A stretch of DNA of 64,000 nucleotides from assembly GCF_000328625.1 (NCBI RefSeq), contig NC_019978.1, positions 310,001 through 374,000 of the forward strand, given 5' to 3'. Of this stretch, positions 1 through 64,000 are shown piece by piece; within the stretch, counting starts at the first letter, position 1, and each line of letters opens with the position of its first letter. The stretch is from Halobacteroides halobius DSM 5150 (GTDB lineage: Bacteria; Bacillota; Halanaerobiia; Halobacteroidales; Halobacteroidaceae). A program made the position numbers and the translations under genes. The notes beneath the pieces are model-generated. The model was given only the letters and a program-made list of their open reading frames with translations. It had not been told where the DNA came from and searched no databases.

Positions 1-1
1 T

Positions 2-607
2 TTAGAAGAGACTCATTCCCAAAGATTAATGCCTCAAATAATAAATCTAATTGAAAGTTGTAACTATCAGGTACAGGATTTAGATGGAATAGGTGTTGCT
101 TTAGGACCTGGTTCGTTTACTGGAACAAGAATTGGAGTAGCTACTGCTAAGAGCTTGGCCCAATCTCTAGAAGTTTCAATTGTAGGTGTTTCTACTTTAG
201 AAGCTATAGCTTTTAGTTTAAGGTATATATCTGGTTATATCTGTCCTATGATTGATGCTCGGGGAGGAAGAATTTTTACTTCTCTTTATCAAAGCGATAA
301 GCAATTAAAAATGGTGAGAAAAGAGACTATATTACAAATTGATGATTTGATAACTGAATTAACTGAAGTAAAAGGGCCAATCTATTTTGTAGGTCAAGTA
401 GCTAAGCAATACCAGGAAAAGATTAATGACCAAATTGAGCAAGCTGAATTTGTAAGAACAATTTTTAATCTTCCCCGGGCTGGGGCTATTAGTGAGATAG
501 CATTTAATCGTTTACAACAAGGAGCTGAAGACGAATTATTTGCTTTGACTCCTAATTATCTTAAACGATCTCAAGCTGAGATCCAATGGGATAAGAAGCA
601 TGGATAG
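2..607 (+). CDS. tsaB: tRNA t6A biosynthesis protein TsaB (5' end outside window)
   Basis: TsaB is the partner of TsaD and TsaE in making the t6A modification at position 37 of ANN-decoding tRNAs in the cytoplasm. The reading frame is already open at base 2, before the first ATG at 29 (LEETHSQRLM...), so the gene starts upstream and about 201 codons are visible. The motif GPGSFTGTRIG is the typical TsaB signature of the ASKHA fold. The stop overlaps the start of rimI by 8 bases, and tsaD follows, which is the usual clostridial order tsaE-tsaB-rimI-tsaD. The identification is firm; only the N-terminus is missing. Confidence 0.95.
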   Translation, partial: LEETHSQRLMPQIINLIESCNYQVQDLDGIGVALGPGSFTGTRIGVATAKSLAQSLEVSIVGVSTLEAIAFSLRYISGYICPMIDARGGRIFTSLYQSDKQLKMVRKETILQIDDLITELTEVKGPIYFVGQVAKQYQEKINDQIEQAEFVRTIFNLPRAGAISEIAFNRLQQGAEDELFALTPNYLKRSQAEIQWDKKHG

Positions 608-1043
608 TCTAAAGATAAAGTCCTTAGAAGATAGGGATTTAGGCCAAGTGTTAGCTATTGAAGAGGAAGCTTTTAGTAACCCTTGGTCATTTTCTACATT
701 TATTAAAGAATTACATAATAATTATGCATATTATCTAGTGGGCTTGATAGAAGATGAGTTGGTAGGATATTTGGGGTGTTGGTTATTGTGTAATGAGGTT
801 CATATTACTACCCTAGCGGTAAAAAAAGAGTACAGATGTCAAGGGATAGCTACCCAACTATTAGATGAATTATTTACAAATGTAAAGAAAGCTAATTATC
901 AAAAAGTCAGTTTAGAAGTTAGGGCATCTAATAACCGAGCCCAGAAGTTATATAAGCAAGCAGGATTTATAAAAGTTGGTAGAAAACAGGAATATTATAG
1001 TGATGACCAAGAAGATGCTATAGTGATGTGGAAACAGCTATAA
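600..1043 (+). CDS. rimI: Ribosomal protein bS18 alanine N-acetyltransferase RimI
   Basis: This is a GNAT-fold acetyltransferase of 147 residues, the usual RimI length, which acetylates the N-terminal alanine of ribosomal protein S18. The acetyl-CoA binding motif A is visible as RCQGIAT, followed by the LEVRASNNRAQKLY segment and the GF(I)KVGRKQEYY C-terminal motif common in RimI. The ATG overlaps the end of tsaB and has no strong ribosome site of its own, so translation is probably coupled. Position between tsaB and tsaD supports RimI over other GNAT enzymes, though substrate is inferred from family and context. Confidence 0.9.
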   Translation: MDSLKIKSLEDRDLGQVLAIEEEAFSNPWSFSTFIKELHNNYAYYLVGLIEDELVGYLGCWLLCNEVHITTLAVKKEYRCQGIATQLLDELFTNVKKANYQKVSLEVRASNNRAQKLYKQAGFIKVGRKQEYYSDDQEDAIVMWKQL

Positions 1044-1101
1044 TTCAATTGACAGTTAAAATCAAAAAATATAAACCAAAGTAAATTTGGGAGTGAAATT
1101 T

Positions 1102-2121
1102 ATGTCAGAAGGGTTTTTGACGTTAGGAATTGAAAGTTCTTGTGATGAGACTTCGGCTGCAGTGGTTAAAAATGGAAAACAAGTATTATCTAATGTAATA
1201 GCTTCTCAGATTGATTGGCACCGAAAATTCGGTGGAGTAGTACCAGAGATTGCTTCCCGAAAACATGTAGAGTTAATGAATCCAGTTATTGAAGAAGCTT
1301 TAGTTAAAGCAGGAGTTGATTTTACAGATTTATCAGCAGTAGCAGTAACCTATGGGCCAGGATTAGTAGGAGGTTTATTGGTGGGCATTGCAGCAGCTAA
1401 ATCAATTGCTTATACTCATGATTTGCCTTTAGTAGCTGTTAATCATATTGAGGGGCATATTTATGCTAATTTTATCTCTCATCCTCAATTAGAACCTCCT
1501 GTAGTTTGTTTAACTGTATCTGGGGGGCATACAGATTTATTATATTTTGAAGAATTAGGAACCTATCAAATTTTAGGGCGAACAAGAGATGATGCGGCAG
1601 GAGAGGCTTTTGATAAAATCGCTAGGGTAATGGAGATTGGCTATCCAGGTGGACCAGCAATAGATAAGTTAGCTACAGCAGGAGATGCAGAAGCTATTGA
1701 TTTACCTAGACCTTTAGTTGATGAGGCTAGTTATGATTTTAGTTTTAGTGGATTAAAGACAGCAGTATTAAATTATATTAATAATCAAAAGCAACGTGGG
1801 GAAGAAATATCTAAGCCAGATTTAGCAGCTAGTTTTCAGCAGGCTGTTGTTGATGTTCTTAAAAGCAAAGTTACTAAAGCTGCTTACGATAAAGAAGTTA
1901 ACCAAGTTATTTTATCAGGAGGGGTAGCTGCTAATAGTCAATTGCAAAGAGAATTAGAGAAGGAATTGACAAAGGTAGGTATTGAATTTTGTTATCCTGA
2001 ACTTAAGTTATGTACTGATAATGCAGCAATGATTGCTAGTGCTGGATATTTCAATTGGCAACACAATAAAGAAGAAGCGCCTTTTACCTTAAATGCTAAT
2101 CCAAGTTTAAAATTAAAGTAA
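1102..2121 (+). CDS. tsaD: tRNA N6-adenosine threonylcarbamoyltransferase TsaD
   Basis: TsaD transfers the threonylcarbamoyl group to A37 of tRNA. I place the start at the ATG at 1102 (MSEGFLTLG) because GGGAGTG at 1089-1095 lies just upstream; a TTG at 1087 in the same frame would overlap that site. The protein is then 339 residues, the normal size. Near the N-terminus is the signature GIESSCDETSAAV. The metal ligands H115 and H119 lie in HIEGH, and the nucleotide site residues are in SGGHTDL and the C-terminal LSGGVAANS segment. A hairpin after the stop probably ends the operon. Confidence 0.97.
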   Translation: MSEGFLTLGIESSCDETSAAVVKNGKQVLSNVIASQIDWHRKFGGVVPEIASRKHVELMNPVIEEALVKAGVDFTDLSAVAVTYGPGLVGGLLVGIAAAKSIAYTHDLPLVAVNHIEGHIYANFISHPQLEPPVVCLTVSGGHTDLLYFEELGTYQILGRTRDDAAGEAFDKIARVMEIGYPGGPAIDKLATAGDAEAIDLPRPLVDEASYDFSFSGLKTAVLNYINNQKQRGEEISKPDLAASFQQAVVDVLKSKVTKAAYDKEVNQVILSGGVAANSQLQRELEKELTKVGIEFCYPELKLCTDNAAMIASAGYFNWQHNKEEAPFTLNANPSLKLK

Positions 2122-2127
2122 GTATTA

Positions 2128-2160
2128 GTCATTCCTTAATCTAGGGAATGACTTCTTATT
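2128..2160 (+). terminator. Rho-independent terminator after tsaD
   Basis: GTCATTCC at 2128-2135 pairs with GGAATGAC at 2145-2152 across a 9-base loop, and is followed by a T-rich stretch (TTCTTATTT). It lies seven bases after the tsaD stop and separates the t6A operon from the transporter gene. Confidence 0.8.
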
Positions 2161-2256
2161 TAGAAGGGGCCAAAAAATCATTTGCAGAACCAGTTAAAAA
2201 TGTTAAGATATAATATGAGAGAAATAATTAGTAGTCGAGAAAGGGGAAGTTAAAGT

Positions 2257-3735
2257 ATGGCAAAAGAAGAGCAATGGCAAAGTAGAGCAGGATTTATATT
2301 AGCAGTTATTGGTTCAGCTGTGGGATTAGGGAACATATGGAGATTTAGCTATGTAGCTTATGATAATGGGGGAGGAGCTTTTTTAATACCTTATTTTATA
2401 GCTTTAGTTATGATTGGAATTCCTATATTGATACTTGAATTTAGTTTTGGTCGTAAAATGAGAGGGTCTGCTGCTCTTTCATTTCGTAAGTTAGCAAAAA
2501 AATGGGAATGGTTAGGTTGGTGGCCTACTTTAGCAACGTTAGTGTTAGTAATTTATTATATGGCTATAATTGGTTGGAGTTTAAATTATGTGTTTTATTC
2601 TTTTGGGCAAGTATGGGGTAAAAATCCAGAGGCTTTCTTTTATAACCAACATCTTAATTTGACTTCAAGTGTAGGGCAGTTAGGCGGAATTAATTGGACT
2701 GTGTTTGCCGCTGTATTTGTAATTTGGATCATTAATTATGCAATAATTTATAATGGGATTGAAAATGGTATAGAAAAAGCATCTAAGATTTTTATGCCGT
2801 TATTAGCTATATTAATGTTGGTGATAACAATTAGGGGTATTACACTACCTGGTGCTATAGAAGGAATTAATAAGTATCTACAACCTGATTTCTCTCAATT
2901 AATGAATGGTGAGGTTTGGTTAGCAGCTTTTAGTCAAATTTTCTTTACTTTAAGTATAGGTTGGGGAGTTATGATTACTTATTCTAGTTATCAACCTGAG
3001 GATTCTGATATAGTTAATAATGCTTTTATTGCTAGTTTGGCTAATTGTGGTTTTAGTTTTATAGTTGGGCTTGGTGTTTTTAGTATTCTTGGTTATATGG
3101 CAACTCAAACTGGTCAACCGATAGAAGGGTTAGTAGCTGAAAGTATAGGATTGGCATTTATAGCTTTTCCTAAGGCTATCAATATGTTACCAGCTTTTCA
3201 AACAGCCTTTGGTAGTCTATTTTTTATTTCATTAGTAATTGCTGGTCTTTCTTCAAGTATTTCAATGATAGAAGCTACAGTAGCTAATATTCAAGATAAG
3301 TTTGCTATTTCTAGAAAAAAAGCTGCTAGTATAGTATGTCTGACTAGTTGTTTAGGAAGTGTTTTGTTTACTACAGGAGCAGGATTATATTTATTAGATA
3401 TAATTGATCATTTCTTGATGCAATTTGGTGCTGGTTTAGCAGCTATATTCTTTTGTTTAGTATTAGGTTGGGGATATGGAGCCCAACGTTTAAGAAAATT
3501 TATGAACCAAGTCTCTGATTTTGAAATAGGAGTTTGGTGGGAGATTATGATTAAGTTGATTACTCCTGGTATTTTAATTATTATGTTTGGAAAAGGAGTA
3601 ATAGCAAACTTAACCAAAGGATATGGAGATTACTCCACTACAGCTTTAATTTTGGGCTGGTCTATTTCAATTGTAGTTATTTTGTTTGGTATATATTTAT
3701 CATCTTTGACTTGGCAGGAAAAAAGTGATAATTAA
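2257..3735 (+). CDS. Sodium-dependent transporter, NSS/SNF family
   Basis: This 492-residue membrane protein belongs to the neurotransmitter:sodium symporter family, which imports amino acids or related solutes with Na+. The hallmark first helix GSAVGLGNIWRFSYVAYDNGGG, containing the unwound Na+/substrate site, lies at about residues 17-40. I count about eleven to twelve hydrophobic segments, as in bacterial members such as LeuT and MhsT. The start ATG has an AGGGGAAG ribosome site 8 to 9 bases upstream. The substrate cannot be read from the sequence. The frame continues past the stop into a remnant described separately. Confidence 0.93.
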   Translation: MAKEEQWQSRAGFILAVIGSAVGLGNIWRFSYVAYDNGGGAFLIPYFIALVMIGIPILILEFSFGRKMRGSAALSFRKLAKKWEWLGWWPTLATLVLVIYYMAIIGWSLNYVFYSFGQVWGKNPEAFFYNQHLNLTSSVGQLGGINWTVFAAVFVIWIINYAIIYNGIENGIEKASKIFMPLLAILMLVITIRGITLPGAIEGINKYLQPDFSQLMNGEVWLAAFSQIFFTLSIGWGVMITYSSYQPEDSDIVNNAFIASLANCGFSFIVGLGVFSILGYMATQTGQPIEGLVAESIGLAFIAFPKAINMLPAFQTAFGSLFFISLVIAGLSSSISMIEATVANIQDKFAISRKKAASIVCLTSCLGSVLFTTGAGLYLLDIIDHFLMQFGAGLAAIFFCLVLGWGYGAQRLRKFMNQVSDFEIGVWWEIMIKLITPGILIIMFGKGVIANLTKGYGDYSTTALILGWSISIVVILFGIYLSSLTWQEKSDN

Positions 3736-3906
3736 AATTTAGGAGGGCCAATAGTAACTGGCTTTTTTGCTGATAAATTCAACTTGATTGTAGGAATGAG
3801 AATTAGTGCAGTTGGAATTGTAGTGGCAGCACCTCTATTATTAAGTTTTAATCAGTTACTAGACCAACAATTGTTAGGATTAAAAGAGGAAAATAAAGTA
3901 GCATGA
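3736..3906 (+). pseudogene. Start-less transporter-like remnant after the NSS gene
   Basis: Directly after the NSS stop the same frame stays open for 56 codons and ends at TGA 3904-3906. It reads ...GGPIVTGFFADKFN followed by a hydrophobic stretch (LIVGMRISAVGIVVAAPLLL) and a charged tail. An AGGAGGG ribosome-like site lies at its beginning but no start codon follows at normal distance. The sequence resembles the end of a secondary transporter, so it looks like a gene that lost its 5' part by deletion. The family is not certain. Confidence 0.4.
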
Positions 3907-3965
3907 TTTAACTTATCGTCCTTTCTGGTATAATAACAGGAGAGGGCGATTTCTATTACCAAGGA

Positions 3966-5321
3966 GTGATTACAATCGAGTATTCAGAACAACAATTAGC
4001 TATTTTATCCGCTCAAAAATATAATATTTTACCTGTGACCTCAGCTTGTAATGTGAATTGTTTATTTTGTAGTCATCAAGGTAACCCAGCAGAAGTTGAA
4101 ACATTTTCTAAGGGGCATAGACCATTAGTAGAAGTTAAGGAATTAATATCTATGCTAGACCATAGACAGAAAATAGTAATTGGTGAGTCAATTACTAGAA
4201 TTTGTGAGGGAGAACCAACTACACACCCTCAGTTTAGCCAAATAATGAAGCTGTTAAGAGATAGGTTCCCGGATACACCGATTAAATTAACTACTAATGG
4301 AACTAGATTAACAGAGGAGAATATTGATTTATTATCTAAGTTAAATCCGATAGAGATAAATTTATCATTAAATAGTGCTACTTTAGAAGGTAGAGATAAG
4401 TTGATGAATGATAGGCAAGGGGCCATGGTGTTAAAAGCTATGCAAAAATTAGAGCAATTAAATATTAAGTATCATGGTAGTATTGTAGCTATGCCTCATC
4501 AAGTTGGCTGGGATGATCTAGAAGAAACAATTAGTTATCTTAATCAAACTGGAGCTAAGACAATAAGAGTTTTCCTGCCTGGGTATACTAAATATAGTCC
4601 AGAGTATATGAAATTTGAACTTAGTTTATGGCAAGATTTACAGGAGTTTATTGAAGAATGTAAGAGTAACTATCAAGTACCAATTACTTTAGAGCCAACT
4701 GAGATAACTAATTTAAACGCTTTAGTAGAAGGAGCAATTCTGAATTCACCAGCCGATAAAGCTGGAATCAAAAGAGGAGATAGGATATTAAAAGTTAATA
4801 ATCAGCCAGTTTTTTCTAGGGTGGATGCTTTTTATAAATTAACAAAAGCAGAGGAACCTATGGTTATTTTAGAACGTAGTGGAGAAGAAATAGAAATTAG
4901 AGTTAAAAAAGAAAAGGGAGAAAAGCCAGGGATAGTTGTTAGTTATGATTTAGCTCCTGATTTGATAGAAAGAATAAAGAAGATAATTAGAAGTTATCGC
5001 GCTGATAAGGTGTTAATTCTTACTTCTCAATTAGCAGAAGCCAGGTTAAAATTGGCTAGTGATTCCTTAAAACCAGATAATACTACAGAAATAAAGATTT
5101 TAGCTGTTGAAAATCAATTTTTTGCAGGTTCTATTTTAAGCGCAGGGTTATTAACAGTAGATGATTTCAAACAAAGATTAAGGGGTTATCAAGGTGCATT
5201 AGCTATTTATGATTTAGTCTTATTACCCCAAATAGCTTTTGATTTTGCTGGCTATGATTTAGTAGGAGAGAGATATCATCAATTAGAAGATGAGTTTGAG
5301 ATAGAAATGGAATTAGTGTAA
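3966..5321 (+). CDS. Radical SAM protein with PDZ and DUF512-like C-terminal region
   Basis: The protein has about 451 residues. A radical SAM domain fills the N-terminal half, with the cluster motif C28-x3-C32-x2-C35. It is followed by a PDZ-like segment at about 250-315 (ILNSPADKAGIKRGDRILKV) and a C-terminal part with FFAGSILSAGLLTVDDF, which resembles the end of DUF512 proteins. In known DUF512 proteins the PDZ part precedes the radical SAM part, so the order here is unusual. The start is odd: GTG 3966 overlaps the AAGGAG ribosome site at 3961-3966, and 8 bases after that site lies ATC 3975, not ATG. Function unknown. It precedes the dehydrogenase gene by 24 bases, suggesting one transcript. 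Confidence 0.75.
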   Translation: MITIEYSEQQLAILSAQKYNILPVTSACNVNCLFCSHQGNPAEVETFSKGHRPLVEVKELISMLDHRQKIVIGESITRICEGEPTTHPQFSQIMKLLRDRFPDTPIKLTTNGTRLTEENIDLLSKLNPIEINLSLNSATLEGRDKLMNDRQGAMVLKAMQKLEQLNIKYHGSIVAMPHQVGWDDLEETISYLNQTGAKTIRVFLPGYTKYSPEYMKFELSLWQDLQEFIEECKSNYQVPITLEPTEITNLNALVEGAILNSPADKAGIKRGDRILKVNNQPVFSRVDAFYKLTKAEEPMVILERSGEEIEIRVKKEKGEKPGIVVSYDLAPDLIERIKKIIRSYRADKVLILTSQLAEARLKLASDSLKPDNTTEIKILAVENQFFAGSILSAGLLTVDDFKQRLRGYQGALAIYDLVLLPQIAFDFAGYDLVGERYHQLEDEFEIEMELV

Positions 5322-5345
5322 GTAATAAAGAAGAGGGGGGAAAGA

Positions 5346-6278
5346 ATGAAAGTAGTAGTTATTGGTGCTGGAATGGTAGGTAGTGATGTAACAGGTAGAT
5401 TGTTGGCCCAAGGGTCAATATCAGAAATTGTACTAGTAGATATTAATCAAGATAAAGCAGAAGGGGAAGTAATGGATTATTCACATACTACCTCTTATAA
5501 TTATAATCCTAGTGCTAGTTTAGAAGTGGGGGATTATAGTGATTGTCAGGGGGCTGACTTAATAGTATTAACTGCTGGGCCAAGCATTAAGGAAGGTCAG
5601 TCTCGTCGTGATTTAGCATTACAAAATGCCCAAGTAACAAAAGAAATTATGGAACAGATTATAAAGTATACTACTGATGCTTTAATTATTCCTGTGACAA
5701 ATCCGGTAGATGTAGTCACATATACAGCAGTGAAATCAGGTTATGACCGTGATAAAGTTATTGGAACAGGAACAATAGTTGATAGTGCTAGGTTAATGAG
5801 AATAATCGGAAATAAGTATCAGTTGGATCCTAAGAATATATTTGGCTATATTTTAGGTGAACATGGTAAAGTTTCTTTTGTACCTTGGAGTATAGCTGGT
5901 ATCTGTGGTTATGATTTTGAAACTTTTGCTCAAATAAGAGGTTTAGATGTAGAGTTAAATAAGAAGAAGATAACTAAACAAGTACAGCAGATAGGTTTTG
6001 ATATTTGGAAAAAGAAAGGTTATACAAATCATGGGATTGCTGCTGGGGTAGCCAGGATTGTTAAAGCTATTTCTTTAGATGAGGAAGCTGTATTACCAGT
6101 TTCAGTCTATTTAGATAGAGAGTATGAAATTGAAGGAGTAGCTTTAAGTGTTCCTTGTATAATAGGAGAGCAAGGAATTGAAAAAATATTAGAATTTCCA
6201 TTAACTAAAGAAGAATTAAAAAAATTAGAAGATGCTGCTAAATCATTGGAGAATACGATTAAAGAAATTAAGGTATGA
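5346..6278 (+). CDS. L-lactate/malate dehydrogenase family NAD-dependent oxidoreductase
   Basis: This 310-residue enzyme is of the LDH/MDH family, which interconverts 2-hydroxy and 2-oxo acids. The Rossmann motif GAGMVG is at 7-12, the NAD ribose-binding Asp at 32 (LVDIN), the NPVD loop at about 119-122 and the catalytic His173 in GEHGKV. The substrate-specificity residue, usually Gln in lactate and Arg in malate dehydrogenases, aligns with Ile81 in AGPSIKEGQS, so neither assignment is safe. The general base, loop arginine and length are otherwise normal. RBS is AGAGGGGGG upstream. The lar genes nearby handle lactate-type substrates but LarA itself is absent. Confidence 0.85.
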   Translation: MKVVVIGAGMVGSDVTGRLLAQGSISEIVLVDINQDKAEGEVMDYSHTTSYNYNPSASLEVGDYSDCQGADLIVLTAGPSIKEGQSRRDLALQNAQVTKEIMEQIIKYTTDALIIPVTNPVDVVTYTAVKSGYDRDKVIGTGTIVDSARLMRIIGNKYQLDPKNIFGYILGEHGKVSFVPWSIAGICGYDFETFAQIRGLDVELNKKKITKQVQQIGFDIWKKKGYTNHGIAAGVARIVKAISLDEEAVLPVSVYLDREYEIEGVALSVPCIIGEQGIEKILEFPLTKEELKKLEDAAKSLENTIKEIKV

Positions 6279-6280
6279 AA

Positions 6281-6338
6281 CTGAGGTTAAGGCTAAGCCT
6301 GATAATTTTAAGGTTTAGCCTTATTTTCTTAACCTCAG
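6281..6338. terminator. Bidirectional terminator between converging genes
   Basis: CTGAGGTTAA at 6281-6290 pairs with TTAACCTCAG at 6329-6338, and GGCTAA/TTAGCC form an inner stem. T-rich sequence follows on the + strand. It lies between the dehydrogenase gene and the reverse-strand DUF711 gene and can serve both. Confidence 0.8.
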
Positions 6339-6347
6339 CTTTAGTTT

Positions 6348-7709
6348 TTAGTTAGTTAATGCTTGAATAGGAGCTGGGATTCTTCCTCCTCGGTGTACAA
6401 ATTTATCTGATTTATATTGACTAACTTTCATAATTGGTGCTTCTCCTAATAATCCTCCAAATTTTACTTCATCCCCAACATTCTTGTGAGGAGCAGGGAT
6501 AGCTCGAACAGCAGTAGTCTTGCTATTAATCATTCCAATTGCCATCTCATCAGCAATAATAGCTGAGATAGTTTCTGCTGTTGTGTTACCAGGGATAGCA
6601 ATCATATCTAATCCAACTGAACAAACACAAGTCATAGCTTCTAATTTTTCTAAGCTTAATGCTCCTAGTTCAGTTGCTTTAATCATCCCTTGGTCTTCAC
6701 TAACGGGAATAAAAGCACCACTTAATCCTCCTACTGCAGAAGAGGCCATAGAACCACCTTTTTTAACTGCATCATTAAGCAGGGCCAAGGCAGCTGTTGT
6801 ACCATGGGTTCCACATACTTCTAACCCCATTCCTTCTAAGATATTAGCTACACTATCTCCTATAGCAGGAGTAGGTGCTAAAGAAAGGTCAACAATTCCA
6901 AATGGGATATCAAGCATTTCAGAAGCAGTTTCTCCAACTAGCTCTCCCATCCGGGTAATTTTAAAAGCAGTACGTTTGATTTTATCTGCTAAAGTATTAA
7001 AATCAGCATTAGGTATTTCTTCTACTATATTCTTAACTACTCCTGGACCACTAATACCAACATTAATTACTGCTTCTGGTTCTCCGGTTCCATGGAAGGC
7101 TCCTGCCATAAAAGGATTATCTTCAGGAACATTACAGAAAGTAACTAGCTTAGCTGCTCCTAATCCATCTTGATCAGCAGTAAGTTGGGCTGATTTTTTA
7201 ATAGTTTGGCCCATCTTTAGTACAGCATCCATATTAATCCCTGCTTTAGTAGAGGCTACATTTACTGAAGAACAGACCCTATCTGTATTAGCTAAAGCTT
7301 GTGGGATAGATTCTATTAAGTTACTTTCTCCTTTAGTAGCTCCTTTGTGTACTAGAGCAGAGAAACCTCCTATAAAATCAACCCCAACTTCTTTAGCTGC
7401 TCTATCCATAGTTTTTGCAATACTTGTATAATTTTTTTCTTGACAAGCATCAGCAATTATTGAAATAGGGGTAACAGAAATACGTTTATTAACAATAGGT
7501 GCCCCAAACCTAGCTTCAATTTTGTCTGCTACAGCAACTAGATCCTGTGCAGTAGTAGTAATTTTATCGTAAACTTGTTGATTTAAAGTTTCTATATTAG
7601 GATGTGCACAATCTCTAAGATTAATTCCTAAAGTAATTGTTCTAATATCAAAATTTTCTTGTTCAATCATTTTAATAGTTTCTAAAATTTCATCGGTATT
7701 AAATATCAT
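6348..7709 (-). CDS. PFL family / DUF711 (UPF0210) protein
   Basis: The 453-residue product matches the DUF711 family (UPF0210), glycine- and alanine-rich proteins distantly related to pyruvate formate-lyase folds, of unknown biochemical role. Typical sequences are [10 protein letters not shown], the [20 protein letters not shown] stretch and the [12 protein letters not shown]-terminus. The gene has an AAGGAGG site upstream of its ATG, within the 3' end of the ACT gene, and is the second gene of a two-gene reverse operon with it. That ACT-DUF711 pairing is widespread in Firmicutes and suggests ligand-controlled function. The family call is firm, the function open. Confidence 0.9.
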
Positions 7710-7727
7710 TTTATATTTTTTGCCTCC

Positions 7728-8024
7728 TTAGATCCGATGCATATATCTAAATACTTTTTCATGTTGAAGCATTATTTTAACTCCTAGTCTTTCTCCTTCT
7801 TCTTCTAATTGCTGACCTAGAGTTTCAAAATCAGTGTCTAAATCATCTAGTTCAACCAGCATAATCATAGCAAATAAATCCTCTAATAAAGTTTGGCTAA
7901 TATCAATAATGTTAGCATTATGCTCAGCTAAAATTTCTGTAATTTCAGCTACAATTCCGACTTTATCACTACCTAAAACTGTAACTACTGCTCGTTCTTT
8001 ATTTTTTTCCGTATCTTGTTGCAA
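7728..8024 (-). CDS. ACT domain protein (UPF0237)
   Basis: A 98-residue protein of one or two small ACT-type ligand-binding units (AVVTVLGSDKVGIVAEITEILAE near the N-terminus). ACT domains bind amino acids or similar small molecules and this family is related to GcvR. The start is TTG at 8024, chosen because GGGAGG lies 8 bases upstream. It is followed after 18 bases by DUF711 on the same strand, so the two are co-transcribed. Ligand unknown. Confidence 0.9.
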   Translation of the reverse strand: MQQDTEKNKERAVVTVLGSDKVGIVAEITEILAEHNANIIDISQTLLEDLFAMIMLVELDDLDTDFETLGQQLEEEGERLGVKIMLQHEKVFRYMHRI

Positions 8025-8289
8025 TATTAAATCCTCCCTTCTGACTACTTAATTTTAGTTTATAATATTGTATCACTTATTTGTTGTTAATTTAAAGATA
8101 TTTTTTTATTTTTTGATACATAAAAATAATTTTAGTGGTTAAAATGAGTTATTAGTGGCATTAAAGCTGTATTAAGAAGAGTAATAAGATTATATACTGA
8201 ATTAATTAGATTAATTGTGAATATTAGAGATAAATTGATTTAATCAATTATAACTGGGTTTGAAGTAAAATAATTACATAATTAGCGAT

Positions 8290-8318
8290 TTGATTTTATT
8301 GGTGATTTGGATTATTAT
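8290..8318 (+). promoter_or_regulatory. Sigma-A type promoter of groESL
   Basis: TTGATT at 8290-8295 and TATTAT at 8313-8318 are separated by 17 bases. The predicted start point, about 8325, is just upstream of the CIRCE element. The rest of the 365-base gap 8025-8389 is AT-rich without further recognisable features. Confidence 0.65.
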
Positions 8319-8332
8319 TAATCATGTAGTAA

Positions 8333-8359
8333 TTATCACTCGCCGTTAGTGAGTGCTAA
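8333..8359. promoter_or_regulatory. CIRCE operator (HrcA binding site)
   Basis: TTATCACTC (8333-8341), nine-base spacer, GAGTGCTAA (8351-8359). This is the CIRCE inverted repeat with one departure from the TTAGCACTC consensus in the left arm. It lies between the promoter and groES, the classical position for repression by HrcA in the absence of heat stress. HrcA is not in the window. Confidence 0.9.
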
Positions 8360-8389
8360 TAATAAGATTCAAATTATAAAGGAGGGTTT

Positions 8390-8683
8390 ATGATGAACAT
8401 TAAGCCATTAGGTAACAGAGTAGTAATTAAAGATGTAGAGCAAGAAGAACAAACTACTAATTCAGGGATTGTTATTCCTGATAGTGCCAAAGAGGAGCCA
8501 CAAAAAGGTGAAGTTGTGGCAGTTGGAGAAGGTAAGAGGTTAGATAATGGAGATTTAGTTGAACCAGCAGTAAATACTGGAGATGTTGTAATTTATGCTA
8601 AGTATGCTGGTAATGAAATTGAACATGCAGGTGAAGAATATTTAGTTGTTAGTGAAAAGGATATTTTAGCTATTATAGAGTAA
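8390..8683 (+). CDS. groES: Co-chaperonin GroES
   Basis: A 97-residue Hsp10 that caps the GroEL ring. The sequence begins [14 protein letters not shown] and carries the mobile-loop region around [16 protein letters not shown] and the [13 protein letters not shown] end. GGAGGG precedes two adjacent ATG codons at 8390 and 8393; either could start. It is the first gene of groESL. Confidence 0.97.
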
Positions 8684-8747
8684 GAGAGAATTTAAAGTGC
8701 AAGATTGCTTCTTAGTATAAGATACATACTTTTGTTTAAAACAGTAA

Positions 8748-10424
<1,677 letters not shown>

Positions 10425-10444
10425 TCTCCACCTAATATAAATTT

Positions 10445-10478
10445 AAGGTCCTCATTATGAGGGCCTTTTTTATTTTTT
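10445..10478 (+). terminator. Rho-independent terminator after groEL
   Basis: AAGGTCCTC pairs with GAGGGCCTT across ATTAT, with one G-T wobble, and is followed by a T-rich tract. Confidence 0.9.
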
Positions 10479-10513
10479 GAAGGAGTTTGGTATTGTTTCT
10501 AGAAATCTAAATT

Positions 10514-10544
10514 TAGTGACACGAATTTAAGTTATGTGTTACTA
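10514..10544. promoter_or_regulatory. Candidate NikR operator
   Basis: TAGTGACAC (10514-10522) and GTGTTACTA (10536-10544) form an inverted repeat with one mismatch and a 13-base spacer; counting the hexamers GTGACA and TGTTAC the spacer is 15. The symmetry extends outward as AGAAATCT...AGATTTCT. It lies 23 bases before nikR and has the spaced-half-site geometry known for NikR. Binding is inferred. Confidence 0.6.
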
Positions 10545-10566
10545 GATTTCTTTAGGGAGGAGTGTT

Positions 10567-10980
10567 ATGTCAGGTTTAAAACGATTTGGGGTATCAGTTA
10601 ATCATGATTTATTAGAAAAGTTTGACCATTTAATTGCCGGCAGATATGACAATCGATCTGAAGCAATTAGGGATCTGATTCGTGATAAAATTATTAAGGA
10701 AGAAGCTCAAAAGAGAGGCCAGGAAATTATTGGGTCATTAACGTTAGTTTATAACCATCAACAGCGTCAATTACCAGAAAAATTAGTAAAGATTGAAGAT
10801 AATTATAATTGTCTTTTTAAATCTAATCTTCATTTATACTTAGATTGTAAACATTGTTTAGAAGTCATAGTTATGCAAGGGCCAACTGATAAAATTCAGA
10901 AGGTAGCTCAGAAATTAGGTGGATTAAGGGGCGTTAAGCATCATAAATTAACTATTACTACTGTTAGTGAAGAATTATAG
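10567..10980 (+). CDS. nikR: Nickel-responsive transcriptional regulator NikR
   Basis: A 137-residue protein with an N-terminal ribbon-helix-helix domain (KRFGVSVNHDLLEKFD...) and a C-terminal ACT-like nickel-binding domain. Of the four high-affinity Ni ligands known in E. coli NikR (His76, His87, His89, Cys95), H64, H89 and C97 are present, but the third aligns with Tyr91 in LHLYLDCKHC. It may therefore bind nickel differently, or use neighbouring Cys94 or His96. The gene directly precedes lar genes and follows an inverted repeat, so it probably controls itself and the nickel-pincer cofactor operon. Confidence 0.9.
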   Translation: MSGLKRFGVSVNHDLLEKFDHLIAGRYDNRSEAIRDLIRDKIIKEEAQKRGQEIIGSLTLVYNHQQRQLPEKLVKIEDNYNCLFKSNLHLYLDCKHCLEVIVMQGPTDKIQKVAQKLGGLRGVKHHKLTITTVSEEL

Positions 10981-11047
10981 GATAATTGATATAAAGTTGC
11001 ACTTTTTAATTAGACATTTGATTTTTAATAATTTAGGAGGCGAAAAA

Positions 11048-11878
11048 ATGAATTTAGAAGAAAAATATGAAGAGTTACAGAGGATTATCAAGGAATTAGG
11101 TAGTACAGCAATAGCTTTTTCAGGAGGAGTAGATAGCACTTTTTTAACTAAAGTATGTCATGATGTTTTGGAGGATAAGGCAATAGCTGTTACAGCTAAA
11201 TCATCTACTTATCCTACCAGAGAATTTAAAGAAGCTCAAGAATTAGCAGAGCAGATAGGTATTAAACAAGTAGTTATTGTATCAGAAGAGACAGATATAG
11301 ATGAATTTACTGATAATCCTCCTAATAGGTGTTATTTTTGTAAGCATGAATTATTTTCACGAGTAGCAGAAATAGCTAAAGAACATGAAGTTGAATATGT
11401 TCTGGATGGTTCAACATATGATGATGTGAGTGATTTTAGACCAGGACTAAAAGCAGCTGATGAATTAGGAGTAGCTAGTCCACTTAAAGAAGCTAAGTTA
11501 ACTAAAGATGAAATACGACAATTATCTAAGAGATTAAAACTTCCTACTTGGAATAAACCAGATATGGCTTGTTTGTCCTCTAGATTTCCCTATGGTGAAG
11601 AAATAACTAAAGAGAAATTAGCAATGGTTGAAAAAGCAGAAAACTACTTATGGGATCTAGGTTTTAGACAATTGCGGGTTAGACACCATGGAGATATTGC
11701 TAGAATTGAGGTAGCACCTGAGGAAAGAGAAAGATTCTTTGAATTGAAAAGAATTGATGCCATTGATGAAAAGTTAAAAGAGTTTGGATTTGATTATGTA
11801 ACAATGGATTTAGCTGGTTATCGAACTGGGAGTATGAATGAAGTATTAGATAAAGAAGATACAGATTTAGATATTTAG
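11048..11878 (+). CDS. larE: LarE, sulfur transferase for nickel-pincer cofactor
   Basis: LarE is an ATP-pyrophosphatase that adds sulfur to the pyridinium biscarboxylate precursor of the nickel-pincer nucleotide. I start at ATG 11048 (MNLEEKYEEL) after TTAGGAGG; an upstream in-frame ATG overlaps nikR and lacks a ribosome site. The protein has 276 residues. The PP-loop SGGVDS is at 25-30. Cys175 in ACLSSR corresponds to the sacrificial cysteine of Lactobacillus LarE. Two more cysteines, C95 and C98 (NRCYFCK), make the three-cysteine pattern associated with [4Fe-4S]-using LarE, which is an inference here. Eleven bases separate it from larB. Confidence 0.95.
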   Translation: MNLEEKYEELQRIIKELGSTAIAFSGGVDSTFLTKVCHDVLEDKAIAVTAKSSTYPTREFKEAQELAEQIGIKQVVIVSEETDIDEFTDNPPNRCYFCKHELFSRVAEIAKEHEVEYVLDGSTYDDVSDFRPGLKAADELGVASPLKEAKLTKDEIRQLSKRLKLPTWNKPDMACLSSRFPYGEEITKEKLAMVEKAENYLWDLGFRQLRVRHHGDIARIEVAPEERERFFELKRIDAIDEKLKEFGFDYVTMDLAGYRTGSMNEVLDKEDTDLDI

Positions 11879-11889
11879 GAGGGATTTGA

Positions 11890-12657
11890 ATGAATAATAA
11901 GGATATTAGAGAACTATTAGCTAAAGTAAAGAATGGAAATCTAGAGGTTGACCAAGCAATGGGTCAACTAAAGGATCTACCTTTTTCAGATTTAGGTTAT
12001 GCTAAAGTAGATCATCATCGTAGTTTAAGAAATGGCTATCCAGAAGTTATTTATTGTGAGGGGAAGTCTAACGAAGAGATTAAAGGGATAGTGACTAATA
12101 TGTTAGAACGAGGTAATAATATACTTGCTACTAGAGCAGAAGAAGAGGTCTATCATGCTCTAGAAGAACTAACAGATGATATAGAATATTATGAAAGGTC
12201 TAAGATAATAGTTATTCAGCAAGAAGAAGTGGCAGAGACTGAAAGTGAAATATTAGTAGTAACTGGTGGAACTTCTGATATTCCGGTAGCTCAAGAGGCA
12301 GTTATAACAGCTGATATGCTAGGTAATACTGTAAAAAGACTCTATGATGTAGGAGTAGCAGGAATTCATAGATTATTAGGCAATCAAGATAAATTAAAGG
12401 AAGCCAATATAATTATAGTAGTGGCAGGAATGGAAGGAGCTTTAGCTAGTGTAGTTAGTGGCTTAGTTGATAAACCAGTTATTGCTGTGCCTACTAGTGT
12501 AGGTTATGGTGCACACTTTGATGGAGTAGCCTCTTTATTATCTATGTTAAATAGTTGTGCTAGTGGTTTAGGAGTAGTTAATATAGATAATGGCTTTGGA
12601 GCAGGTTATTTAGCTAGTACAATTAATCGCCAGATTGAACAGGCGCGAAATAATTAA
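11890..12657 (+). CDS. larB: LarB, nicotinate mononucleotide carboxylase/hydrolase
   Basis: LarB carboxylates nicotinic acid adenine dinucleotide and cleaves it to the biscarboxylate mononucleotide, the first step of nickel-pincer cofactor synthesis. The 255-residue protein has the PurE-like C-terminal domain with VTGGTSDIPVAQEA and the PVIAVPTSVGYGAHFDGVASLLSML region in two parts. GGAGGG lies 6 bases before the ATG, within the end of larE. Family and context agree. Confidence 0.95.
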   Translation: MNNKDIRELLAKVKNGNLEVDQAMGQLKDLPFSDLGYAKVDHHRSLRNGYPEVIYCEGKSNEEIKGIVTNMLERGNNILATRAEEEVYHALEELTDDIEYYERSKIIVIQQEEVAETESEILVVTGGTSDIPVAQEAVITADMLGNTVKRLYDVGVAGIHRLLGNQDKLKEANIIIVVAGMEGALASVVSGLVDKPVIAVPTSVGYGAHFDGVASLLSMLNSCASGLGVVNIDNGFGAGYLASTINRQIEQARNN

Positions 12658-12731
12658 TTAACACACGATCATTTTTGATACATTAATCGAATTTCATTTT
12701 CAAGTGAGATGTTAAAATAAGGAGGATTGCA

Positions 12732-13496
12732 ATGGATAAGGTATTATACTTTGATTGTTTAGCAGGGGTTAGTGGTGATATGACGATTGGAGCTTTACTT
12801 GATTTAGGAGTGGATAAAGAAGTATTTAAAGAAGAGTTAGCTAAGTTAGATATTGATGGTTATAAATTGAAGATAGAAGAGGAGCAAGAGAAAGGAATTA
12901 CTGGTACTGATTTTAAGGTATCATTAGAACATAGCCACCATCACTTTGATGAAGATGATCACCACCATCATCCACACAGAAATTTAGCTGATATAGAAGA
13001 GATTATTGAGTCTAGTCAGTTGAGTAATTATGTTAAAAATTTAAGTAAGGATATATTTAGAGAAGTTGCTGAAGCTGAGGCTAAAGTACATAATAAGCCT
13101 TTAGATCAGGTTCACTTCCATGAAGTAGGTGCACTAGACTCTATTATTGATATTGTAGGAGCTGCTATCTGTATTGAGCAGTTGAATGTAGATCAGATTA
13201 TTGTCTCCCCCTTACATACAGGAACTGGATTTGTTCACTGTGCTCATGGTAATATTCCAGTTCCAGCCCCAGCTACTTTAGAGATTTTAGATGGAGTCCC
13301 TGTTTATTCAACAGGAATAAAGAGTGAACTGGTAACACCAACTGGTGCTGCGATAGCTAAGACTTTAGCAGGTGAATTTAAGCCATTACCTGAAATGCAA
13401 ATTGAACAGGTAGGTTATGGAATTGGTGATAAAGAATTAGAAATTAGTAATCTATTACGTGTGGTGTTAGGTAAAAAAAAAGTAAGACTAAGTTAA
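12732..13496 (+). CDS. larC: LarC, N-terminal part (LarC1)
   Basis: LarC inserts nickel into the pincer nucleotide in a CTP-dependent reaction. This frame covers 254 residues: N-terminal YFDCLAGVSGDMTIGALLDLG, a histidine-rich nickel-binding loop at about 67-82 (HSHHHFDEDDHHHHPHR) and the HFHEVGALDSIIDIVG core. The frame ends at TAA 13494-13496, four bases before which the downstream half is already open. An A9 run at 13473-13481 allows a -1 slip into larC2, as described for Lactobacillus larC. The 74-base gap before it shows GGAGG near the ATG. Confidence 0.93.
   Translation: MDKVLYFDCLAGVSGDMTIGALLDLGVDKEVFKEELAKLDIDGYKLKIEEEQEKGITGTDFKVSLEHSHHHFDEDDHHHHPHRNLADIEEIIESSQLSNYVKNLSKDIFREVAEAEAKVHNKPLDQVHFHEVGALDSIIDIVGAAICIEQLNVDQIIVSPLHTGTGFVHCAHGNIPVPAPATLEILDGVPVYSTGIKSELVTPTGAAIAKTLAGEFKPLPEMQIEQVGYGIGDKELEISNLLRVVLGKKKVRLS
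13473..13481 (+). promoter_or_regulatory. Probable -1 frameshift site joining larC1 and larC2
   Basis: Nine consecutive A residues in the LarC1 codons GGT AAA AAA AAA GTA. Re-reading one base gives AGT AAG ACT AAG TTA ATG ATG, which is open and continues straight into the larC2 frame. Programmed frameshifting in larC is known from Lactobacillus plantarum; its use here is inference. Confidence 0.65.
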
Positions 13497-13933
13497 TGAT
13501 GTTGGAAACAAATATTGATGATATGAATCCAGAAATTTATTCTTATTTATTTCCTAAATTATTTGAAACAGGAGCTTTAGATGTTTATCTGACTAATATT
13601 ATGATGAAGAAGAATAGACCAGGGGTTAAAGTTAATGTGTTATGTCAGTTAGAAGATACTTCTCAATTAGAAGAGATTATATTTAGAGAAACAACAACTT
13701 TAGGGATTCGGAAGTATGAAGTAGAACGTAAAGCATTAAAGCGTAAATTTTATCAACTCGAAACTTTATTTGGAGAGATAACTATTAAAGTAGCTTATTA
13801 TCAAGGCGAACTAATCAAGTATGCTCCAGAGTATGAAGAGTGTAAGAAGATAGCACAAAGCTTAGAGGTACCAGTGAAGAAAGTATATAATCAAGCATTA
13901 GTTACAGCCAAAGAGGAATTAACTGATGATTAA
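13496..13933 (+). CDS. larC: LarC, C-terminal part (LarC2)
   Basis: A 145-residue frame covering the CTP-binding C-terminal domain of LarC (LETNIDDMNPEIYSYLFPKLFE, KKNRPGVKVNVLC). Its ATG at 13496 overlaps the larC1 stop as TAATG, so it could be made alone by coupled translation or as a fusion by -1 frameshifting at the upstream A9 run. In many species the two halves are one continuous gene. No larA-type racemase follows; the next feature is a riboswitch. Confidence 0.92.
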   Translation: MMLETNIDDMNPEIYSYLFPKLFETGALDVYLTNIMMKKNRPGVKVNVLCQLEDTSQLEEIIFRETTTLGIRKYEVERKALKRKFYQLETLFGEITIKVAYYQGELIKYAPEYEECKKIAQSLEVPVKKVYNQALVTAKEELTDD

Positions 13934-13939
13934 ATCAAC

Positions 13940-13968
13940 TTGACAATGACTGGTTTTTAATTTATACT
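13940..13968 (+). promoter_or_regulatory. Sigma-A promoter of guaA
   Basis: A perfect TTGACA at 13940-13945 and TATACT at 13963-13968 with a 17-base spacer, ending about 55 bases before the guanine aptamer. Confidence 0.85.
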
Positions 13969-14022
13969 ACTCACATAAGTTAACGACTTTTATGATTATT
14001 AAAATATAAAATTGAAGATTGT

Positions 14023-14093
14023 ATTTCGTATATCTTTGGGAATAGGGCCCGAAAGTTTCTACCAGCTAGCCGCAAACTAGCTGACTACGAAAT
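14023..14093 (+). promoter_or_regulatory. Guanine-class purine riboswitch upstream of guaA
   Basis: P1 is ATTTCGTA (14023-14030) with TACGAAAT (14086-14093). Between them are the conserved GGGCCCGAAAGTTTCTACC core and the P3 hairpin CAGCTAG/CTAGCTG. The specificity base in J3/1 (GACTA) is C, so guanine or hypoxanthine is the expected ligand, not adenine. It is followed by a terminator hairpin, so ligand binding probably switches off guaA transcription. Confidence 0.93.
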
Positions 14094-14145
14094 AGTAGTT
14101 TTTAGGGGTGAGCTGGCTTCAGTTGGCCCTTAAATGCTTCTATTT

Positions 14146-14188
14146 CCCCAAGTTTGGTCCTAGTTTAGGATTATAGCTTGGGGTTTTT
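14146..14188 (+). terminator. Riboswitch expression-platform terminator (guaA)
   Basis: CCCCAAG (14146-14152) pairs with CTTGGGG (14177-14183), with an inner TCCTA/TAGGA stem, followed by TTTTT. It ends about 29 bases before the guaA ATG and is the likely OFF-state terminator. Confidence 0.85.
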
Positions 14189-14216
14189 GGTTTATAATAA
14201 AGCTAGGAGGGACAAA

Positions 14217-15767
14217 ATGGCACACAAAAGAGATCATGAACTGGTTTTAGTTTTGGATTTTGGAGGTCAATATAGTAAATTAATTGCCCGTAGAATAAGA
14301 GAAGGGAATGTTTATTCTGAAGTAGTACCATATGATATTTCTCTAGAAAAGATTAAGAGTTTGGATCCAATAGGAATTGTTTTTTCTGGGGGGCCAGCTA
14401 GTGTATATAGTAAAGATACTCCTGATGTTGATTCAGAAATATTTGCGTTAGGAATTCCTATTTTAGGGATTTGTTATGGCATGCAACTAATGTGTCATAC
14501 TTTGGCTGGAGGTAAGGTAGAAGCAGCAGATGAGAGAGAATATGGTCGAGCTATCTTAAAGGTTAGGCAGGAATTAGGTTTATTAGCTGGGATGAGAGAA
14601 AATTTAGAATGTTGGATGAGCCATGGGGATAGAGTAACAGAATTACCTGATGGGTTTGAGATTATAGGAGAGACTTCTAATTCTCCAGTGGCTGCAATTG
14701 GAGATCAAAAGAGAGGCTTTTATGGGGTGCAATTTCACCCTGAGGTAGTGCATACATCACGTGGAACAGAGATTATTAATAACTTCTTATCTAATGTTTG
14801 CAATGCTAGTGGAGATTGGACAACCTCTAACTTTATTGAAGAGACAGTAGAGGAAATTAAAGCAAAGGTTGGAAGTAAGCAAGTAATCTGTGGTTTATCA
14901 GGAGGAGTTGATTCTTCTGTAGCTGCAGCTTTGGTTCATAAGGCAATTGGGGATCAGCTGACATGTATTTTTGTGGACCATGGTTTATTAAGAAAGAATG
15001 AAGCTCAAGAAGTAAAAGAAACTTTTGGGAAAGAGTTTGATATGAATTTAATAGCCATTGATGCTCAAGAGAGATTTTTATCTCAACTAGAGGGTGTGGC
15101 TGATCCAGAGCAGAAGAGAAAAGTTATAGGGACTGAATTTATTCGTGTCTTTGAAGAAGAAGCAAAAAAAGTTGGTAATGCTCAATATCTAGTACAGGGA
15201 ACAATTTATTCTGATGTGATTGAAAGTGGAGGTAGTGAATCTGCTTCTACAATTAAAAGTCACCACAATGTAGGTGGACTACCAGAAGATATGGAGTTTA
15301 AGTTAGTTGAACCACTGCGTGAATTATTCAAGGATGAAGTTAGAGAAGTGGGAGAAGAGTTAGGATTACCTGAAGAAATTGTTTGGCGTCAGCCTTTTCC
15401 TGGTCCAGGATTAGGAATTAGGGTCTTACGAGAAATAACACCAGAGAAAGTAAGAATTTTAAAGGAAGCTGATGCTATTTTTAGAGAAGAGATTAAGCAG
15501 GCTGGTTTAAGTCGTGATATTTGGCAATACTTTGCTGTACTACCTCCAATGCGTAGTGTAGGGGTGATGGGGGACGAAAGAACTTACTCTTATACAATTG
15601 GGCTGCGAGCAGTAAAGAGTAAAGATGCTATGACAGCTGATTGGGCCAAAATACCTCATGATCTATTAGAAAAAATATCTCGGCAAATTACTAATCGAGT
15701 TCCAGAAGTTAATCGAATAGTATATGATATTACATCTAAACCTCCAGCAACTATTGAATGGGAATAG
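14217..15767 (+). CDS. guaA: GMP synthase (glutamine-hydrolysing)
   Basis: GuaA converts XMP to GMP using glutamine and ATP. The start is ATG 14217 ([10 protein letters not shown]) after AGGAGGG; in-frame TTG codons further upstream lie in the terminator. The 516-residue protein has an N-terminal class I amidotransferase domain with Cys86 in GICYGMQ and the HPE pair, a PP-loop ATP pyrophosphatase ([11 protein letters not shown]) and the C-terminal dimerisation domain ending in KPPATIEWE. Control by the guanine riboswitch fits end-product repression. Confidence 0.98.
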
Positions 15768-15883
15768 GAAGAAATTTTAGAAATCGAGAGATGAATTATC
15801 GTATTATAATCTACAACTAATAATTATAGTTCGGGTTATTACGAATAAAATTATATTAAATAATAAAAATATTAATATTTTTC

Positions 15884-15912
15884 TTGAAATTCAGATAAAA
15901 ATATGCTAATAT
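15884..15912 (+). promoter_or_regulatory. Promoter of the purine permease transcript
   Basis: TTGAAA at 15884-15889 and TAATAT at 15907-15912 with 17-base spacing and a TG extension at 15904-15905. It lies in the 356-base gap between guaA and the permease, which otherwise holds the second riboswitch. Confidence 0.6.
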
Positions 15913-15953
15913 AATCTTGTCGAAACCAAAAAGACAAATATTATAAAAATATA

Positions 15954-16024
15954 ATTCCGTATAATCTCGGGAATAGGGCCCGGAAGTTTCTACCGACTAG
16001 CCACAAACTGGTCGACTACGGGAT
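15954..16024 (+). promoter_or_regulatory. Guanine-class purine riboswitch upstream of the NCS2 permease
   Basis: P1 is ATTCCGTA (15954-15961) with TACGGGAT (16017-16024), one wobble pair. The core GGGCCCGGAAGTTTCTACC and the P3 hairpin CGACTAG/CTGGTCG are present, and the J3/1 base in GACTA is C, indicating guanine or hypoxanthine. Its core is nearly identical to the guaA aptamer, but the stems differ. Confidence 0.93.
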
Positions 16025-16054
16025 AGTAATAGATTAATAATCATATTCTATCCT

Positions 16055-16107
16055 AACTTCTAAGTAATAAGTCCTAAGTGGATTATAACTTAGAAGTTTT
16101 GTATTTT
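16055..16107 (+). terminator. Riboswitch expression-platform terminator (permease)
   Basis: AACTTCTAAGT (16055-16065) pairs with ACTTAGAAGTT (16088-16098), followed by a T-rich tail. It ends 17 bases before the permease start codon and overlaps the space where the ribosome site begins. Confidence 0.8.
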
Positions 16108-16123
16108 AGAAAGGGGAATTTAT

Positions 16124-17431
16124 ATGACAAAATTATTAAATTCAGTATTCGCTTTAGAAAAACACAATACTGATGTTAAGACTGAGGTAGTGGCTGGAAT
16201 AACAACTTTTATGACTATGGCTTATATTATTTTTGTTAATCCTGGAATTGTTGCAGAAACAGGAATGCCTTTTGAAGCGGTAATGATTGCTACGGCTATA
16301 TCAGCTGCTTTTTCTACATTATGTATGGCTTTTTTAGCTAATTATCCTTTCGCTTTAGCACCTGGTATGGGACTTAATGCTTATTTTACCTATACTGTTG
16401 TATTAGGAATGGGGCTTAGCTGGCAAGAAGCTTTAGGTGCTGTATTTATTTCTGGGATAATCTTTTTAGCTTTAACTTTAACTAAAGTTAGACAGACAAT
16501 TATTAATTCTATGCCCCAAACTTTAAAGTCAGCTGTTAGTGCAGGGATTGGTTTGTTTATTGCTTTTATTGGTATGCAAAATGCTGGAGTAGTAGTTAAT
16601 AGTGGTGCTACTTTAGTTACTTTAGGTAACTTAACCAATCCTAGTGCTATCTTAGCAATTGTAGGGATTATTATTACTGGATTATTAATGGCTAAGGATA
16701 TTAAAGGAAGCATTTTACTTGGAATTATAATTATAACAGTACTAGGAATTCCGCTGGGAATAACTGAACTTCCAACAGGAATAGTTAAGGTTCCTAGTTT
16801 TGCTGATTGGGCTCCAGTAGTTTTTAAGGCTGATATTACAGGAGCATTAAATCAAGGAATTTTAACTATAGTATTTGCTTTCTTATTTGTTGATTTATTT
16901 GATACAGCAGGGACTTTAATAGGAGTTAGTCATCAGGCAGGTTTCTTAGATAAAGATGGTAACTTACCTAAAGCTGATAAGGCTTTATTAGCTGATTCAA
17001 TTGGAACGATTGGTGGATCAATGATGGGAACACCAACAGTAACAACTTATGTTGAATCAGCTTCTGGAGTAGCTCAAGGTGGGAGAACAGGATTAACAGG
17101 TGTAATTGTGGCTTTATGTTTTATTTTATCTATTTTCTTTACTCCAATAATTAAAATTGTACCGGCAGCAGCAACAGCACCAGCTTTAATTATTGTTGGT
17201 TCTATCATGTTAGAAAATGTAACGGAGATTGATTGGGAAAATATCGCTGAAGCTTTACCTGGTTTTGTAACAATTATTGCTATGCCTTTCACTTATTCGA
17301 TTGCAACAGGAATTTCTTTAGGATTTATTTTATATCCAATTATGAAGTTTTTTCATGGTGAAGGTGATGAGGTGCACTGGATTATTTATTTATTAGGTGC
17401 GTTATTTATTTTGAAATATATGTATTTATAA
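16124..17431 (+). CDS. NCS2 family purine permease (PbuG/AzgA type)
   Basis: A 435-residue membrane protein with about 12-14 helices that imports hypoxanthine, guanine or adenine with protons. Family hallmarks are the FMTMAYIIFVNPGI segment near residue 30, the PGMGLNAYFTYTV motif and FVDLFDTAGTLIGV before the MGTPTVTTYVESASGVAQGGRTG stretch in two parts. AAAGGGGAA precedes the ATG. Control by a guanine riboswitch matches a guanine/hypoxanthine permease like PbuG, although the precise substrate is inferred. Confidence 0.93.
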   Translation: MTKLLNSVFALEKHNTDVKTEVVAGITTFMTMAYIIFVNPGIVAETGMPFEAVMIATAISAAFSTLCMAFLANYPFALAPGMGLNAYFTYTVVLGMGLSWQEALGAVFISGIIFLALTLTKVRQTIINSMPQTLKSAVSAGIGLFIAFIGMQNAGVVVNSGATLVTLGNLTNPSAILAIVGIIITGLLMAKDIKGSILLGIIIITVLGIPLGITELPTGIVKVPSFADWAPVVFKADITGALNQGILTIVFAFLFVDLFDTAGTLIGVSHQAGFLDKDGNLPKADKALLADSIGTIGGSMMGTPTVTTYVESASGVAQGGRTGLTGVIVALCFILSIFFTPIIKIVPAAATAPALIIVGSIMLENVTEIDWENIAEALPGFVTIIAMPFTYSIATGISLGFILYPIMKFFHGEGDEVHWIIYLLGALFILKYMYL

Positions 17432-17447
17432 TGAAATCAATTTTAAC

Positions 17448-17471
17448 CCTCCTCTAAATGAGGAGGCTTTT
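17448..17471 (+). terminator. Terminator after the purine permease
   Basis: CCTCCTC and GAGGAGG pair around TAAAT, followed by CTTTTTAT. Confidence 0.85.
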
Positions 17472-17541
17472 TATGTATATTTTTATTATTTTAGTCAGAT
17501 ACTAATCCTTAATTGAGAGTGTAGAAAGAGGAGGGTAAGTT

Positions 17542-18225
17542 ATGGATGTAACAGAACAAGGAACTAAAAAAGATTTGTTAGAGAAGGGAGCAGTTTTACA
17601 ACGAGATGGAACTTATGCTATTGCACCACATAGTCCAGGCGGCATTATGCAACCTGAAGAATTAATCAAAATAGGTGAAGTGGCTAAAAAATATGATGCA
17701 GCTGTTGTAAAGGCGACCAGTTCACAAAGAATTGCTATTGTAGGTTTGCAAGAGGATGATATAGATAAGGCATGGGTAGATTTAGGAATGGATCCTGGAT
17801 ATGCAATAGGTATTTGTGTTAGAAGTGTGAAATTTTGCCCGGGAACAACCTTTTGTAAGCGAGGTCAACAGGACTCTGTATCTTTAGGGATGGAGCTAGA
17901 TGAAAGATATCATGGAGTAACATTACCTGGCAAATTTAAGATGGGAGTTAGTGGATGTGCAAATAAATGTATGGATACTGAATTTAGAGATATTGGATTG
18001 ATGGGTACTGCTAAAGGATTTAGTATCTATGTTGGAGGCCATGGTGGTCGTAAGGCACGATTAGGCGATTTGTTAGTTCATAATCAAACTCCAGAAGAAT
18101 CATTAGCTATAATTGATAATATAGTTAATTATTTTAAAAAACATGGTAATAAGAGAGAAAGATTAGGTGTATTTATTGATCGGATAGGATTTGATGAGTT
18201 TAAAAGTAATGTATTACTTGCATAA
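17542..18225 (+). CDS. Small nitrite/sulfite reductase-like siroheme protein
   Basis: The 227-residue protein contains one sulfite/nitrite reductase half-domain followed by the siroheme-[4Fe-4S] domain. The four cluster cysteines are seen as CPGTTFC and SGCANKC, and the VRSVKFCPG and GGHGGRKARLGDL segments are typical. It is much shorter than dissimilatory sulfite reductases or NirB and resembles the small anaerobic siroheme reductase-like proteins of Firmicutes, whose substrates are mostly unknown. An AGGAGGG site precedes the ATG. It stands between two terminator regions with only the zinc-ribbon gene following. Confidence 0.82.
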   Translation: MDVTEQGTKKDLLEKGAVLQRDGTYAIAPHSPGGIMQPEELIKIGEVAKKYDAAVVKATSSQRIAIVGLQEDDIDKAWVDLGMDPGYAIGICVRSVKFCPGTTFCKRGQQDSVSLGMELDERYHGVTLPGKFKMGVSGCANKCMDTEFRDIGLMGTAKGFSIYVGGHGGRKARLGDLLVHNQTPEESLAIIDNIVNYFKKHGNKRERLGVFIDRIGFDEFKSNVLLA

Positions 18226-18312
18226 CTAGAAAAGTTTTGGTATATTAAGTATGCATAAGAGATAATTTTAGTTTATCACTATAAGATTATAAGTTTATAA
18301 GGAGGGGTATCT

Positions 18313-18465
18313 ATGCGTAGTAAGTTAGTATGTAGAGATTGTGGAACTAAGAATTATACTGTGGACTTTTATTGTAAAAGTTGTAGTAGTGATTTGGTAG
18401 AACAGAAGCAAGCGAGTATTTCTACTCCATTGCATAAATTAATTACTGCTGTTTTTGCTCTTTAA
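18313..18465 (+). CDS. Small zinc-ribbon protein (50 residues)
   Basis: GGAGGGG precedes ATG 18313. The peptide begins MRSKLVCRDCGTKNYT and carries two CxxC pairs (CRDC at 7-10, CKSC at 21-24), a minimal zinc ribbon or rubredoxin-like knuckle, then a short uncharged tail ending VFAL. A good terminator follows. It may work with the siroheme protein just upstream, but this is only proximity. Confidence 0.7.
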   Translation: MRSKLVCRDCGTKNYTVDFYCKSCSSDLVEQKQASISTPLHKLITAVFAL

Positions 18466-18474
18466 TTTATTTTA

Positions 18475-18500
18475 AACCAGCCTTTGGGCTGGTTTTTTAT
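18475..18500 (+). terminator. Terminator after the zinc-ribbon gene; intron insertion site
   Basis: AACCAGCC and GGCTGGTT pair around a short loop and are followed by TTTTTTATTTT. The group II intron begins immediately after this T-tract, which is the preferred target of bacterial class C introns. Confidence 0.92.
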
Positions 18501-19338
18501 TTTGTGTGCTCTGTAGTCTATGATGATAGTAGGTGTAAGTCCTGCCTATTCTGGAAGAATGGATAATATGGTTGAGATATTGTGGCACTCACAGACGAAA
18601 TGGGTGAGCAAACGGAGAAAACAAACGTCAACCTAAGTTAATAAAGAACAGGATATGAAGCCAACAGTAACAGGGTGTTCATCGTGAGATGTAATCTGAA
18701 GAGTTTGAGGCGAAAAATCAGTCCGGAACAATATGTGAACCGAAGGTGGCATTCATTAGTGACGACTCACCAAAATAATGGGGAAGTCCAAGGCTAACTT
18801 ATAGACCATAGGAATATGTTAGGCTAATGAGTGTGATTATGGTCGGAATGATTGGAATATAGCATAGGTGACCAGAGGATGCTCTAATATGGTCTTTATA
18901 GAAATTTATAAAGATAAGTGATGATATAACCTGAATAGGGAAAGTCAAAGCGATGAAATATTAGAGTTCAGAAGCTATCATAGTAGTGAAAAAAAAATCA
19001 ATGAAAGTTGATTACAGTGAAGGATAGCCAGGTTATTGAAGTTTAGAATTGAGTGTTGATGGTATTTAAATCAAAATGGTTTAAACATTGTTAAAGACAA
19101 TAAGTCTTAAAAGAAATAGCGGACAGAAAATCATAACTGGAAGCGTGATGAATTTAAGAAAAACCATGACCTAAGTAGTAGTAAACTAAGAGGTGCGATT
19201 GGCGAGAGCTTAGAAGACGTGCTTAGGAATGCTACGAATATAGGGGTTTAGATATTAAGACAGGATAGGAAGAACTGGTAAGTCGTGAGGTAGGATAGGT
19301 GAAAAAAAATTAGTTCGCTATATAGTATAAAAGATTTA

Positions 19339-20477
19339 GTGACTAAGAAAAGACATTTACATTGTGCAGCTCAGAAAGTTTTGAATAATGGTGGTTGTGG
19401 AGGGATTGACGGTGTAGAAGTTGAAGAATTTAGAGAAAATTACACTAAGAATATGAGTGCTTTATATCGCCAGTTAACAGAAGATAGATATGAGCCACAA
19501 CCAGTTCTAAGAACGTATATCTCAAAAGGAAATGGAGAACAAAGACCACTAGGTATTCCAGTAATTAAAGACCGAATTGCCCAACAAGCAGTGAAACAGA
19601 TTCTAGAGATACACTTTGAAGAAATATTCTGCGACTGTTCTTATGGTTTTAGACCTAATAGGTCAACCGAAGATGCAATTAAGAAAGTAGAAGAATATAA
19701 AGAACAAGGTTATAATTGGGTATTAGACGCAGATGTCAAATCTTACTTTGATACAATAGACCATGAAATTTTAATGGAGCTGATAGCAGAGGAAGTAAGT
19801 GATGGTTGGATATTAGATATTATTAGGTCGTGGCTTACTATAGGTGTCATGACTGAGCAAGGGAAGAGAAGAAACAACGGAGGGAACTCCACAAGGAGGC
19901 GTAATTTCTCCACTTTTAGCAAATATCTACCTACATCACTTTGATAAGAAAATGACGCGTCGAGGATATAAGATAGTTAGATTTGCCGATGACTTTATAA
20001 TTATGGCTAAGAGTAAAGCTAAAGCAGAACGTGCTTTGGAAGTAACTCGCCAGATTATAGAAAATGAATTAAACTTAAGACTACATCCTCGGAAAACAGT
20101 AATTACGAATTTTGATGATGGGTTTAAATTTCTAGAATTTAGATTTTATAATGGTGATTATAAAATGCCAAAAGAGAGCTCTATTAAAAGTTTCAAGGAT
20201 AAAGTAAGAAAGAAAACCAAAAGGAATAGATCAATAGGAGTAGCTGTAATGATTGATGAACTTAATTTAATTATTACTTAATTTAATTATTAGAGGTTGG
20301 GGTAATAGCTTTCTACTAGGAAATGTTAAAGGACTATATAAAAAGTTAGATGGTTGGATAAGAATGAGAGTACGTTGTTTTATAGAAGGAAAGAAGGCGA
20401 AAGGACAGAATTATCGCCTTCCTAATAAAATATTAAGAGATTTAGGACTAGAATCACTGCTTACCGATGTGCTTTAG
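19339..20477 (+). pseudogene. Group II intron reverse transcriptase/maturase, frameshifted
   Basis: Three frames are needed to read the protein. The first (19339-19944) holds RT domains up to the palm (RPLGIPVIKDRIAQQ, YGFRPNRSTEDAI, DADVKSYFDTIDH). An apparent extra G in CAAGGGAAG at about 19861 shifts the frame; the next segment reads EGTPQGGVISPLLANI and the catalytic FADD. A perfect 16-base tandem duplication at 20261-20292 shifts it again, after which the maturase end continues (GWGNSFLLGNVKGLYKKLDGW ... LLTDVL) to TAG 20475-20477. The frame is open back to 19303 but shows no ATG, so the true start is unclear. Confidence 0.85.
20261..20292 (+). repeat. 16-bp tandem duplication inside the intron RT gene
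   Basis: CTTAATTTAATTATTA occurs twice back to back (20261-20276 and 20277-20292). Deleting one copy restores the reading frame through GWGN, so this is a recent slippage lesion. Confidence 0.95.
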
Positions 20478-20748
20478 ACAAGAGTAAAATATACATTTGT
20501 GGCAACACAAAGACGATAACTTACTCTCTGTTAAGGAGCAACAATGACCGAAAGCTGTATACGGGAGAACCGTACGTGCAGTTTGACAAGAGGTCCCAGC
20601 CGTGAGGCTGGTCCTACTTTATTAGAAGATATAAATTATTATATTATCTAGCAGGTATTTTAACTAATTATCTCTAATATCATAATTAAGTACGAATTTT
20701 TAAATCATGTACGATTATAGAGTGTAGCATAATTGGAGGGATAATTAA

Positions 20749-21207
20749 GTGGATACTAATCAGTTTATTATTTTTAAAGTAGGTAATGAGAAGTTTGGAA
20801 TCAGAATTACAGAAGTGCAAGAGATTATTAAACCACAAGAAGTAACTACTTTACCTGAAAGTGCCCAATTTATTAAAGGAATTATAGAGTTAAGAGGTGA
20901 AGTGATAGTTATTGTTAATTTAGGTGAACGCTTAGGATTAACTAAAGATAATAATGATGGTAGAGTCTTAGTTGTAGAGATTAATGGAGTTAAGGCAGGA
21001 TTAATCGTTGATGATGCTTCTGATGTGATTCAGATTGATGAAAATATGATTAAGAAGCCTAAAGGAAATATGGCTGGAATTAAAACAGAGTATTTATCTG
21101 GAGTTGCTAAATTGGATGAAGAATTAATTGTATTATTAGATTTTGATAGATTATTCTCTGATGAACAACAAGTACAAATTGAGCAAGCTGCTAAAGAAAA
21201 TAATTAG
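20749..21207 (+). CDS. cheW: Chemotaxis coupling protein CheW
   Basis: CheW links chemoreceptors to the CheA kinase. The 152-residue protein is a single CheW domain: QFIIFKVGNEKFGIRITEVQEI at the start, the LPESAQFIKGIIELRGEVIVIVNL block in two parts and the VDDASDVIQID end. The start is GTG 20749 with GGAGGG at 20735-20740. A chemoreceptor is encoded 7.4 kb downstream; no cheA is in the window. Confidence 0.95.
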   Translation: MDTNQFIIFKVGNEKFGIRITEVQEIIKPQEVTTLPESAQFIKGIIELRGEVIVIVNLGERLGLTKDNNDGRVLVVEINGVKAGLIVDDASDVIQIDENMIKKPKGNMAGIKTEYLSGVAKLDEELIVLLDFDRLFSDEQQVQIEQAAKENN

Positions 21208-21215
21208 TTTACGCA

Positions 21216-21243
21216 AATCTTCCCCTAGTTGGGAAGATTTTTT
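21216..21243 (+). terminator. Terminator after cheW
   Basis: AATCTTCCC and GGGAAGATT pair around CTAGTT, followed by TTTTG. Confidence 0.88.
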
Positions 21244-21319
21244 GTTATAGATTTGAATTTGTAAAATTATAATAATTAGTATATAATCATTGATAAAAGA
21301 CTATTAGGAGGAGTAGAGT

Positions 21320-23833
21320 ATGCAACGGAAAGATTTATTTAATATGCTAAAAAATTATAAAGTAAAAGCTGTAGAACGTAAAGAAAAATATGATTTAGAA
21401 CCTCGACCATTAACTAAAGAAGAGACACATTCAGTAGTTAAAGGATTAACTTTAGAAGGACTTAGAGAAGAAGAATTTACTATTTTTTCAACTGAGAGAG
21501 TTGATCAATTATTAATCAGGTTATTATCTGAGGAAGTAAGAAGGGGTACATTTCCTTCATCATATGCTAAAGCTAAGGGGCTAGCAAAGTTTGTAGCAGG
21601 GGAATTAGAAAGTGATTATTTAACTGCTCAAGAAGCTCTTGATTTATTAGCTAAAATGAGAGGTGGCGCAGCAACTAAGGAATTAATTGAACTGGCTGCT
21701 AAAGGATTTTTTGTAGAAGAGATCATTGATATTTTAAAGGATACAGTCTTAGTTAATCAAAATGAATTTAAGCGAGTAGCTAAGTTAGCTAAAAAGGAAG
21801 AAGAATTTAAACAAGTAATAAAAAGTTGGGCCAATCGTGAGTTTGCTAAGGATTGGGAGTTAGAAAATAGCTACCAAGGCTTATCAATTAAAGTTGGAGA
21901 TAATCTAACTACAGGACATTTAAGTCCATCTAAGAATGCTGATAGTAGAACTGACCAACCATTACATGCTCAATTTATAATGGATGGTCGAGAAGATGAG
22001 GCGGATTTTTTAGAAAGATTGGCTAAGTTAAAAGAGGAAAGTGCTGATATCTTTTTTGTAGCTGGAGAAGCTTTAGGTGAAGGTTCTTCTCGTAAATCAG
22101 CTACCTATACAATGCTACAAATATTAGGTAAGCCGGTAGCAGGTGAACCAGAGAAGAAAGAAGGGGGCGTTGTAATTGCTAAAAGTATGGCTCCTATTTT
22201 TGAGAATTCTTTAATTGCTTCTGGTATTTTACCTGTAAAATGTGATACGGATGGTATAGATGAAGGTGCTAGTTTAGAGTTGGATCTAAGAAAAGAGAAA
22301 CTTATTGCTGATGGAGAAGAAATAGAGATTGAATTACCTATCCAGTATAATTTAGATAAAGTAGCTGCTGGTGGTATGACTTATTTTGATGCTGGAAATG
22401 AACTACAACAATGGGCAGTAGAGTATTGTCAAGAGCAAGGAATCGAATTTAATGAAGATAGATTACCAGCTAAAGCAACTCCAGCTGATGAGAAACCACC
22501 TCAAACCTTGGCCCAAAAGATTGTGGGGAAAAATAGAATTGATGGTAAGGATACTATTTTACCAGGAGAAACTGCTACTGTTAGAATTAGAGGAGCTTAC
22601 TCTCAAGATACAACAGGGCCAATGACTTTAGATGAGTATCAGTCTATGGCAGGAGGAGACTTTGGAGCTGAATTTGTAGTTCAATCTCTATGTCATACAG
22701 GTGAATGTCCATCTAGTGAAGCTAGAGATAAGCATAAATTTATGCGAGAATTTGTTACTGACCGGGGAGGAGTCTGTTTAAAGCCTGGAGAAGGAATTAT
22801 TCATACAATTGGTAATCGCTTCGTATTACCAACAGATGTAATTGTAGGTGGTGATTCTCATACTAGAACACCAACTGGTATTTCATTCCCAGCTGCTTCA
22901 GATATTGTAGCAGGGGTAATGAAGTATGGTAAGCAAGATTTAACCATGGATGAATCCGTAAGAGTCGTTTTTAAGGGGGAGCCTAAGGAAGGTATTACAG
23001 CAAGGGATTTAATTTCAACTTTAGTTGTTTATGCTGAAAAAACAGTAGGTAAGGATGTCTTTAATGGCCGGATTATTGAAATAGAAGGTGTAGAATTCTT
23101 AGACCATGATGAAAGATATATTTTAACTAATGCTGTAGCAGAAAGAAGTGCTTCGGCAGGAGTTATACCAGCAGATGAGGTTACATTAGAAGCTATTGCA
23201 GATAATTTAGAATATCTAAAATCTAGACCAGACTCTAATAGTAATCCTTCAGTTAAAAGGGCTAGTAAAGCTTTAGAGGACTTTTTAGCTGATCCTACTC
23301 TTTTAAAAGCAGATGAAGATGCTAATTATGCTGCTACGATTGAAGTTCCTTTAGATGAAGTAAATAAGCCTTTAGTGGCTAAACCACATCATCCAGATAA
23401 TGTAGCAGATTTAGATGAAGTTGGTGGGGTTGAACTTGATGAAGTTTTTGTAGGTAGTTGTGTAGGTGGAGATATAGAAAGCATTAGAGCAGCAGCCCGG
23501 ATTGTAGAAGGAGCACAGGTTAATCTAGATGTTAACTTTGTTGTTTCACCTGCATCCTTAGATATTTATAATCAATTAGCTGAAGATGGTAGTTTAGCTA
23601 AATTGACAGCTGCAGGGGCTACAGTAATTATGCCTGGATGTGGTTTATGTATGGGTAATAAACGAAGAATTGGTTCAGGGGCGACTGCTTTAACTACAAC
23701 CACTCGTAATTATCAATCTAGAATTGGCCCAGCTGATTCTAAAACTTATTTGGGGAGTGCTTATGTAGCAGCTATGGCAGCTATTTTAGGTAGAATCCCA
23801 ACAGCAGAAGAATATTTTAAGATGTATTGTTAA
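21320..23833 (+). CDS. acnB: Aconitate hydratase B
   Basis: AcnB isomerises citrate and isocitrate through cis-aconitate, and may also act on 2-methylisocitrate. The 837 residues show the B-type order: a helical N-terminal domain (about 1-160), the swivel domain (about 170-390, with GEGSSRKSATYTML) and then the catalytic domains. Iron-sulfur cluster ligands are seen in GSCVGGD and in PGCGLCMGN. Active-site motifs SLCHTGECPSSEARDK and VGGDSHTRTPTG are present. The gene stands alone with AGGAGG before ATG and a terminator after. It implies at least a partial, probably biosynthetic, TCA cycle. Confidence 0.95.
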   Translation: MQRKDLFNMLKNYKVKAVERKEKYDLEPRPLTKEETHSVVKGLTLEGLREEEFTIFSTERVDQLLIRLLSEEVRRGTFPSSYAKAKGLAKFVAGELESDYLTAQEALDLLAKMRGGAATKELIELAAKGFFVEEIIDILKDTVLVNQNEFKRVAKLAKKEEEFKQVIKSWANREFAKDWELENSYQGLSIKVGDNLTTGHLSPSKNADSRTDQPLHAQFIMDGREDEADFLERLAKLKEESADIFFVAGEALGEGSSRKSATYTMLQILGKPVAGEPEKKEGGVVIAKSMAPIFENSLIASGILPVKCDTDGIDEGASLELDLRKEKLIADGEEIEIELPIQYNLDKVAAGGMTYFDAGNELQQWAVEYCQEQGIEFNEDRLPAKATPADEKPPQTLAQKIVGKNRIDGKDTILPGETATVRIRGAYSQDTTGPMTLDEYQSMAGGDFGAEFVVQSLCHTGECPSSEARDKHKFMREFVTDRGGVCLKPGEGIIHTIGNRFVLPTDVIVGGDSHTRTPTGISFPAASDIVAGVMKYGKQDLTMDESVRVVFKGEPKEGITARDLISTLVVYAEKTVGKDVFNGRIIEIEGVEFLDHDERYILTNAVAERSASAGVIPADEVTLEAIADNLEYLKSRPDSNSNPSVKRASKALEDFLADPTLLKADEDANYAATIEVPLDEVNKPLVAKPHHPDNVADLDEVGGVELDEVFVGSCVGGDIESIRAAARIVEGAQVNLDVNFVVSPASLDIYNQLAEDGSLAKLTAAGATVIMPGCGLCMGNKRRIGSGATALTTTTRNYQSRIGPADSKTYLGSAYVAAMAAILGRIPTAEEYFKMYC

Positions 23834-23851
23834 TAAATTTTAATTTTTTGC

Positions 23852-23882
23852 TTCCCTCTTGCTTAAGCAGGAGGGAATTTTA
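23852..23882 (+). terminator. Terminator after acnB
   Basis: TTCCCTC (23852-23858) pairs with GAGGGAA (23871-23877), with further pairing of GCTT/AAGC in the loop, followed by TTTTAAT. Confidence 0.85.
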
Positions 23883-23915
23883 ATATAAACTTGTAGGCTT
23901 ATAGTTGAGAATATA

Positions 23916-24866
23916 TTAAAAGGAGAGTAGGTTTATTTGATTAGGTAGGTTTTGGAAGTCAATGATTAACTGAGGTTGATTATCATTAGATATGATTTTG
24001 GCGACTAAGTTACAATTATTATTAAAATTAGCGATTAGTTTTTCTTGTTGATAAGTAACCTTAAGACTTGTAGGTAATTCTAATTTAGTAAAATCTGCAA
24101 TAACTGTTTCTGGTTCAGGAATAATTAAATAATAAGGATTTAAGCCTACTAGCCATTTGAACATTTGTTGGACTGTCCTTTTTCGTTTGATTTTATTTAA
24201 AATTTGTTGTAAATTAAGAAGTAGTTCATGATTAATTTTAATTTCTGAATTTTTAAGATAGTGATTTAGTTCAGGAATCATTTTTAAATTATCTTTTAAT
24301 TGTTGAGTATCTATTTGTTGTAAACTAGTAGTGTTATTTGTTATCTTTAAATTGATATCTGAGGGGTGATTTCCTTTATATAAGGTAATTCTTAAATTAA
24401 TTTGATTATCTTGGGGTTTGATTTCTGGTAAACGGTCAATAATTAATTTAGTTAGTTTAGATGATACATATTCAGATTGTAGCCAGGTTAATATCTTTTC
24501 ACCAAAATCACTATACTTATTTTGAACTGTAGTTGGTAGATTTTCTAATTTTTTATAATCTCTCTGTTGCTCTAGTTTGGTTCGTTTAGTATACTGAAAG
24601 ATAAAGTTATTATCTTTACTTAAACTAAACTCTTCAATTTTTTTACAGATAATAAACTCCAATAAATTATGATCAGTGATTTGGATGCTTTCTTCTAAAG
24701 ATTTTTGTAAGTGTTCAAAGCCTACTTCTGTAACAAAATATTCTTCATTTTGCTGATGAACCAAATTTTTATTCTGCCCAGTAAATTGCTGGAGGTGATT
24801 TTGTAATTCATCATATTGAAGATTAAAGAAATTAGTTAAGTCTTGAATAGAAAAACTTTTACTCAC
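23916..24866 (-). CDS. Unrecognised 316-residue protein
   Basis: I do not recognise a family. The start is GTG 24866, with GGAGGG six bases upstream. The N-terminus (FSIQDLTNFFNLQYDELQNHL) could be a helical DNA-binding-like segment, then comes a stretch rich in Lys, Glu and Gln, an Asn/Ile-rich middle, and a C-terminal part likely made of beta strands (NLVAKIISNDNQPQLIIDF). No signal peptide or membrane helix is apparent. It is a lone reverse-strand gene between acnB and a divergent transporter. Codon use resembles its neighbours, so it is probably a real gene. Confidence 0.7.
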   Translation of the reverse strand: MSKSFSIQDLTNFFNLQYDELQNHLQQFTGQNKNLVHQQNEEYFVTEVGFEHLQKSLEESIQITDHNLLEFIICKKIEEFSLSKDNNFIFQYTKRTKLEQQRDYKKLENLPTTVQNKYSDFGEKILTWLQSEYVSSKLTKLIIDRLPEIKPQDNQINLRITLYKGNHPSDINLKITNNTTSLQQIDTQQLKDNLKMIPELNHYLKNSEIKINHELLLNLQQILNKIKRKRTVQQMFKWLVGLNPYYLIIPEPETVIADFTKLELPTSLKVTYQQEKLIANFNNNCNLVAKIISNDNQPQLIIDFQNLPNQINLLSF

Positions 24867-24974
24867 ATTAATCCCTCCTCTATGATTATTATAGCAATTA
24901 ATAATGAAACTGCAAACACTTTGCTTTAATTATATAGTTTTTTTAGTAGATGTCAGGGAGGATTATTAGAAAGG

Positions 24975-25907
24975 ATGATTATAATTAACTTTATAATGGT
25001 TTTTAATCAAACATTGGTTTTATTTCTATTACTAATGGTTGGATTTACAATTAGAAGGCTAGAGATTGTTGATGATAGTCTGAAACAGAATTTAACTAAT
25101 TTGATTATCTATGTTACTCTACCAGCTCTATTAATTGATTCTATGAGTTATCAATTTAGTTTAGAGCGGTTAACACAATTAGGTAGTGTATTTATTAATG
25201 CTGTGTTAGTCTATTTATTAATGATAATTATTTCTTATATAGTGATTCATTTTTTATCTGTAGAACAAAGATTTAAGGATGTCTATCAATTTATATTAAT
25301 CTTTGGTAATGTAGGTTTTATGGGGTATCCAGTGATTGAAGTAGTTTATGGTTCAACAGAGGGAATCTTTCTAGCTGCTATTTATAATTTAGTCTTTCAT
25401 CTTGTGCTATGGACGTTAGGTATAATGATTATGAGTCGTAGCCAAGAAAATGGACAAAACCTATCATTGCAGGGTTTATTAAATCCAGGAGTTATTTCTA
25501 TAACAGTTGGTTTTTTATTATTCATATTCTCAATTGAGTTGCCTAAGCCTATTACTTATTCGTTAGAAATGTTAGGGGAAACAACAACCCCATTGTCGAT
25601 GATTGTAGTTGGTTCTATTTTGGCCCAGGTACAGATAAAAGATATTATTTACAACTCCAAATTATGGTTAATAACTTTAATTAGATTATTAATCTTACCA
25701 CTAACCACTTTATTAATTTTACAGAATTTCAATCTAGATCGATTAATTTTAGGAGTAGTAGTTATTTTAACGGCTATGCCTGCTGCAGCTAATACGGCTA
25801 TTTTTGCTCAGGAATTTGGAGGGGATGAGGCATTAGCATCTGAAGGAGTATTTTTAACTACTTTGCTATCAATATTTACTATTCCTTTAATTGTTTATTT
25901 GCTTTAA
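24975..25907 (+). CDS. AEC family transporter (auxin efflux carrier-like)
   Basis: A 310-residue membrane protein with about ten helices of the AEC family, whose bacterial members carry malonate, malate or other organic acids. Recognisable features are the helix FNQTLVLFLLLMVGF, the FILIFGNVGFMGYPVI segment, MPAAANTAIFAQEFGGDEAL and the final helix. ATG 24975 follows AGAAAGG closely; ATG 24993 (MVFNQTLV) is an alternative start. It is the first of three transporter genes closely spaced on the same strand. Substrate unknown. Confidence 0.9.
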   Translation: MIIINFIMVFNQTLVLFLLLMVGFTIRRLEIVDDSLKQNLTNLIIYVTLPALLIDSMSYQFSLERLTQLGSVFINAVLVYLLMIIISYIVIHFLSVEQRFKDVYQFILIFGNVGFMGYPVIEVVYGSTEGIFLAAIYNLVFHLVLWTLGIMIMSRSQENGQNLSLQGLLNPGVISITVGFLLFIFSIELPKPITYSLEMLGETTTPLSMIVVGSILAQVQIKDIIYNSKLWLITLIRLLILPLTTLLILQNFNLDRLILGVVVILTAMPAAANTAIFAQEFGGDEALASEGVFLTTLLSIFTIPLIVYLL

Positions 25908-25919
25908 GGAGGGATTTTA

Positions 25920-26768
25920 ATGTTTAAGGAAAAATCAGGTTATCTATTTATTATATTAGCAATGTTAATTTGGGGTAGTATTGGGATAATAGTGCGTTTA
26001 ATCCCTTATTCAGCAGAATTGATTGTCTTTTATAGAGTATTCTTTGCATTTCTTTTTTTGTTATCTGTAGCAGTAATTAATAAAAAGAGTTTTAAATTAG
26101 AAAAGCTAAAAGAGAATAAATTATTATTGCTAGGAAGTGGAGTTGCTTTAGCCTTAAATTGGATCTTCTTCTTTCAAGCAGTCAAAGCCACTACAATTGC
26201 AAATGCTACTTTAATTTACTATACTGCACCTATGATAGCTACTTTATTATCTAGCTTATGGCTTAAAGAAACTTTGACTAAACAAGGGATAATTGCTTTA
26301 GTATTAAGTTTTATAGGAGCGGTTATTATATTTTCTAAGGGAGATATTAGTTTGAAGCTAAGTGGTTGGCAAGGGATTAGCTATGGGCTAATAGCAGCCT
26401 TTTTTTATGCTTTGTTTACAGTATTTAATAAATTTATTATAGATTTATCATCTTATTTACTAACTTTAATCCAAACAGGGATTGCTATTTTAATGTTAGC
26501 TCCATTTGTTTTGGATTATCAGCAACCTGAGGGAAGTTATTGGATATTATTAATTTTATTAGGGGTTGTACATACTGCTCTAGCGTTAATATTATACTTA
26601 AAAGGGTTAAGCTTAAGTAAAGTACAGGATGTAGGTGTATTAAGCTATTTAGACCCTTTAAGTGCTATTCTATTAGCCTTTATATTTTTAAAGGAAATTC
26701 CTACAGTAACAACTTTATTAGGGGGCGGATTGATTTTAGTCAGTAGTTATTTGGTAATTTCTAATTAA
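25920..26768 (+). CDS. EamA/DMT family transporter
   Basis: A 282-residue protein with ten hydrophobic helices in two EamA repeats, of the drug/metabolite transporter superfamily. The first repeat starts MLIWGSIGIIVRLIPYSAELIVFYR in two parts, and the second has the PLSAILLAFIFLKE signature typical of the family end. AAGGAGGG lies in front of the ATG, 12 bases after the AEC gene. Substrate cannot be read from sequence; family members export amino acids, nucleosides or amines. Confidence 0.93.
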   Translation: MFKEKSGYLFIILAMLIWGSIGIIVRLIPYSAELIVFYRVFFAFLFLLSVAVINKKSFKLEKLKENKLLLLGSGVALALNWIFFFQAVKATTIANATLIYYTAPMIATLLSSLWLKETLTKQGIIALVLSFIGAVIIFSKGDISLKLSGWQGISYGLIAAFFYALFTVFNKFIIDLSSYLLTLIQTGIAILMLAPFVLDYQQPEGSYWILLILLGVVHTALALILYLKGLSLSKVQDVGVLSYLDPLSAILLAFIFLKEIPTVTTLLGGGLILVSSYLVISN

Positions 26769-26791
26769 ATTATATTTTGGGAGGATAAGGT

Positions 26792-27970
26792 ATGAATCAG
26801 AATTTAAATCATAGGTTACTAGTTATTTTAGCTTTTATGGTGATTTTAGTTTTTGGAATCTTTACGAACTTAAGAGGACAAGTAAATCCATTGATTCAGC
26901 AAGATTATAAGATTGATTATTCGCAGTTGGGGTTAGTTTTAGGTTTTTTCTCGGGGGGAAGTATTTTAGCTACTTTTTTTGGTGGAACTTTAATTCAAAA
27001 GTATAATTTAAAGGTTATATTTTGGAGTGGATTATTAATTCAGAGTTGTGGATTAATATTTATTGGTTTTATAGATAGTTATTATCTATTATTAATAGTT
27101 ATGGTAATTATGGGAGTAGGTTTAGGAACTTTAAATGTTTCTGGAAATACTCTTGCTTCCCATGTATTTACTAAAAATAAAGGACGGATGATGAATTTAT
27201 TTCATCTTTTCTTTGGCATTGGTGGTATGATAGCTCCTCAGTATGCTAATCAAGTCTTTAAGTTAGGTTTCAGTTGGGAAGCAACCTATTTTCTAGGAGT
27301 AGTACTGGTTATTATTTTATTTCTTTTTAGTTGGTTTTGCGATTTTCCTCAAGAAGATAAGGAGGTTAGTAGTAAAGAGATAACAATTACAGAATTACTA
27401 AGTGATTCTAAGGTTATTATCTTTGTTATAATGTTTTTGTTTCATGTTGGAGCTGAGATAGGTTTAAGTAGTTGGTTGGGGGTTTATTTAGATGATGTTC
27501 AAAATAGAACTCAAACAGAGATAAGTTTTTATCTGTCTTTATTCTTTGGGTTATTTACTTTAGGACGTTTTCTAGCTAGTGTTATTGTAGAGAAAATTGG
27601 CTATTTACGTTTAGTATTAATTAGTTCTGTAAGTGCAGCAGTTACTATTTTATTAGGTTTGCTTGGCCCAGATTCTTTTGCTTTTTTCTTTTCTTTAACT
27701 GGGCTATTTTTATCGGTTAATTTTCCTACTATACAGGCTACGATGTTTGAAGTTTTTGAGGATAATACATCATCTGTTGTTGGATTAACACTGACAGCAG
27801 GAGGGTTTGGTAATATAATATTTGCTAATTGGGTTGTAGGGCTTATTAATGATTTAGTAGGAGTGAGTATGGGACTTGGAGTATTTGTTATTTATTTAGC
27901 CATTTTAGTTAGTGCTACTTTTTATTTAAGAAGAAATTATATTTTAAAAAAGGAATGTAGTGAGGAGTAA
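26792..27970 (+). CDS. Major facilitator superfamily transporter
   Basis: A 392-residue MFS protein with about 12 helices. It resembles the FucP/fucose permease-like branch (GFFSGGSILATFFGG near helix 2, MGVGLGTLNVSGN in helix 4, FHLFFGIGGMIAP in helix 5). GGGAGG precedes the ATG 23 bases after the EamA gene, so these three transporter genes form a likely operon. Substrate unknown. Confidence 0.9.
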   Translation: MNQNLNHRLLVILAFMVILVFGIFTNLRGQVNPLIQQDYKIDYSQLGLVLGFFSGGSILATFFGGTLIQKYNLKVIFWSGLLIQSCGLIFIGFIDSYYLLLIVMVIMGVGLGTLNVSGNTLASHVFTKNKGRMMNLFHLFFGIGGMIAPQYANQVFKLGFSWEATYFLGVVLVIILFLFSWFCDFPQEDKEVSSKEITITELLSDSKVIIFVIMFLFHVGAEIGLSSWLGVYLDDVQNRTQTEISFYLSLFFGLFTLGRFLASVIVEKIGYLRLVLISSVSAAVTILLGLLGPDSFAFFFSLTGLFLSVNFPTIQATMFEVFEDNTSSVVGLTLTAGGFGNIIFANWVVGLINDLVGVSMGLGVFVIYLAILVSATFYLRRNYILKKECSEE

Positions 27971-28038
27971 ACTTTAAAATTATGTTTAAAATTTAGCTAA
28001 TTACATATCCTAATCCTAAAAGGAGGAGGATGTTAATT

Positions 28039-28464
28039 ATGAAACTTAGAGATATAATGACTAATCAGATTTCAGCAGTTAAACCGGACTCTAGTGTTAG
28101 TGATGTTGCTTCTGCAATGAGGGATCATAATATAGGTTCAGTCCCAGTCTGTCAAGGCAAGAAGCCTGTAGGGATTGTTACAGATAGAGATATAACTATT
28201 CGAAACGTTGCAGATGGTAGGAATGCTAATGCTCGAGCTCAAGATGTTATGTCTAAAGATTTAGTATGTGGAACTCCGGATATGGATGCACAAAAAGCTG
28301 CTGAAATTATGGGTGCCAACCAGATTAGAAGATTACCAATTGTAGAAAATGAAGAAATAGTAGGAATGGTTGCTTTAGGTGACTTAGCTGTTAGTAATAA
28401 ATTAGAAATGGAAGCTGGAAACGCTTTAACTTATATTTCTACACCTAGTAAACCTACTGAATAA
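28039..28464 (+). CDS. CBS-pair domain protein
   Basis: A 141-residue protein made of two CBS domains (MKLRDIMTNQISAVKPD... and QDVMSKDLVCGTPDM...). CBS pairs bind adenine nucleotides or similar ligands and sense energy or stress state. AGGAGGAGG at 28021-28029 fits ATG 28039 with 9-base spacing; an ATG at 28030 directly abuts it and is less likely. The gene is monocistronic with its own terminator. Confidence 0.93.
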   Translation: MKLRDIMTNQISAVKPDSSVSDVASAMRDHNIGSVPVCQGKKPVGIVTDRDITIRNVADGRNANARAQDVMSKDLVCGTPDMDAQKAAEIMGANQIRRLPIVENEEIVGMVALGDLAVSNKLEMEAGNALTYISTPSKPTE

Positions 28465-28475
28465 ATAATAGCTTG

Positions 28476-28504
28476 GCCCTCTACAATTCTGTGGAGGGCT
28501 TTTT
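28476..28504 (+). terminator. Terminator after the CBS gene
   Basis: GCCCTCTAC (28476-28484) pairs with GTGGAGGGC (28491-28499), one wobble, followed by TTTTT. Confidence 0.88.
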
Positions 28505-28590
28505 ATATTAGTTATAATATTAAGAAGGTTTTTATTTCTAATTATAGAATTACAAAAGGTAAGGATAGTTTAATAGAACGGGGGGGTAAA

Positions 28591-30258
28591 ATGAACAAAT
28601 TAAAAGATTTTTTTAGTAAGGGATTGAATAATGTACTTAACTTATTTAAAAAAGTGGCTAAAAAAGTTAATTTGGACAAAATTGGTTTAAGCAAAATTCT
28701 ATCTAAGCTTAGTGTTGTTAGAGGTTTAGAATTTGGTTTTGCTTTGATTTTAATTATTATTTTATTAGCTGGAGGAATAGTTTTTTATAATACTTATCAG
28801 ATTAATCAAGAAATCAAATCGATTCAACAAGAGATTGTACCAGCAGTTAGAATTAATGAAAGTATCTTACGTGATGTTGATAATAAAGTAGTTAGAGTTT
28901 ATCGGTGGTTGGCAGGTATAGGTTCTTTTAGTCCCACTCGTAATAACATGGTTAGTGGTGAGATTGATGCAATTAGAAGTTATATCAAAAGCAATAAAGG
29001 AATTAAAAAGTTAGATAAATTAAAAAAGTTAAATCAGCAGTTAACTGCCCAAGGAATTAAGCTAAAAAAGACAGAGCCTAATTCTTATGAAAGAAGGTTA
29101 CTTAGTTCTAAAATAGACCAGACTAGTTTCAAGATTAGATTAGCCAATGCCTCTTTAAGTAGCTATAATATGAAGCGATTAAATAATAATGTTAAAAAAG
29201 TGATGAATTATAGTCAACAGATTAAAAATCGCATTATGATTATGGGGGTAATTATTTTATTACTTCTATTAGGTTTAGGATTTGCTATTGTAAGAAGAGT
29301 TAGTAAAGTTACTTATGAAGTTAAAGATAAAACTAAGCAAGTATCTAATAAGGCTGATTCGGTATCTAATATTGCTGATGAAATGAAGAAAACAGCAGAT
29401 CAAGTAGATGAGAGATTAACTAATGCTTTCGGTTCTATTCAAGATTTAATGAATAGTAATGATGAGGTAGCTAAAGCAGTAGAAGAAGTTTCAGTAGCAA
29501 TCCAAGAAGTATCAGTAGGAGTTGAAGAACTATCTAATCAGGCAGAGAGTATTTCAGAGATTGGAGAAGAAACATATCAAGCATTACAAAAGACTGATAA
29601 AAGAATTGAACGAGGAAATCAATTTGTGCATAGTACTGCTGATACAATGCATCGTTTACAAGAAAGTGTTAGCCAAATTAGCGAAATATCAAATAGGATT
29701 ATTAAAATAACTGATCAAACTAATTTATTAGCTTTAAATGCAGCTATCGAAGCAGCTCGAGCTGGTGAACATGGACAAGGCTTTACAGTTGTAGCCGAGG
29801 AAATTAAGGATTTAGCAGATGAAAGTATGGAAGCAACTAAAGAAGTTCAAGCAATTGTCCAAGAAGTAGAGTCAGCAGCTGAGGAAGCAGTTACTGCAAT
29901 GGTATCTGATGATGGCACAAATGATAGTATTGTGGAGATCTTTGATGAAATAAATCAAATGTCTACTAAAGTTACAACTAAAATGAAACAAGTTAAAGAT
30001 AATGCTGATACTCAAGCAGCGGCTAGTGAACAAGTGGGGGCGTTGGCTCAACAAATCTCTGCTTCTAGTCAGGAAGTTTCGGCTCAAACACAAGAAACTG
30101 TATCATCTACTGAACAGATGAAGGAATTAATGGAACAAATCACAATAAAGAATACTGATTTATATCATAAGATAAATAATCAGGTTAATAATGCTCAAGA
30201 ACAAATAGAGTTAATTGAACGTGTTGTAGAAGCTAATAAAGATTTGAATAAGCAATAG
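28591..30258 (+). CDS. Methyl-accepting chemotaxis protein
   Basis: A 555-residue transmembrane chemoreceptor. A positively charged N-terminus precedes TM1 at about 49-67; an extracytoplasmic helical ligand-binding domain (about 70-210, 4HB-like) is followed by TM2 at about 215-233. The cytoplasmic part has HAMP-like linker and the signalling tip [20 protein letters not shown] in a long coiled coil. Glutamate/glutamine methylation pairs surround it. The N-terminal 48 residues before TM1 are longer than usual and basic. Signal sensed unknown. Confidence 0.93.
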
Positions 30259-30273
30259 TAAGAGGTTATTTAA

Positions 30274-30304
30274 AGAGTTCCCTAATTAGGGAACTCTTTT
30301 TTTG
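30274..30304 (+). terminator. Terminator after the chemoreceptor gene
   Basis: AGAGTTCCC and GGGAACTCT pair around TAATTA, followed by a run of T. Confidence 0.92.
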
Positions 30305-30433
30305 GATCATCTTAATTATATTTACCTGTTGCAGATGTAATTTCTTTTACTTATAATAATACTATGGCAAATTATATTTGTTTAATCACTTTGGAAGCAG
30401 TTCCAAACTTATTGTTAAAGAAGGTGTTTAAAA

Positions 30434-31714
30434 ATGGAAAATAGTTGTAAAATGGAGAAGTTTAGTCATCAGATTGAAAAGAACTATAAGGTCAATTTTT
30501 ATGCTAATATTTTTGATGGTTCTTTTTTTGCCTTAGGGATGGGATTTGTCTCACTTAGCACTATCTTGCCTTTATTTGTTAAACAGTTGACAGATTCTAA
30601 ATTTTTAATTAGCTTAATTACAGCAACATTAATGTTTGGGGCCAATATCCCCCAGTTATTTGCAGCTAGGAAAATAGAAGGTCTGTATCGTAAGAAAAAA
30701 GTAGTACTTTTATTAGGATTGTTGCAAAGATTACCTTGGTTATGTTTAGCTATCCTGACTTATGTATTAACCCCAGAATATCAAAATTGGCTACTGGTTA
30801 TCTTTTTTGTCTGTTGGGGTTTATATAGTGTAGCCGGAGGATTAGTTGGCCCAGCTTGGTTTGACCTAGTATCAAAGGTTATACCGGTTGATCGTAGAGG
30901 TAGATTTTTTGGTTACAGAACTTTTTTGAGTAGTATTTTACAAGTTCTAGGGGCATTAGGAGCTGGTTATATTATTAAGAGTTTTAATTTTCCTTTTAGT
31001 TTTACAGTTCTATTTACTTTAGCTTTTATTGCATTAATGATATCCTACTTATTTTTATTAGTAATTAAAGAACCGGCTTATCCAACAGTTAATCAAAAAC
31101 AAGGATTTAGAGAATATTTTAAGAAATTACCAATGATTTTAAAAGAGAAGGTTAATTTCAGAAATTATTTGTTATGTGTCTTTTTTATTCAGTTTATTGG
31201 TATGTCTAATGGATTATTTACTGTAGCAGGTATTGAAAGGTTAGGACTAACTGATAAGATAGCTAGTGATGTAGTGGGTACTTTTACTATATTATTAATT
31301 GTTAGTCAGAGTTTAACAAATATATTTTGGGGGCATGTTAGTGATAGATATGGTCATAAATTGGTGATGACTCTATGTGCTGCTTTTAACTCTATTGGAG
31401 TTTTAATTGCTTTATTCGCTCAAAGTATTATGGCTTTTTATTTTGTTTTTATTATAACTGGTATAGCATTAGGGGCACAGAAGGTATCATTTTTAACTAT
31501 TATTCCTGAGTTTTGTAACCCTGAAGAACGTCCTACATATGTAGCTATTACCAATACTGTATCCGGATTAACAATAGCTTGTGTTTCTTTATTAGGGGGA
31601 TTATTAGCTGATTTATTTAATTATCAAATAGTTTTTGGTATATCTTTTTTAATGGTTGCTATTGGAGCAGGTTTATTGCTTACTAAAGTGTATGACCCTC
31701 GAGATATAAGTTAA
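30434..31714 (+). CDS. Major facilitator superfamily transporter (second)
   Basis: A 426-residue MFS protein with about 12 helices. The motif DRRGRFFGYRTFLSS and the WFDLVSKVIPVDRRG segment resemble the DHA-like or Bacillus YxiO/YfkF-type exporters. The N-terminal 20 residues are hydrophilic and contain two Cys. AAGGTG lies about 8 bases before the ATG. Substrate unknown. It converges on the reverse-strand aminotransferase-like gene with only 8 bases between stops. Confidence 0.88.
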   Translation: MENSCKMEKFSHQIEKNYKVNFYANIFDGSFFALGMGFVSLSTILPLFVKQLTDSKFLISLITATLMFGANIPQLFAARKIEGLYRKKKVVLLLGLLQRLPWLCLAILTYVLTPEYQNWLLVIFFVCWGLYSVAGGLVGPAWFDLVSKVIPVDRRGRFFGYRTFLSSILQVLGALGAGYIIKSFNFPFSFTVLFTLAFIALMISYLFLLVIKEPAYPTVNQKQGFREYFKKLPMILKEKVNFRNYLLCVFFIQFIGMSNGLFTVAGIERLGLTDKIASDVVGTFTILLIVSQSLTNIFWGHVSDRYGHKLVMTLCAAFNSIGVLIALFAQSIMAFYFVFIITGIALGAQKVSFLTIIPEFCNPEERPTYVAITNTVSGLTIACVSLLGGLLADLFNYQIVFGISFLMVAIGAGLLLTKVYDPRDIS

Positions 31715-31722
31715 GAATAAGT

Positions 31723-33138
31723 TTATAGCTTAAAGAAGTGATCATAATTAAAGTCTTTTTTAGGCATGTATTCTCCACTAGTACTATCAAACTCATAATT
31801 TTTAGTTAGGTCAAAACCGGATTGTTGACGTTTGATAATTTTTTGTAAAGTATTAATTAAATGATCTATTTCTTTAGTTGTGTTATAGCTACCAAAGCTG
31901 ATGCGAACTAAGCCAGGTTTTTGGGAATAATCTTCTTGAGCAAGAGCTTTTTTTGATTGATTGATCTCTTTATCTGTTAATCCTAGTAGATAATGAATAT
32001 AAGGATGGGCACAAAAGCAACCATTTCTAACTCCAATACCAGCTTCATTAGCTAAGATAGCTGCTACTAAAGAATGAGGAATTGATGTAATATTAAATGG
32101 AATAACGCCAACTTGTTTTTTAGCATTACCAGTCTTCATAGCTCCATAGAGTTTAACTTCTTCTAGTTGTTGTAGTTGGTCTAGAGTATAGTTAAGAAGT
32201 TTATTTTCATGTTTAACTATTTTTTTAAAACCTATTTTTTCTAAGAATTTTATAGTGGCACCTAAAGCTACAGCACCAATTATATTAGGGGTGCCTGCTT
32301 CTTCTTTGTCTGGGAGGTTGGCCCAAATTGTATCATCTAAGGTAACTGCTTTAATAGTTCCTCCTCCACTATAATCGGGACCTTGTTGTAAGAAAGTATC
32401 TTTAGGGCCAACTAAGACTCCAGTACCAAAAGGAGCGTACATTTTGTGAGCTGAAAAAGCTAAATAATCAATATGTTCTGGATTATTATTTGATTTTATA
32501 TCAATTGGGCGATGAGGTATTAGTTGGGCTGCATCGACTAGTAGTTGACTATTATAATTATGAACTACACGAGCTATTTTATGGATTGGATTAATATAAC
32601 CTGTTACATTAGAAGCTCCACAGATTGCTACTAGTTTAACTCTTTTTCCGTATTTTTCTAGTTTAGACTTTAAGTCTGTCAAATCTAGTCTACCATTTTC
32701 ATTTAATTGTAGATAGATAACTTTAGCTTTATTGCGCCAAGGTAGAATATTAGAATGATGTTCCATTAAAGTAGTAATTACAATATCACCGTCTGATAAA
32801 TTTAGACTATAAGATAATTTATTAATTGCTTCAGTAGTATTTTTAACAAAGATAGTAGTATTTTTATCCTTATCTGCTCCTATGAAGTTAGCCACTATGT
32901 TATGTACATCATCATAAATTTTAGTAGCAATTTGTGATTTAAAGCCAGCTCCGCGATGAACATTAGAATACCAATGTAAGAATTTTTTTACTTTATAATA
33001 ACTTACTTTAAAAGCAGGAGTGCTAGCAGCATTATCAAAATTTACATATTTAGTAAAACCGTTATTCATTAAAGGAACTTGTGTATCCAAACCAATTATT
33101 TCTTTTCTGATTAAAGAAGCAAATGATCTTTCAAACAT
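31723..33138 (-). CDS. Cysteine desulfurase-like class V aminotransferase
   Basis: A 471-residue PLP enzyme of the SufS/CsdA branch. The N-terminus reads YVNFDNAASTPAF, the PLP Lys lies in FSAHKMYAPFGTGVLVG, and the conserved His is in MEHHSNILPWR. A cysteine is found in GVRNGCFCAHPYIH, in the region of the sulfur-carrying cysteine of SufS/IscS. Its N-terminal about 25 residues and C-terminal about 40 residues (ending PKKDFNYDHFFKL) exceed the usual 400-410 length. Function in sulfur mobilisation is inferred; no sufBCD is near. The IS110 element lies directly upstream, so its promoter may have been altered. Confidence 0.88.
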   Translation of the reverse strand: MFERSFASLIRKEIIGLDTQVPLMNNGFTKYVNFDNAASTPAFKVSYYKVKKFLHWYSNVHRGAGFKSQIATKIYDDVHNIVANFIGADKDKNTTIFVKNTTEAINKLSYSLNLSDGDIVITTLMEHHSNILPWRNKAKVIYLQLNENGRLDLTDLKSKLEKYGKRVKLVAICGASNVTGYINPIHKIARVVHNYNSQLLVDAAQLIPHRPIDIKSNNNPEHIDYLAFSAHKMYAPFGTGVLVGPKDTFLQQGPDYSGGGTIKAVTLDDTIWANLPDKEEAGTPNIIGAVALGATIKFLEKIGFKKIVKHENKLLNYTLDQLQQLEEVKLYGAMKTGNAKKQVGVIPFNITSIPHSLVAAILANEAGIGVRNGCFCAHPYIHYLLGLTDKEINQSKKALAQEDYSQKPGLVRISFGSYNTTKEIDHLINTLQKIIKRQQSGFDLTKNYEFDSTSGEYMPKKDFNYDHFFKL

Positions 33139-33309
33139 ATTTTCCCTCCCTCTTGTAAGTTAAACTAGCTCTCTTATACTCACTCATTCTTAGAATTTGA
33201 GTTTTTAATAAACATTTTTCCATTAGACAAATAGATATTAATTGAAGATAAATAAATATTTGGAATATCTTTGATAAACTATACCTAAAAGAGAATTTAG
33301 CATTTTTAA

Positions 33310-33490
33310 ATATGGTCGCCAAATTAGATCTCCACAAATACCATGGCAGTTTAACCTCCCATATCTCGCAGGGTCTACGCCCCTAAATTCCTTCGTTCTA
33401 CCTGTCCATGGGTGGAGGCTGGATATGCTCCTTAACTGGGTCATGCCCTTATGGAAAAATTCTTTCCAGCTTCTCCTGGCTTCGTTTATT
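33310..33490 (-). ncRNA. Candidate IS110 bridge-type RNA region
   Basis: On the minus strand, just after the transposase stop, the sequence is clearly more GC-rich than its surroundings and full of short hairpins: CCAG-GAGAAG-CTGG, GGG-CATGA-CCC, AGGGGCGTAGACCCT and a CCATGG-containing stem. No convincing protein fits (short frames there lack ribosome sites). IS110-family elements are known to encode a structured bridge RNA in the non-coding end. Assignment as that RNA is inference from position and structure. Confidence 0.5.
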
Positions 33491-33554
33491 AAAGTACAAT
33501 TCCTATAATGAATAAAGCTAAAAGAACCAATATATAAATTTGATTTACTTACCT

Positions 33555-34841
33555 TTAAGCAGCATTCTTCACATTAGGTCTTTTAATATCATTCAACATC
33601 TTTTTCCCATCGTATTCTACTTGCTTTCTACCTAATGTAAAAAGAACTCGGATTAATTTACAACACAAAACTATCAGAGATTGTTTTTTCTTAAGCGGGT
33701 TTTCACGACGAGTAGTATAATATTTATGCAATTGTCTAAATTCATCATTCTGTGCCACCAGAGGCATTGCTACCCTATACAATAAAGCTCTTAATTTGGG
33801 ACGTCCTCGCTTTGTTATTTTGGTTTCCCCCTTATGCTTACCTGAGCTATTTTCTTTTAAGTTTAAACCCGCCAAACTTATAATTTGCTTTGGATGTTCA
33901 TAATCCCACAAATCACCTACTTCTGAGATGAAACCTGCTATTGTTTTAACTCCTACTCCATCTACTGTCAGCATTTTTTCAACCCCAGGTATCTTTTCTA
34001 ACAACTTTTCTACTTTCTCCATTAAAACTTCTAACTCTTCGTTTATAAAACAATATTGTTTTATATGATAGCTAATCTCTTCTTTCCCCATCTTAAATCC
34101 TTCGGTTACACCTATTGACCTCACAGCTGCCTTTTTTAACTTCTTAGCTCTCTTTATTCCCACACCTCTTTTAATACCTTCTTCTCGCCATTTAGCTACT
34201 ATTTCTTCTGCTTCCATCTTAGCTATCTGATCTGGATAAGGAAAATATTTTAAAGTAGCTAACGCTGCTTTTCCAGTCCAATCTTTAAATACTTCATTAA
34301 ATTCTGGAAAATATATATCTAACCAACGCATTACTCTGTTTTTCACTCTGGTTAAATCTTGCGTTAGCTTTTCTTTATGCGTCATAGCTACTCTCATTTC
34401 CGCATAAATTCCTTCAGGAATATTTGGTTCAGAAAAGCGACCATCTTTAACCAATTGAGCTATTACTTTGGCATCTTTAACATCATTCTTTGTTGGATTA
34501 TTATCATCTAACTCTTTCGATTTCTTTACATGATGAGGATTTACTAGTACTAGTTTTATTTCTTCTTCTGTGATGAATTGAGCTATATTTAGCCAATAAT
34601 GACCTGTTGGCTCCATTCCTATAACTACTTCTTCTTTCTCATTTTCTATTTTAACTTTCTTAATCCAATTTAAAAGTCTTTCTAAACCATTCTGAGTATT
34701 CTTAAATTTTAATGGTTTATCATATTCAATCCCCCGATAGTTTTGGGCTCTCGCTACATGTTGCTTCTTGGCAATATCAATTCCAATTACTAAAGTTGTC
34801 GATTTAATTTGCTTAATCTTCTTATTTTGGGTATAATTCAT
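33555..34841 (-). CDS. IS110-family transposase (DEDD)
   Basis: The 428-residue transposase has the N-terminal RuvC-like DEDD domain (VIGIDIAKKQHVARAQ, MEPTGHYWLNI, the DAKVIAQLVKDGR segment) and the C-terminal transposase_20 domain with the serine region LAGLNLKENSSGKHKG and KRGRPKLRALLY. I start at ATG 34841 because AAGGAGG lies seven bases upstream; a further in-frame ATG at 34877 would put that site inside the protein. Length and motifs are intact, so it may be active. Confidence 0.93.
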   Translation of the reverse strand: MNYTQNKKIKQIKSTTLVIGIDIAKKQHVARAQNYRGIEYDKPLKFKNTQNGLERLLNWIKKVKIENEKEEVVIGMEPTGHYWLNIAQFITEEEIKLVLVNPHHVKKSKELDDNNPTKNDVKDAKVIAQLVKDGRFSEPNIPEGIYAEMRVAMTHKEKLTQDLTRVKNRVMRWLDIYFPEFNEVFKDWTGKAALATLKYFPYPDQIAKMEAEEIVAKWREEGIKRGVGIKRAKKLKKAAVRSIGVTEGFKMGKEEISYHIKQYCFINEELEVLMEKVEKLLEKIPGVEKMLTVDGVGVKTIAGFISEVGDLWDYEHPKQIISLAGLNLKENSSGKHKGETKITKRGRPKLRALLYRVAMPLVAQNDEFRQLHKYYTTRRENPLKKKQSLIVLCCKLIRVLFTLGRKQVEYDGKKMLNDIKRPNVKNAA

Positions 34842-34849
34842 TTGTCGGC

Positions 34850-34892
34850 CTCCTTGGTATTTGGTGTCTGCAACCAAAATTATACCAAGGAG
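34850..34892 (-). promoter_or_regulatory. Hairpin covering the IS110 transposase ribosome site
   Basis: CTCCTTGGTAT (34850-34860) and ATACCAAGGAG (34882-34892) are perfect 11-base inverted copies. On the transposase mRNA the stem includes the AAGGAGG ribosome site, so the folded form would block translation. This could limit expression from read-through transcripts. Confidence 0.65.
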
Positions 34893-35049
34893 TTCTTTTT
34901 TTGTCGAATGTCATATTTAAACCTAACAGGAATGCTCCTTATTAAGTGATTACTTTTAGTATATGATATTACCTAAGTTATTGTGTAATGGTGAATAAAA
35001 GATTGAGGATCGGTAATACTAAGCACAGGTAAAAAAGGAGGTAATAATA

Positions 35050-35238
35050 ATGAAAGTTGAAGTTGATAAGGGAGCATGTATTAGTTGTGGGCTATGTGTT
35101 AATAGCGCAGGAGAAGTATTTAGCTGGGATGATAATGAAAAAGCTAAAGCTATTAGTGGAGATGTTCCTAGTGATTTAGAAGCAGATGTTACAGCAGCTG
35201 TAGAAGGCTGTCCTACTGATGCTATTATGGAGAAGTAG
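35050..35238 (+). CDS. [4Fe-4S] ferredoxin (62 residues)
   Basis: A small electron carrier with one [4Fe-4S] cluster. Ligands are C10, C13, C16 (CISCGLC) and distal C54 (CPTDAI). The Asp/Glu-rich sequence and SAGEVFSWDDNEKA match the single-cluster ferredoxins of Thermotoga and clostridia. AGGAGG precedes ATG. It is monocistronic with a strong terminator. Confidence 0.95.
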   Translation: MKVEVDKGACISCGLCVNSAGEVFSWDDNEKAKAISGDVPSDLEADVTAAVEGCPTDAIMEK

Positions 35239-35244
35239 AATAAA

Positions 35245-35270
35245 AAAAAGGCGCCTTAAGGCGCCTTTTT
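35245..35270. terminator. Bidirectional terminator between ferredoxin and SEC-C genes
   Basis: AAAAAGGCGCC and GGCGCCTTTTT pair around TTAA. A-tract on one side and T-tract on the other allow use in both directions. Confidence 0.93.
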
Positions 35271-35271
35271 G

Positions 35272-36435
35272 TTATAATTCTATCTTTAATTGTTTGTTGA
35301 TTTTTTTATAGGTTCTAGCTACAGTAGAGGCACTAACTTCGTATCTCTTTCCTACATCGCCTTGAGTTAAATTAAGATCTACTAAGCGATTAACTAGGTA
35401 TTCTAATCCGGCGGCCCAACTTGTTGCGTTTCCTCTAATTGAATCAGATTTTTCCTTGAATTTGCGCCATAGTTCTAAGCTAACATTTACTTCAGGAAGA
35501 GTTAGTTTTTGCTTCATCTTTTCGGTAGCTATTTTTTCTATTTTATCTGTTGGTTCTATATTATCATCTAATGTAATTTTAAATCTATTCTTTAATTCTA
35601 ATAATGAATTATGTAAGTTTGATTCTTCTGTTGAAATTAATTCTTCTGTAATATTATCTAATGAAAGGTGGTCTTGTACCAATTCAATAATTTTTTGATC
35701 ATAATTATCGTCATTTTGTCTTAATTTTAATTGTTGAATTTTACTTGGGATAAGGGAGATAAATAAACTATACTCTTGTATAAATTTATTCCAATATGAT
35801 GTCTTATTTGTTGATTCATAAGCAGTTTGCAAATAATTAATAATATTTATAACTTGCTCTTTTAAATCATTGACTACTTTTCCTAAAGTACCTATAATTT
35901 GATATGTATTCTTTATTTTAGCTATACGAGTAAAAAGGATATCATGTTCATTAGCCATTTCTGTAAGAGTATCTGTTTTAGATACTATAAAAGTCTCATT
36001 TTCCCATAAATCTTTCAAATGATAACCTTCTTTGTCTATTTTTTTTACTTCGTAAACTCCTAAATTTAAATCTATTAATCGTTTAAGGACTCTTTTTTCT
36101 CTTCTGTTTAATTGATTACTATATTTTTCTGCAAATAATTTGATTAATGTTTGGTTCTCTTTAATTGGATAGTCAAATAAAATAATATTAGTTAAATTGG
36201 CGGCTTCCCCTTGGGCCAACTCCCTACTATGACCATAGTTCATTAATTTACGATAGTCTTTTTTTAATTCTCTAGTTTCTGACCGGAATTTTTCAGAAAA
36301 ATTAATTGCTTTATTAATAACATTTTGTTTAGCATTATTATATAAGCGTTGAGTTTTTTCTTGAGGCAAGCAACATTTTTTATACTTTTGTTCACTTCCA
36401 CAAGGACATGGTTCGTTTCTACCTACTTTAGACAT
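35272..36435 (-). CDS. SEC-C zinc-knuckle protein with C-terminal HTH/cyclin-box-like domain
   Basis: The 387-residue protein starts with a SEC-C motif (GRNEPCPCGSEQKYKKCC), the zinc knuckle known from the SecA tail. A long alpha-helical, charged middle follows. The last about 60 residues (ATSWAAGLEYLVNRLVDLNL and VGKRYEVSASTVARTYKKIN) look like a helix-turn-helix inside a cyclin-like fold resembling TFIIB core repeats and DUF6398 proteins. This suggests nucleic acid binding, but no function is known. GGAGGG lies upstream of the ATG on the reverse strand. Confidence 0.75.
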   Translation of the reverse strand: MSKVGRNEPCPCGSEQKYKKCCLPQEKTQRLYNNAKQNVINKAINFSEKFRSETRELKKDYRKLMNYGHSRELAQGEAANLTNIILFDYPIKENQTLIKLFAEKYSNQLNRREKRVLKRLIDLNLGVYEVKKIDKEGYHLKDLWENETFIVSKTDTLTEMANEHDILFTRIAKIKNTYQIIGTLGKVVNDLKEQVINIINYLQTAYESTNKTSYWNKFIQEYSLFISLIPSKIQQLKLRQNDDNYDQKIIELVQDHLSLDNITEELISTEESNLHNSLLELKNRFKITLDDNIEPTDKIEKIATEKMKQKLTLPEVNVSLELWRKFKEKSDSIRGNATSWAAGLEYLVNRLVDLNLTQGDVGKRYEVSASTVARTYKKINKQLKIEL

Positions 36436-36548
36436 AATTTTCCCTCCATATATCTTGATTTTAGCAAGATTATTGTATCATAATTAATTAGGTTTGTCTA
36501 AATTTTTGGTATTTTGTTTTAGTATTAAAGATAGAAAGGAGTAGTATA

Positions 36549-37673
36549 ATGAAATTAAAATCTAAAATTAACCAATACGCTACTAAATTAGGAATAGATA
36601 AGATAGGGATAACAACTACTGATGATTTTAGTAGACTTAGAGATTTTTTATATAAGATGAGAGAGAAAGAGTTTTTATCTAAATTTGTAAAGAAAGATTT
36701 AGAACTGATTACTGATCCTAAAGAAGTACTATCAAATGCTAAATCAGTAATAGTCTGTGCTATTTCTTATCAAGTAGATGATGTTTATATAACTGAAAGT
36801 AAAGAAAAAACAACAAAAGAATTAAGGGGGAAGTTATCTAGATTTGCTTGGGGCCAAGACTATCACCATGTATTAGGAAAAAAACTAGATAAGTTAGTTC
36901 AATTTTTACAAAGAGAAGAAGAAAATTTAAAAGCTAAAACTTTTGTTGATACTGGGCCAACAATAGATCGTGCTTTAGCTAGGAGAGCTGGAATAGGCTG
37001 GCAGGGTAAAAATTGTAGTATTATTAATCCTGAGTATGGCTCTTGGATTTTTATAGGTGGAATTATTACTAATTTAGATTTAGAGATTGATCAACCTATA
37101 GAAGATCAATGTGGTGATTGTAGAAAATGCTTAGATGCTTGTCCTACAGGTGCTTTAAAGGCTCCTTATACATTAGATAGTAGAAAGTGCTTAGGCTATC
37201 TTACTCTCAAGCGAGGTTATATAGATCGAGATAATCGTAAGAAGTTTGGAACTAGATTATGGGGTTGTGATACGTGCCAAGAAGTCTGTCCTTCTAATCA
37301 AGAAGTAGAGATTGGAGATCATAAAGAATTTAGACCTCAAAAATTGGCTGCTTATCCTAAGTTACCACAATTATTAAGTTTAACTAAAAGTGAGTATAGA
37401 GATAAATTCGGGCCAACTCCTATGAATTGGAGAGGAAAAAGACCAATTCAACGTAATGCAGCTATTATCTTAGGTAATCTAGGTGATAAGGAAGCTGTTC
37501 CCTATTTAATTGAAGCCTTAGAAGATCCAAAACCAATTGTACGTGCTCATGCTGCTTGGGCTTTGGCAGAGATAGGAGATGGTAGCGTAGTAGATGATTT
37601 AAAAAAGGTTTTAGTTAAAGAAAAGGAGGAGAGGGTAAAAGAGGAGGTACAAGAAGCTATTAATCAATTTTAA
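36549..37673 (+). CDS. queG: Epoxyqueuosine reductase QueG
   Basis: QueG reduces epoxyqueuosine to queuosine in tRNA using a cobalamin and two [4Fe-4S] clusters. The 374-residue protein has the DUF1730 N-terminal domain (TGPTIDRALARRAGIGWQGKN), two cluster motifs (CGDCRKCLDACP and CDTCQEVCPSN) and C-terminal HEAT-like repeats that bind tRNA (RNAAIILGNLGDKEAVPYLIEAL in parts). AAAGGAG precedes ATG. The other queuosine genes are not in the window. Confidence 0.94.
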   Translation: MKLKSKINQYATKLGIDKIGITTTDDFSRLRDFLYKMREKEFLSKFVKKDLELITDPKEVLSNAKSVIVCAISYQVDDVYITESKEKTTKELRGKLSRFAWGQDYHHVLGKKLDKLVQFLQREEENLKAKTFVDTGPTIDRALARRAGIGWQGKNCSIINPEYGSWIFIGGIITNLDLEIDQPIEDQCGDCRKCLDACPTGALKAPYTLDSRKCLGYLTLKRGYIDRDNRKKFGTRLWGCDTCQEVCPSNQEVEIGDHKEFRPQKLAAYPKLPQLLSLTKSEYRDKFGPTPMNWRGKRPIQRNAAIILGNLGDKEAVPYLIEALEDPKPIVRAHAAWALAEIGDGSVVDDLKKVLVKEKEERVKEEVQEAINQF

Positions 37674-37754
37674 TATATAGTTGTACTTTTAGATTGCTGA
37701 GAGAGGATTTCTCACTAAATAAATTTCTCAAAATTCGTCTAAGCTTACTTCCAT

Positions 37755-37810
37755 AAAAATAAGGTTAAGCTAATCAAAATAGGTGATTAGCTAACCCAAA
37801 CCTTATTTTT
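37755..37810 (+). terminator. Large terminator hairpin after queG
   Basis: AAAAATAAGGTT (37755-37766) pairs with AACCTTATTTTT (37799-37810), and AGCTAATC/GATTAGCT form an inner stem. The T-rich 3' arm serves as the tail. Confidence 0.8.
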
Positions 37811-37852
37811 ATTCCAGTTCAATAAGACTCATTAATGAAAAATTTAGGAGTC

Positions 37853-38057
37853 GTTGCGAAACTCTCTCCAGCAATTACTAAAGGTATTGTGGGGCTTTTG
37901 GACTGTCTTATAGTTTTTGTTCATATGCTTTGAATGAAAGGTAAAATAGATATGAATAAGCAAATCTATGATTTGGTTTATCTCATTTTACCTGGAATGA
38001 AATGAACAAAAACTATTAAAGGAAAAAGCTACACAATGCCTGATTGAGAAGCGCAAC
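37853..38057. repeat. 205-bp imperfect inverted repeat (MITE-like or structured RNA)
   Basis: The arms pair at several levels: GTTGCG/CGCAAC (37853/38052), ATTGTG/CACAAT (37886/38032), ATAGTTTTTGTTCAT/ATGAACAAAAACTAT (37910/38002), AGGTAAAAT/ATTTTACCT (37939/37985), GATA/TATC and a central CAAATC-TAT-GATTTG. It contains no gene and occupies most of the 544-base gap between queG and bioB. It could be a palindromic MITE or a transcribed RNA. I found no second copy in the window. Confidence 0.75.
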
Positions 38058-38114
38058 TATGTATCAATAATATTTTACTTTTATAAAACAATTGTTAACA
38101 ATTTAAGTTAGAGG

Positions 38115-38143
38115 TTGACAGTACTCCAAGAGTATTATACAAT
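38115..38143 (+). promoter_or_regulatory. Sigma-A promoter of bioB
   Basis: TTGACA at 38115-38120 and TACAAT at 38138-38143 with a 17-base spacer. Confidence 0.8.
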
Positions 38144-38158
38144 TTAAACTACAATTTA

Positions 38159-38188
38159 TTGTAAACCTTAATATTTATTCGTTTACAT
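38159..38188. promoter_or_regulatory. Candidate BirA (biotin) operator
   Basis: TTGTAAAC (38159-38166), 14-base spacer, GTTTACAT (38181-38188). This resembles the TTGTAAACC/GGTTTACAA boxes bound by the biotin protein ligase repressor BirA, and it lies just downstream of the bioB promoter. Confidence 0.7.
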
Positions 38189-38217
38189 AAATAGAAAAAG
38201 AGGAATGGAGGCGGATT

Positions 38218-39186
38218 ATGTTAACTAAATTAAAGAAAAAAGTATTAGCAGGTGAAAAGATTACTAAAGAAGAAGCAATAAAGTTAGTTGAGTTAGAGGA
38301 AAGTAGAACTATGGAGTTATTAGCAGCAGCAAATCAGATTAAGAACCAGTTTATTGGTAAGAAAGTAGATTTATGTTCAATTGTAAATGCTAAATCAGGA
38401 AGCTGTTCAGAAGACTGTACCTTTTGTGCTCAATCTATTCATTATGATACAGGAGTAAGTAGTTATGATTTGTTAGATAGAAAAGATATTCTAGCTAGGG
38501 CCAAAGAAATAGGAGATAGTGGAGCAGAGCACTTTGGCATTGTAACTAGTGGTCGAGGAGTAGTTAGTGACCAAGAATTTGAGCAGATTTTAGAGACTAT
38601 GAAGACAATTAAGGAAGAAACAGAGTTAGAAGTCTGTGCTTCTTTGGGAACTTTAGATCAAAAGCGGGTTGAAAAGTTATCAGGCATAGGTTTAAAGAGG
38701 TATAATCATAATTTAGAAACTTCCAAAAGTCATTTTCCTGAGGTCTGTACTACACATAGTTATGAAGATAGAGTTAAGACTGTTAGATTTTTAAAGGATA
38801 GAGATATAGAGGTCTGTTGTGGTGGAATTATAGGATTAGGTGAAGACTTTGCAGATAGAGTAGAATTAGCTTTTACTTTACGAGAATTAGATGTTGATTC
38901 AGTACCAATTAATATCCTAAATCCAGTAGCAGGAACTCCTGTAGAGGATAATGAATCGGTACCGCCGAGGGAGGTTCTAAAGACAGCGGCTATTTTTAGA
39001 TTTACTTTACCTAATAAGGTAATTAAATTATGCGGGGGAAGAGAAGATAACTTACGTGACTTGCAATCCTTAAGTCTACTGTCAGGGATCAATGGATTAT
39101 TAACTGGTAACTATTTAACTACTGAAGGTAGAGCTGTAGAAGAAGATATTCAGATGATTCATGATCTAGGATTGACAGAAGAATAA
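38218..39186 (+). CDS. bioB: Biotin synthase BioB
   Basis: BioB inserts sulfur into dethiobiotin in a radical SAM reaction. The 322-residue protein has the cluster motif C63-x3-C67-x2-C70 (CSEDCTFC), the YNHNLETS motif, the CCGGIIGLGE segment and the ILNPVAGTPVED and FRFTLPN motifs. GGAGGCGG lies before ATG. The gene is alone, without bioA, bioD or bioF, so dethiobiotin may be imported or the other genes lie elsewhere. Confidence 0.97.
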   Translation: MLTKLKKKVLAGEKITKEEAIKLVELEESRTMELLAAANQIKNQFIGKKVDLCSIVNAKSGSCSEDCTFCAQSIHYDTGVSSYDLLDRKDILARAKEIGDSGAEHFGIVTSGRGVVSDQEFEQILETMKTIKEETELEVCASLGTLDQKRVEKLSGIGLKRYNHNLETSKSHFPEVCTTHSYEDRVKTVRFLKDRDIEVCCGGIIGLGEDFADRVELAFTLRELDVDSVPINILNPVAGTPVEDNESVPPREVLKTAAIFRFTLPNKVIKLCGGREDNLRDLQSLSLLSGINGLLTGNYLTTEGRAVEEDIQMIHDLGLTEE

Positions 39187-39198
39187 AGATTATTTTTT

Positions 39199-39227
39199 CC
39201 TTTTGCTGAGTAGCAAAGGGTTTTTTT
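39199..39227 (+). terminator. Terminator after bioB
   Basis: CCTTTTGCT pairs with AGCAAAGGG around GAGT, one wobble, then seven T. Confidence 0.88.
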
Positions 39228-39292
39228 GTGCAAATTAAAAAAGTAAAGATTTTAATTGGTTGATGTTGTAGTTTAAAGCTAAATATGTTATT

Positions 39293-39316
39293 ATTTAATT
39301 AGATATCTAATTAAAT
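39293..39316. promoter_or_regulatory. Perfect 24-bp palindrome before the nitroreductase gene
   Basis: The half-site ATTTAATTAGAT is followed by its exact reverse complement. It lies 15 bases before the nitroreductase start, typical of a MarR-family operator. The marR gene at the end of this cluster has TTTTAATTAG in its own upstream region, so the same regulator may bind both. Confidence 0.6.
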
Positions 39317-39331
39317 CAAAGGAGGTATAGA

Positions 39332-39850
39332 ATGAGTATTATCTTTGATAGAAGAAGTATTAGAAGTTATACTTCAGAGCCAGTTTCTGAAGAAGAGATA
39401 AAGTATTTATTACAAGCAGGAATGGCTGCTCCATCAGCTATGAATCAGCAACCATGGGAGTTTGTAGTAATTGATGATAGGGAAGTTTTAGATCAAATCC
39501 CAGAGTTTCATGACTATGCCCAGATGGTTAAAGAAGCTCCAGTGGTAATTGCTGTCTGTGGTAATCAGGAAGATTTAAAGTTTGATGATCCAGAAGCAGC
39601 TAAAAATTATATGTTACAAGATTGCTCGGCAGCTACGCAAAATATTTTATTAGCTGCTGAAGAACAGGGATTAGGTTCTGTTTGGTTAGGAGTTTATCCT
39701 CGAAAAAAGAGACGAAAAGATGTAAAGAAGTTGCTAAACTTACCAGATAAGGTTGTACCTATTTCTCTAGTAGTTATTGGGCATACTAATGAAGAGAAAG
39801 AAGTCAATGATAGATATTTAGAAGAGAAAGTACATAGAAATCAGTTTTGA
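39332..39850 (+). CDS. Nitroreductase family flavoprotein
   Basis: A 172-residue FMN-dependent oxidoreductase of the nitroreductase family. It shows the N-terminal RRSIRSYTSEPVSEEEI, AAPSAMNQQPWEFVVI for FMN binding and the GLGSVWLGVYP motif. The natural substrate is unknown; such enzymes reduce nitro groups, quinones or flavins. AAAGGAGG precedes ATG. It begins a cluster of redox genes. Confidence 0.92.
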   Translation: MSIIFDRRSIRSYTSEPVSEEEIKYLLQAGMAAPSAMNQQPWEFVVIDDREVLDQIPEFHDYAQMVKEAPVVIAVCGNQEDLKFDDPEAAKNYMLQDCSAATQNILLAAEEQGLGSVWLGVYPRKKRRKDVKKLLNLPDKVVPISLVVIGHTNEEKEVNDRYLEEKVHRNQF

Positions 39851-39997
39851 GTTTTGAGTAGTGAGTGTGAGTTATGAGTAAATTGATTAAAAATTATGTA
39901 AGAATTTGTTTTAAACTACTGGATTAATAGGTTTTGAACTTTAATTGTACATTGTGAATTGTCAATTTTAAATTATATTAAAACTGGAGGGGTTTAA
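39851..39997 (+). other. Intergenic stretch with short degenerate direct repeats
   Basis: The first part repeats GAGTT/GTGAGT/ATGAGT words (39847-39880) and the second has AATTGTACATTGTGAATTG and GTCAATTTTAAATT words. Similar TTATGAGTTGTGAGTTATA and TTAAATTGTCAATTAGC words occur at 41412-41435 and 41515-41535. I see no gene or promoter. Confidence 0.4.
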
Positions 39998-40189
39998 ATG
40001 CCAATTATTAATCTTAACGGGCCAAAGTTAAGCACAGCCAAAAAGAAGGAGCTAGTCAAAAGGTTCACTGAGGTAGCTAGTGAAGTAATAGAGCTTCCTG
40101 AAGAAGCTATTATAGTTGAAATTAATGAGATGCCACCTGAAAATGTTGGAGTCGGAGGAGAACTATTATCAGAAAAAGAAGATAAGTAA
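39998..40189 (+). CDS. 4-oxalocrotonate tautomerase family protein
   Basis: A 63-residue enzyme of the tautomerase superfamily. After removal of Met the catalytic Pro1 is N-terminal (PIINLNGPKLSTAKKKELV). The spacing and the EINEMPPENVGVGGELL end match the family. The substrate is unknown. GGAGGGG precedes ATG. It may help detoxify unsaturated compounds together with the neighbouring nitroreductase, which is inference. Confidence 0.88.
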   Translation: MPIINLNGPKLSTAKKKELVKRFTEVASEVIELPEEAIIVEINEMPPENVGVGGELLSEKEDK

Positions 40190-40197
40190 CTTTTAGG

Positions 40198-40253
40198 TTG
40201 AGGCTAAGGTCAACTATAAAGTCTAGAGAGTTTGGTCTAGGCCTTAGTCTTAA
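40198..40253 (+). terminator. Imperfect hairpin after the tautomerase gene
   Basis: TTGAGGCTAAGGTC (40198-40211) faces GGCCTTAGTCTTAA (40240-40253). The stem is imperfect and the T-tract poor, so termination is uncertain; similar GGCTAAGGC words recur in this region. Confidence 0.45.
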
Positions 40254-40300
40254 TCTTCACCTTGATAAATAATTTTAAGCCATATAAGGGGGATTAAGTA

Positions 40301-41410
40301 ATGACTAGTGATGTATATTATTCTAATATGAGGACTAGAGATAAAAAGAATAATCTGGTTAATAAGTTATCAAGATTATTTAAGAAAGCTGGATTTGAGG
40401 GAATGATCGATAAGGATGATTTATGGGCAATTAAGATTCATTTTGGTGAAAAAGGAGGCAATGCCTTTATTCGTCCTATGTTTGCCCGAAGGATGGTTAA
40501 AGAAATTAAAGAGCAAGCAGGAAGTCCATTTCTAACTGATGCTAATACTTTATATTCTGGAGCTCGATCTAATGCTGTTGATCATTTAAATACAGCTATT
40601 GCTAATGGCTTTGGTTATTCTACAGTATTAGCCCCATTGGTTATTGCTGATGGACTTAATGGTAAAAACTTTACTGAAGTTGAGATTGATGGAGAACATT
40701 TTGATTTTGTTAAAATTGGCTCTGAAGCTATGCAGGCTGATGGAATGATTAGTATGGCCCACTTTAAAGGACATGAATTAACTGGTTTTGGTGGAGCTAT
40801 TAAAAATGTAGGTATGGGACTTGGTAGTCGTAGTGGTAAACAAATGATGCATACGGTAGTAGAACCGCAGGTTAATATTGAAGATTGTATTGCTTGTGGT
40901 AAGTGTGCAGAGTGGTGTGCTCATGATGCTATTGTTGTTGAAGAATTTAGTGAGATTAACTTAGACGAATGTGTTGGCTGTGGTGAATGTTTGGTTAGTT
41001 GTCCTGTTAATGTTATTTCTACTGCAGGTAAAAAGGATGCTCCTGTTGGAGTTCAAGAGAGAATGGCAGAGTTTACTTTAGGGGCAATTAAAGGTAAAGA
41101 GGAAAAAATGGGATATATAAATTTTGTAATGGATGTATCTCCTCTTTGTGATTGTACGCCATGGTCTGACCAACCAATTGTAAGTGATATAGGTATTTTA
41201 GCTTCTAAAGATCCTGTTGCTTTAGATCAAGCTTGTGCTGATTTAGTTAATCAACAGCCTGGTAATAAACATAGTGCTTTAGAGTGCAATTATGAACCAG
41301 GTGAAGATAAGTTTAGAGGGGTTCATCCAGATGTTGATTGGGAAGCACAATTGGTGCATGGAGAAAAAATAGGTTTAGGAACTAGAGAATATAATTTAAT
41401 TGAAGTATAG
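40301..41410 (+). CDS. DUF362 iron-sulfur protein
   Basis: A 369-residue protein with a DUF362 domain (IKIHFGEKGGNAFIRPMFARRMV, HFKGHELTGFGGAIKNVGMG in parts) and two inserted [4Fe-4S] ferredoxin motifs at about 197-240 (CIACGKCAEWC, CVGCGECLVSC). The role of this family is unknown, but it is common in anaerobes and likely takes part in electron transfer. GGGGG lies before ATG. It sits in the redox cluster between a tautomerase and a flavin reductase. Confidence 0.9.
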   Translation: MTSDVYYSNMRTRDKKNNLVNKLSRLFKKAGFEGMIDKDDLWAIKIHFGEKGGNAFIRPMFARRMVKEIKEQAGSPFLTDANTLYSGARSNAVDHLNTAIANGFGYSTVLAPLVIADGLNGKNFTEVEIDGEHFDFVKIGSEAMQADGMISMAHFKGHELTGFGGAIKNVGMGLGSRSGKQMMHTVVEPQVNIEDCIACGKCAEWCAHDAIVVEEFSEINLDECVGCGECLVSCPVNVISTAGKKDAPVGVQERMAEFTLGAIKGKEEKMGYINFVMDVSPLCDCTPWSDQPIVSDIGILASKDPVALDQACADLVNQQPGNKHSALECNYEPGEDKFRGVHPDVDWEAQLVHGEKIGLGTREYNLIEV

Positions 41411-41560
41411 TAGTTATGAGTTGTGAGTTATAAAATTGATATCTAGACCATATAATTGTAATGGTTTACTTAAGGCTAGACTTAAACTAAGTGGTTAGAT
41501 ATCTACTATTTGATTTAAATTGTCAATTAGCAGTTGTAAATTATTAAAAGGAGGGAGAGT

Positions 41561-42067
41561 ATGAAAGAGGTATCTTATGATCAGTATATGCAAGAAGCTA
41601 CTGAAGCTTTAGCTAAGGGTGCTTTTTTAACTGTGCAAGCAAATGATGAAGTTAATACAATGACCATTGGTTGGGGAAGTATTGGCTATATTTGGGGCCA
41701 ACCTGTTTTTATGGTTATGGTCAGAGGTTCCCGCTATACTTATCAATTAATTGAAAATAGTGATGAATTTACGGTTAGTATTCCTTTACAAGGAAAGATG
41801 AAAGAAGAACTAAGTTTCTGTGGTAGTAAATCCGGTAGAGATTATGATAAATTCGCAGAGTGTGATTTAACTGCTTTAGAAGGAAAAGAAGTAGATACTC
41901 CAGTAATTGATGGTTGTGATCTACATTATGAATGTAAGATAAAATTCAAACAACCAATGGATAAAGAAAATTTAGATCAAGTAGTTGATGAAGAGTGGTA
42001 TGCTCAGGAAGGTTATCATACTCTTTATTTTGGTGAAATTGTGACTTGCTATACAGATAATGAGTAG
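41561..42067 (+). CDS. Flavin reductase-like domain protein
   Basis: A 168-residue protein of the FMN-binding split-barrel flavin reductase family (MTIGWGSIGYIWGQPVFMVMVRGSRYTYQLIE in parts, FTVSIPL, CGSKSGRDYDKF). Members bind FMN and act as flavin or NAD(P)H-dependent reductases or as electron-transfer flavoproteins. GGAGGGAG lies before ATG. It ends the redox cluster and is separated from marR by a shared terminator. Confidence 0.9.
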   Translation: MKEVSYDQYMQEATEALAKGAFLTVQANDEVNTMTIGWGSIGYIWGQPVFMVMVRGSRYTYQLIENSDEFTVSIPLQGKMKEELSFCGSKSGRDYDKFAECDLTALEGKEVDTPVIDGCDLHYECKIKFKQPMDKENLDQVVDEEWYAQEGYHTLYFGEIVTCYTDNE

Positions 42068-42072
42068 AAGAA

Positions 42073-42113
42073 AAAACCTTAGCTTAGGGAGTTAATCTTT
42101 AAGCTAAGGTTTT
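42073..42113. terminator. Bidirectional terminator between flavin reductase and marR
   Basis: AAAACCTTAGCTTA (42073-42086) pairs perfectly with TAAGCTAAGGTTTT (42100-42113) across a 13-base loop. Confidence 0.9.
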
Positions 42114-42552
42114 AATAATTATCTATCATTTTTTGTAGAGTATCAATACAATTTATTTTTTCCTCTTTACTTAATCCCTGGAATAACTGACGGTTAATTT
42201 TATCTCCTACCTCTAAAAAAGTATTTAATATTTCCTTACCTGTATCAGTCAACTCAATGCGATTACATCTTTTATCATCAGAGCAAGTTTTTCTAGTTAT
42301 ATAATCTTCTGTCTCTAATTTTTTTACTAAAACAGTTACTGTTGGTTTAGTTAGAGACAATTCATTAGCTAGATCACTCAAACGCAGGCACCCTTTTTCT
42401 TTTAATAGAAATAAAGCTTTTCCTTGAGTAGGATGCAAGTCAGCAATTTTATTTCTTTTGCACTCTTTTTTTATTTCTCTAGTTAAAGTTTTATTAAGCT
42501 GTGAAATAGTGATCGCCATATCTATAGAACAGATAGAGCAAAGTGATTTCAT
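42112..42552 (-). CDS. MarR family transcriptional regulator
   Basis: A 146-residue winged-helix repressor-type protein. The start is ATG 42552 (MKSLCSICSID), with GAAGGTG six bases upstream; a GTG at 42561 overlaps that site. The helix-turn-helix reads LRLSDLANELSLTKPTVTVLVKKLE, and the wing follows. Cysteines are unusually frequent: C5, C8, and CSDDKRC in the wing, so thiol-based redox sensing is possible. It converges with a cluster of redox enzymes whose first gene is preceded by a 24-bp palindrome, its most likely target. Confidence 0.9.
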   Translation of the reverse strand: MKSLCSICSIDMAITISQLNKTLTREIKKECKRNKIADLHPTQGKALFLLKEKGCLRLSDLANELSLTKPTVTVLVKKLETEDYITRKTCSDDKRCNRIELTDTGKEILNTFLEVGDKINRQLFQGLSKEEKINCIDTLQKMIDNY

Positions 42553-42778
42553 ATAATTCACCTTCTTTTAATTAGTCAATTTTAATTATATCATAAATTA
42601 AATAATAATTAAAAAATAAAAATTTTACGCTATTTTTAGAATAGTAATTTTTGTTTTTATAGATAAATTTGGATTTTGGTTGAAGATTGTAAGTTTATTT
42701 ATTGAATTGGTACACTTATTGAAAAATAGAGCTACAAAGGTTGACTCTACGACATGAAATTAATGATATAATTGTTAA

Positions 42779-44551
42779 ACTACTGTAAGTGATGGAGATG
42801 TTACAGTTAATTATAGTTATGATGAAATGAATCGAGTAGTAGATATTACTCGAAATTTAGATGAAGTAGGACAAGCTTGGAATACTCATTATGATTATAA
42901 TCACTATGGTGAATTAAAAAGTATAATTTATCCTTCTGATAATGTAGTAGATTATACTTATACATTAAGAGGGTTAATGGACAAAGTAATTTATAATGGA
43001 ACAGAGGTTGCTAATTATGATTATAATAAAAATGGAGCGATTGATAGTATAGCTTATGGTCATGAAACTATAACAAATGATTTCACTTATGATAATAGAC
43101 AAAGATTAACTAATATTTATGCTAAACAAAATAGTACTGGACAGAAAATTTTTGAACAGACCTATAATTATGATAATTTAGGTAATGTTACCAAGGAGAC
43201 TGGAACTTATGGAGGAGAAATGGGGTACCAATATGATGAAGTAGGTCGATTGAAGGCAATTGATTATCCTGGTAACAAGAGAAAATTGTTTGATTATGAT
43301 AAGATAGGTAATAGGAAGAAGTTAATTTACCAACATGGTTCTGGTGAAGATGATTATTACCAATACAAAGATATCTATAATAAAAATAATAATCAACTAA
43401 AAAATTATTCACTAAGTAAATACTCTCATTATAATTACACCTATAATGAAAATGGAAGTGTAACAAGTAAAAAATTAGTCCACGGTAAGATTGGTGATAA
43501 TGGAGAATTAATATCTGCAGGAGACCCTTTGCAAGAGACTACTTATAAGTATGACTTACGGAATCAACTACGACAGATAAATATTAATGGTCATCAGATT
43601 AACTTTAAGTATAATACTAAAGGTTGGCGGATTAAAAAGGATAATGGAATTAGGACAACTTATTATTTGTATGGTAAAGGACAGCAAGTATTGGAAGAAA
43701 GAGATAGAACTAATCAGTTAAATAGACTCTTTATTTATGGTCAGAATGGCAGGATTGCTAGTGTAAATGGAGAGGGAGAATTAAAGTATATAATCAGTGA
43801 TCAATTAGGTAGTACCTCTGTAATTACCGATGAAGAAGGAAATGAAGTTATGAGATATAAGTACAGTCCCTTTGGTAATTTAATTAAAAGTAAAGGTAAT
43901 ACTGAAGACAGTTATCGGTTTACAGGTAAAGAGTTTGATAGGATGACAGGATTATACTATTATGGTGCAAGATATTATGACCCGACAATTGGGAGATTTA
44001 TTAGTGAGGATCCGATTCAAGATGGATGGAATTGGTATGTGTATTGTAGAAATAATCCGTTGAAATATGTTGATCCTGATGGGTTGTGGACTATGAGATT
44101 AGGATTTAATGCGTTTTATGGAAGGATAGCTGGTGGTAACCTTGATTTTATGTTTGCAGTAGATGATAATTGGAATTTAGCTTTTATGTATGAAAAAAGT
44201 GCTGGAACTTCTATTAGTCCATCAGCAGCTACTGGGGGATTTTTTAATCTAGGATTACAAGGTTCTTTTTCTGCCAATGCTGATACGGTTTTTGACCATG
44301 AAGGAACATCTATTAATACTGGGTTTGGAGTAGGAGTAACTAAATTTTCGGGAGGATATGATACTACTATTTCACCAAAGAATGGTAGTATTACACATAA
44401 TTTTTCTCTCGGTATTGGAGGAGATACAACAGTATTACCTGCATCTTTTGAAACACATACATTTGTTGGGAAAACTCATATATTATGGTCTAAAAATTTA
44501 AAGGAAGAAGCTAAAAATATAGGTAAGAAGATAAAGAATTTTTTCTTTTAA
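42779..44551 (+). pseudogene. Rhs/YD-repeat protein, 5'-truncated, tip variant 1
   Basis: The frame is open from 42779 (TVSDGDVTVNYSYDEMNRVV), just after a stop, with no start codon, so the first ATG at 42827 is internal to a YD repeat. YD repeats (YDYNKNGAI, YDNLGNVTKETGTY) run to about 43900; the Rhs core ends at the signature RFISEDPIQDGWNWYVYCRN and DPDGL. The tip of about 155 residues (WTMRLGFNAFYGRIAGG... ending KKIKNFFF) has no recognisable toxin motif. It lacks the secretion N-terminus and looks like an orphan C-terminal module. The upstream 217 bases (42562-42778) are AT-rich and hold a repeat described in the findings. Confidence 0.8.
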
Positions 44552-44650
44552 AGAGACAAGGAAATACAGAATATAGATATAACTATCCTAATTCTAGATA
44601 TGATTATGAATATAGTAGCTACAATAATTATTAGATGGGGGGAGAAGAAA

Positions 44651-45523
44651 ATGGGTTTTAAAAAATATGAAATGGGTCGTTTTTATAAATTGTTTCATTA
44701 TTTTCTTAAGATATGGATTTTATTTGTGTTATCAGTTGTGTGGTTTATTGTTCTGACAGGAGAACCTAATTTAGATAATAGTATTTTTGTTTTTATTGAA
44801 GGAGCGATAATATCATTTATTGTTCATGTTATTGGTTTTTATTATATTTTTAAGGTACCAATTTCAATTTTAATCAAAGAAGATAAAATAAAGTTTAATC
44901 TTTTATTTGGGTGGGGTAAGGAATTTGATAAAGAAGATATTCATAAATGTAGTTTTTCGAAGAATTTTTTAGGTGAGGATATAAGGTTTCTAATAAAGGT
45001 AAAAGGAAAGATGATAAAATATAGAATTTTGGTTAAATGTTATAGTGAAAAAAATTATAAGAAACTTAAAGAGGAAATAACTAAATTAACGAAAAACATC
45101 AAAACTATAAACAGTAATAACAATGATTTAAAAAATATATCAAGTTTAGATTTAGAGTTAAATAATAAAATGGCTTATAAGATAATAATTTTATATTTTA
45201 TAGCTAGTTTGCCTTATTTTATAGTTAACTTTTACTTTAAAATGATTACATTAATTATAGTTGGGGTTATCTTTTCATTAACTATATTTTATTCTATATT
45301 TTCTCGAGTAGCAGATAAAGTAAAATTTATTAATGGAAATATTGTTTTTAAATCCATAATTAAAACTTATGAATTAAAAGAGTGTGATACTTTAATAAAG
45401 TTAACTAAATTTTTTAATAAAGATGTAATTATATTAATTAATGATAATTTTGGTTTTTTAAAGTATTTTTTGGTTTTTATTGAGGATGAAAATAAATTAG
45501 ATAAAATAAAAAATTCAAAATAA
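44651..45523 (+). CDS. Membrane protein following Rhs tip 1 (possible immunity protein)
   Basis: The 290-residue product starts at ATG 44651 after GGGGGGAG. It has about four hydrophobic helices: two near residues 15-70 and two near 185-230, with cytoplasmic, lysine-rich stretches between and after them. The pattern (two helices, PH-like strand region, two helices, strand region) resembles duplicated PH-domain membrane proteins. I do not recognise a family. Lying 99 bases after an Rhs tip, it occupies the usual position of a cognate immunity gene, which is inference. Confidence 0.6.
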   Translation: MGFKKYEMGRFYKLFHYFLKIWILFVLSVVWFIVLTGEPNLDNSIFVFIEGAIISFIVHVIGFYYIFKVPISILIKEDKIKFNLLFGWGKEFDKEDIHKCSFSKNFLGEDIRFLIKVKGKMIKYRILVKCYSEKNYKKLKEEITKLTKNIKTINSNNNDLKNISSLDLELNNKMAYKIIILYFIASLPYFIVNFYFKMITLIIVGVIFSLTIFYSIFSRVADKVKFINGNIVFKSIIKTYELKECDTLIKLTKFFNKDVIILINDNFGFLKYFLVFIEDENKLDKIKNSK

Positions 45524-45878
45524 TTTATTCAGATATAAGTTAGAGTGCATTGTTTCTGAACAATCAAGTATTTTTTGAAAATAATTTCATAGTCTCCAGT
45601 TAAGCAGCTTGTAATGAGATTTTCTATTTAGTCGCTTTCTTCTCTCAATTGTTTTTTGATGATTTTTTTATGCTTTTGCACTATCGTTGCATTGTTAAAA
45701 ACTATAAATTGACTAATTCAATGAAATTAAATTAGTACTCAAAAACTTAATGATAGTTAAATTTTTAAAAAACAATTTCATTTCAAAATAAAACTTTTAT
45801 CTTGTATTAAAAGTAAAATATAGGATATATTTCTGAACAAGATTCTATTTTACCTTAGGTTTTAAGCAATAAATTTTA
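45524..45878. other. Gap holding the left end of the IS4-family element
   Basis: The first 155 bases are AT-rich with no recognisable feature. The IS left terminal repeat begins at 45679, and the remainder to 45878 is its untranslated end. Confidence 0.6.
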
Positions 45879-47059
45879 TCAAGTACTATTAATCCATTTA
45901 TTCCAATGGAAATCGCTTTTTACAACTGACAAAATAGAATATTTTATCTTTCTAGTAAGTTTAAGTAATGTTCCTTGGAATCTAGACTCTTTCTTAAGTA
46001 ATTTTAGAATTAAAAATAAAATAACAGCACTATAAATTTGGGTTAAGACAGCATTTCTATTTTGCCCAAAAAATCTTTTTATCTTTAAATGTTGCTTAAT
46101 CCATTTAAAAAATAATTCTATTTGCCATCTCTTTTTATACAAATAGGCTATTACATGAGCTTCCAAATCAAAACGATTAGTTAGAATATCTATGATTTTA
46201 TCTTTTCCATTTCGATCAGTAGTTTTTACTCTAACTAGTCTTGTCTCATGTTTCATTCTAGTCTCTGAAGTATGGTCGCCTAGCATTACATCAGCGTCTA
46301 ATATAACATCTGCTTCTTTATCCTTAGAAGTTAGATCTAACGATCTGATGAGTTCAATTTTAGTGTTAGATTTTGCTCTAGTTACAAAGTAAATATCATT
46401 TTCTATAAATTCATCAAATATTTCTTTATCATGAATTACAGCATCACTTATTATTATATTTTCTGGAGCATTAGTATTTAAATCATATAGAGTATGAAGC
46501 TTAATTCCACCTTTAGTACTTCTAAAATTAGCCCAAGGAAATAATGATAAACATAAGCTTACTGTTGAAGAATCTAAAATTTTTACAGAACCAATTTCTT
46601 TTAATGCTTTTTTAGCCCTTTATTAGCTTTAAGCTTATCAAAGAGGTGTTGAAAAATCTCAAAGAAAATTTTATAAGTTCTATCTTTATTTTTTCGAGAT
46701 AACTGAGACTTACTTATCTTAGGTAATACTTTATTTAGTTGCTTATTATTCTTTAGATCCGAAACAAAATCTTCTAGACTTTCTTTTTTAGTAAGATGAA
46801 AGTAAAGTAAATATAACAAATGAACTTCTGTCTGTTGTTAGTTTATGAACCTTATAATCTGCATTATATTTATTAATTAAACCTTTTAGAAAATTTTTAT
46901 CAATAACATCTAGCAGTTTAGTTAAAAGTATGGTACAATAATTCATGATTTCAGCTCCTTTGGTTTCATGGATTTTGTACTGTGCAGGTACTTATCCATT
47001 TAATCAAAGGAGTTTTATTTTTTCAATAACTTTTTATAAAAAACGATGCAACGCTAGTG
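45679..47059 (-). mobile_element. IS4-family insertion sequence, degenerate
   Basis: The ends are CACTATCGTTGCAT at 45679-45692 and ATGCAACGCTAGTG at 47046-47059, inverted copies with one mismatch in 14, enclosing a reverse-strand IS4-type transposase gene with two frameshifts. I see no clear target duplication. The left end also occurs as a solo inverted copy at 57462-57549. Confidence 0.85.
45879..46946 (-). pseudogene. IS4-family transposase, two frameshifts
   Basis: From ATG 46946 (MNYCTILLTKLLDVID, with AAGGAG upstream) the protein reads in three frames. The first shift is near 46819 (after DRSSF) and the second near 46610 (at LKANKGLKK). The last frame holds the DDE transposase core: KILDSSTVSL, the DAVIHDKE region, and the YKKRWQIELFFKWIKQHL motif with the catalytic Glu. 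About 350 residues would be encoded if the frame were intact. It is probably inactive. Confidence 0.85.
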
Positions 47060-47074
47060 AGAAAGGATGATTTT

Positions 47075-47563
47075 ATGAATAAAAAACAAATAATAGTTTT
47101 AGTATTAATTGTTATGATAAGTTTAACAATTTATTTAACTTTAAATTATTCTATTAACAAAACTACAAGTATGAATAATAAAAAGATATATAGCAAGTTA
47201 AAGTTAGACAAATGTAATGGGATTTATATTGGAAATTTGTTTTATAGAAATAATGAAAAAATGAAAAAAAATTATGCCATAAAAGATAAGAAAAAAATTG
47301 AAAATATTTTAAAGTTTATTAGACATGCTAAAATTGAAATAAAAAATCATACCTTCAAAGCATATCCTCCAATTACACATCAGTTAAATTTTACTATTGA
47401 GGGTAGAATGAATACCATATTTGCTAGATATTCACTAGAAACAAATCAATTATTAATACTTGATGAGGAATTTCCTGATGATATTGATAAGTCAGGGTTA
47501 TTTGGTAAGATGATTATATTTAAATTAGACAGTAAATTTAAAGAAAGTATAAAGAAAAATTGA
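47075..47563 (+). CDS. Small membrane-anchored protein, unrecognised
   Basis: A 162-residue protein with one N-terminal hydrophobic segment (IIVLVLIVMISLTIYLTL) and a soluble remainder (SKLKLDKCNGIYIGNLFYRN ... DIDKSGLFGKMIIFKLDSKF). I start at ATG 47075 with GAAAGGATG upstream. The AT-rich gene lies directly after the IS element and before a degenerate paralog. A role as an Rhs immunity protein is possible but unproven. Confidence 0.55.
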   Translation: MNKKQIIVLVLIVMISLTIYLTLNYSINKTTSMNNKKIYSKLKLDKCNGIYIGNLFYRNNEKMKKNYAIKDKKKIENILKFIRHAKIEIKNHTFKAYPPITHQLNFTIEGRMNTIFARYSLETNQLLILDEEFPDDIDKSGLFGKMIIFKLDSKFKESIKKN

Positions 47564-47584
47564 TAGTATTTTAAATTTAATTAA

Positions 47585-47833
47585 AAGTCTAAACCTGAAG
47601 TTAAAGATATCGCATCTGTAGAATATCCTAAATTAATTCACTCATTAGGATTTGAGGTTAAAAATAGGTGGAGTACTATAGAATTTAAGTATTTATTGAA
47701 TACAAACCAATTAATAATCAAAAGTGGTGAATTTTTAGATGATTTTTTTGAACTGGAATCTGAATTTGATTCAAAATTAGTTATTTTAAATTTGGATAAA
47801 AAATTTAAAAAGATTATTAGTAAGTATTACTAA
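47585..47833 (+). pseudogene. Truncated paralog of the preceding gene
   Basis: An 82-codon open stretch without a start codon reads ...YPKLIHSLGFEVKNRWSTIEFKY, then LLNTNQLIIKSGEFLDD and ends LVILNLDKKFKKIISKYY. It parallels the C-terminal half of the neighbour (YPPITHQLNFTIEGRMNTIF, LETNQLLILDEEFPDD, MIIFKLDSKFKESIKKN). A tandem duplicate has lost its 5' half. Confidence 0.65.
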
Positions 47834-47858
47834 TTTAATTTATAGAGGGAGGAATATT

Positions 47859-48227
47859 ATGTATTGTCCGAAATGTGGGTACGAATATCGAGATGAAATT
47901 AAAGTATGCAGTGATTGTGGAACAGAGTTAATTGAAAAGAAAGAAAATAGTAAATCTAAAGTTTTAAAGTCGAATTCTAAAAATAATGATGTTAATTTAT
48001 CTATAGAAAATTGGCTTAAATGGGGAGGAATAGGATTTGCATTTTTTGGGATCTTGTTTATGTTTCCTAAATATTTTATGACTAAAACTTCTTTTGAAAT
48101 TCCTTTATTTTTTAGAATATTTCAGACGTTAAGTGCAACTTTATCTTATGTTATGAAGGGAATTTTTTACTATGGAATTGGAGTTATTATTGAATTATTA
48201 AAAGAAGATAAGGAAATTAGTGATTAA
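47859..48227 (+). CDS. Zinc-ribbon membrane protein
   Basis: A 122-residue protein with an N-terminal zinc ribbon (CPKCGYEY ... CSDCGTEL), a lysine/serine-rich linker and two hydrophobic helices (about 53-70 and 80-110). GGGAGG lies before ATG. Zinc-ribbon plus membrane-helix proteins are common in Firmicutes and of unknown function. Here it stands between Rhs cassettes. Confidence 0.65.
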   Translation: MYCPKCGYEYRDEIKVCSDCGTELIEKKENSKSKVLKSNSKNNDVNLSIENWLKWGGIGFAFFGILFMFPKYFMTKTSFEIPLFFRIFQTLSATLSYVMKGIFYYGIGVIIELLKEDKEISD

Positions 48228-48272
48228 GTATATACTTATTGAGGGTTAATGTATGGATTAGGAGGGGTAAAT

Positions 48273-48580
48273 GTGCTAAGATTAAAAAATATTTAGTAAT
48301 GGTATTAGTATTTTTTTAATATTCAATCCCCTACTTACCTCAGTAGGTATGGCAATGAATTTCAAACCTGCTGTTGGTGAAACAGGTGGATTACCAGGTG
48401 AAGAAATAGCAGTTAGCTCTCCAGGTGGGAGATTATACATTTGGAACTTAGATAAAAGTAATGTGCGGAATTTTCCTAAAGATTTAAAAGGATATGCAGT
48501 AACTTCACCTTTATTGATTAATCTTGATGGAGACAAGGAAGATTTTAATGAAGTGGTCGTAGTTAGTAAAAAAGACTAGG
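48273..48580 (+). pseudogene. Rhs N-terminal fragment, copy 2
   Basis: GTG 48273 after AGGAGGGG begins a signal-peptide-like sequence that can be read only if one base is added in A6 (48284-48289) and one in T7 (48311-48317): MLRLKKYLVMVLVFFLIFNPLL. It continues into VGMAMNFKPAVGETGGLPG and an FG-GAP-like segment (SSPGGRLYIWNLDKS ... PLLINLDGDKEDFNEVV) and stops where it joins the Rhs core. Almost identical to copy 3 at 51808. Confidence 0.75.
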
Positions 48581-49882
48581 AAGAAGTTAATTTACCAACA
48601 TGGTTCTGGTGAAGATGATTATTATCAATACAAATATACCTATAATAAAAATAATAATCAACTAAAAAATTATTCACTAAGTAAATACTCTCATTATAAT
48701 TACACCTATAATGAAAATGGAAGTGTAACAAGTAAAAAATTAGTCTACGGTAAGATTGATGACAAGGGAAGATTAATATCTGAAGGAGACCCTTTGCAAG
48801 AGACTACTTATAAGTATGACTTACGGAATCAACTAAGGCAGATAAATATTAATGGTCATCAGATTAACTTTAAGTATAATACTAAAGGTTGGCGGATTAA
48901 AAAGGATAATGAAATTAGGACAACCTATTATTTGTATGGTAAAGGACAGCAAGTTCTAGAAGAGAGAAATGAAAATAGTGAAGTAGAGAGAATCTTTATC
49001 TATGGAGCAAATGGTAAAGTGGCTACTTTAGATAAGGAAGGTAGTATAAATTATGTAGTAAGTGATCAGTTAGGTAGTACCTCTGTAATTACAGATGAAG
49101 AAGGGAACGAAGTGATGAGGTATAAGTATAGTCCCTTTGGTAACTTAATTAAAAGTAAAGGTAATACTGAAGATAGTTATCGGTTTACAGGTAAAGAGTT
49201 TGATGGGATGACAGGATTATACTATTATGGTGCGAGGTATTATGATCCTACGATTGGGAGATTTATTACGGAAGACCCGATTCAGGATGGATGGAATTGG
49301 TATGTGTATTGTAGAAATAATCCTTTGAGGTATGTTGATCTAGATGGGTTAACTGCATTTGCAGTAGAATTAGCAGGTGCTGGTCAGGCATTTGCAGAGG
49401 GACAATTAGGTTTAGGACTTGTAATAGATCTTAAGGGAGATGTTATAGCATATACAGCAGAATCAGCAGGAGCGGGAAATGAAATAGGAGCAGAAGTAGA
49501 TTTGACTTTCAAATTTAGTCCATTTGGAGATGTAGAAGATTTCAAGGGAACAGCAATATATGGTGATGGGGCATTTGACATGGGACTTTTGGATTTAGAA
49601 GGTGGATGGGAAAAAGGAACTCCCCCTAATGCTCCTTCTATCTTCACTGGAGGTATAGATTTGGGACCAACTCCTCCAGCTCAATCATTAGCAGGAATGC
49701 CGATTCCTATTTCAGCCTCTACAGGTTATTCTGGGACTCAGACTAGACAAGAATTCAATATATTTGATATGGCTAGAGCTTTTGATGATAAAATAGCTAA
49801 TATGCTGGCCAACTTTTGGATTGAGAATGATTTACCTTCATTAACTCCTTCTGATTGGACAGTTAATTATGACTATGAATAA
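48576..49882 (+). pseudogene. Rhs core and tip variant 2
   Basis: The core starts at the junction AGGAAGAAGTTAATT (RKKLIYQHGSG) in a frame different from the N-terminal fragment, so no normal start exists. About 250 residues of Rhs core, closely matching copy 1 with one divergent patch (NENSEVERIFIYGANGKVAT), end at DPIQDGWNWYVYCRN and DLDGL. The 178-residue tip (TAFAVELAGAGQAFAEGQ... ending WTVNYDYE) is Gly/Ala-rich with no recognisable toxin motif. Two small membrane protein genes follow. Confidence 0.78.
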
Positions 49883-49959
49883 TATCAAACTGAATATAAA
49901 CTTTGAATTGCTTTTAAAATCTGAATCAATTTAAGGCTAGTATTATAACACTATTTCTA

Positions 49960-50022
49960 AGGAAATCATGAGAAATAATTGGAATAAACATTTTGAAAAT
50001 ATATTATTTCTTGTGATTTCCT
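49960..50022 (+). repeat. 20-bp inverted repeat hairpin after Rhs tip 2
   Basis: AGGAAATCATGAGAAATAAT (49960-49979) and ATTATTTCTTGTGATTTCCT (50003-50022) pair with two G-T wobbles. It has no T-tract, so it is not a simple terminator. Confidence 0.7.
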
Positions 50023-50057
50023 ACTAAATCTATTATCTAAAAAGGAGCTAAGAAAAT

Positions 50058-50594
50058 ATGAAGCAGTATGTTGTAGTTTTTTTATGTGTGGTTTTTATAA
50101 TAGTTGGTATAATTAATTTTTTTATTAATGTTTCTTCAGAAGATCCAATGTCTATTATTGAGTTTTTATATTTTGGATTGGTTGTTTTGAGCCTTCAATA
50201 TCTTGGAATGAAGATTTTATCTATATTTATGTATAAAACTGATAAAGAAGTGTATTTGGAGAGAGAAAAAATTATAAAAAAATCGGGGCAATTAATAATG
50301 TCTAGAAGATGTAGTGGTAATATTTCTAGAATGAACTATCATGGTCCAGGATTCAAAGTAATGATTTATCCAAGAGGATTAATTATTAAAGTAATGGGAT
50401 TTAAACAACCTATCCCTATCTTTTTAGAAGAGATAACTAATATTAATATTAAGCAAGAGAGAATAGCTGATAAATTAGAAATAGAACATAATTCTAAAAT
50501 AGTTGATTCTCCAATTGTTTTAGCAACTGGATTTTACATTAGATTTTTTACATCATTAGATGATTTTAAACGTATTAAAAAAGAGTTGAGTTAA
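50058..50594 (+). CDS. Two-helix membrane protein with PH-like domain (possible immunity protein)
   Basis: A 178-residue protein with two N-terminal helices (YVVVFLCVVFIIVGIINFF and IIEFLYFGLVVLSLQYLG) and a soluble, strand-rich C-terminal part (VMIYPRGLIIKVMGFKQPIPI ... in parts). The strand part resembles bacterial PH-like domains. AAAAGGAG lies before ATG. It follows Rhs tip 2 by 175 bases, the position expected of an immunity gene; no family is recognised. Confidence 0.55.
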   Translation: MKQYVVVFLCVVFIIVGIINFFINVSSEDPMSIIEFLYFGLVVLSLQYLGMKILSIFMYKTDKEVYLEREKIIKKSGQLIMSRRCSGNISRMNYHGPGFKVMIYPRGLIIKVMGFKQPIPIFLEEITNINIKQERIADKLEIEHNSKIVDSPIVLATGFYIRFFTSLDDFKRIKKELS

Positions 50595-50677
50595 ATTTTA
50601 ATCATCTTGTAGTTTCTATAATTAATAATATTGAGTAATATCAAGGAATGATAAATTATAATCAAGGAGGAGTAATA

Positions 50678-50920
50678 ATGTTAAAGAGAATTCTCCTTGG
50701 TATTTTTTGCATTTTTTATTTTGAGATTGTTGAAAGCTATTTTTTAAATTATAAATTTACTGCAGCAGGAGTTTTTCTTATAATTGGAGGAAGCTTAGGA
50801 TTGTTAGCTGATAGAATGTTATTTAGAACTGGATATAATAGAAAGAAACAAGCTATAGTTGTAAATGTAATTTTACTTATAATAGGAATAGCTATGACTG
50901 TTTACTACTTTATTAATTAA
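50678..50920 (+). CDS. Small three-helix membrane protein
   Basis: An 80-residue, mostly hydrophobic protein. I start at ATG 50678 (MLKRILLGIFCIFYF) because AAGGAGGAG lies just upstream, whereas ATG 50648 has no such site. Function unknown. Confidence 0.55.
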   Translation: MLKRILLGIFCIFYFEIVESYFLNYKFTAAGVFLIIGGSLGLLADRMLFRTGYNRKKQAIVVNVILLIIGIAMTVYYFIN

Positions 50921-51004
50921 ATAAGTAAATTATTTTTTTACATAAAATAATTAGTAATCAATTTTTAAATTATTTACTAGTCATTTATAGTTGTATTTCT
51001 TACA

Positions 51005-51271
51005 AACATTCTTTATTTCCTTATAATGGAGAGTAGCCCTTTAAGGGGAACGATTGGTAAGAATATATTTAATTTAATGGTTGTAGATATTAATGATAAT
51101 AGATTATCTTTTTGGCATGCGTTTATACGTAATATTTCTAAACTCATCACTGGAGTAATATTTGATTTAGGTTATTTAATGATTGTTTTTACTTCTAAAG
51201 GACAAGCTCTTCATAATGTAATAGCTGGATGCATGGTTACTAGAAATTCAGTAACTAATGACAAATCATAA
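51005..51271 (+). pseudogene. RDD family membrane protein, 5'-truncated
   Basis: The sequence LYFLIMESSPLRGTIGKNIF...VVDINDNRLSFWHAFIRNI and the FTSKGQALHNVIAG end match the second half of RDD-domain proteins. The first membrane helix carrying the RDD residues is missing and no start with a ribosome site is seen, so this is a remnant. Confidence 0.65.
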
Positions 51272-51287
51272 TCAGGGAGGAATTGAA

Positions 51288-51785
51288 ATGAAAAAAACAC
51301 TTATATATGGACTTATATTTATAGCAGTAATAACATGGAGTACATCAACTACCTTAGCAGTTGATATGACTGGAAAGAATGGTATAGAAGTTTTTGGCCC
51401 AGGAAAACTTTTGGTTAGAAATTGGAAAAGTGATAATTTGGAATATGGTTGGTTTATTTCGGCGGGTTATTATGATGATTTAGAGATAATGATGCCTATT
51501 TGAGAAAGTTATGTCTTTAAGAAAACTAATAATGGTAAATCACGTTATTCACTGACTGGTGGCTATGTATTTACAAATAGTGAAAAACCTAATTTTCTTG
51601 GAATAGAATTATCTAACTATTGGTTGGGATTAGGAATGGAATATATTTAGGGTAAAGTAGGAATACGAGGTTTTTATGGTTTAGTTAATAGAATGGAGAA
51701 AGAGAATGGTGAGTATATAGAAAAAGCAAAATTTGCACCAAGTATTGGATTAACTTACTATTGGGGGAATGAAAATAGTGATTAG
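51288..51785 (+). pseudogene. Secreted beta-barrel-like protein with two in-frame stops
   Basis: ATG 51288 with GGGAGG upstream starts a signal peptide (MKKTLIYGLIFIAVITWS...TLA). The frame is interrupted by TGA 51501-51503 and TAG 51648-51650 but otherwise stays open to 51785. The sequence alternates glycine and aromatic residues (YGWFISAGYYDD, SRYSLTGGYVFTNSE, FAPSIGLTYYWG), suggesting a small outer-membrane beta barrel, which would fit a diderm organism. Confidence 0.6.
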
Positions 51786-51807
51786 TTTGTAAAGAGGAGG
51801 TAGAGAA

Positions 51808-52119
51808 ATGTCTGGTATAAATAACAAATTACTAATATTAGTGTTATCATTCTTAATGATATTTAATCCCCTACTTACATTAGTAGGTATGGCAATGAAT
51901 TTCAAACCTGCTGTTGGTGAGACAGGGGGATTACCTGGTAAGGAAGTAGCAGTTAGTTCTCCAGATGGAAGACTGTATCTTTGGAACTTAGATAGAAGTA
52001 ATGTTAATAATTTTCCTAAAGATTTAAAAGGATATGCAGTGACTTCACCTTTATTGATTAATCTTGATGGAGATAAAGAAGATTTTAATGAAGTAGTTGC
52101 AGTTAGTAAAAAAGGCTAG
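51808..52119 (+). pseudogene. Rhs N-terminal fragment, copy 3
   Basis: A 103-codon frame starts at ATG 51808 after AGGAGG, with an intact signal peptide (MSGINNKLLILVLSFLMIF) and the same VGMAMNFKPAVGETGGLPG and FG-GAP-like sequence as copy 2. It ends at TAG where it meets the Rhs core, out of frame by one base. It could still give a short secreted peptide. Confidence 0.75.
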
Positions 52120-53046
52120 GAAGAAGTTAATTTACCAACATGGTTCTGGTGAGGATGATTATTATCAATACAAATATACCTATAATAAAAATAATAATCA
52201 ACTAAAAAATTATTCACTAAGTAAATACTCTCATTATAATTACACCTATAATGAAAATGGAAGTGTAACAAGTAAAAAATTAGTCCACGGTAAGATTGGT
52301 GATAATGGAGAATTAATATCTGCAGGAGACCCTTTGCAAGAGACTACTTATAAGTATGACTTACGGAATCAACTAAGGCAGATAAATATCAATGATCATC
52401 AGATTAACTTTAAGTATAATACTAAAGGTTGGCGGATTAAAAAGGATAATGGAATTAGGACAACTTATTATTTGTATGGTAAAGGACAGCAAGTATTGGA
52501 AGAAAGAGATAGAACTAATCAGTTAAATAGGTTCTTTATTTATGGTCAGAATGGCAGGATTGCTAGTGTAAATGGAGAGGGAGAATTAAAGTATATAATC
52601 AGTGATCAATTAGGTAGTACCTCTGTAATTACCGATGAAGAAGGAAATGAAGTTATGAGATATAAGTACAGTCCCTTTGGTAATTTGATTAAAAGTAAAG
52701 GTAATACTGAAGACAGTTATCGGTTTACAGGTAAAGAGTTTGATGGGATGACAGGATTATACTATTATGGTGCAAGATATTATGATCCGACAATTGGGAG
52801 GTTTATTACAGAAGATCCAGTACAGGATGGGTGGAATTGGTATACGTATTGTAGAAATAATCCGTTGAAATATGTTGATCCAAATGGATTAGATACTGAA
52901 TTACATGTAGAAGAAGATTCTCCAGATTATTATTATTTTACTGATTTAGGTTTTGGTGTGTATGAATCTAAGGATTTAGGATTTCATATAAATGCTAAAG
53001 CTGCAGCAAATGGTCAAAGGGTTTATAAGTTAGGCTCAGAAAACCC
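52116..53046 (+). pseudogene. Rhs core and tip variant 3, interrupted by the IS605-type element
   Basis: The core starts at the same junction as copy 2 (RKKLIYQHGSG) and is nearly identical to copy 1, ending at DPVQDGWNWYTYCRN and DPNGL. The tip begins DTELHVEEDSPDYYYFTDLG and reads up to KLGSEN at about 53044, where the IS left end starts. After the element, sequence from 57373 continues in a compatible frame as MSSFEGLIPSDPVFYANYGW and SAYEVLSSD, then runs into an IS4 end remnant at 57462. The tip is thus split and also cut at its 3' end. Confidence 0.75.
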
Positions 53047-53075
53047 CTATGCTTGTCTTAGGGGCTGAATGAGCC

Positions 53076-53108
53076 TTTAATTTTAAGGTTCGATACCTTA
53101 AAATTAAA
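53076..53108. terminator. Hairpin at the 3' end of the RHH gene
   Basis: TTTAATTTTAAGGT (53076-53089) pairs perfectly with ACCTTAAAATTAAA (53095-53108). It overlaps the last codons and stop of the reverse-strand RHH gene and probably terminates it. Confidence 0.7.
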
Positions 53109-53256
53109 CATTCTTTTGATTTTCGTACTTATCAATAATATATTCCATACCTTCTTCAATCAAATCATTAGCGTTCTTGTCTAACTTAATAGCCAACACT
53201 TTAATTTTTTTGTATAAATCTTCATCTAATGTAGTATTAACAGCTTTTCTTCTCAT
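53104..53256 (-). CDS. Ribbon-helix-helix regulator next to tnpB
   Basis: A 50-residue protein (MRRKAVNTTLDEDLYKKIKVLAIKLDKNANDL in parts) with the ribbon-helix-helix pattern of small antitoxin or CopG-type repressors. I start at ATG 53256 because AGAGGTG lies six bases upstream; upstream in-frame ATGs at 53262 and 53307 fit worse. It is divergent from tnpB across a 93-base region with a consensus promoter and two copies of an operator-like motif. Control of itself and of tnpB is inference. Confidence 0.75.
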   Translation of the reverse strand: MRRKAVNTTLDEDLYKKIKVLAIKLDKNANDLIEEGMEYIIDKYENQKNV

Positions 53257-53287
53257 TTCCATCACCTCTAAACCAAGTATATCATAT

Positions 53288-53332
53288 AGTTGACAACATA
53301 TCAACATTATGTTATAATATAGTTAACAACAT
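53288..53332. promoter_or_regulatory. tnpB promoter with two operator-like repeats
   Basis: TTGACA at 53290-53295 and TATAAT at 53313-53318 with 17-base spacing form a perfect sigma-A promoter for tnpB. AGTTGACAACAT (53288-53299) covers the -35 and AGTTAACAACAT (53321-53332) lies just after the -10, 33 bases apart. Both contain the GTTNACAAC word and suit binding of the divergent RHH protein. Confidence 0.7.
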
Positions 53333-53349
53333 AAAAAGGAGGTGAAACT

Positions 53350-56300
53350 ATGAGATTAGCATTTAAATTCAAACCTAATTTTAGCCATAAGCAACTAGAG
53401 ATAGTTAAAGGTGCGACTTGTTGTTAAATTAAAAGTTTAGTCTAGTTATCGGAGGATAATTAGAACTAAAAGACCTAAACAGTCAAATGAGAGGGTAACG
53501 CCTTGAAGGGCTGTCGATAATACTCCGAATTGCATTAAATTAATTAAGTAATTTAATGTAATAAGCTCGGTGAAGTCGGGTGAGATTAACTCCTAATTCA
53601 ATCTTCTGATTGAAAGGAAATGTACCTAGAGGTAGGTAAGGTTAGGATAGCTCGGTCGCCTATAAAAATACCTATGATTAGAAGGTACTTGAATAAAGTA
53701 CTGACGAATCTCTGAATGTACGGGTCTAAACTATCAATAATTAGAAATGATTATATCAACAAAGTTTGAGGTATGTGGGATTAGTAAAATTCTTTGATAT
53801 GAAAGTCCTTATACACTTATAGGGTATATATAAAACATACAGGCTTATAGGAGAAATCTAAGGGTAAATGTACAGGTAAGGTCTTTTGGAACAAGGGAAG
53901 CTAACGATATGGAGGTCTTAATACCTATGAAGTAGTGGTATGAAAATCATAACATACCTTAATGTTAGTGATAGTGTTGGCATAGTACCGTTGAAACTCT
54001 GATAACATGGAGTGGAGGGATAGCCAATAGTCAATAGTTCAAGATACAAGATATATCGTTTACAACATAAGGTTCTCGTGAGACTAAAAAAGGTGAAGTC
54101 TCTGCAAGGGGGTTTTAGCCGACTTATGACTGCGTTAAGGAAGGAACAAGTTGAGAATCCTAAGAAACAAAAATTAAGAAATAATGAGTATTACAATACC
54201 CAAGATATTCAAGATATGCTATATAGGTATAGCAAAAAAGGTTATGATTTTAAGAATCTAATGCACCATATAAAGTCAAAGGATAATATCCTACTGGCTT
54301 ACCGTAACATCAAGAAAAATACTGGTAGTAAGACTAGAGGTACTAATAATAAGACTATTAAGGATTTGGAAGAACTAACCACACAGAAACTTGTAGACTA
54401 TGTAAGAAATAGACTTGAGTATTACATCCCACAATCTGTAAGGAGAGTTTATATTCCAAAGCCAGACGGTAGGAAAAGACCGCTAGGAATACCCACAATC
54501 GAAGATAGATTAATACAACAATGTATTAAACAGGTTTTAGAACCTATTTGTGAGGCAAAGTTTCATAATCACTCATACGGTTTCAGACCTAACAGGTCAA
54601 CCAAACATGCCATTGCTAGAACAATGCGTTTAATAAACCAAAGCAAGTTACATTATGTAGTAGATGTTGATATAAAAGGGTTTTTCGATAATGTTGACCA
54701 CGCCAAACTAAAGAAACAAATGTGGTCTATGGGTATAAAAGATAAAAAGTTAATCTCTATAATAGGTAATATGCTCAGAGCAGAAATTGAAGGTGAAGGC
54801 ATCCCAGATAAAGGCACACCACAAGGTGGAATTATCTCACCTTTACTGTCTAATATAGTATTAAACGAATTAGACTGGTGGGTATCAAATCAATGGGAGA
54901 CATTTGAGACTGACTTCAAATACAACCAAAAATCTAATAAGTATCAAGCATTGAAGAAAAGGTCAAACCTTAAGGAAGTATACATTGTAAGGTATGCCGA
55001 TGATTTCAAGATAATGTGTAGAGATTATGAAATTGCTAGTAAGATTAAAGTAGCCACTATTCAATGGCTAAAAGAAAGATTAAACCTTGATGTGAGTAAA
55101 AAGAAAACTAAAATCACCAACCTTAAGAGAAGTTACACAAAATTTTTGGGTATTAAATTGAAAGTTGTTGAAAAAGGCAATAAATATGTATGCAAATCTA
55201 GAATAGCCAATGGAGTTAAAAAGAAACTTGCTGATAAACTCAAGCGTCAGATTAATAATATAAAACAAGAAACAACACCACAACAAGTGTCTAAGTTAAA
55301 TTCAATGATACTTGGTATGCACAATTACTACTCTATGGCTACACACGTGAATATTGATTTTTCAGAGATTGCCTTTTTAGTCAATAGAACCTTAGAGAAT
55401 CGTCTTAGTCCGAATAGAAAGGGAACTGAGTCAAAAGCTTTCAAGAAACTCTATGGAAGTTATAACTATAAACCTTATTGTGTGACAGGTATCAAAATAT
55501 TCCCAATAGCAGGTGTAACCACAAGTCCTCCAATGAATTTTAGTCAGGACATATGTGATTATACACCAAAAGGTAGAGAAAAGATACACAAGAAACTAAA
55601 AAGTGTATCACCAGTTGTACAAAGATATTTGGTTGAAAACCCTGTACAGGGTCAGTCAGTTGAGTATAATGACAATCGAATTGCTAGATATTCAGGGCAG
55701 AATGGTTGTTGCTTTGTAACTGGTAAACCTCTGACAATAGGTAATATTGAGTGTCATCACAAAAAGCCACGCAGTATGGGTGGTAAGGACACATACAGAA
55801 ATTTATGTTTAGTAACAAAAAATGTCCACAAATTGATACACTCAACTAAATCTGAAACAATTAAACGTTATTATGATAAGGTGAAAGGTTACTTTGATGA
55901 AGAAATCCTAAGTAAGCTCAATAAATTCCGAACTAAGGCAGGAAATGATTGTATCGAACTATCTTAAACTATGATGGAACGCCGTATGAGGTGAAAGTCT
56001 CACGTACGGTGTGAAGAGGGGGAAAAGCCAGAGATAACCTCAAAGGCTTACCTATCTCTATAGTTAAGTTGGCATACAAGTAAACTATATAATACTGTAA
56101 ACTATCAAATTAAAAACAATGAAGAAGTTAAACCTATCTATACTCGATTAGAAAAACAGTTTAAGCCTAACTGGCACACAGACTATCTGCATTCTCATAA
56201 TAGACAACAGCTTTTTAAACAATTAGCCCAAGATTGGAAAAGTTACTTTAATTCTATAAAAGATTACAATAACAACCCTAATAAATACCAAGGTCAACCT

Positions 56301-57251
56301 AAACCACCCAATTTTAAATATCTAAATAGCAATCCAAGTGAAATTATTTTTACTAATTTAGCTACCAGAGTTAGAGATGGAAACTTGTTACTATCCTTAT
56401 CTAAAGAGATGAAATCAAATTATAATGTAAAAAGTTTTAAATTTGAATTGCCACCAGCAGTTCAAAGCATTAGTAATTTAAATAATCTTCAACAGGTAAG
56501 GATAAAACGAGATAATCTTTCTAAAGACTGGTATTTGTTAGTGATCTATAAAGTTGAACCTAAAGATAAACCCCAGGGCAACAATATAATGGCTATTGAT
56601 TTAGGCCTTGATAATTTAGCTACCTTAACCTTTAAAGATAATCCTAAAGGTTATATTATTGATGGTAAGAAGATTAAATCAGAAAACAGATATTACAATA
56701 GAAGAATTTCTAAACTTCAAAAAATCAGAATGAAACAAGTAGGTAGTAAAAAATTTAAAGACACCAAACAAATTAAAAATTTTAGATTAAAAAGAAGAAA
56801 TTTTGTTGCTGATTATCTTCACAAAGCTAGTAGAAAGATAGTTAATCTAGCAATTAAGAATAAGGTATCTACTATTGTAATTGGAGATATATCAGGTATT
56901 AAGCAAAATAATAAGCAAAATAAACATTTTGTAGCTATCCCAATTCAAAGGTTCAAAGATTTAATAGAATATAAAGCAAAATTAGAAGGTATTAAAGTTA
57001 TTTTTCTTAATGAAGCCTACACTTCTGGTTGTTCTGCGATAGATGAAGAAAGATTAAGTAGAGCTGACTATGATAAATCTAGACGAATAACTAGAGGTCT
57101 TTTCAAGTCTGGTAATAAAATAATCAATGCTGATATAAATGGTAGCTTAAATATAATGAGAAAATATTTAAAGAATGGTACTCCCAAAATGGTAAAACAG
57201 ATTAGGGATATGGGACTTGTGGACACTCCCGAAAGATTAAGGGTATCCTAG
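53350..57251 (+). CDS. tnpB: TnpB RNA-guided nuclease-type protein, split by a group II intron
   Basis: Exon 1 is 53350-53410 (MRLAFKFKPNFSHKQLEIVK plus one base), exon 2 is 56062-57251 starting ...ELSWHTSKLYN. Joined, they give 416 residues with no break, the normal TnpB size. RuvC motifs are visible: IDLGLDNLAT with the first Asp and ADINGSLNIMRK with the last Asp. The middle motif reads VIGDISG rather than the VIEDL of ISDra2 TnpB, as in the IS1341-like branch. The zinc finger cysteines are largely missing. AGGAGGTG precedes ATG. Without splicing only a short peptide of about 25 residues would be made from exon 1. Confidence 0.85.
53411..56061 (+). mobile_element. Group II intron, apparently intact, inserted in tnpB
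   Basis: It begins GTGCGAC at 53411, has about 670 bases of structured RNA before the ORF, an intact intron protein, a domain V hairpin at about 55978-56013 (CGCCGTATGAGGTGAAAGTC...) and a domain VI ending in CTAT at 56061. The exons join as GTTAAAG and AGTTAAG. It lies on the same strand as tnpB, so it could splice from the tnpB mRNA. Length 2651 bases. Confidence 0.9.
54078..55967 (+). CDS. ltrA: Group II intron protein: reverse transcriptase, maturase and HNH endonuclease
   Basis: A 629-residue intron-encoded protein. RT domains: KPDGRKRPLGIPTIEDRLIQQ, YGFRPNRSTKHAI, DVDIKGFFDNVDH, GTPQGGIISPLLSN and the catalytic YADD at about 311-314. The maturase domain X lies at about 380-500, and the C-terminal HNH nuclease has CCFVTGKPL ... 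ECHHKKPRSMGGKDTYRNL. It cuts the second strand in retrohoming. The GTG start at 54078 is possible; ATG 54126 (MTALRKEQVE) after AAGGGGG is an alternative. No defects are seen. Confidence 0.92.
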   Translation: MRLKKVKSLQGGFSRLMTALRKEQVENPKKQKLRNNEYYNTQDIQDMLYRYSKKGYDFKNLMHHIKSKDNILLAYRNIKKNTGSKTRGTNNKTIKDLEELTTQKLVDYVRNRLEYYIPQSVRRVYIPKPDGRKRPLGIPTIEDRLIQQCIKQVLEPICEAKFHNHSYGFRPNRSTKHAIARTMRLINQSKLHYVVDVDIKGFFDNVDHAKLKKQMWSMGIKDKKLISIIGNMLRAEIEGEGIPDKGTPQGGIISPLLSNIVLNELDWWVSNQWETFETDFKYNQKSNKYQALKKRSNLKEVYIVRYADDFKIMCRDYEIASKIKVATIQWLKERLNLDVSKKKTKITNLKRSYTKFLGIKLKVVEKGNKYVCKSRIANGVKKKLADKLKRQINNIKQETTPQQVSKLNSMILGMHNYYSMATHVNIDFSEIAFLVNRTLENRLSPNRKGTESKAFKKLYGSYNYKPYCVTGIKIFPIAGVTTSPPMNFSQDICDYTPKGREKIHKKLKSVSPVVQRYLVENPVQGQSVEYNDNRIARYSGQNGCCFVTGKPLTIGNIECHHKKPRSMGGKDTYRNLCLVTKNVHKLIHSTKSETIKRYYDKVKGYFDEEILSKLNKFRTKAGNDCIELS

Positions 57252-57372
57252 GTTTTAACTAGGAGGAAACTTAAACACCAAACATCTTTCAAACTCACCT
57301 AGTAACATATAGCTATCTTAGTATATGTGAAGTAGTAAGAAGCCTCCGTTGTTTATCTCGGAGGTTGTTCAC
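57252..57372 (+). ncRNA. Right end of the IS605-type element, candidate omega RNA 3' part
   Basis: After the tnpB stop come GTTTTAACTAGGAGG..., short stems (ACATATAGCTA/TAGTATATGT) and the terminal hairpin AGCCTCCG/CGGAGGT before TTGTTCAC. TnpB guide RNAs derive from this end, with the guide being sequence just outside the element (the Rhs tip from 57373). Assignment follows from known TnpB biology and is not shown by the sequence alone. Confidence 0.45.
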
Positions 57373-57461
57373 CATGTCATCTTTTGAAGGTTTGATTCCA
57401 AGCGATCCTGTTTTTTACGCAAATTATGGTTGGAGTGCTTATGAAGTGTTATCATCTGATG

Positions 57462-57549
57462 AAAAATTTAACTATTATTAAGTTTTTGAGTACTAATTTA
57501 ATTTCATTGAATTAGTCAATTTATAGTTTTTAAAAATGCAACGATAGTG
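57462..57549 (-). repeat. Solo end of the IS4-family element
   Basis: An inverted copy of the left end of the IS4-family element (45679 to about 45767): it ends ...ATGCAACGATAGTG at 57549 and shares long identical words such as TTGAGTACTAATTTAATTTC and TTGAATTAGTCAATTTATAG. It cuts off Rhs tip 3 and supplies its stop codon. Confidence 0.85.
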
Positions 57550-57594
57550 ATAATAATTAAAAAATAAAAATTTTACTTATCATTTAATATTTAC

Positions 57595-59149
57595 TGATAG
57601 CGTAAAAAAAGTATAGGTGAATTTATCCAAAAAATTAGAAAAGAGCCACTCCTTTTGATAAGGTATTGTTAACCACAACAAAACCAAAGAAAGGAGATGG
57701 CTCTTATGGACAATATTATACAACAATTTGAGGAAAATATCAGCATTGAATTAGAAAAAATATTAAAAGAGGTGCTATTAGATTCAGGAAGGGATATATC
57801 AGAAGTAATAAATTTAATCAAAAGTAATCTTGATGAGTTAGGTAGAAAGCTTTCTAAATGGGTTATAGAAATAGTAGATGAAACAATAAAGGAAAGTACT
57901 AAAAGAAAAAAAGAATGGAAGATAGTAAAAAAGAAACAAAGAAAATTAATGACTAAGTTTGGGGAAGTGAAGTATAAAAGAAGATATTATCGTTCTAAAA
58001 GCAGTGATAAGTATAAATATTTAGCAGAAGAAAGATTAGGAATAAAGAAATATCAAAGGATGGATAGTTCGTTAGAAGCTGAATTAGTAGATTTAGCATC
58101 GGAAAATGCTTATAATAAGGTAGGTAAAGAGGCAGTAGACGATTTAGAAATAAGTGACCAAACAGTGATGAATAAGGTAAGAAAGCTAGGGCAAATAGAA
58201 AACAATGAATTAAATGAAGTAACAGAAAAACGGGAAGTAAACTGTTTGTATATAGAAGCAGATGAAGATCATGTAGCTTTACAAAATGGGAAGAAATCAA
58301 TGCCTAGATTAGTTTATATTCATGAAGGAATAAGTGAAGTTGGAGATAAGAGAGAATTAAAGAATAAATACTATTTTTCTGGAGTATATAAAGATTCAGA
58401 AGAGCTGTGGTTAGAAGTACTGGATTATATAGATGAAAATTATAAGTTAGAGAAAGTGGAAAAGATCTTTTTACTAGGGGATGGAGCACCATGGATTAAA
58501 AGCGGCTTAAAGTGGCTTCCTAAGTCTAAATACATATTAGATAGATATCATTTAATTAAGTATTTTAGGAGAGCTAGTAGATATGGAAGAAAAGAAGTTA
58601 AAGAAAAACTGTGGAGTGGATTAGAAGAACCAGACCAAGAGTTAGTTAAAGAAGCTTTTAGTGAATTGATATCTAATGAAGAAAATGAGAAAAGAAAGAG
58701 TTTAATTAGAAAATCACGTCATTATATTTACAATAATTGGGATGGAATAGTGAATTATACCCAGGATAAAGATGCAATTGGTTGTAGTGCTGAGGGACAT
58801 ATAAGCCATATATTGGCAGATAGATTAAGTTCAAGACCAATGGCTTGGTCAAAGACTGGTGTTGATCAAATGTCTAGATTACAAGCATTTAAGTTTAATG
58901 GTGGAAATAAAGAAAAACTGAAAGAATTGTTTTTGAGAAAGGAAGAAAAAATAAAAAAAGAAGAAACTTTAACAGAGATTGAATCTAAAACGATAAATAG
59001 TAAGTTAAAAAAGAAGTTTGCTCAATCTAAGAAGAATATACCTAGCATAAATATAGGAAGAAGAACAGGTTTAACTAGAGCTTTAAAGGCAATTGTTTGA
59101 TTGGGAAAATAATTTTTAACTATTAACCTATAAAAAATTGATGCTATCA
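57595..59149 (+). mobile_element. ISLre2-family insertion sequence
   Basis: One intact transposase gene lies between terminal inverted repeats: TGATAGC...AGTATAGGT (57595-57618) and ACCTATAAA...GCTATCA (59126-59149). TATTTAC occurs directly outside both ends (57588-57594 and 59150-59156), a likely 7-base target duplication; the match extends to TATTTACTGATA if the terminal bases are counted. Confidence 0.85.
57706..59100 (+). CDS. ISLre2-family transposase (UPF0236)
   Basis: A 464-residue transposase of the ISLre2/UPF0236 family. I choose ATG 57706 (MDNIIQQFEEN) with AAAGGAG nine bases upstream; ATG 57697 abuts that site. Typical segments are FGEVKYKRRYYR, the ADEDHVALQ acidic motif, LLGDGAPWIKSG, DRYHLIKYFRRA and the CSAEGHISHILADRLSSRPMAW region in parts. 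No defects are seen, so it may be active. Confidence 0.93.
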   Translation: MDNIIQQFEENISIELEKILKEVLLDSGRDISEVINLIKSNLDELGRKLSKWVIEIVDETIKESTKRKKEWKIVKKKQRKLMTKFGEVKYKRRYYRSKSSDKYKYLAEERLGIKKYQRMDSSLEAELVDLASENAYNKVGKEAVDDLEISDQTVMNKVRKLGQIENNELNEVTEKREVNCLYIEADEDHVALQNGKKSMPRLVYIHEGISEVGDKRELKNKYYFSGVYKDSEELWLEVLDYIDENYKLEKVEKIFLLGDGAPWIKSGLKWLPKSKYILDRYHLIKYFRRASRYGRKEVKEKLWSGLEEPDQELVKEAFSELISNEENEKRKSLIRKSRHYIYNNWDGIVNYTQDKDAIGCSAEGHISHILADRLSSRPMAWSKTGVDQMSRLQAFKFNGGNKEKLKELFLRKEEKIKKEETLTEIESKTINSKLKKKFAQSKKNIPSINIGRRTGLTRALKAIV

Positions 59150-59243
59150 TATTTACTGATAATCTTGAATATGTATTATAAATGTATTATAATTTTAGTT
59201 AGCTTAAGCAAAAGATGTCGAATTTAAGGAGAGGATGTAGTAG

Positions 59244-60002
59244 ATGAGACCTTTAATAGGAGTAACTAACTATTATGTTGATAGTAATGAATTAGGGGCT
59301 TTAGAAGATAGGACTCGAGGATTTACAGGACAAGATATGGCAATGTGCACAATGGATTATCTACGGGGGATAAGACAAGCAGGTGGTATTCCTATTATGT
59401 TAAGTCATATAGATGATGAAGAGTATTTGGATAATATTGTGCAAAGATGTGATGGTTTTTTATTTAGTGGTGGGGCTGATGTTGACCCACAATTATATGG
59501 TGAAGAACCGATTAAGGAATGTGGAGCAATTACCCCTAAAAGAGATAGTTTTGAAATAAAACTGTTAGCTAAGGTGCTTAAGGAGGATAAACCAACCTTT
59601 GGTATCTGTCGAGGAATGCAATTGATTAATATATATTACCAAGGAACACTTTATCAGGATTTGACAGCTTATAATGATCAGACAAACCATCATAGAGGAT
59701 TAAAATTTCCTAAGTGGTATCAGATTCATGAGGTTAAATTAGAGGATAATTCTCAGATTGCCCAAGCTTTTGGTAAGACTGAGATTAAGACTAATAGTTT
59801 ACATCATCAAGTACTAAAGGAGGTGGGAGAGGGTCTAGAAGTAACTGCTAGAGCTAATGATGGGATTGTTGAAGCTATTGAGGATAAGAGCAAACAGTTT
59901 TTATTGGCAGTTCAATGGCATCCAGAAATGATGTTTGAGAAAGTAGCAGAGCAGAGCAAATTATTTGATTATTTTGTTGATAATGTCAAAGATTTAATGT
60001 AA
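59244..60002 (+). CDS. Gamma-glutamyl-gamma-aminobutyrate hydrolase family protein
   Basis: A 252-residue class I glutamine amidotransferase-like hydrolase (peptidase C26, PuuD-like). The nucleophile Cys122 is in FGICRGMQLINI, and the His-Glu pair in AVQWHPEMMF. The oxyanion-strand segment FLFSGGADVDPQLYGEE fits the family. It cleaves gamma-glutamyl amides; the physiological substrate is unknown. AAGGAGAGG lies upstream of ATG. The NhaC gene follows 37 bases later, so the two may be co-transcribed. Confidence 0.92.
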   Translation: MRPLIGVTNYYVDSNELGALEDRTRGFTGQDMAMCTMDYLRGIRQAGGIPIMLSHIDDEEYLDNIVQRCDGFLFSGGADVDPQLYGEEPIKECGAITPKRDSFEIKLLAKVLKEDKPTFGICRGMQLINIYYQGTLYQDLTAYNDQTNHHRGLKFPKWYQIHEVKLEDNSQIAQAFGKTEIKTNSLHHQVLKEVGEGLEVTARANDGIVEAIEDKSKQFLLAVQWHPEMMFEKVAEQSKLFDYFVDNVKDLM

Positions 60003-60039
60003 GACTTATAAAAGTTATAGAATTTGAGGAGGAGAGAAT

Positions 60040-61536
60040 ATGGAACATTATGGTTTATTATCTTTATTGCCGACTATTGTAGCTTTAGGCTTGGCTATTT
60101 GGTCTAAACGAGTAATCGAATCATTATTAGCTGGGTTGTTAACAGGAGTATTAATTATGGATACTATGGTTAATGGATTGGGCCACTCTATTTTATTTGC
60201 TATCCCCAATCTATTTGATGTGATTGTAGGTCATCCTGCTAATCAGGAAGCAGGTTTACAAGGAATAGGAATCTTAAGTGGTACAAGTTTACCTAAAATC
60301 TTTATAGTAGTTTTAATGTTGGGTTCTTTTATTACTGTATTAGAGAAATCAGGTGGGGCTCTTGCATTTGGTGATTGGTTGGCTAAGAAAGTAAAAACTA
60401 AGCAAGGAGCTCAAACTGCAACCGGAATTATGGGTTGTTCATTGTTTACAAGTTCTTATTTTAGTTCTTTAGCAACAGGTACAGTCTTTAGGCCAATTTA
60501 TGATCGAATTAAAATTTCTCGTGAAAAATTATCATTTTTCTTAGATGCTACTGCAGCTCCGATCAATGTTTTAGTACCAGTTTCAGGTTGGGTAGCGTAT
60601 ATGACAATCTTAGTAGAGGAGAATCTGCCGAGTGTAGAAAATGGAATTGCAGGTTTAGTAAAGACAATCCCATATAATTTCTATAATATTTTTATGATAA
60701 TTTTTGTATTTTTATTAGCTAATAATATAATTAAAGATTACGGGCCAATGAAGAAGATAGAAGAAAAGTATGCTCGAGGAGAGATAGACTATAATGATAA
60801 CGAAACTGATTCTGTAAAAGATACAAAAGATGGTAATGCATCTGATATGTTATGGCCTCTAGCTGCATCAGTAATTTCTTTGGTTATTTTAGGCTCTTGG
60901 AACTATACTTTAGCTAGTGTTCCTTTCTTTAGTAAATTAGGAGTACCATCAATTCCACTAGGAAGTCGGGATATGTTACTAATTAGTTTTAGTTTAGGTT
61001 TAATTGTAGCATTTATTAAATATGTATTTAGTGGTTTAATGAGTGCTGAAGAATTTTTGGACGAGGCAATAGATGGTACCAAATCAGCAATTACAGGTGG
61101 TATAATTATTATATTAGCTGTTACTTTAGGTGATATGGTTCAGGTAGCAGCACCAGAGGGATTAGGAGGAGCTAAGTATATAGCAGCTATAGCAAAAGGT
61201 AATATTTATCCTTCGATACTTCCGTTTGCTACGTTCTTTATTTGTGGGGCTATGAGTTTCTCTTTAGGTACTTCTTTTGGGACTTGGGGTATTATGATGC
61301 CTTTAATAATGCCAATTGCTCTAACAGCTGGTGTGAATCCATTTTTAGCAGTAGCAGCAGTTCTATCTGGAGGAACTTTTGGTGATCATTGTTCACCAAT
61401 CTCTGATACTACTGTAATGTCTTCTATTGGAGCTGGTTGTGAACATATGGACCATGTAAATACACAACTTCCGTATGCTCTAACTGTAGCATCAATTGCT
61501 TCAGTATTCTTTTTAGTAGCTGGTTTTATAGTTTAA
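60040..61536 (+). CDS. NhaC family Na+/H+ antiporter-like transporter
   Basis: A 498-residue membrane protein with about 11-12 helices of the NhaC/ArsB-NhaD superfamily. Conserved parts are SGGALAFGDWLAKKVKTKQGAQ, the SSYFSSLATGTVFRPIYDR loop, FSLGTSFGTWGIMMPLIMPI and GGTFGDHCSPISDTTVMSS in parts. NhaC proteins exchange Na+ for H+, some exchange organic acids. Such a pump fits a saline habitat. GGAGGAGAG lies before ATG, and a terminator follows. Confidence 0.92.
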   Translation: MEHYGLLSLLPTIVALGLAIWSKRVIESLLAGLLTGVLIMDTMVNGLGHSILFAIPNLFDVIVGHPANQEAGLQGIGILSGTSLPKIFIVVLMLGSFITVLEKSGGALAFGDWLAKKVKTKQGAQTATGIMGCSLFTSSYFSSLATGTVFRPIYDRIKISREKLSFFLDATAAPINVLVPVSGWVAYMTILVEENLPSVENGIAGLVKTIPYNFYNIFMIIFVFLLANNIIKDYGPMKKIEEKYARGEIDYNDNETDSVKDTKDGNASDMLWPLAASVISLVILGSWNYTLASVPFFSKLGVPSIPLGSRDMLLISFSLGLIVAFIKYVFSGLMSAEEFLDEAIDGTKSAITGGIIIILAVTLGDMVQVAAPEGLGGAKYIAAIAKGNIYPSILPFATFFICGAMSFSLGTSFGTWGIMMPLIMPIALTAGVNPFLAVAAVLSGGTFGDHCSPISDTTVMSSIGAGCEHMDHVNTQLPYALTVASIASVFFLVAGFIV

Positions 61537-61543
61537 TTACGAG

Positions 61544-61580
61544 AAGGTACTATGTAATAAAGCATAGTACCTTTTTTTAT
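61544..61580 (+). terminator. Terminator after the NhaC gene
   Basis: AAGGTACTATG pairs perfectly with CATAGTACCTT, followed by a run of T. Confidence 0.93.
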
Positions 61581-61605
61581 TGTAATAATTTAAGGAGGTA
61601 AGATT

Positions 61606-62865
61606 ATGGAATCTAAGATAAGATTACAAGAAAAAGTAAAGCATTATAAAGAAGAACTAAATAATGAAGCTTTAGCAGAGAGATTTCACGGGCCAATGGA
61701 TCGTAGAGCAAGAAATCCATTTCAAAGAGATTATGCCCGGATATTATATTCTTCATCCTTTAGAAGATTACAAGGTAAGAGGCAATTATTAGGGGTTCGA
61801 GATGATAAGTTTTTTAGAAATAGGTTAACTCATAGTCTAGAGGTTGCTCAGATTTCAAGAGCTATTGCTGAGAGATTGGGGTATAAAAAAGAAGAGATCT
61901 ATGTTGTAGAGAGTTGTGCTTTGGCCCATGATATTGGCATATCTCCTTTTGGGCATTATGGAGAGGAAATTTTAAATGAATTAAGCCAAGGAATTGGAGG
62001 ATTTGAAGGCAATGCCCAAAATTTAAGGGTGCTAATGAATTTAGAGAAAAAAAGGCCAGATGAAAAAGGGTTAAATTTAACTTATCGTACTTTATTAGGA
62101 GTAGTAAAGTATTTTAAAAAGTATGATGGTCAGACTAAAAAATTTATTTATGATCAAAATTATGATCAATTAAAAGAAATCTTAACTAAATATGATCTCA
62201 CCCAAAGAACTTTAGATGTTCAAATTATGGATTTAGCAGATGAAATAGCTTATGCTGCTCATGATTTGGAGGATACATTAAGTATGAAATTATTTAATAT
62301 TGATGAAGTTTTATATGAGTTTCAAATAAAGTATGGCAGAGAAAGTATAGCATATCAAAAGCTGACAAAGGCTGTTAAGCAAGCAAGAGAAGTAGCTAAA
62401 CAAGGAGAAATTTATAATTCATCTGAAGAATATAACTTCTTATTTAACAAGGAGTTAACCTCTAATTTAGTTAATGAATTGATTTGTGATCTTGATTTAG
62501 TAAAAGTTAATAAAAAACATAAGCAAAAGACAGGGACAGAACATAAGTATGAATTAGGCTTTAAAAAGCTAGCAAACTTGGCCCAGGGACTTAAAGATAT
62601 AACTTTTGAGTGTATTAATCGTACTGATTTAATTAAAAAGTATGAAAAATTGGGGGAGAAAGTAATTAGAGGTCTATATAAGGTATTTAGTGACCAAGAT
62701 TTTAATGCAGATAGCCGTTTTTTACCAGTTGAGTTTAGGGCCAAAGATGTTAAAAAGAGAAAGAGATTAATCATTGATTATATTGCAGGAATGATGGATA
62801 AATATGCAATATCTACTTACGAAAAGTTTTATGGAGCGGGGAGCTTAGATGGTATCTATGAATAG
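61606..62865 (+). CDS. dGTP triphosphohydrolase-like HD domain protein
   Basis: A 419-residue HD-domain phosphohydrolase of the dGTPase family, which cleaves dNTPs to nucleoside and triphosphate. N-terminal RDYARILYSSSFRRLQGKRQ and the metal site H76 (RLTHSLEV), H108-D109 (ALAHDIG), HYGEEILNE and DLADEIAYAAHDLED are typical. It is shorter than E. coli Dgt but normal for the Gram-positive subgroup. AAGGAGG lies before ATG. Confidence 0.92.
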   Translation: MESKIRLQEKVKHYKEELNNEALAERFHGPMDRRARNPFQRDYARILYSSSFRRLQGKRQLLGVRDDKFFRNRLTHSLEVAQISRAIAERLGYKKEEIYVVESCALAHDIGISPFGHYGEEILNELSQGIGGFEGNAQNLRVLMNLEKKRPDEKGLNLTYRTLLGVVKYFKKYDGQTKKFIYDQNYDQLKEILTKYDLTQRTLDVQIMDLADEIAYAAHDLEDTLSMKLFNIDEVLYEFQIKYGRESIAYQKLTKAVKQAREVAKQGEIYNSSEEYNFLFNKELTSNLVNELICDLDLVKVNKKHKQKTGTEHKYELGFKKLANLAQGLKDITFECINRTDLIKKYEKLGEKVIRGLYKVFSDQDFNADSRFLPVEFRAKDVKKRKRLIIDYIAGMMDKYAISTYEKFYGAGSLDGIYE

Positions 62866-62890
62866 GTATTAGGTTAAAATTTATTAAAAT

Positions 62891-62920
62891 AAAACAGACT
62901 GCCTTAAGGCAGTCTGTTTT
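62891..62920. terminator. Bidirectional terminator between dGTPase gene and tRNA-Met
   Basis: AAAACAGACTGCC and GGCAGTCTGTTTT pair perfectly around TTAA, with A- and T-tracts on either side. It can end both the + strand gene and the - strand tRNA. Confidence 0.93.
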
Positions 62921-62932
62921 AATAAGTATGTA

Positions 62933-63009
62933 TGGTGGACCTGGGAGGATTTGAACCCCCGACCGATCGGTTATGAGCCGATTGCTCTAGCCAACTGAGC
63001 TACAGGTCC
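62933..63009 (-). tRNA. tRNA-Met (CAU anticodon), elongator type
   Basis: On the minus strand GGACCTG pairs with CAGGTCC to form the acceptor stem; D-arm AGCTCAGTTGGCTAGAGC, anticodon stem ATCGG/CCGAT with loop CTCATAA, and T-loop GTTCAAATC are all present, with CCA encoded. A genomic tRNA-Ile2 also has CAU before lysidine modification, but the stem sequences suit elongator Met better. Confidence 0.93.
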
Positions 63010-63185
63010 ATGTAAGTGTTTTGTGCTGTTCCCTTATCTGCGACGTTTATTATTGTATATGAAAAAAGGGTAGATGTCAATAAAAAAATTAATTTTTTTA
63101 CAAGAAAACTAAGGCTAAACACATTAGCTAAGAAAATATCATATAAATATTATTAGAATTCGATTGTTGTAGAAAGGGGGATAAC

Positions 63186-63680
63186 ATGAATTTATTGAAA
63201 AGATTATTTCTAGGATTAAGTAAAGTAGCATGTGCTAAAGTCATAGGAGGACCACTAGCACCTAAGATAGAGGGAAGAGTTTATTTTAGAGAAGTTTCTA
63301 AAGGAACTATTGTTACAGTTAGGATATCGGGGCTACCTTCTTATCAGCCAGGAGAAGGAGGTAAAGATCCTATTGGGCCGCATGGTTTTCATGTTCATGA
63401 GCGTGGTAATTGTGAAGTTGGTGATCCAGAAGATCCTTTTCAGGCTGCTGGAGGACATTATAATCCTCATGGTGAGCCACATGGTAATCATGCAGGTGAT
63501 CTACCTAATTTATTCTCTAATAATGGAGTAGCTAGAATGCAGGTTTTTACTAATGAATTTCAACCAGAGGACATAATTGGCAGAGCAGTAATTATTCATC
63601 AAAATCCAGATGATTTTAGGACTCAACCTGCTGGAGATGCAGGTAAGAGACTAGCTTGTGGGATTATAAAGTGGTGTTAG
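63186..63680 (+). CDS. Cu/Zn superoxide dismutase family protein
   Basis: A 164-residue protein of the SOD1/SodC family. Metal ligands are in place: H69 and H71 (GFHVHE), H91 (GGHYNP), H99/H102 and D105 (HGNHAGDLP) and H138 (VIIHQNPDDF), with disulfide cysteines C76 and C158. The N-terminus (MNLLKRLFLGLSKVACA) is basic and partly hydrophobic, but a cleavable signal is not clear. A lysine-poor electrostatic loop differs from eukaryotic enzymes. GGGGG lies before the ATG. Dismutation of superoxide is inferred; some family members lack activity, but here all ligands remain. Confidence 0.9.
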   Translation: MNLLKRLFLGLSKVACAKVIGGPLAPKIEGRVYFREVSKGTIVTVRISGLPSYQPGEGGKDPIGPHGFHVHERGNCEVGDPEDPFQAAGGHYNPHGEPHGNHAGDLPNLFSNNGVARMQVFTNEFQPEDIIGRAVIIHQNPDDFRTQPAGDAGKRLACGIIKWC

Positions 63681-63822
63681 AGTGGTTTCTATCAGAATTT
63701 ATTCCTCTGGTTTGGATATAATATTAGTTAACAGTGTATAATGCACAATTTATAGTTGAGATTAAAAAATCATAGTTTTGATTGTAAAACATAAATTATA
63801 CACTAATATATGGAGGGATAAG

Positions 63823-64000
63823 ATGTTACGAGAAAGAAGGATTAAGGATTCAAATGTAGTAGTAGGGGAAGGATTAGAAGGAGAGGTAATCCAATGGTCA
63901 CTAGATCAGTTATCTATTAATCAAACAATAGGAAATCAAGATCAAGTTACGATTATACCTAACTGGGTAAATAATAATGCTCCAGAGACAGGTACAGTAG
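63823..64000 (+). CDS. Unrecognised protein, 3' end outside window
   Basis: ATG 63823 is preceded by GGAGGG at a good distance and opens a frame of at least 59 codons (MLRERRIKDSNVVVGEGLEG ... IIPNWVNNN). It is hydrophilic, with no signal peptide, and I do not recognise it. Confidence 0.6.
   Translation, partial: MLRERRIKDSNVVVGEGLEGEVIQWSLDQLSINQTIGNQDQVTIIPNWVNNNAPETGTV

What the first reader, a model, noticed from the sequence alone, without database searches (positions are those of the whole stretch)
53350..57251. tnpB split by an intact group II intron whose removal restores the frame exactly
The tnpB frame stops soon after residue 20, at the intron's GTGCG start, and resumes at 56062. 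Joining base 53410 to 56062 completes a GAG codon and gives one uninterrupted TnpB of 416 residues. The intron protein (RT, maturase, HNH) is intact and on the same strand. Nuclease expression would then depend on splicing, and the intron would in turn travel with the element. A protein-level link between two RNA-based mobile systems is unusual.
Basis: partly seen in the sequence, partly recalled or inferred. Interest (0 to 1): 0.75.

Follow-up and report, generated by a model that had tools for sequence, protein, structure and literature searches.

The report
Group II intron splits tnpB gene
A self-splicing, self-spreading intron sits inside the gene for the TnpB nuclease of a jumping gene, so the cell should only be able to make the nuclease after cutting the intron out of the message; it is a clean new example of a known arrangement rather than a new kind of system.

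Summary
A 2,651-nt group II intron (53411-56061) interrupts codon 21 of a tnpB gene. Joining 53410 to 56062 gives one 416-aa TnpB. Intron-free tnpB genes in related genomes have the same junction; one is identical over 29 nt around it. The intron looks intact: GUGCG start, D5/D6 with a bulged branch A, and EBS1, EBS2 and EBS3 that pair with its own exons. Of 127,978 window 11-mers, only this site pairs fully with EBS1+EBS2. The RT/maturase/HNH protein is open and under purifying selection.

The lineage generally lives in ORFs. In 25 of 27 relatives with clear ends, removal restores a reading frame. In this genome, sister introns split phoH and the only thyX; no thyA was found. In a sister genus another TnpB is split at a different site.

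The claim that the intron would travel with the element is weak here: no Y1 TnpA was found in the genome, and the element's right end occurs once.

Verdict: splicing-gated TnpB expression is very likely but not shown. The closest precedent is RmInt1 in ISRm2011-2. New member of a known kind.

The parts
53022..57373 (+). IS200/IS605-type element (tnpB, RHH-like ORF, no tnpA) inserted in an RHS-repeat gene; carries the intron inside it
   Evidence: ends conserved with intron-free relatives L057 and L058; ends approximate to a few bases; RHS assignment of 52097-53068 from reading the translation, no Pfam hit
53044..53064 (+). left-end hairpin CCCCTATGCTTGTCTTAGGGG
   Evidence: conserved in L057 and L058
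53104..53307 (-). small ribbon-helix-helix-like ORF divergent from tnpB
   Evidence: RHH_1 below cut-off; homologues in L056 and L058
53350..53410 (+). tnpB exon 1 (codons 1-20 plus first base of codon 21)
   Evidence: junction matched by intron-free L056, L057, L058
53400..53404 (+). IBS2 (GATAG)
   Evidence: pairs with EBS2
53405..53410 (+). IBS1 (TTAAAG)
   Evidence: pairs with EBS1, five Watson-Crick and one G-U
53411..56061 (+). group II intron, GTGCG...AT
53461..53666 (+). intron domain I core (Rfam group-II-D1D4-5)
   Evidence: 154.9 bits
53731..53735 (+). EBS2 (CTATC)
   Evidence: covaries with IBS2 across five introns
53792..53797 (+). EBS1 (CTTTGA)
   Evidence: covaries with IBS1 across five introns
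53848..53848 (+). EBS3 (U), pairs with A56062, first base of exon 2
   Evidence: only column of the domain I alignment complementary to exon +1 in 5 of 6 introns, the sixth a G-U
54126..55967 (+). intron-encoded RT/maturase/HNH protein, 613 aa (frame open from GTG 54078); YADD at 54993-55004, HHKKP of HNH at 55755-55769
   Evidence: low dN/dS against homologues
55979..56012 (+). intron domain V
   Evidence: Rfam RF00029 and fold
56015..56061 (+). intron domain VI, bulged branch-point A at 56054, and 3' end
56062..57251 (+). tnpB exon 2 (rest of codon 21 to stop)
57342..57364 (+). right-end hairpin; expected 3' part of the omega RNA region
   Evidence: conserved in L057 and L058; omega RNA role inferred from knowledge of the family

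Best explanation
A mobile group II intron inserted, by EBS-guided reverse splicing, into the 5' part of tnpB in an IS200/IS605-type element. The tnpB transcript first gives the intron's own RT/maturase. The maturase then helps the ribozyme cut itself out, joining ...AAAG to AG..., which restores the codon GAG and a full 416-aa TnpB. TnpB production is thus gated by splicing. Shown here: the sequence, the exact junction, intact ribozyme and protein features, the exon pairing, and purifying selection. Inferred: that splicing happens in the cell, how efficient it is, and that TnpB is an active nuclease.
For: Exact frame restoration. Intron-free alleles with the same junction in L056, L057 and L058. 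Domain I and full-length D5/D6 matches. In five distinct introns EBS2 pairs 25 of 25 bases Watson-Crick with its own exon and no shuffled assignment does as well; EBS1 own pairing is also the best of 120 assignments. The 5' splice site is the only full EBS1+EBS2 match among 127,978 window 11-mers. In 25 of 27 relatives with clear ends removal restores an ORF, against 2-4 of 27 for shifted joins. A sister intron splits the genome's only thyX and no thyA was found, which suggests that this intron family splices in this cell. TnpB dN/dS is about 0.14-0.17 and the window copy has no excess of amino-acid changes over an intron-free copy (32 against 45).
Against: No RNA data. Splicing efficiency is unknown; RmInt1 ligates under 1% of its transposase exons in vivo (PMC4238363). 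The C-terminal ThyX domain might be translated alone, which weakens the thyX argument. Purifying selection measured between species may mostly predate the insertion.
Confidence: 0.85

Rival explanations
1. The intron acts mainly as a brake on TnpB. Splicing is inefficient, or the excised intron RNP re-attacks the ligated tnpB mRNA through EBS-IBS pairing, so little TnpB is made. This is compatible with splicing being real; it differs on the outcome.
For: Published precedents: Ll.LtrB reopens its ligated relaxase mRNA (PMC6003770) and RmInt1 limits its host IS (PMC4238363). The ligated tnpB mRNA keeps the full IBS2-IBS1 target.
Against: Nothing here measures mRNA. Sister introns sit in thyX and phoH, which argues against very poor splicing by this family.
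Confidence: 0.4
2. The intron no longer splices in this context and tnpB is a dead gene carrying an intron that survives only as a retroelement.
For: The element is a single copy without TnpA, so selection to keep TnpB could be weak; many bacterial group II introns behave as retroelements rather than introns (PMC4238363, PMC4424553).
Against: Both exons are fully open, with no frameshift or stop and no excess of amino-acid changes. All ribozyme and pairing features examined are intact.
Confidence: 0.1
3. A co-adapted composite element: TnpB and the group II intron form one unit that spreads by TnpB-aided homing, a group II counterpart of the IStron.
For: In the same bacterial family, three of five distinct insertion sites of this intron lineage lie in TnpB-bearing elements.
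Against: The insertion sites differ. Close relatives of this tnpB lack the intron. The wider lineage lives in unrelated ORFs and shows no TnpB in its flanks. No TnpA in this genome.
Confidence: 0.08

Closest known systems
RmInt1 in the transposase gene of ISRm2011-2 (Sinorhizobium meliloti), PMC4238363
   Same: group II intron inside the gene of an insertion sequence; splicing needed to make the IS protein
   Different: RmInt1 is a class D intron and interrupts the transposase; here the host gene is the accessory RNA-guided nuclease TnpB, and this intron protein has an HNH domain
Ll.LtrB in the relaxase gene ltrB of pRS01 (Lactococcus lactis), PMC6003770
   Same: group II intron with RT/maturase/endonuclease protein in a gene of a mobile element; host protein made only after splicing
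   Different: conjugative plasmid relaxase rather than an IS nuclease; mRNA re-targeting shown there, only possible here
IStrons, group I intron plus IS605-type element (PMC4227781)
   Same: self-splicing intron physically joined to an IS200/IS605-type element
   Different: group I ribozyme that encloses the IS and is spliced together with it; here a group II retroelement lies inside tnpB and only the intron is removed
Group II introns in housekeeping genes, such as recA of Geobacillus kaustophilus (cited in PMC4424553)
   Same: intron in a conserved coding gene that must be spliced; same pattern as the thyX and phoH copies in this genome
   Different: host gene

Membership tests
Group II intron (mobile, RT-encoding) | GUGYG 5' end and AY 3' end | tested here: met
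   GTGCG at 53411, AT at 56060-56061
Group II intron (mobile, RT-encoding) | domain V with catalytic stem-loop and domain VI with bulged A | tested here: met
   Rfam RF00029 full model and fold; A56054 unpaired
Group II intron (mobile, RT-encoding) | EBS1, EBS2 and EBS3 pair with the flanking exons | tested here: met
Group II intron (mobile, RT-encoding) | intact RT/maturase protein | tested here: met
   TIGR04416 349 bits against cut-off 300; YADD intact
Group II intron (mobile, RT-encoding) | splicing and retrohoming activity | not testable with these tools
   needs RNA and mobility assays
Group IIB / class B type | structural class of the ribozyme and phylogenetic class of the protein | not tested
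   relatives are mostly in Bacillota, which would fit class B, but no tree with reference classes was made
RNA-guided TnpB | curated family profile | tested here: met
   NF040570 171 bits against 100
RNA-guided TnpB | RuvC D-E-D catalytic residues | tested here: inconclusive
   both Asp present (residues about 200 and 378); canonical Glu replaced by Gly, but a Glu lies at the alternative position described in PMC10711439
RNA-guided TnpB | omega RNA and RNA-guided DNA cleavage | not testable with these tools
   right-end hairpin conserved; fold of the right end not better than shuffles
IS200/IS605 element | subterminal hairpins at both ends | tested here: met
   conserved with L057 and L058
IS200/IS605 element | Y1 transposase TnpA in the element | tested here: not met
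   none in the element, none in the genome; a relative, L058, has one, so this copy is tnpB-only
IStron | group I intron fused to an IS so that the whole insertion is spliced out | tested here: not met
   Rfam reports only group II matches, and the intron lies inside tnpB

The most novel reading that the evidence does not exclude
In Halobacteroidaceae this intron lineage repeatedly colonises TnpB-bearing transposons, giving RNA-guided nucleases whose expression is gated, and possibly restrained through EBS-IBS attack on tnpB mRNA, by a group II retroelement that is itself carried by TnpB-aided homing: a group II counterpart of the IStron.
Probability: 0.12. Interest if true: 0.65.

Novelty: new member of a known kind. 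Interest (0 to 1): 0.38.

Why it matters
It gives a clean natural test of how a group II intron controls an RNA-guided nuclease: the splice junction, the exon pairing and intron-free alleles are all known, so intron-plus and intron-minus versions can be compared directly. It also points to a Bacillota-centred intron lineage that sits in conserved genes, including what looks like the only thymidylate synthase gene of this organism, which runs against the usual view that bacterial group II introns seldom interrupt housekeeping genes.

Tried and rejected
Chance frame restoration: rejected by intron-free homologues and shifted-join controls. A displaced 3' splice site (the domain VII type known in some class B introns, PMC4424553): rejected because the canonical AY boundary restores the frame exactly. 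TnpB as a privileged host of the whole lineage: rejected, no TnpB in the flanks of the other surveyed loci. Current co-mobility with an active IS in this genome: not supported. One protein alignment failed on a wrong frame. Papers that join newer IStron and TnpB work were not in the library. The fold of the right end alone was no more stable than shuffles (z -1.2), so it does not by itself support an omega RNA. A viral-contig scan for the intron protein gave seven loci that were not analysed.

Full report
What is there. Reading exon 1 (53350-53410) straight on gives MRLAFKFKPNFSHKQLEIVK and a stop five codons later. Joining 53410 to 56062 gives one 416-residue protein. That protein passes the curated NCBIfam cut-off for RNA-guided TnpB (171 bits against 100) and matches Pfam OrfB_IS605 and the Cas12f1-like TNB domain. 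The 2,651 nt between the exons begin GTGCG and end in AT. They carry Rfam matches to group II domain I (155 bits) and to domains V-VI over the full model (59.7 bits). The intron protein is open from GTG 54078, but its homologues begin at the ATG corresponding to 54126, and two of them have a stop in the stretch upstream of it.

The junction is real, not only arithmetically possible. Related genomes of the family carry the same tnpB without intron: L057 at 76% and L058 at 71% amino-acid identity, and L056, which ends with its contig and has 82% DNA identity to the joined sequence. In L056 the 29 nt around the junction, TAGAGATAGTTAAAG|AGTTAAGTTGGCAT, are identical. L057 is identical from GAGATAG onward, and L058 differs at a few bases.

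The intron looks competent. Domain V has its GAAA-capped stem, and domain VI has an unpaired A at 56054, eight bases from the 3' end. Comparison with introns of 70-80% protein identity in the same genome and in relatives exposed the exon-binding sites, because these are places where the otherwise similar introns differ. EBS2 (CTATC, 53731-53735) pairs with GATAG of exon 1. EBS1 (CTTTGA, 53792-53797) pairs with TTAAAG. EBS3 (T53848) pairs with the first base of exon 2. Across five distinct introns EBS2 pairs 25 of 25 bases Watson-Crick with its own exon, when a spacer of 0 or 1 nt is allowed, and no shuffled assignment matches that. I picked these sites by eye on the alignment before testing, so the shuffle is a guide, not a strict probability. 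EBS1 also pairs best with its own exons, though weakly for the thyX copy. In the window, only the actual splice site pairs fully with EBS2 and EBS1 among 127,978 11-mers on both strands. The intron protein has YADD and HNH residues conserved in all five homologues. Pfam scores for HNH and the maturase domain are below cut-off, while TIGR04416 is passed. Pairwise dN is 0.12-0.25 with dS near or above 1, so the protein is under purifying selection, although dS is saturated.

What kind of intron it is. A scan of a collection of 84,980 species genomes returned 80 loci of this protein lineage, mostly Bacillota (more candidates existed than were kept). Where both intron ends were unambiguous (27 loci), removing the intron gave at least 50 open codons on both sides in 25 cases, against 2-4 for joins shifted by 1-2 nt. 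Host proteins, read from the joined sequences, include PcrA-type helicase (the same DEYQD/TN site in several genera), TraG/VirD4-like and CpaF-like ATPases, DNA polymerase III alpha, topoisomerases and DNA methyltransferases. These names were recognised from the sequences and not run through a family search. So this lineage habitually sits in ORFs and must splice to keep them. In the window's own genome sister introns split phoH and thyX. The split gene carries the only ThyX matches, and no ThyA match was found. If the cell makes its own thymidylate, this intron family splices in it. The caveat is that the C-terminal ThyX domain might be made from an internal start.

TnpB as host. The window case is not the only one. 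In Natroniella acetigena (L063, the same locus as L059 of G003) and in G004 an intron of this lineage interrupts a different TnpB near its RuvC-II region; in Natroniella, removal restores the frame. In G001 one interrupts an IS607 tnpA upstream of a tnpB. Three of five distinct insertion sites in the family are thus in genes of TnpB-bearing elements, while none of the other surveyed loci shows TnpB in its flanks. With so few events this may only mean that dispensable mobile genes tolerate introns, the general pattern for bacteria (PMC4424553).

The element. Left- and right-end hairpins are conserved with intron-free copies and the intron lies between them, so it would be carried along if the element moved. 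But the copy has no tnpA, the genome has no Y1 transposase match, and a probe of the right end finds one copy. Relative L058 does have a tnpA. The TnpB has the RuvC-I and RuvC-III aspartates. The canonical RuvC-II glutamate is replaced by glycine, but a glutamate sits at about the alternative position described for some TnpBs and Fanzors (PMC10711439). It lacks the four-cysteine zinc finger, as do its close relatives. TnpB dN/dS between species is 0.13-0.17, and the window copy has fewer private amino-acid changes than intron-free L057 (32 against 45).

Mechanism and standing. The most likely reading is that tnpB RNA gives the intron protein, the intron is spliced with its help, and only then is TnpB made. 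The open question is how much. RmInt1 ligates under 1% of its transposase exons (PMC4238363), and Ll.LtrB reopens its ligated host mRNA (PMC6003770). The ligated tnpB mRNA keeps the same target, so a similar brake is plausible. The arrangement works like RmInt1 in ISRm2011-2 and is filed as a new member of that known kind. [quoted passage not shown] I found no paper describing a group II intron in tnpB, but the library lacks most subscription journals, so that is weak evidence of novelty.

Identity of the organism. The genome is a single contig of 2,649,255 bases, with Natroniella acetigena as a same-family relative. This fits Halobacteroides halobius, which is listed in a group II intron survey (PMC8919778). 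That is my inference from size and kinship; no tool named the genome.

Noticed in passing
G000:C1:174346-178161 (L033 4257-8276): The genome's only thyX is split by a sister group II intron (80% identical protein). Removal restores a two-domain ThyX, and no thyA was found: a housekeeping gene that seems to depend on group II splicing.
   Followed up: partly
L034 2986-6912 (G000:C1 about 828485-832411): A phoH-type gene is split by another intron of the same lineage (70% identical protein); joining restores one ORF.
   Followed up: yes
L060 about 857-3636 (minus strand): An IS607 tnpA is split by an intron preceded by a 21-nt copy of an intron 5' end, which looks like the remnant of one intron inserted into another. 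Either 5' site keeps the frame.
   Followed up: partly
L061 about 366-2364: In G004 the tnpB-borne intron is itself interrupted, just after the YADD codons of its reverse transcriptase, by an insert that encodes another group II-like reverse transcriptase: a nested arrangement.
   Followed up: partly
window 53104-53307 (minus): A small RHH-like ORF lies divergent from tnpB. A homologue is kept in L056 with no tnpA beside it, and one overlaps tnpA in L058; possibly a regulator of the element.
   Followed up: partly
window about 19354-20622: A second, broken group II intron: RT fragments in two pieces and a weak domain V-VI match.
   Followed up: no
whole genome G000: 37 matching stretches to the intron protein, from roughly 20 loci: the genome is rich in group II introns of several types.
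   Followed up: no
window 14006-14107 and 15937-16038: Two purine riboswitches about 1.9 kb apart.
   Followed up: no
window 57697-59100: A UPF0236 / ISL3-like transposase-type gene directly downstream of the IS element.
   Followed up: no
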